Assembly (NCBI GenBank): GCA_030609785.1
Contig: JAUWTC010000049.1
Span: 1-10,263, forward strand
Reading direction: 5' to 3'
DNA: 10,263 nt
From: Holophagae bacterium
GTDB lineage: Bacteria > Acidobacteriota > Thermoanaerobaculia > Thermoanaerobaculales > Sulfomarinibacteraceae
Shown here: piece after piece, positions 1 through 10,263 of the stretch
Numbering within the stretch: the stretch's first letter is position 1
Layout: the number at the start of each line of letters is the position of its first letter
Notes under the pieces: generated by a model
Seen by the model: only the letters and a program-made list of their open reading frames with translations
What the model was told of the DNA's origin: nothing
Database searches by the model: none
Program-made: the position numbers and the translations under genes

Positions 1-1009
1 CCATCACAAGGCCCATCAGGAGCGAACCGACGATGCCTCCGCGGGCGCCCGCCGCCTTGTGGGCCCAGTCCGGGGTCTTGAACTCCCACAAGCCGAACAT
101 CGAGGCGGCCAGACCCAGGAGAACCAATACGATGGACCCAACGACCCACGGACTCTGCAGGGCAGAGCCGAAGAGTTGTCCGGTCAGGGCGGCCACGACC
201 CCCAGGACCGAATAGGTGACGGCAATGCCCATCACATAGGCAAATGCCATCCAGAACGTGCCTCCGCTCCGATTCTTGGCCTGTTGGGCGAAGAAGCCGA
301 CGGTGATGGGAATCAGGGGAAAAACACAGGGCGTCAGGTTGAGCGCCAGACCCGCCAGGAACACACCAATCAGAAACAGCAGCAGGGAACGGTCGGCCAG
401 ATCACCGGAAGCATCGGCGCTCCCGTCTCCGCTGATCACCGAATCGGCAACATCGGTTGTTTCCTCTGTTGCAAAGAGTTCCTGATTGATTGCCTGGGCA
501 GAAACACCGGCGGCGGCAATCTCGGTATCGAATTCGGCCTTGACGGCCAGCGGGGGCAGGCACTGGCTGTTGTTGCACGCCTGGGCGGTGACGCTGACTG
601 CCAACGAAACCGCACCGACGGCATCAGCCGGCACCGAGATCGTGCCCACCAGCACGACCTTCTCCTCCCACACGCTCAGCGGCGTATCAGAGAAATCAAA
701 GGTGATTTCCTCACCCTGGGGAAAGTCCTGTACTACCTCGGGCCATCCTTCGGGCAACTGCCACTCGAGGGAGGTCGGCACCATGAACTCGTCCCCGGGA
801 TCGTCGGTGTTGATGTGCCACCCCTCGTCGATGTCGACGACGACTGCCAGACGAAGAGTGCCTCCCACAACGATCGGTGCTTGATCAGCCTGGAGGGCGA
901 CACCAAAGACCGGCTCCGGCCGGAACCCCTGGGCGCCGGCGGTCGATGCAATCGCCACGGCCACAATCACGACAAGGGTGCGGACGACGTTGTTTCTCAC
1001 CTGGTTCAT
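1..1009 (-). CDS. dsbD: Thiol:disulfide interchange protein DsbD, C-terminus cut off by window edge
   Basis: Membrane reductant conduit: the family passes electrons from cytosolic thioredoxin through a membrane domain to periplasmic thiol proteins. Reading from the ATG at 1009 gives 336 codons still open at the window edge. Residues 1-26 form a signal peptide (basic start, hydrophobic core, ending AGA). Residues about 30-165 form the DsbD N-terminal periplasmic domain, with GWHIN at 63-67 and a cysteine pair C145/C150 in QACNNSQCLPP. After a low-complexity linker the membrane domain begins near 208, with the hallmark NLTPCVFPLIPIT (C228) and at least three hydrophobic segments. The second membrane cysteine and any C-terminal thioredoxin domain would lie beyond the window. 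A GAGGAG ribosome site at 1018-1023, 8 nt before the ATG, supports this start. It follows trmD by 25 bp, so it is probably cotranscribed. The DsbD family assignment is firm; whether it is a full three-domain DsbD cannot be seen. Confidence 0.93.
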   Translation of the reverse strand, partial: MNQVRNNVVRTLVVIVAVAIASTAGAQGFRPEPVFGVALQADQAPIVVGGTLRLAVVVDIDEGWHINTDDPGDEFMVPTSLEWQLPEGWPEVVQDFPQGEEITFDFSDTPLSVWEEKVVLVGTISVPADAVGAVSLAVSVTAQACNNSQCLPPLAVKAEFDTEIAAAGVSAQAINQELFATEETTDVADSVISGDGSADASGDLADRSLLLFLIGVFLAGLALNLTPCVFPLIPITVGFFAQQAKNRSGGTFWMAFAYVMGIAVTYSVLGVVAALTGQLFGSALQSPWVVGSIVLVLLGLAASMFGLWEFKTPDWAHKAAGARGGIVGSLLMGLVM

Positions 1010-1034
1010 TCTCGTTTCTCCTCGCATTTGCAGA

Positions 1035-1790
1035 TCAATCCAGGCTTTCCGCCAGATCGGGAGCGTACCTCCGGATCAGTCTGCGGATCTCGTCCGGATA
1101 GGTCTCCCAGTACTTCTTGATCAGATCGGGCCGTCTGGTTACGGTCGTCTCGACCGACCGCTCAAGACGCCAGCGCCTGATCTTGGCGTGGTTGCCAGAT
1201 CGCAGAACTTCCGGCACCGTACGCCCCTCGACTTCGGCGGGCCGGGTGTAGCAGGGATAGTCCAACAGTTGGTTGGAAAAGGAATCCTCGACCACCGACT
1301 GCGGATCGCCGACGACACCCGGAACCAGGCGTGAGACCGCCTCGATCACCGCCATGGCCGGCACTTCGCCGCCTCCCAAAATGAAATCACCCAGGGAAAG
1401 TTCCACCGGTTGCAGAATCTCCGACACCCTTTCGTCGAAGCCCTCGTATCGCCCGCACAACATTAATATCCGGCCGCTCTGCCTGAGCTCCTCGGCAAAG
1501 ACCTGGTCGAACGGCCGCCCTCGAGGTGACAGCACAATCGTCACCGGAGGTATGTCGTCGGACGATTTGATCTCGTGGACGGCCTCCAGCACCGGCGGCG
1601 CCTGGAGGACCATCCCGGCCCCGCCACCGTAAGGCTCGTCGTCCACCTGTCCCCACCGGTTCCCACTCCAGCGTCTGAGATCGTGAACCTCGATCGTTAC
1701 CAGGCCCTGCTCGACGCCACGGCCCAGGACGCCCACCCTGCGGAAAGTCTCGAAGAGGTCGGGGAAGAGTGTCAGGATGTCGAATCTCAT
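1035..1790 (-). CDS. trmD: tRNA (guanine-N1-)-methyltransferase TrmD
   Basis: SAM-dependent enzyme that methylates G37 of tRNAs next to the anticodon, preventing +1 frameshifts. It has 251 residues, a normal length. Visible signatures: MRFDILTLFPDLF at the N-terminus, VDDEPYGGGAGMV at 49-61, the SAM-binding trefoil-knot segments LCGRYEGFDERV (111-122) and SLGDFILGGGE (132-142), R154, the catalytic aspartate D169 in VEDSF, YTRP (181-184) and SGNHAKI (198-204). The ATG at 1790 is the only plausible start: it lies 24 bp after the rimM stop, in the same frame and with only eight sense codons between. No strong Shine-Dalgarno is visible, so translational coupling to rimM is likely. dsbD follows in the operon rather than rplS. 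Confidence 0.97.
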   Translation of the reverse strand: MRFDILTLFPDLFETFRRVGVLGRGVEQGLVTIEVHDLRRWSGNRWGQVDDEPYGGGAGMVLQAPPVLEAVHEIKSSDDIPPVTIVLSPRGRPFDQVFAEELRQSGRILMLCGRYEGFDERVSEILQPVELSLGDFILGGGEVPAMAVIEAVSRLVPGVVGDPQSVVEDSFSNQLLDYPCYTRPAEVEGRTVPEVLRSGNHAKIRRWRLERSVETTVTRRPDLIKKYWETYPDEIRRLIRRYAPDLAESLD

Positions 1791-1814
1791 CGGTGGATCA
1801 AAGCCCGGCGTGGA

Positions 1815-2369
1815 TCACGCCATCTCGGCATCGTCGTCGAGCAAACCACGAGGGGGGTCGAAGGTGACCACACCGCTATCAAGGTCGACCTTCCGCACGA
1901 TCTCCGGCACCCAGGGCACCAGAAACTCCCGGGTGCCGCGCCGGACAATCGCACGAATTTGACCGGGATCGAGGTCAAGCCCCGTGATCGTCCCCAGGAC
2001 CTCACCGTCCGGCGATCGGCACTCCAGACCAACCAGGTGATGCTCGTAGTAATAGCCCTCGGGCAGTTGATCCAGGCTCTGTTCGGGCAGGAAAATGTAG
2101 AGCCCGCGCCAGGATTCGACTTCATCCCGACTGCGGATTCCGACCCAGTCGATCAACCACCGCCCACGGTGATACCGCACGGCGTGGACTCCGATCGTCC
2201 GCTCGGGACCTTCAGAAGGACCCAGCCCGACCTCGAGCCCGGCGACCATTCGCTCCGGGAAGTCGGAGATGATCTCGACCAGAACACCGCCGTGCACACC
2301 GTGGGGTTTGCCCACTCGGCCGACGATCAACCACTGGGGCGTGGCCGTGGAATTTTCGGACGAAACCAC
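1815..2369 (-). CDS. rimM: Ribosome maturation factor RimM
   Basis: Assembly factor that binds ribosomal protein S19 and the 30S head and helps process 16S rRNA. The 184 residues cover both family domains: an N-terminal beta-barrel (about 13-98) opening with LIVGRVGKPHGVHGGVLV, and a C-terminal PRC-barrel (about 103-175) with PEGYYYEHHLVGL and FLVPWVPEIVRKVDLDSGVVTFDPPRGLL. The start is a GTG that shares its first base with the khpA TAG stop (TAGTG). That overlap, and the lack of a clear ribosome site, point to termination-reinitiation coupling. The short N-terminal tail before the barrel (residues 1-12) is not conserved family sequence, so a slightly later start cannot be excluded. Confidence 0.95.
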   Translation of the reverse strand: MVSSENSTATPQWLIVGRVGKPHGVHGGVLVEIISDFPERMVAGLEVGLGPSEGPERTIGVHAVRYHRGRWLIDWVGIRSRDEVESWRGLYIFLPEQSLDQLPEGYYYEHHLVGLECRSPDGEVLGTITGLDLDPGQIRAIVRRGTREFLVPWVPEIVRKVDLDSGVVTFDPPRGLLDDDAEMA

Positions 2370-2608
2370 TACTCGAGGATTTCGAGTACGAACCGCTTGT
2401 GGACCTTCATGCCGGCGGCCGACAGCAGGGTTCTCAGGGCCCGGGCCGTTCGGCCCTGACGACCGATCACCTTGCCCAGGTCTTCCTCTCGTACCCGCAA
2501 CTCCAATACGGTGGTTTGTTCGCCCTCGACTTCGGTGACATTAACCTCATCCGGGTTGTCGACAAGGGCCTTCGCTATCTCGACCAGCAGGTCTTTCATC
2601 GCGCTCAC
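2369..2608 (-). CDS. khpA: KH-domain RNA-binding protein KhpA (YlqC family)
   Basis: Small single-domain KH protein. In other bacteria it pairs with KhpB/EloR and binds many RNAs, affecting cell envelope growth and sRNA function. It has 79 residues, the usual size. The KH signature [18 protein letters not shown] (45-62) contains the GxxG loop that grips RNA (GRQG). A start choice is needed: an ATG lies at 2599, but AAAAGGAG (2615-2622) is 6 nt before the GTG at 2608 and 15 nt before that ATG, so the GTG start (MSAMKD) is preferred. Position between rpsP and rimM is the classic khpA neighbourhood. It lies 51 bp after rpsP and overlaps rimM by one base. Confidence 0.95.
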
Positions 2609-2633
2609 GGGTGACTCCTTTTGCAGCGATTAC

Positions 2634-2652
2634 GGCGCCAAGGCTCGGCGCC
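2634..2652 (-). other. Hairpin in rpsP-khpA gap
   Basis: Two GGCGCC hexamers at 2634-2639 and 2647-2652 are each self-complementary and pair across a 7-nt loop between the rpsP stop and the khpA ribosome site. No T-run follows on the minus strand, so this is not a typical intrinsic terminator. An RNA-processing or attenuation role is possible but unproven. Confidence 0.4.
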
Positions 2653-2659
2653 ATTCTTC

Positions 2660-2920
2660 TCAAGAATCGGCAGGCGCCTCAGCCTGGCGGCGCGCCTTGC
2701 GAATCAGGGAATCAACAGTCTGGGACACTCCGGCGCCTTTGGCTTTCCACTGATCGACCTTCTCGAGGTCGATGCGGATCTCGGGCGGCTCGACGTTTGG
2801 ATTGTAAATTCCGACCTGGTCCAAATAATCGGCCGTCGGAGTCTTTCGCGAATCCGACACGACGACCCGGTACATCGGGTGTTTCTTGGCGCCACCGCGG
2901 CGCAATCTGATCATCAACAT
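2660..2920 (-). CDS. rpsP: 30S ribosomal protein S16
   Basis: Small-subunit protein needed for assembly of the 16S rRNA 5' domain. Its 86 residues match the family. The N-terminus MLMIRLRRGGAKKHPMYRVVVSDSR is the S16 signature, followed by DYLDQVGIYNP and a C-terminal helix SLIRKARRQ. Two ATGs are possible (2920 and 2914). AAGGAGG at 2927-2933 stands 6 nt from the first, and S16 proteins usually have two residues before the conserved IRL segment as here, so 2920 is chosen. It lies 80 bp after ffh and 51 bp before khpA in the same operon. Confidence 0.97.
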   Translation of the reverse strand: MLMIRLRRGGAKKHPMYRVVVSDSRKTPTADYLDQVGIYNPNVEPPEIRIDLEKVDQWKAKGAGVSQTVDSLIRKARRQAEAPADS

Positions 2921-2956
2921 CTGTAGCCTCCTTGCACGGCCCCGGGGGCCGGCTCA

Positions 2957-2993
2957 CAATACCGTATTGGGAGGGTCAGGCAGGCCCACCCTC
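2957..2993 (-). other. Two small dyads in the ffh-rpsP gap
   Basis: The 80-bp gap holds CAATAC-C-GTATTG (2957-2969, a 6-bp dyad about one base) and GAGGGT/ACCCTC (2971-2976 and 2988-2993, 11-nt loop). As RNA from ffh the second could fold soon after the ffh stop. No T-tract follows it, so readthrough into rpsP is expected. It may be a processing or pausing site. Confidence 0.35.
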
Positions 2994-3000
2994 AAAATAT

Positions 3001-4335
3001 TCAACCGATTCCCAACTGTCGCTTCAGCTGCCTGGGATCGGCTTTCCCCAGGCGCTTCATCAGCTTACGCATCTGTCCGTATTGCCGCAAGAGGCGGTTA
3101 ATTTCTTCGACCGACGTCCCCGACCCTTTGGCGATGCGTCGTTTCCGATGTCCGTTCAAGATCTGGGGGTGGCGACGCTCCTTGGGCGTCATCGAGTCTA
3201 TGCACGCCTCCATCCGCTTCAACTGGCGTTCCTGCACTTCGGTGGCGCCACCCTCAGGCATCATCTTGTTCATTCCGGGCATCATCTCCATCACCTGCTT
3301 CAAGGGCCCCATCTTCTTGAGGCTCCCCAACTGGTCACGGAGGTCTTCGAGGTCAAAGCGGTTCTTCCGCATCTTGGCCTCGAGTCTCTTTGCCTTGCGC
3401 TCGTCAACGACATCCTGGGCTTTTTCGACCAGGGTCAAGACATCGCCCATGCCCAGGATTCGGCCCGCCATCCGCTCGGGATGGAAGACCTCGATGTCCT
3501 CGAGCCTCTCACCGATGCCCGCGAAGAGGATCGGCCGCCCAACGACCTCGGACACCGACAGGGCCGCGCCACCGCGGGCGTCACCGTCCAACTTGGTCAG
3601 GAAAACACCAGTGATGTCCAACTTTTCGTGGTAGGCCCGCGCCGATCGGACCGCGTCCTGACCGGTCATCGCATCAGCAACGAAGAGAATCTGCTTGGGC
3701 TTGAGGATCTCCTTGAGTCTGAGAAGCTGTGCCATCAACTCGTCGTCGATATGCAGACGGCCGGCTGTGTCGAAGACCAGGACCTGGTATCCCTTGATCA
3801 TCGCCTCCCGCAGGGCCTTGCGGGCAATCTCCTCGGGGTCGTCCATGTCGCGGGTATCAACCGTGGGGATGCCCGCCTTCTCACCAAGGATCAACAGCTG
3901 TTCACGGGCCGCGGGCCGCGAGGTGTCCGCGGGAACCAACAGTGGGAAGAGGCCCTTCTTCTCCTTGATCCAGAGGGCCATCTTGGCGGCGTTGGTCGTC
4001 TTACCGGAACCCTGGAGACCGACCATCATCACAACGGCCGGCCGGCCTTTGAAATCCGCCTCGACCGTTTCGCCGCCCAGGAGCCGGACCAACTCCTCGT
4101 GGACGATCCTGGTCACCATTTGGGCCGGACTCACCGAGGTCAGGACCTCCTTGCCGACAGCCCGTTCCCGAACCCTTTCGACAAACCGCCCAACGACTTC
4201 GACATTGACATCCGCACCCAGAAGGGCGGTACGAATCTCCTTCAACGCCGTGTCGATGTGATACTCGGTCAGGTGCCCTTCACCTCGAAGGGTCTTAGTC
4301 ACACGCGCAAGCCGCTCCTGCAGGCTCTCCAACAT
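3001..4335 (-). CDS. ffh: Signal recognition particle protein Ffh (SRP54)
   Basis: GTPase of the signal recognition particle: binds 4.5S RNA and signal sequences and delivers ribosomes to FtsY at the membrane. It has 444 residues, the normal bacterial length. The N domain (1-90) opens MLESLQERLARVTKTLRGEGHLTE. The G domain has the P-loop GLQGSGKTT (106-114), DTSRPAAREQL (137-147, the usual DTYRPAA with Tyr replaced by Ser), DTAGRL (189-194) and TKLDGDARGG (247-256). The methionine-rich M domain (about 300-444) has MEMMPGMNKMMPEGG in the fingerloop area and the RNA-binding helix SGTSVEEINRLLRQYGQMRKLMKRL. The start fits the family N-terminus. There is no ribosome site upstream; instead a promoter ends 9 nt before the ATG (see promoter entry), so the message may be leaderless. 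It is the first gene of the minus-strand operon. Confidence 0.98.
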   Translation of the reverse strand: MLESLQERLARVTKTLRGEGHLTEYHIDTALKEIRTALLGADVNVEVVGRFVERVRERAVGKEVLTSVSPAQMVTRIVHEELVRLLGGETVEADFKGRPAVVMMVGLQGSGKTTNAAKMALWIKEKKGLFPLLVPADTSRPAAREQLLILGEKAGIPTVDTRDMDDPEEIARKALREAMIKGYQVLVFDTAGRLHIDDELMAQLLRLKEILKPKQILFVADAMTGQDAVRSARAYHEKLDITGVFLTKLDGDARGGAALSVSEVVGRPILFAGIGERLEDIEVFHPERMAGRILGMGDVLTLVEKAQDVVDERKAKRLEAKMRKNRFDLEDLRDQLGSLKKMGPLKQVMEMMPGMNKMMPEGGATEVQERQLKRMEACIDSMTPKERRHPQILNGHRKRRIAKGSGTSVEEINRLLRQYGQMRKLMKRLGKADPRQLKRQLGIG

Positions 4336-4344
4336 AAGACGGTG

Positions 4345-4373
4345 AGTCTAGGGAAAGGTGCGTTGCAGGTCAA
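4345..4373 (-). promoter_or_regulatory. Sigma70-type promoter for ffh operon
   Basis: On the minus strand TTGACC (4368-4373) matches the -35 consensus at five of six bases. After exactly 17 bp comes TAGACT (4345-4350), a -10 box with four of six bases including the key first T, second A and last T. Only nine bases separate it from the ffh ATG. A start site at the usual 6-8 bases past the -10 box would give a leader of about one to three bases, consistent with the missing Shine-Dalgarno. Confidence 0.6.
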
Positions 4374-4434
4374 GCATGGGATAGTGGGCAGTATTGGCCC
4401 CTGGAGTTAAATCGATAGTCTGAGATTGTCATCC

Positions 4435-4479
4435 CACCCACTCTCCCAACTGATGCGCTTTGCGCATCTATGATGGGTG
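4435..4479. repeat. Nested stem-loop around GATGCGC triloop hairpin, copy A
   Basis: GATGCGC-TTT-GCGCATC (4452-4468) is a perfect 7-bp stem with a three-base loop. It sits inside an outer 6-bp dyad CACCCA (4435-4440) / TGGGTG (4474-4479). The inner stem recurs exactly at 4518-4534. It lies in the gene-free divergent spacer upstream of ffh. Confidence 0.65.
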
Positions 4480-4517
4480 TCATGGTGGTAGCAGCAGCTG
4501 ATTCGAAAACCCCCAGG

Positions 4518-4534
4518 GATGCGCACAGCGCATC
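4518..4534. repeat. GATGCGC triloop hairpin, copy B
   Basis: GATGCGC-ACA-GCGCATC is the same 7-bp stem as at 4452-4468 with a different three-base loop, 66 bp away. Identical arms with a variable loop suggest a small extragenic palindrome family or a repeated protein-binding dyad. No coding sequence overlaps it. Confidence 0.65.
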
Positions 4535-4537
4535 AAA

Positions 4538-4621
4538 CGCCAGGAGAGCGAGCGAATTGGCCCACAACCCCTCCGATTCAACGACCGCTCTGAATGGCCA
4601 ATACGGTCGCTCCTCCTGGCG
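4538..4621. repeat. Long imperfect inverted repeat in divergent spacer
   Basis: The left arm 4538-4562 (starts CGCCAGGAG, ends GGCC) and right arm 4596-4621 (starts GGCC, ends CTCCTGGCG) are complementary over about 25 bases with two mismatches and one extra base, around a 33-nt loop. In RNA this would be a strong stem-loop. It ends 18 bp before the -10-like box of the downstream gene. Together with the two hairpins before it, most of 4435-4621 is self-complementary. It could be a small RNA, a bidirectional transcription barrier or a miniature mobile element; no gene is seen in 4336-4665. Confidence 0.6.
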
Positions 4622-4639
4622 GACCGCCGGTCATGCCGG

Positions 4640-4645
4640 TATACT
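4640..4645 (+). promoter_or_regulatory. Possible -10 box of the exported-protein gene
   Basis: TATACT differs from the -10 consensus at one base. It would start transcription near 4652, just before the AAGGAG ribosome site at 4654-4659. No good -35 hexamer is visible (CTGGCG at 18-bp spacing is weak), so the call is tentative. Confidence 0.35.
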
Positions 4646-4665
4646 TTACGATCAAGGAGACGATC

Positions 4666-5421
4666 ATGAAGCTTTTCATTTCGGTATTGTGTGTGGTTAC
4701 GGCCCTTGTGGTGGCGGTCGGCGCCACCAGCGGCGGTTATATCGTCATCCTGAAGAATGGAGAACGCATCCGCTGCAATGAGCCACTCGCGGTCGACGGG
4801 CATCTGGCGATCATCACGCTGGTCACTGGTCAGGTGACCTCCTACCCGCTCGACCAGGTCGACCTTGTGGCCACCGAGCGCTACAACAAGCTGGGTCTGG
4901 GCGACGCGCTAATGATCGACGAACTGGAACGGACCGAAAAGATCCGACCGACGCCGACTCCACGACGAACTCTGGGCAACTACGCCACGCTCTCGGGAAT
5001 GGGAGACCAGATCGAACTGGCCTCCGACACTCCCCCGACGCCTACGCCAACGCCGGGGATCAAGCTCCAGCTGGACCCCTATAAGGACCCCAAGGTCACC
5101 GCGGCCTTGATCGAAATCCTCGACAAAAAGAACCTTTATCTCTACCGCACCAGTTCGGGCTCCCGCCCGGATTATTTCTTCATCCAGGCTGTGACCGACA
5201 CCCAGCGCGAGGTGTTCCACACCCTGAAAACCGTCGCCGAGGCCTTCGACATGATCGTGACCCGGCGTCCCGATCTGGCGCCCAGCGCCATCGAATTGCG
5301 CATGGTCGAGACCTCCGGCCGGACGGCCGGCACCTTCAGGCTCACCGCGGGGGATGCTGCGGAGCTGGCCGGCGGCACGACCCCTCCCGAGAAATTCTAC
5401 GTCGAAAACGTCATCTTTTGA
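4666..5421 (+). CDS. Exported protein of unknown function with PT-rich linkers
   Basis: I do not recognise a named family. The start is set at the ATG at 4666, which has AAGGAG (4654-4659) 6 nt upstream and gives a signal peptide at once (MKLFISVLCVVTALVVAVGA, likely cut near residue 20). An upstream in-frame ATG at 4594 would add 24 residues and bury that signal. The mature 230 residues show a beta-rich N-terminal module (24-70, GYIVILKNGERIRC ... GHLAIITLVTGQVTSYPLDQVDLVAT) of the 'render or set a keyed value' look seen in small secreted proteins of environmental bacteria. Two proline-threonine linkers follow (95-99 and 123-130), then a C-terminal alpha/beta part (about 132-251). There is no lipobox and no second membrane segment, so it is probably periplasmic or secreted. 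It is divergent from ffh. Confidence 0.85.
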   Translation: MKLFISVLCVVTALVVAVGATSGGYIVILKNGERIRCNEPLAVDGHLAIITLVTGQVTSYPLDQVDLVATERYNKLGLGDALMIDELERTEKIRPTPTPRRTLGNYATLSGMGDQIELASDTPPTPTPTPGIKLQLDPYKDPKVTAALIEILDKKNLYLYRTSSGSRPDYFFIQAVTDTQREVFHTLKTVAEAFDMIVTRRPDLAPSAIELRMVETSGRTAGTFRLTAGDAAELAGGTTPPEKFYVENVIF

Positions 5422-5457
5422 AGGCTGGAAGGCTGGGAAGCAAGGACGCTAGGACGC
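5420..5457 (+). repeat. Degenerate short tandem repeat after the exported-protein gene
   Basis: GAAGGCTG occurs twice in tandem (5420-5427, 5428-5435), overlapping the TGA stop, and is followed by decayed relatives (GGAAGC, AAGGACGCT, AGGACGC). It directly precedes the three-hairpin element. Confidence 0.6.
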
Positions 5458-5469
5458 AAACGGGAGCGC

Positions 5470-5555
5470 GGGTAGGAACCGGCACCAGGCCGGAGGCCTG
5501 CCGCGGCGAGGCCGTGGGGGCTCCAAAGGAGTCCTGTGCGGGCGTCAAACCCGCA
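5470..5555 (+). repeat. Three-hairpin intergenic element, copy 1
   Basis: Starts with GGGTAGGAACCGGCAC (5470-5485), identical to 10134-10149. Then come hairpins placed almost end to end: CAGGCC-GGA-GGCCTG (5486-5500), CCGCGGC-GAG-GCCGTGG (5501-5517, one G-U pair) and GGCTCC-AAA-GGAGTCC (5519-5534, one bulge). GTGCGGGC (5536-5543) is shared with the other copy. A fourth dyad, TGCGGG/CCCGCA (5537-5542 and 5550-5555), is particular to this copy. The distance from the first shared block to the last is 66 bp, against 65 bp in copy 2. It ends 20 bp before the oxidoreductase ATG, so it lies in that gene's leader if transcription starts upstream. The GTAG at its foot resembles that of REP sequences. 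Confidence 0.75.
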
Positions 5556-5575
5556 TCGTGGGGGGGCTGTAGCTC

Positions 5576-6892
5576 ATGCGTAACGTTGCCGTAGTCGGAG
5601 CGGGCCTGTCGGGTCTGACCGCGGCCTGCCGCCTGGCCCAGGCCGGCCTGAGACCTCAGGTCTTCGAACGCTACCCGGTGCCGGGAGGTCTGGCCCGAGT
5701 GATCGACGTCGGCGGAGAGCCCCTTGAGGTCTTCTACCACCACCTGTTCACCAATGACACGGCGATCACTGCTTTGGCCGAGGAACTGGGCCTCGGAGAC
5801 GACATCGAATGGCTCCCGTCGAAAATGGGTATCTGGACCGGCGGCCGACTCTGGGACTTCGGGACCCCGGCCTCCCTCCTTCGTTTCCAGCCCCTCCCCT
5901 GGTGGGACAAGATTCGTTTCGTCGTTGGGACGCTGCGCCTCCAGCATTCCAACGACCCGATGCCATTTGAAGACGTTACTGCGGCCCGCTGGATTCAGGA
6001 CCATCTGGGAAGCGAGGTCTGGCGTACCGTTTGGGCCCCGCTGCTGAATCAGAAATTTGCCGAAATGTCCGAAGAGGTGGCCATGGTCTGGCTTTGGCGC
6101 AAGATCTGGCTGAGGGGCCGATCCCGATCCTCGAGCGGCATGGGCGAACGCCTGGGCTACATGCGAGGGTCCTTCGCCCGGGTCGCCGAAGGCCTGGCGG
6201 ACGCGATCCGCAGCATGGGGGGATCACTTCACCTGGCCGATCCCGTCAAACGGGTCGACAGGCTCGAGGACGGCAGCTTCGAGATCATCACCAAAGGGGG
6301 CGGCGTCCGCGCGGATACGGTTCTTGCGGCCGTTCCGGTCCCGGACTATCTTGACATCGCCGGCCACATCCTCCAGCCCTCCGAACGGGAGCGGCTGGGA
6401 AACCTTCGGGCAACCGCCGCCCTATGCACACTCCTGGAACTCAACCGATCCTTTATGCCCTATTACTGGCTCAATATTGCTGACGAGACCATGCCCTTCG
6501 GGGGGTTGATCGAACACACCAACTACATCGACCGAAGCCGATACGGCGGAACGCATCTGCTCTACATCTCCAACTACCTTTTCCCCGACCACTCCCTCTT
6601 CGGCGCCAACAAACGGGATGTTATGGACACCTATCTTCCCGGCCTGAAACGAATCAACCCTGCTTTCGACCCCTCCTGGATCGACCAATTACACCACTTC
6701 CGGGCCGACTATGCCCAACCGGTCGTTACTCGGGGCTATCGTGAGCAGATCCCCTCAATGAGAACCCCGATCGACAACCTCTACCTGTGCACGATGGCCC
6801 AAATCTACCCCGAAGACCGGGGCCAGAACTATGCCGTCCAGTACGGCGACCGGGTCGCGAAGCTGATGCTGGAAGATTTTCGGACCGGTTGA
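5576..6892 (+). CDS. FAD-dependent amine-oxidase-family oxidoreductase
   Basis: Flavoprotein of the protoporphyrinogen oxidase/phytoene desaturase-like superfamily; the substrate is unknown. The 438 residues start directly with a Rossmann FAD-binding fold: VVGAGLSGLTAACRLAQAG (GxGxxG at 8-13), acidic E31 ending the second strand, and GGLAR at 37-41 for the flavin. FYHHLFTND (53-61) and the tail MAQIYPEDRGQNYAVQYGDR (407-426), which closes over the flavin, are typical of a bacterial subgroup often found near surface-polysaccharide genes. No signal peptide or membrane segment is evident. The ATG at 5576 has only a G-run (5560-5566) as a possible ribosome site, but it sets the FAD motif at the correct distance. 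It lies between the hairpin element and the palindrome before trxA, so it is probably its own transcription unit. It should not be named HemY/HemG without a close match. Confidence 0.88.
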   Translation: MRNVAVVGAGLSGLTAACRLAQAGLRPQVFERYPVPGGLARVIDVGGEPLEVFYHHLFTNDTAITALAEELGLGDDIEWLPSKMGIWTGGRLWDFGTPASLLRFQPLPWWDKIRFVVGTLRLQHSNDPMPFEDVTAARWIQDHLGSEVWRTVWAPLLNQKFAEMSEEVAMVWLWRKIWLRGRSRSSSGMGERLGYMRGSFARVAEGLADAIRSMGGSLHLADPVKRVDRLEDGSFEIITKGGGVRADTVLAAVPVPDYLDIAGHILQPSERERLGNLRATAALCTLLELNRSFMPYYWLNIADETMPFGGLIEHTNYIDRSRYGGTHLLYISNYLFPDHSLFGANKRDVMDTYLPGLKRINPAFDPSWIDQLHHFRADYAQPVVTRGYREQIPSMRTPIDNLYLCTMAQIYPEDRGQNYAVQYGDRVAKLMLEDFRTG

Positions 6893-6943
6893 GGCCGGAA
6901 ATCGGAAGGTGACGCCGGGTATCCCCTGACGAATGGAGGCGGC

Positions 6944-6967
6944 CCCGAGCCCGAGCTCGGGCTCGGG
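6944..6967. other. 24-bp perfect GC-rich palindrome
   Basis: Two CCCGAG units followed by two CTCGGG units form a perfect palindrome, 51 bp after the oxidoreductase stop. A hairpin would end transcription or act as a barrier, but only TT follows, so it is not a classic intrinsic terminator. Extruded as DNA it could be a binding site. Confidence 0.6.
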
Positions 6968-6972
6968 TTGGC

Positions 6973-7001
6973 GGTACACGCACCGAGTGATTTGGTGTAC
7001 C
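6973..7001 (+). promoter_or_regulatory. GGTACAC/GTGTACC dyad upstream of trxA
   Basis: Perfect 7-bp inverted repeat (6973-6979 and 6995-7001) with 15 bp between the arms, centre-to-centre about two helix turns. A weak -10-like TACCAT (6998-7003) overlaps the right arm. This would suit a dimeric repressor site over the trxA promoter, but the promoter itself is poorly defined. Confidence 0.4.
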
Positions 7002-7007
7002 ATGCGC

Positions 7008-7028
7008 CCGTTGCAAAAAACGGCAACG
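7008..7028 (+). other. Mutually exclusive small hairpins in trxA leader
   Basis: CGTTGC (7009-7014) pairs with GCAACG (7023-7028). Alternatively CCGTT (7008-7012) pairs with AACGG (7019-7023). Both use the same left bases and flank a run of six A. It lies 12 nt before the trxA ribosome site. Confidence 0.4.
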
Positions 7029-7053
7029 CAAAGACCCGCTAAGGAGCATTCAC

Positions 7054-7380
7054 ATGGCAGGAAAAGCAATCGAAATTACCCCGAGCAACTTTGACGATGT
7101 CGTCCTCAAGGCCGACGTTCCCGTCCTGGTGGATTTCTGGGCTGAGTGGTGCATGCCGTGCAAGGCGATCGGTCCGACGGTCGAGCAGATTGCAGACGAG
7201 TACGACGGCCGCGCCGTCGTCGGCAAAATGAACATCGACACGGCTCGGGAAATAGCCTTGAAGTACGACATCCGTGCGATCCCGACTCTCTTCGTTTTCA
7301 AAAACGGCGAGGTTGTCGACAAAGTGGTCGGAGCGGTCGCCAAGTCCAATCTGACCAAAGCCCTCGACGCCGCCCTTTAG
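7054..7380 (+). CDS. trxA: Thioredoxin with WCMPC active site
   Basis: Cytosolic dithiol reductant for ribonucleotide reductase, peroxiredoxins and, through DsbD, the periplasm. It has 108 residues, standard for TrxA. VLVDFWAEWCMPCK holds the redox cysteines C33 and C36 and the buried acid D27. The cis-proline loop AIPT has P77, and the core FKNGEVVDKVVGA matches the family. The position usually held by Gly in WCGPC is Met34, which should shift redox potential or partner choice. AAGGAG at 7041-7046 lies 7 nt before the ATG. hbd follows 22 bp later, so they are probably cotranscribed. A thioredoxin-like protein with another specialised role is possible but the overall sequence is that of ordinary thioredoxin. 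Confidence 0.95.
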   Translation: MAGKAIEITPSNFDDVVLKADVPVLVDFWAEWCMPCKAIGPTVEQIADEYDGRAVVGKMNIDTAREIALKYDIRAIPTLFVFKNGEVVDKVVGAVAKSNLTKALDAAL

Positions 7381-7402
7381 ATCTTCGGCCGAGACCGGCT
7401 CA

Positions 7403-8281
7403 GTGATGAAAACCACTCTCGCCTCTCCGATCGAGCAACTGGGCATCGTTGGCGCCGGCCAAATGGGTGCCGGGATCGCCCAAGTTGCCGCCGTCGCCGG
7501 CTTCGATGTTCTTCTGACCGACATCGACGATGCCGGGCTCGAACGGGCCCTCGAGTCGATCGTCCACGATCTCGACCGGCTCCTCGAAAAGGGTGATCTG
7601 AATCAGGACGAGGTAGCAGCCGCACTCAAACGGATCACGACGTCGACCCACCTCAAGGAACACAGCCGGTGCGATCTGGTGATCGAGTCCGCCATCGAGG
7701 ATTGCGACATCAAGAGGGGCATCCTGCAGCAGTTGGACAATGTCTGCTCGGCAGGCGTCGTCCTGGCAACCAACACCTCATCCCTGTCGATAGCGCGTCT
7801 GGCTTCCGCCACCGGCAGACCCGACCGCGTCATCGGAATGCACTTCATGCTGCCGGTTCCCAGGATGCAACTGATCGAGATCGTCTGCGGCATGGAAACC
7901 TCCACAGAGACCCGCGACCTGTCCGTCGACCTCGCCGGCCGATTGGGCAAGACGCCGGTTGAATGCCGTGACTTCCCGGGCTTTGTCTCCAACCGCCTGC
8001 TGATTCCGATGATCAACGAAGCGGTCTTCGCCGTCTACGAGGGCGTCGCCTCGATCGAGGCAGTCGACCAGATCATGCAGTTGGGGATGAACCATCCGAT
8101 GGGGCCTCTGCGCTTGGCCGATCTGATCGGTCTGGACACCTGTGTCACCGTCATGCGGATGCTCCACGACGGAATGGGCGACCCCAAATACCGGCCGTGT
8201 CCGCTCCTGGTCAAGATGGTCGAGGCCGGCCGCCTCGGTCGCAAGAGCGGCCGGGGGTTCTATGACTACCCGTCGGGCTGA
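7403..8281 (+). CDS. hbd: 3-hydroxyacyl-CoA (3-hydroxybutyryl-CoA) dehydrogenase
   Basis: NAD(P)-dependent oxidation/reduction of 3-hydroxyacyl-CoA and 3-oxoacyl-CoA, used in butyrate-type fermentation, beta-oxidation or PHB metabolism. It has 292 residues, like stand-alone Hbd/PaaH proteins. The N-terminal Rossmann domain has GIVGAGQMGAGIAQ (GxGxxG at 17-22) and D40 after the second strand; TNTSSLSI (123-130) gives the catalytic serine. The catalytic pair is H147 and E159 in GMHFMLPVPRMQLIEIV, with N197 in GFVSNRLLIPMINEA. The C-terminal dimerisation domain shows MGPLRLADLIGLDT and GRKSGRGFYDYPSG. The Asn usual three residues after the catalytic His is Leu150 here. GTG (7403) and the adjacent ATG (7406) are both possible starts; no clear ribosome site separates them. 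It is 22 bp after trxA and overlaps the next gene by 20 bp. Confidence 0.93.
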   Translation: MMKTTLASPIEQLGIVGAGQMGAGIAQVAAVAGFDVLLTDIDDAGLERALESIVHDLDRLLEKGDLNQDEVAAALKRITTSTHLKEHSRCDLVIESAIEDCDIKRGILQQLDNVCSAGVVLATNTSSLSIARLASATGRPDRVIGMHFMLPVPRMQLIEIVCGMETSTETRDLSVDLAGRLGKTPVECRDFPGFVSNRLLIPMINEAVFAVYEGVASIEAVDQIMQLGMNHPMGPLRLADLIGLDTCVTVMRMLHDGMGDPKYRPCPLLVKMVEAGRLGRKSGRGFYDYPSG

Positions 8282-10139
8282 CCATAAGAAGAGTCCCGCT
8301 GGGACCATCATTCTCTGTCAGGCGTGCGGCACACCCAATCCCGTCCACTTCGAGCAGTGCCGTCGGTGCGGCCTTCGGCTCCTGGTGATCTCCGCCGCTC
8401 AAACGGAAGGGGACCCCAGCGAAGAAGCCCAACTCTTCGAGGCACAGGAAGACCTCGAAGAGAACATCCTCGAACGCCTGACCAAGTTGGAAGACGGACT
8501 CCGGAGCCTCTCCGAAGCCCTTGCCGCCTCGGCCGGCCACCTTGGCCAGTTGGAACACAATCTGACGGTCACACACGCGGGCGTTCAAACCCTGACAGCC
8601 CTCCTGGAACAACAAGGCGTCGTGTCGAAATCGGAGATGTTGGAGGACTGGGAGCGGGCCGCGGACGAAGAACTGCACTCCAGGGCGCTTGCCCGCCGCT
8701 TCAGCGACAGGACCCGGCGCATTCTTTCTCAGGCGGTACATTCAGGGATCGACGACCCGGAGTTCCGGCGACGACTGGATGCTCTGAAGGCGACCCTGGT
8801 CCGGGCCGACCTCGGCGAAGGATTGGCCCAGATGACCGACCTGGCCGACCTGACGCCGGGCAACGACGAACTCTGGAGCCTGCTGGGTGAGACCGCCTTC
8901 GAAATGGGAGAGCTGAAGGAGGCGGCCTCAGCCTTCGAGAAGGTCCTCGCCCTCCGAGGACCTCATCTGGAATCCCTGATCTACCTGGGCACCGTCGCCT
9001 CGGACCTTGGCCAATGGGACCGGGCCGAACAGGTTCTTACAGCCGCGAGAGACCTCGACCCCACCGCCTTTCTGCCCGCCTTTACCTTGGGCGCCCTGGC
9101 CGGCATGAAGGGGCAGCCCGAAGAGGCGATAAAGCACCTGGAAACCGCGATTGCCCTGGACCGCGTCCCACAGGCTTACTACCTCCTCGGCGCCAACTCT
9201 CTGGAAATGGGCCGGACAGGAGGTGCCATCGATGCCTTCAAGGAGGCGGTCGCGCTGGCCCCGGATTTCGAAGATGCCCTCTATCAGCTGGGTGTCGCTT
9301 ACCTCCGGCGTGGTTGGTCCAAAAAGGCACTGGAGACCTTTCGGCACGTTCTTCGCCTCGACCCCCGGCGGCTTCGCTATCAAGAAACCGTTCGTCTGTT
9401 CAGCCAGGCCCCCCCAGAGGACCTCCCTGCCGATGCCGCCAAGCTGGCTGGGCGCGCAGGCGCCGCACTGGCGGCCGAACGCCAGGAGTACGCCTTCGAA
9501 CTGTTCTCCCGGGCAGTTTCCGCAGCGCCGGCACACCCACAGCTGAGGGCCACCACGGCTCTGCTGGCCGCAGCGATCGGTCGCAACCGTGCTGCCGTCC
9601 GCCACGCCCATCAGCTCCTCCACCAGGATCGTGCCGATTCGCCCTTCCTGGCTGCCGCGGTCGCGGCCCTCCTGGAGAGTCTCCGCCGGGGCGGTCACAC
9701 CGCCATAGCCCGGCGTTTCGCCCTCCAGTTTTTCTCAGAGAGCGACAATCTTCCGGTGCGGGGCATCGCCGCCTATGAATTCACCCTGATCATCCTGGAC
9801 CTCGACGAGGATCCAACCATTGCCCGGGAGATGGCCCGCGAGGCTCTGGACTTCATGCCCCGGGAACTCATGCACTTCCCCCTGGCGGCGCTGGGGGCCA
9901 TCGCAATCGAGGCGGAACGCTTTCGGGAAGCCCTCCGCTACCTGGAACAGGCGACCGAAAGCACACGAGCGCCCGACGTCATGCGCCTCCTGGGCATTGC
10001 CCGTCTGGGCGCCGGCGACCGGGACGGCGCCCGGAAAGCACTGGAAGTCTCCAGTGAAAATGGTCCCTCCAACCTCCATACCGATTTGATCGGCCGTCTG
10101 CAAAGCCTCAGCGGATTGCTGGAGGAGTTGAAGGGGTAG
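8262..10139 (+). CDS. Zinc-ribbon TPR-repeat protein
   Basis: Likely cytosolic scaffold; the partner is unknown. The ATG at 8262 is the last usable start before the zinc ribbon and overlaps hbd by 20 bp, so translation is probably coupled; a G-rich stretch (8252-8257) is the only ribosome-site candidate. It gives 625 residues. Residues 19-36 form a CxxC-x10-CxxC zinc ribbon (C19, C22, C33, C36). About 55-130 is charged and heptad-like, probably coiled coil. About 195-370 contains a run of at least four TPR motifs (for example LWSLLGETAFEMGELKEAASAFEKVLAL, then YYLLGANSLEMGRTGGAIDAFKEAVALAP and ALYQLGVAYLRRGWSKKALETFRHVLRLDP), and a second helical-repeat region continues to about 620. No signal peptide or membrane helix is seen. 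The stop TAG lies inside the second three-hairpin element. Confidence 0.9.
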   Translation: MTTRRADHKKSPAGTIILCQACGTPNPVHFEQCRRCGLRLLVISAAQTEGDPSEEAQLFEAQEDLEENILERLTKLEDGLRSLSEALAASAGHLGQLEHNLTVTHAGVQTLTALLEQQGVVSKSEMLEDWERAADEELHSRALARRFSDRTRRILSQAVHSGIDDPEFRRRLDALKATLVRADLGEGLAQMTDLADLTPGNDELWSLLGETAFEMGELKEAASAFEKVLALRGPHLESLIYLGTVASDLGQWDRAEQVLTAARDLDPTAFLPAFTLGALAGMKGQPEEAIKHLETAIALDRVPQAYYLLGANSLEMGRTGGAIDAFKEAVALAPDFEDALYQLGVAYLRRGWSKKALETFRHVLRLDPRRLRYQETVRLFSQAPPEDLPADAAKLAGRAGAALAAERQEYAFELFSRAVSAAPAHPQLRATTALLAAAIGRNRAAVRHAHQLLHQDRADSPFLAAAVAALLESLRRGGHTAIARRFALQFFSESDNLPVRGIAAYEFTLIILDLDEDPTIAREMAREALDFMPRELMHFPLAALGAIAIEAERFREALRYLEQATESTRAPDVMRLLGIARLGAGDRDGARKALEVSSENGPSNLHTDLIGRLQSLSGLLEELKG

Positions 10140-10206
10140 GAACCGGCACTCCGGCCAAAGGCCGGTGGAACCGTCAGGTTCCGCATCCAAAGGATGCAGT
10201 GCGGGC
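10134..10206 (+). repeat. Three-hairpin intergenic element, copy 2
   Basis: GGGTAGGAACCGGCAC (10134-10149) overlaps the TAG stop of the TPR gene. Three perfect hairpins follow: CCGGCC-AAA-GGCCGG (10151-10165), GGAACC-GTCA-GGTTCC (10167-10182) and GCATCC-AAA-GGATGC (10183-10197), then GTGCGGGC (10199-10206). The order and spacing match copy 1 at 5470. An alternative fold pairs ACCGGC (10142-10147) with GCCGGT (10161-10166), and GGAACC (10139-10144) can also pair with the right arm of the second hairpin. As it follows a stop codon it could also slow or end transcription, although no T-run follows. Confidence 0.75.
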
Positions 10207-10211
10207 TAGGA

Positions 10212-10241
10212 AGCTGTCAGCTCTCAGCTGTCAGCTCTCAG
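10212..10241 (+). repeat. Heptamer tandem repeat AGCT(G/C)TC
   Basis: Four heptamers alternate AGCTGTC and AGCTCTC (10212-10239), that is two exact 14-bp units, plus AG. It comes right after the second three-hairpin element and is followed by the perfect palindrome CAGGCGCCTG (10244-10253). Its end may lie close to the window edge. Confidence 0.8.
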
Positions 10242-10263
10242 TCCAGGCGCCTGCAAGCTCCCA

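Follow-up and report, generated by a model that had tools for sequence, protein, structure and literature searches.

The ends of IS200/IS605-family elements are hairpins of single-stranded DNA (ssDNA) that lie beside a short target. The REP sequences of RAYT (TnpA_REP) enzymes are GTAG-tagged palindromes, and the available part of PMC8266576 describes TnpA_REP as cutting at CT or CA dinucleotides that are picked via the foot tetranucleotide. Class 3 and subclass 2.6 Y1 proteins have high-copy "atypical secondary structures," with class 3 present in Acidobacteria (PMC6006769, available part). CGTC-tagged palindromic repeats form a REP-like class that the accessible text of PMC3733652 reports without association to transposase genes.

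The window analyzed here, a stretch of 10,263 nt, contains two copies of a repeat whose family resembles REP sequences in being extragenic and multicopy, with a strand-specific hairpin fold, a tandem arrangement, a short AG-ending tag 5' of the fold and many CT or CA ends. Unlike REP sequences, the family has three hairpins in a four-way junction of about 65 to 70 nt, its tag is not fixed as GTAG, and no cognate RAYT was found alongside. With the IS200/IS605-family ends (see also PMC6006769, in part) it would share the ssDNA hairpin beside a short target, but the unit comes without tnpA or tnpB and the entire element is one fold. Compared by description only, class 3 structures border their own gene and carry CnGA at the foot (PMC6006769, in part), whereas the family carries NNAG there and flanks no gene; the CGTC-tagged repeats are single palindromes with another tag (PMC3733652, in part), whereas the family forms a cloverleaf.

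The window copies and their dispersed family

The first-pass annotation had described two copies with a common GGGTAGGAACCGGCAC start, a common GTGCGGGC end and an identical order of their three hairpins, and all of this, coordinates included, was correct (Table 1). Their predicted folds have energies of −41.1 kcal/mol (copy 1) and −39.7 kcal/mol (copy 2), with z scores of −2.4 and −5.3, respectively, against dinucleotide shuffles. Heptamers like those after copy 2 border other copies among the rows listed. Read on the complementary strand, the tail of the hairpin around copy 1 (ATYGTGACG) contains CGTC, the tag of the palindromic repeats named above.

Table 1. Features of the two repeat copies and their surroundings (window positions; hairpins are predicted folds)
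Feature	Position	Strand	Remark
Copy 1 cloverleaf core unit (AGGAACC...GGGC)	5474..5543	+	
GTAG at copy 1 foot	5472..5475	+	Family keeps AG, not GTAG
Copy 1 closing helix P2, 5' side (CC-G-GCAC)	5479..5485	+	Pairs with 5536-5542; G5481 faces G5540 unpaired
Copy 1 closing helix P2, 3' side (GTGC-G-GG)	5536..5542	+	
Copy 1 hairpin P3 (CAGGCC-GGA-GGCCTG)	5486..5500	+	Predicted fold
Copy 1 hairpin P4 (CCGCGGC-GAG-GCCGTGG)	5501..5517	+	Predicted fold
Copy 1 hairpin P5 (GGGCTCC-AAA-GGAGTCC)	5518..5534	+	Predicted fold
Outer REP-like hairpin with copy 1 in its loop	5463..5560	+	GGAG at 5463-5466; tail ATCGTG at 5555-5560
Outer hairpin stem	GCGGGT 5468-5473 with ACCCGC 5549-5554	+	Missed in the first pass
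Extra stretch at site 1	5422..5575		Flanking genes directly adjoin in G001, G002 and G003
Copy 2 cloverleaf core unit (AGGAACC...GGGCT)	10138..10207	+	
TAG stop codon of TPR gene, at copy 2 foot	10137..10139	+	
Copy 2 closing helix P2, 5' side	10143..10149	+	Pairs with 10199-10205
Copy 2 hairpin P3 (CCGGCC-AAA-GGCCGG)	10151..10165	+	Predicted fold
Copy 2 hairpin P4 (GGAACC-GTCA-GGTTCC)	10167..10182	+	Predicted fold
Copy 2 hairpin P5 (GCATCC-AAA-GGATGC)	10183..10197	+	Predicted fold
Copy 2 closing helix, 3' side, and end (GTGCGGGC)	10199..10206	+	
Heptamer tandem repeat (AGCTGTC/AGCTCTC)	10212..10241		Directly 3' of copy 2

The two copies are members of a dispersed family of ~70-nt repeats and not an isolated pair. 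A covariance-model search of the genome, which had been proposed as a check, recovered further copies: 43 matches (E ≤ 1e-3, fragments counted) lay on 36 contigs of this Acidobacteriota assembly (80% complete). This is a lower bound: scoring covered 150 of the 4017 first-look candidates, and the total lacks 3 of 31 pattern matches. The model, R1, was built from 13 copies of a single subfamily. A strict pattern gave 21 matches in this genome and none for its reversed control, and a looser pattern of the unit ends gave the 31. The family splits into subfamilies, the GGGACATCGC and GGGACCCACGCC types among them. Home-made gene calls leave 60 of 79 tabulated places outside any gene, and 4 of the 19 that overlap one are chance matches from other phyla; the family is thus many-copy and extragenic, as REP sequences are.

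Six genomes carry the family: this one, three others of the genus and single genomes of two further genera, a small set of little-studied bacteria. Weak copies may be missed in these counts, since the cross-genome covariance search scored at most 49 candidates per genome and another search at most 12. Single weak matches in G039 and G069 were judged doubtful, on score only. A scan of the genome collection with the pattern of one subfamily yielded 37 stretches, of which 4 came from other phyla (Gemmataceae, Pirellulaceae, a gammaproteobacterium and an acidimicrobiian); none of these had three hairpins, and they were taken as chance rather than as spread beyond Acidobacteriota. Of two patterns run on viral contigs, one matched nowhere and the second matched four stretches, all of which lacked the arrangement of three hairpins within a closing helix; nothing in plasmid and phage records matched copy 2 at E ≤ 1e-3. 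Within a limited literature collection, no paper on the repeat was found, and two unit-start strings occurred in none of its papers.

A covarying four-way junction with GNA and GNNA loops

The plus strand, when single-stranded, is predicted to fold as a cloverleaf, that is, a four-way junction of a closing helix and three short hairpins. Among 105 cores picked by their ends alone, 94 had three hairpins inside a closing helix, compared with 64 of 2100 cores with shuffled interiors. Most described REPs are single hairpins, with a palindrome of ~20 to 40 nt; the family keeps a covarying four-way junction instead. One of the 105 cores, G011:C62, is a probable chance match and was dropped from the set of 96 distinct cores.

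We evaluated covariation of the closing helix in end-anchored pairs across these 96 distinct but related cores. Position 8 pairs with position −5 as AT in 49, GC in 39, GT in 8 and AC in 0, and position 10 pairs with position −7 as GC in 61, AT in 34 and AC in 1. The arms of the same element also fit each other better than permuted arms do (0.885 versus 0.711, 0.925 versus 0.662 and 0.913 versus 0.655), in a comparison that took the arms from predicted folds and so favored the observed value. In the first 13-copy alignment, one pair had changed on both sides, a count that 308 of 500 shuffles reach; because this one-subfamily alignment held little variation, covariation was assessed on the end-selected set. 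The A-T to C-G difference that had been read as a compensatory event between the two window copies is not one by itself, because the copies belong to different subfamilies, and the covariation needed is that of the whole family. Selection on the fold, suggested on the same occasion, is backed by the end-anchored covariation and by the comparison with shuffled interiors. We looked for the two outcomes named as refuting the original claim, a genome without further copies and stems that lose complementarity, and found neither.

The hairpin loops are of a restricted type. C(GNA)G or C(GNNA)G loops close 205 of 258 hairpins, and GNRA loops close 8: GNA accounts for 177 of the 201 triloops, and GNNA for 40 of the 54 tetraloops, 8 of them GNRA. 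The GCGAAGC motif is present in 46 of the 96 cores. On G-C pairs, GNA and GNNA loops form extraordinarily stable DNA mini-hairpins (PMC4686876, available part). A family that combines such loops with a conserved, covarying four-way junction would suggest that chromosomes use DNA-specific folds known from the test tube. The GNA loops could be inherited rather than selected.

Insertion sites and stop codons

Copy 1 lies within a 154-nt insertion, and its site is empty in all three sister genomes (G001, G002 and G003). Further sites are empty in some sisters, in agreement with the mobility that the first-pass annotation had raised. The TAG at the foot of copy 2 is where the upstream TPR gene stops, and a unit begins at the upstream gene's TAG stop in 12 of the 79 tabulated places (gene neighbors and orientations from a home-made ORF caller, with the 4 chance matches included). 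At four shared stops, sister species differ in the first unit at the same codon. Another unit start follows directly, head to tail, in 23 of 93 copies.

We compared stop-codon sites with those of uninserted relatives, with gene 6 unresolved in three genomes. The relatives ended in TAG at 9, TAA at 3 and TGA at 1 of 13 gene ends (7 sites), against a background of 100 TAG stops in 394 long ORFs; the independent sites are too few for a proven TAG preference. For C251 and two other genes the uninserted relatives end in TAA or TGA, and TAG is therefore not a strict target. A MITE moved by a DDE transposase would have terminal inverted repeats and duplicated target sites; here P2 is an inverted repeat that is short and subterminal, and no consistent target duplication was seen. 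TAGGAA does occur on either side of the TPR copy; given the constancy of AGGAACC, we assign the left occurrence to the unit itself. At C372 the unit is accompanied by extra heptamers, so the insertion there is not clean. An IS200/IS605-derived element would be expected to enter 3' of a constant short target and leave no duplication. The left boundary, after T, is seen at stop codons, and the right boundary rests mainly on tandem junctions, within 2 to 3 nt. At 7 of the 17 sites we inspected the junctions by eye; the other 10 were covered as alignment ranges. The sequence comparisons used 17 of 28 pieces, those resembling real genes (one trimmed), and a second comparison used 6 of 11, leaving out near-duplicates, a spurious frame and two done earlier.

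Candidate movers and alternative explanations

We consider the chances about even that the family consists of REP-like, non-autonomous ~70-nt mobile elements that act as folded ssDNA with an unusual four-way junction. One strand (plus here) would fold into the closing helix and three short hairpins, and the unit, AGGAACC...GGGC(T/A), would insert directly 3' of a T, giving the NTAG foot of most copies. Where that T starts a stop codon, the unit would supply AG and the gene would still end in TAG. Units also stand head to tail behind earlier ones and within the loop of another REP-like hairpin, and an HUH-type (Y1) nuclease or functional equivalent would act in trans. We infer ssDNA as the working form, the trans-acting Y1 or equivalent nuclease, the AG brought by the unit and the cut sites. 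Against this reading count the lack of a Y1_Tnp match in three carriers and of the unit start at the Y1 loci examined (see below), the TAGGAA on both sides of the TPR copy, the extra heptamers at C372 and the TAA or TGA stops of some uninserted relatives. With about 100 natural variants and both filled and empty sites in sister species, the family could serve as a testbed for the recognition rules of the moving enzyme. More tentatively, the units may form a separate class of ssDNA mobile elements: a DNA cloverleaf of extra-stable GNA/GNNA mini-hairpins whose four-way junction, and no single palindrome, is the recognition feature. Such an element would insert 3' of T, leaving stop codons as TAG, be mobilized in trans by something other than a recognizable Y1 transposase, and diversify by whole-unit exchange at shared sites.

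It is unlikely, on our reading, that the units are canonical REPs whose RAYT gene has been lost or is absent from the assembly. GTAG had been taken as the RAYT signature, and it is not conserved: among 93 copies the foot is GTAG in 44, CTAG in 23, GCAG in 8 and others in 18, with NTAG in 70, NNAG in 85 and only AG nearly constant. The prevalence of NTAG and NNAG itself fits such a system, as do the 62 of 93 units with a terminal CT or CA, where TnpA_REP cleaves (PMC8266576, in part), the high-copy atypical structures recorded for class 3 Y1 proteins, numbering about 600 in Solibacter usitatus (PMC6006769, in part), and GTAG or GGAG hairpins beside some Y1 loci of the host family (L104 and L112, viewed without a control). 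Against it stand the four-way junction in place of one palindrome and the search for the gene itself. The genome-wide check for a RAYT/TnpA-REP gene, suggested with the original claim, was run, and there was no Y1_Tnp match in this assembly (G000, 80% complete) or in carriers G001 and G011, i.e., in three of the six carriers; G011 is 99% complete and has 10 family matches, and 12 of the 12 non-carrier host-family genomes searched have a Y1_Tnp match. The unit start was absent from the 30 Y1_Tnp loci examined (of 58 matches), 5 of them from carriers. No cognate Y1 transposase gene flanked by copies, as in REP systems, was thus found, a comparison weakened by incomplete genomes. RAYT as the mover was accordingly demoted to a rival.

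Passive spread, by slippage, template switching or gene conversion among existing repeats without a dedicated enzyme, is somewhat more doubtful. The tandem units, the heptamers adjoining many copies (among the rows listed), the different units of sister species at one site, the extra heptamers at C372 and the lack of Y1_Tnp matches in the three genomes named above are all consistent with it, but sites occupied in one species while vacant in its sisters, the nearly constant AG foot and the scatter of the 43 matches over 36 contigs argue against it.

Least probable is a structured RNA (regulatory, terminator-like or mRNA stabilizing) spread by other means: the strong covarying fold, the plus-strand preference for G.T over A.C (43 versus 17 cells and 28 versus 15 distinct ones, counted over 66 elements from four subfamilies) and the copies directly 3' of a co-oriented gene point toward it, but the curated covariance models of Rfam 15 had no match at the window copies or in eight copy-bearing loci, the tetraloops are GNNA and mostly not GNRA, the units run with the upstream gene in 34 cases and opposite to it in 21 (10 of the 34 begin at the stop codon; home-made gene calls), and some sisters have no unit, or a different one, at the same site. 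The G.T preference also speaks for the folded mobile element, though its margin is small when distinct events are counted.

Range of a cloverleaf repeat family

Both copies lie where the first-pass annotation had put them, with the ends and hairpins it described. They belong to a repeat family that is real and covarying, with species-specific insertions; each unit (~70 nt, AGGAACC...GGGC) can fold into three hairpins inside a closing helix. A strict pattern gave 21 copies in G000, the source genome of the window (2.82 Mb in 457 contigs, 79.8% complete; the window is contig C424), and 0 with the reversed control. A genome-wide covariance-model search, proposed in the same annotation, brought up many further copies: model R1, built from 13 copies of a single subfamily, had 43 matches in G000 (E ≤ 1e-3, fragments counted). 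Eight of 99 relatives were matched, two of them by weak single matches that we distrust; the matches include all four genomes of the genus (G000 to G003) plus G004 and G011, from two other genera of the family, and none was found in G015, from the same genus as G011. In an even sample of the phylum (396 genomes), G000 and G011 were the sole matches at E ≤ 1e-6, and 33 of the 37 stretches from a pattern scan of a genome collection came from MAGs labelled Thermoanaerobaculales or Holophagae. Nothing with the fold was found in the viral contigs, plasmids, and phages searched.

Features of the window and related loci (L numbers, fetched loci)
Feature	Location	Strand	Remarks
Copy 1	5474-5543		
Copy 2	10138-10207		
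GGAG-tagged hairpin	5463-5560; L004, L012, L014, L015, L021, L039, L063		
Unit types beginning GGGACATCGC or GGGACCCACGCC, ending GCGTGGGC	L331, L332, L346, L351		same stop codons; outside model R1
Heptamer tandem repeats (AGCTGTC, GGAAACT, CGTCCAA types)	10212-10241; L073, L008, L064		border several copies
ffh, trmD, dsbD-like gene	window	minus	ordinary genes
Amine-oxidase-like flavoprotein, thioredoxin, 3-hydroxyacyl-CoA dehydrogenase, TPR protein	window	plus	ordinary genes
Palindromes GATGCGCTTTGCGCATC and GATGCGCACAGCGCATC, adjacent	4451-4535		between ffh and next gene
Palindrome CCCGAGCCCGAGCTCGGGCTCGGG	6943-6966		3′ of flavoprotein gene; G002 has similar runs in two further intergenic places (L300, L308)

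Covariation and loop types

Because selection for structure had to be avoided, cores were picked by their ends (GGAACCGRCRC ... GYGYGGGC), which yielded 105 in six genomes and 0 with the reversed pattern. The minimum-energy fold had exactly three hairpins inside the closing helix in 94 of these 105 cores versus 64 of 2,100 with shuffled interiors. A pair test on the core ends, which needs no folding program, covered 96 distinct cores. The pair formed by positions 8 and −5 was A-T in 49, G-C in 39, G-T in 8, and A-C in 0, and that formed by positions 10 and −7 was G-C in 61, A-T in 34, and A-C in 1, counts that are not independent events because the cores are related. These two closing-helix pairs co-vary between subfamilies in both directions. 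A G opposite G within the helix was invariant in the 13-copy alignment and is fixed by the search pattern in the end-picked cores. Hairpin arms were of several types, recurring in differing combinations, and G.T mismatches on the plus strand exceeded A.C (43 versus 17 cells, 28 versus 15 distinct).

Among 258 hairpins (86 distinct elements), 201 had three-base loops (GNA in 177) and 54 had four-base loops (GNNA in 40, 8 of them GNRA); the closing pair was C-G in 245, and GCGAAGC was present in 46 of the 96 cores. RNA is expected to prefer GNRA tetraloops. Since most loops are GNA or GNNA and few are GNRA, their types suggest single-stranded DNA as the working form of the unit. One report describes GNA/GNNA loops on G-C stems as extraordinarily stable DNA mini-hairpins, with GCGAAGC melting at 78°C (PMC4686876).

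Insertions between species

At site 1, the flanking genes directly adjoin in G001, G002, and G003 and are 154 nt apart in G000 (window 5422-5575), where the stretch contains copy 1, an outer hairpin, and short repeats. This outer hairpin, tagged GGAG (GGAGCGCGGGGCTCCNGCCCCGCATCGTG, 27 nt), was found by itself, as inverted pairs, or as host to nested units: hairpins of the form GGAGC-GCGGGG...CCCCGC-ATYGTG, variants included, enclose copy 1 and 18 further distinct copies in their loops. Ten core-less forms (27 to 28 nt) were present among the fetched loci, which as a sample favor copies, and an inverted second hairpin lay upstream in 6 of 22 rows, judged by eye. The outer-stem variants GCGGGG/CCCCGC, GCAGGT/ACCTGC, and GCGGGT/ACCCGC all still pair, and GAGGGG/CCCCGC (C169) is incompletely paired. 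Given its GGAG tag, the outer hairpin looks like a separate REP in its own right, and it may resemble Pseudomonas REPs.

At site 2, the TPR gene ends in TAG, and copy 2 begins at this stop codon. G001 shares that TAG, followed by GAATG, without a unit; three units of other types stand there in G002 and two in G003, the last one being incomplete in each genome. TAGGAA flanks copy 2 on both sides, so the target may have been duplicated there. Just 3′ of this stop, G001 (L284) carries the hairpin GTAGGGGCGCACCTGCGTGTGCGCCC, perhaps a member of another repeat family. At C372, another G000 site, the unit is bordered on both sides by GGAAACT-type heptamers, and G002 shows a single heptamer in that place, without a unit; because extra heptamers accompany the unit, this is not a clean insertion. 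Heptamer tandem repeats also lie 3′ of unit-less TAG stops (G003 gene 2 and G001 gene 5, as labelled in the between-species comparison).

A unit starts at the TAG of the upstream gene in 12 of 79 tabulated places, and at four such stop codons the first unit differs between species, the types there beginning with GGAACC, GGGACATCGC, or GGGACCCACGCC. In relatives without the insertion the stop is mostly TAG, with TAA or TGA at C251, gene 4, and gene 5, which fits a mechanism in which the unit would insert after T and itself bring the AG; a point change would account for the difference as well. CT or CA ended 62 of 93 copies, and the next unit started directly after 23 of the 93.

Classification and putative enzyme

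The family is best filed among the REP-like elements, of which we count it a variant form, likewise non-autonomous, with a putative moving enzyme. TnpA_REP proteins are described in one account as cleaving at CT or CA, chosen by the foot tetranucleotide (PMC8266576); class 3 Y1 proteins, which also occur in Acidobacteria, are linked in another to atypical structures with a CnGA foot (PMC6006769), and a third reports CGTC-tagged repeats without any transposase (PMC3733652). Y1_Tnp had no match in G000 (79.8% complete), G001, or G011, all carriers of units, and the unit start was absent from the 30 fetched of 58 Y1 loci. Y1_Tnp matched 15 of 17 family genomes searched, including the carriers G002, G003, and G004 as well as every one of the 12 non-carriers covered, and three long Y1 frames examined in G002 and G003 spanned 336 to 346 codons.
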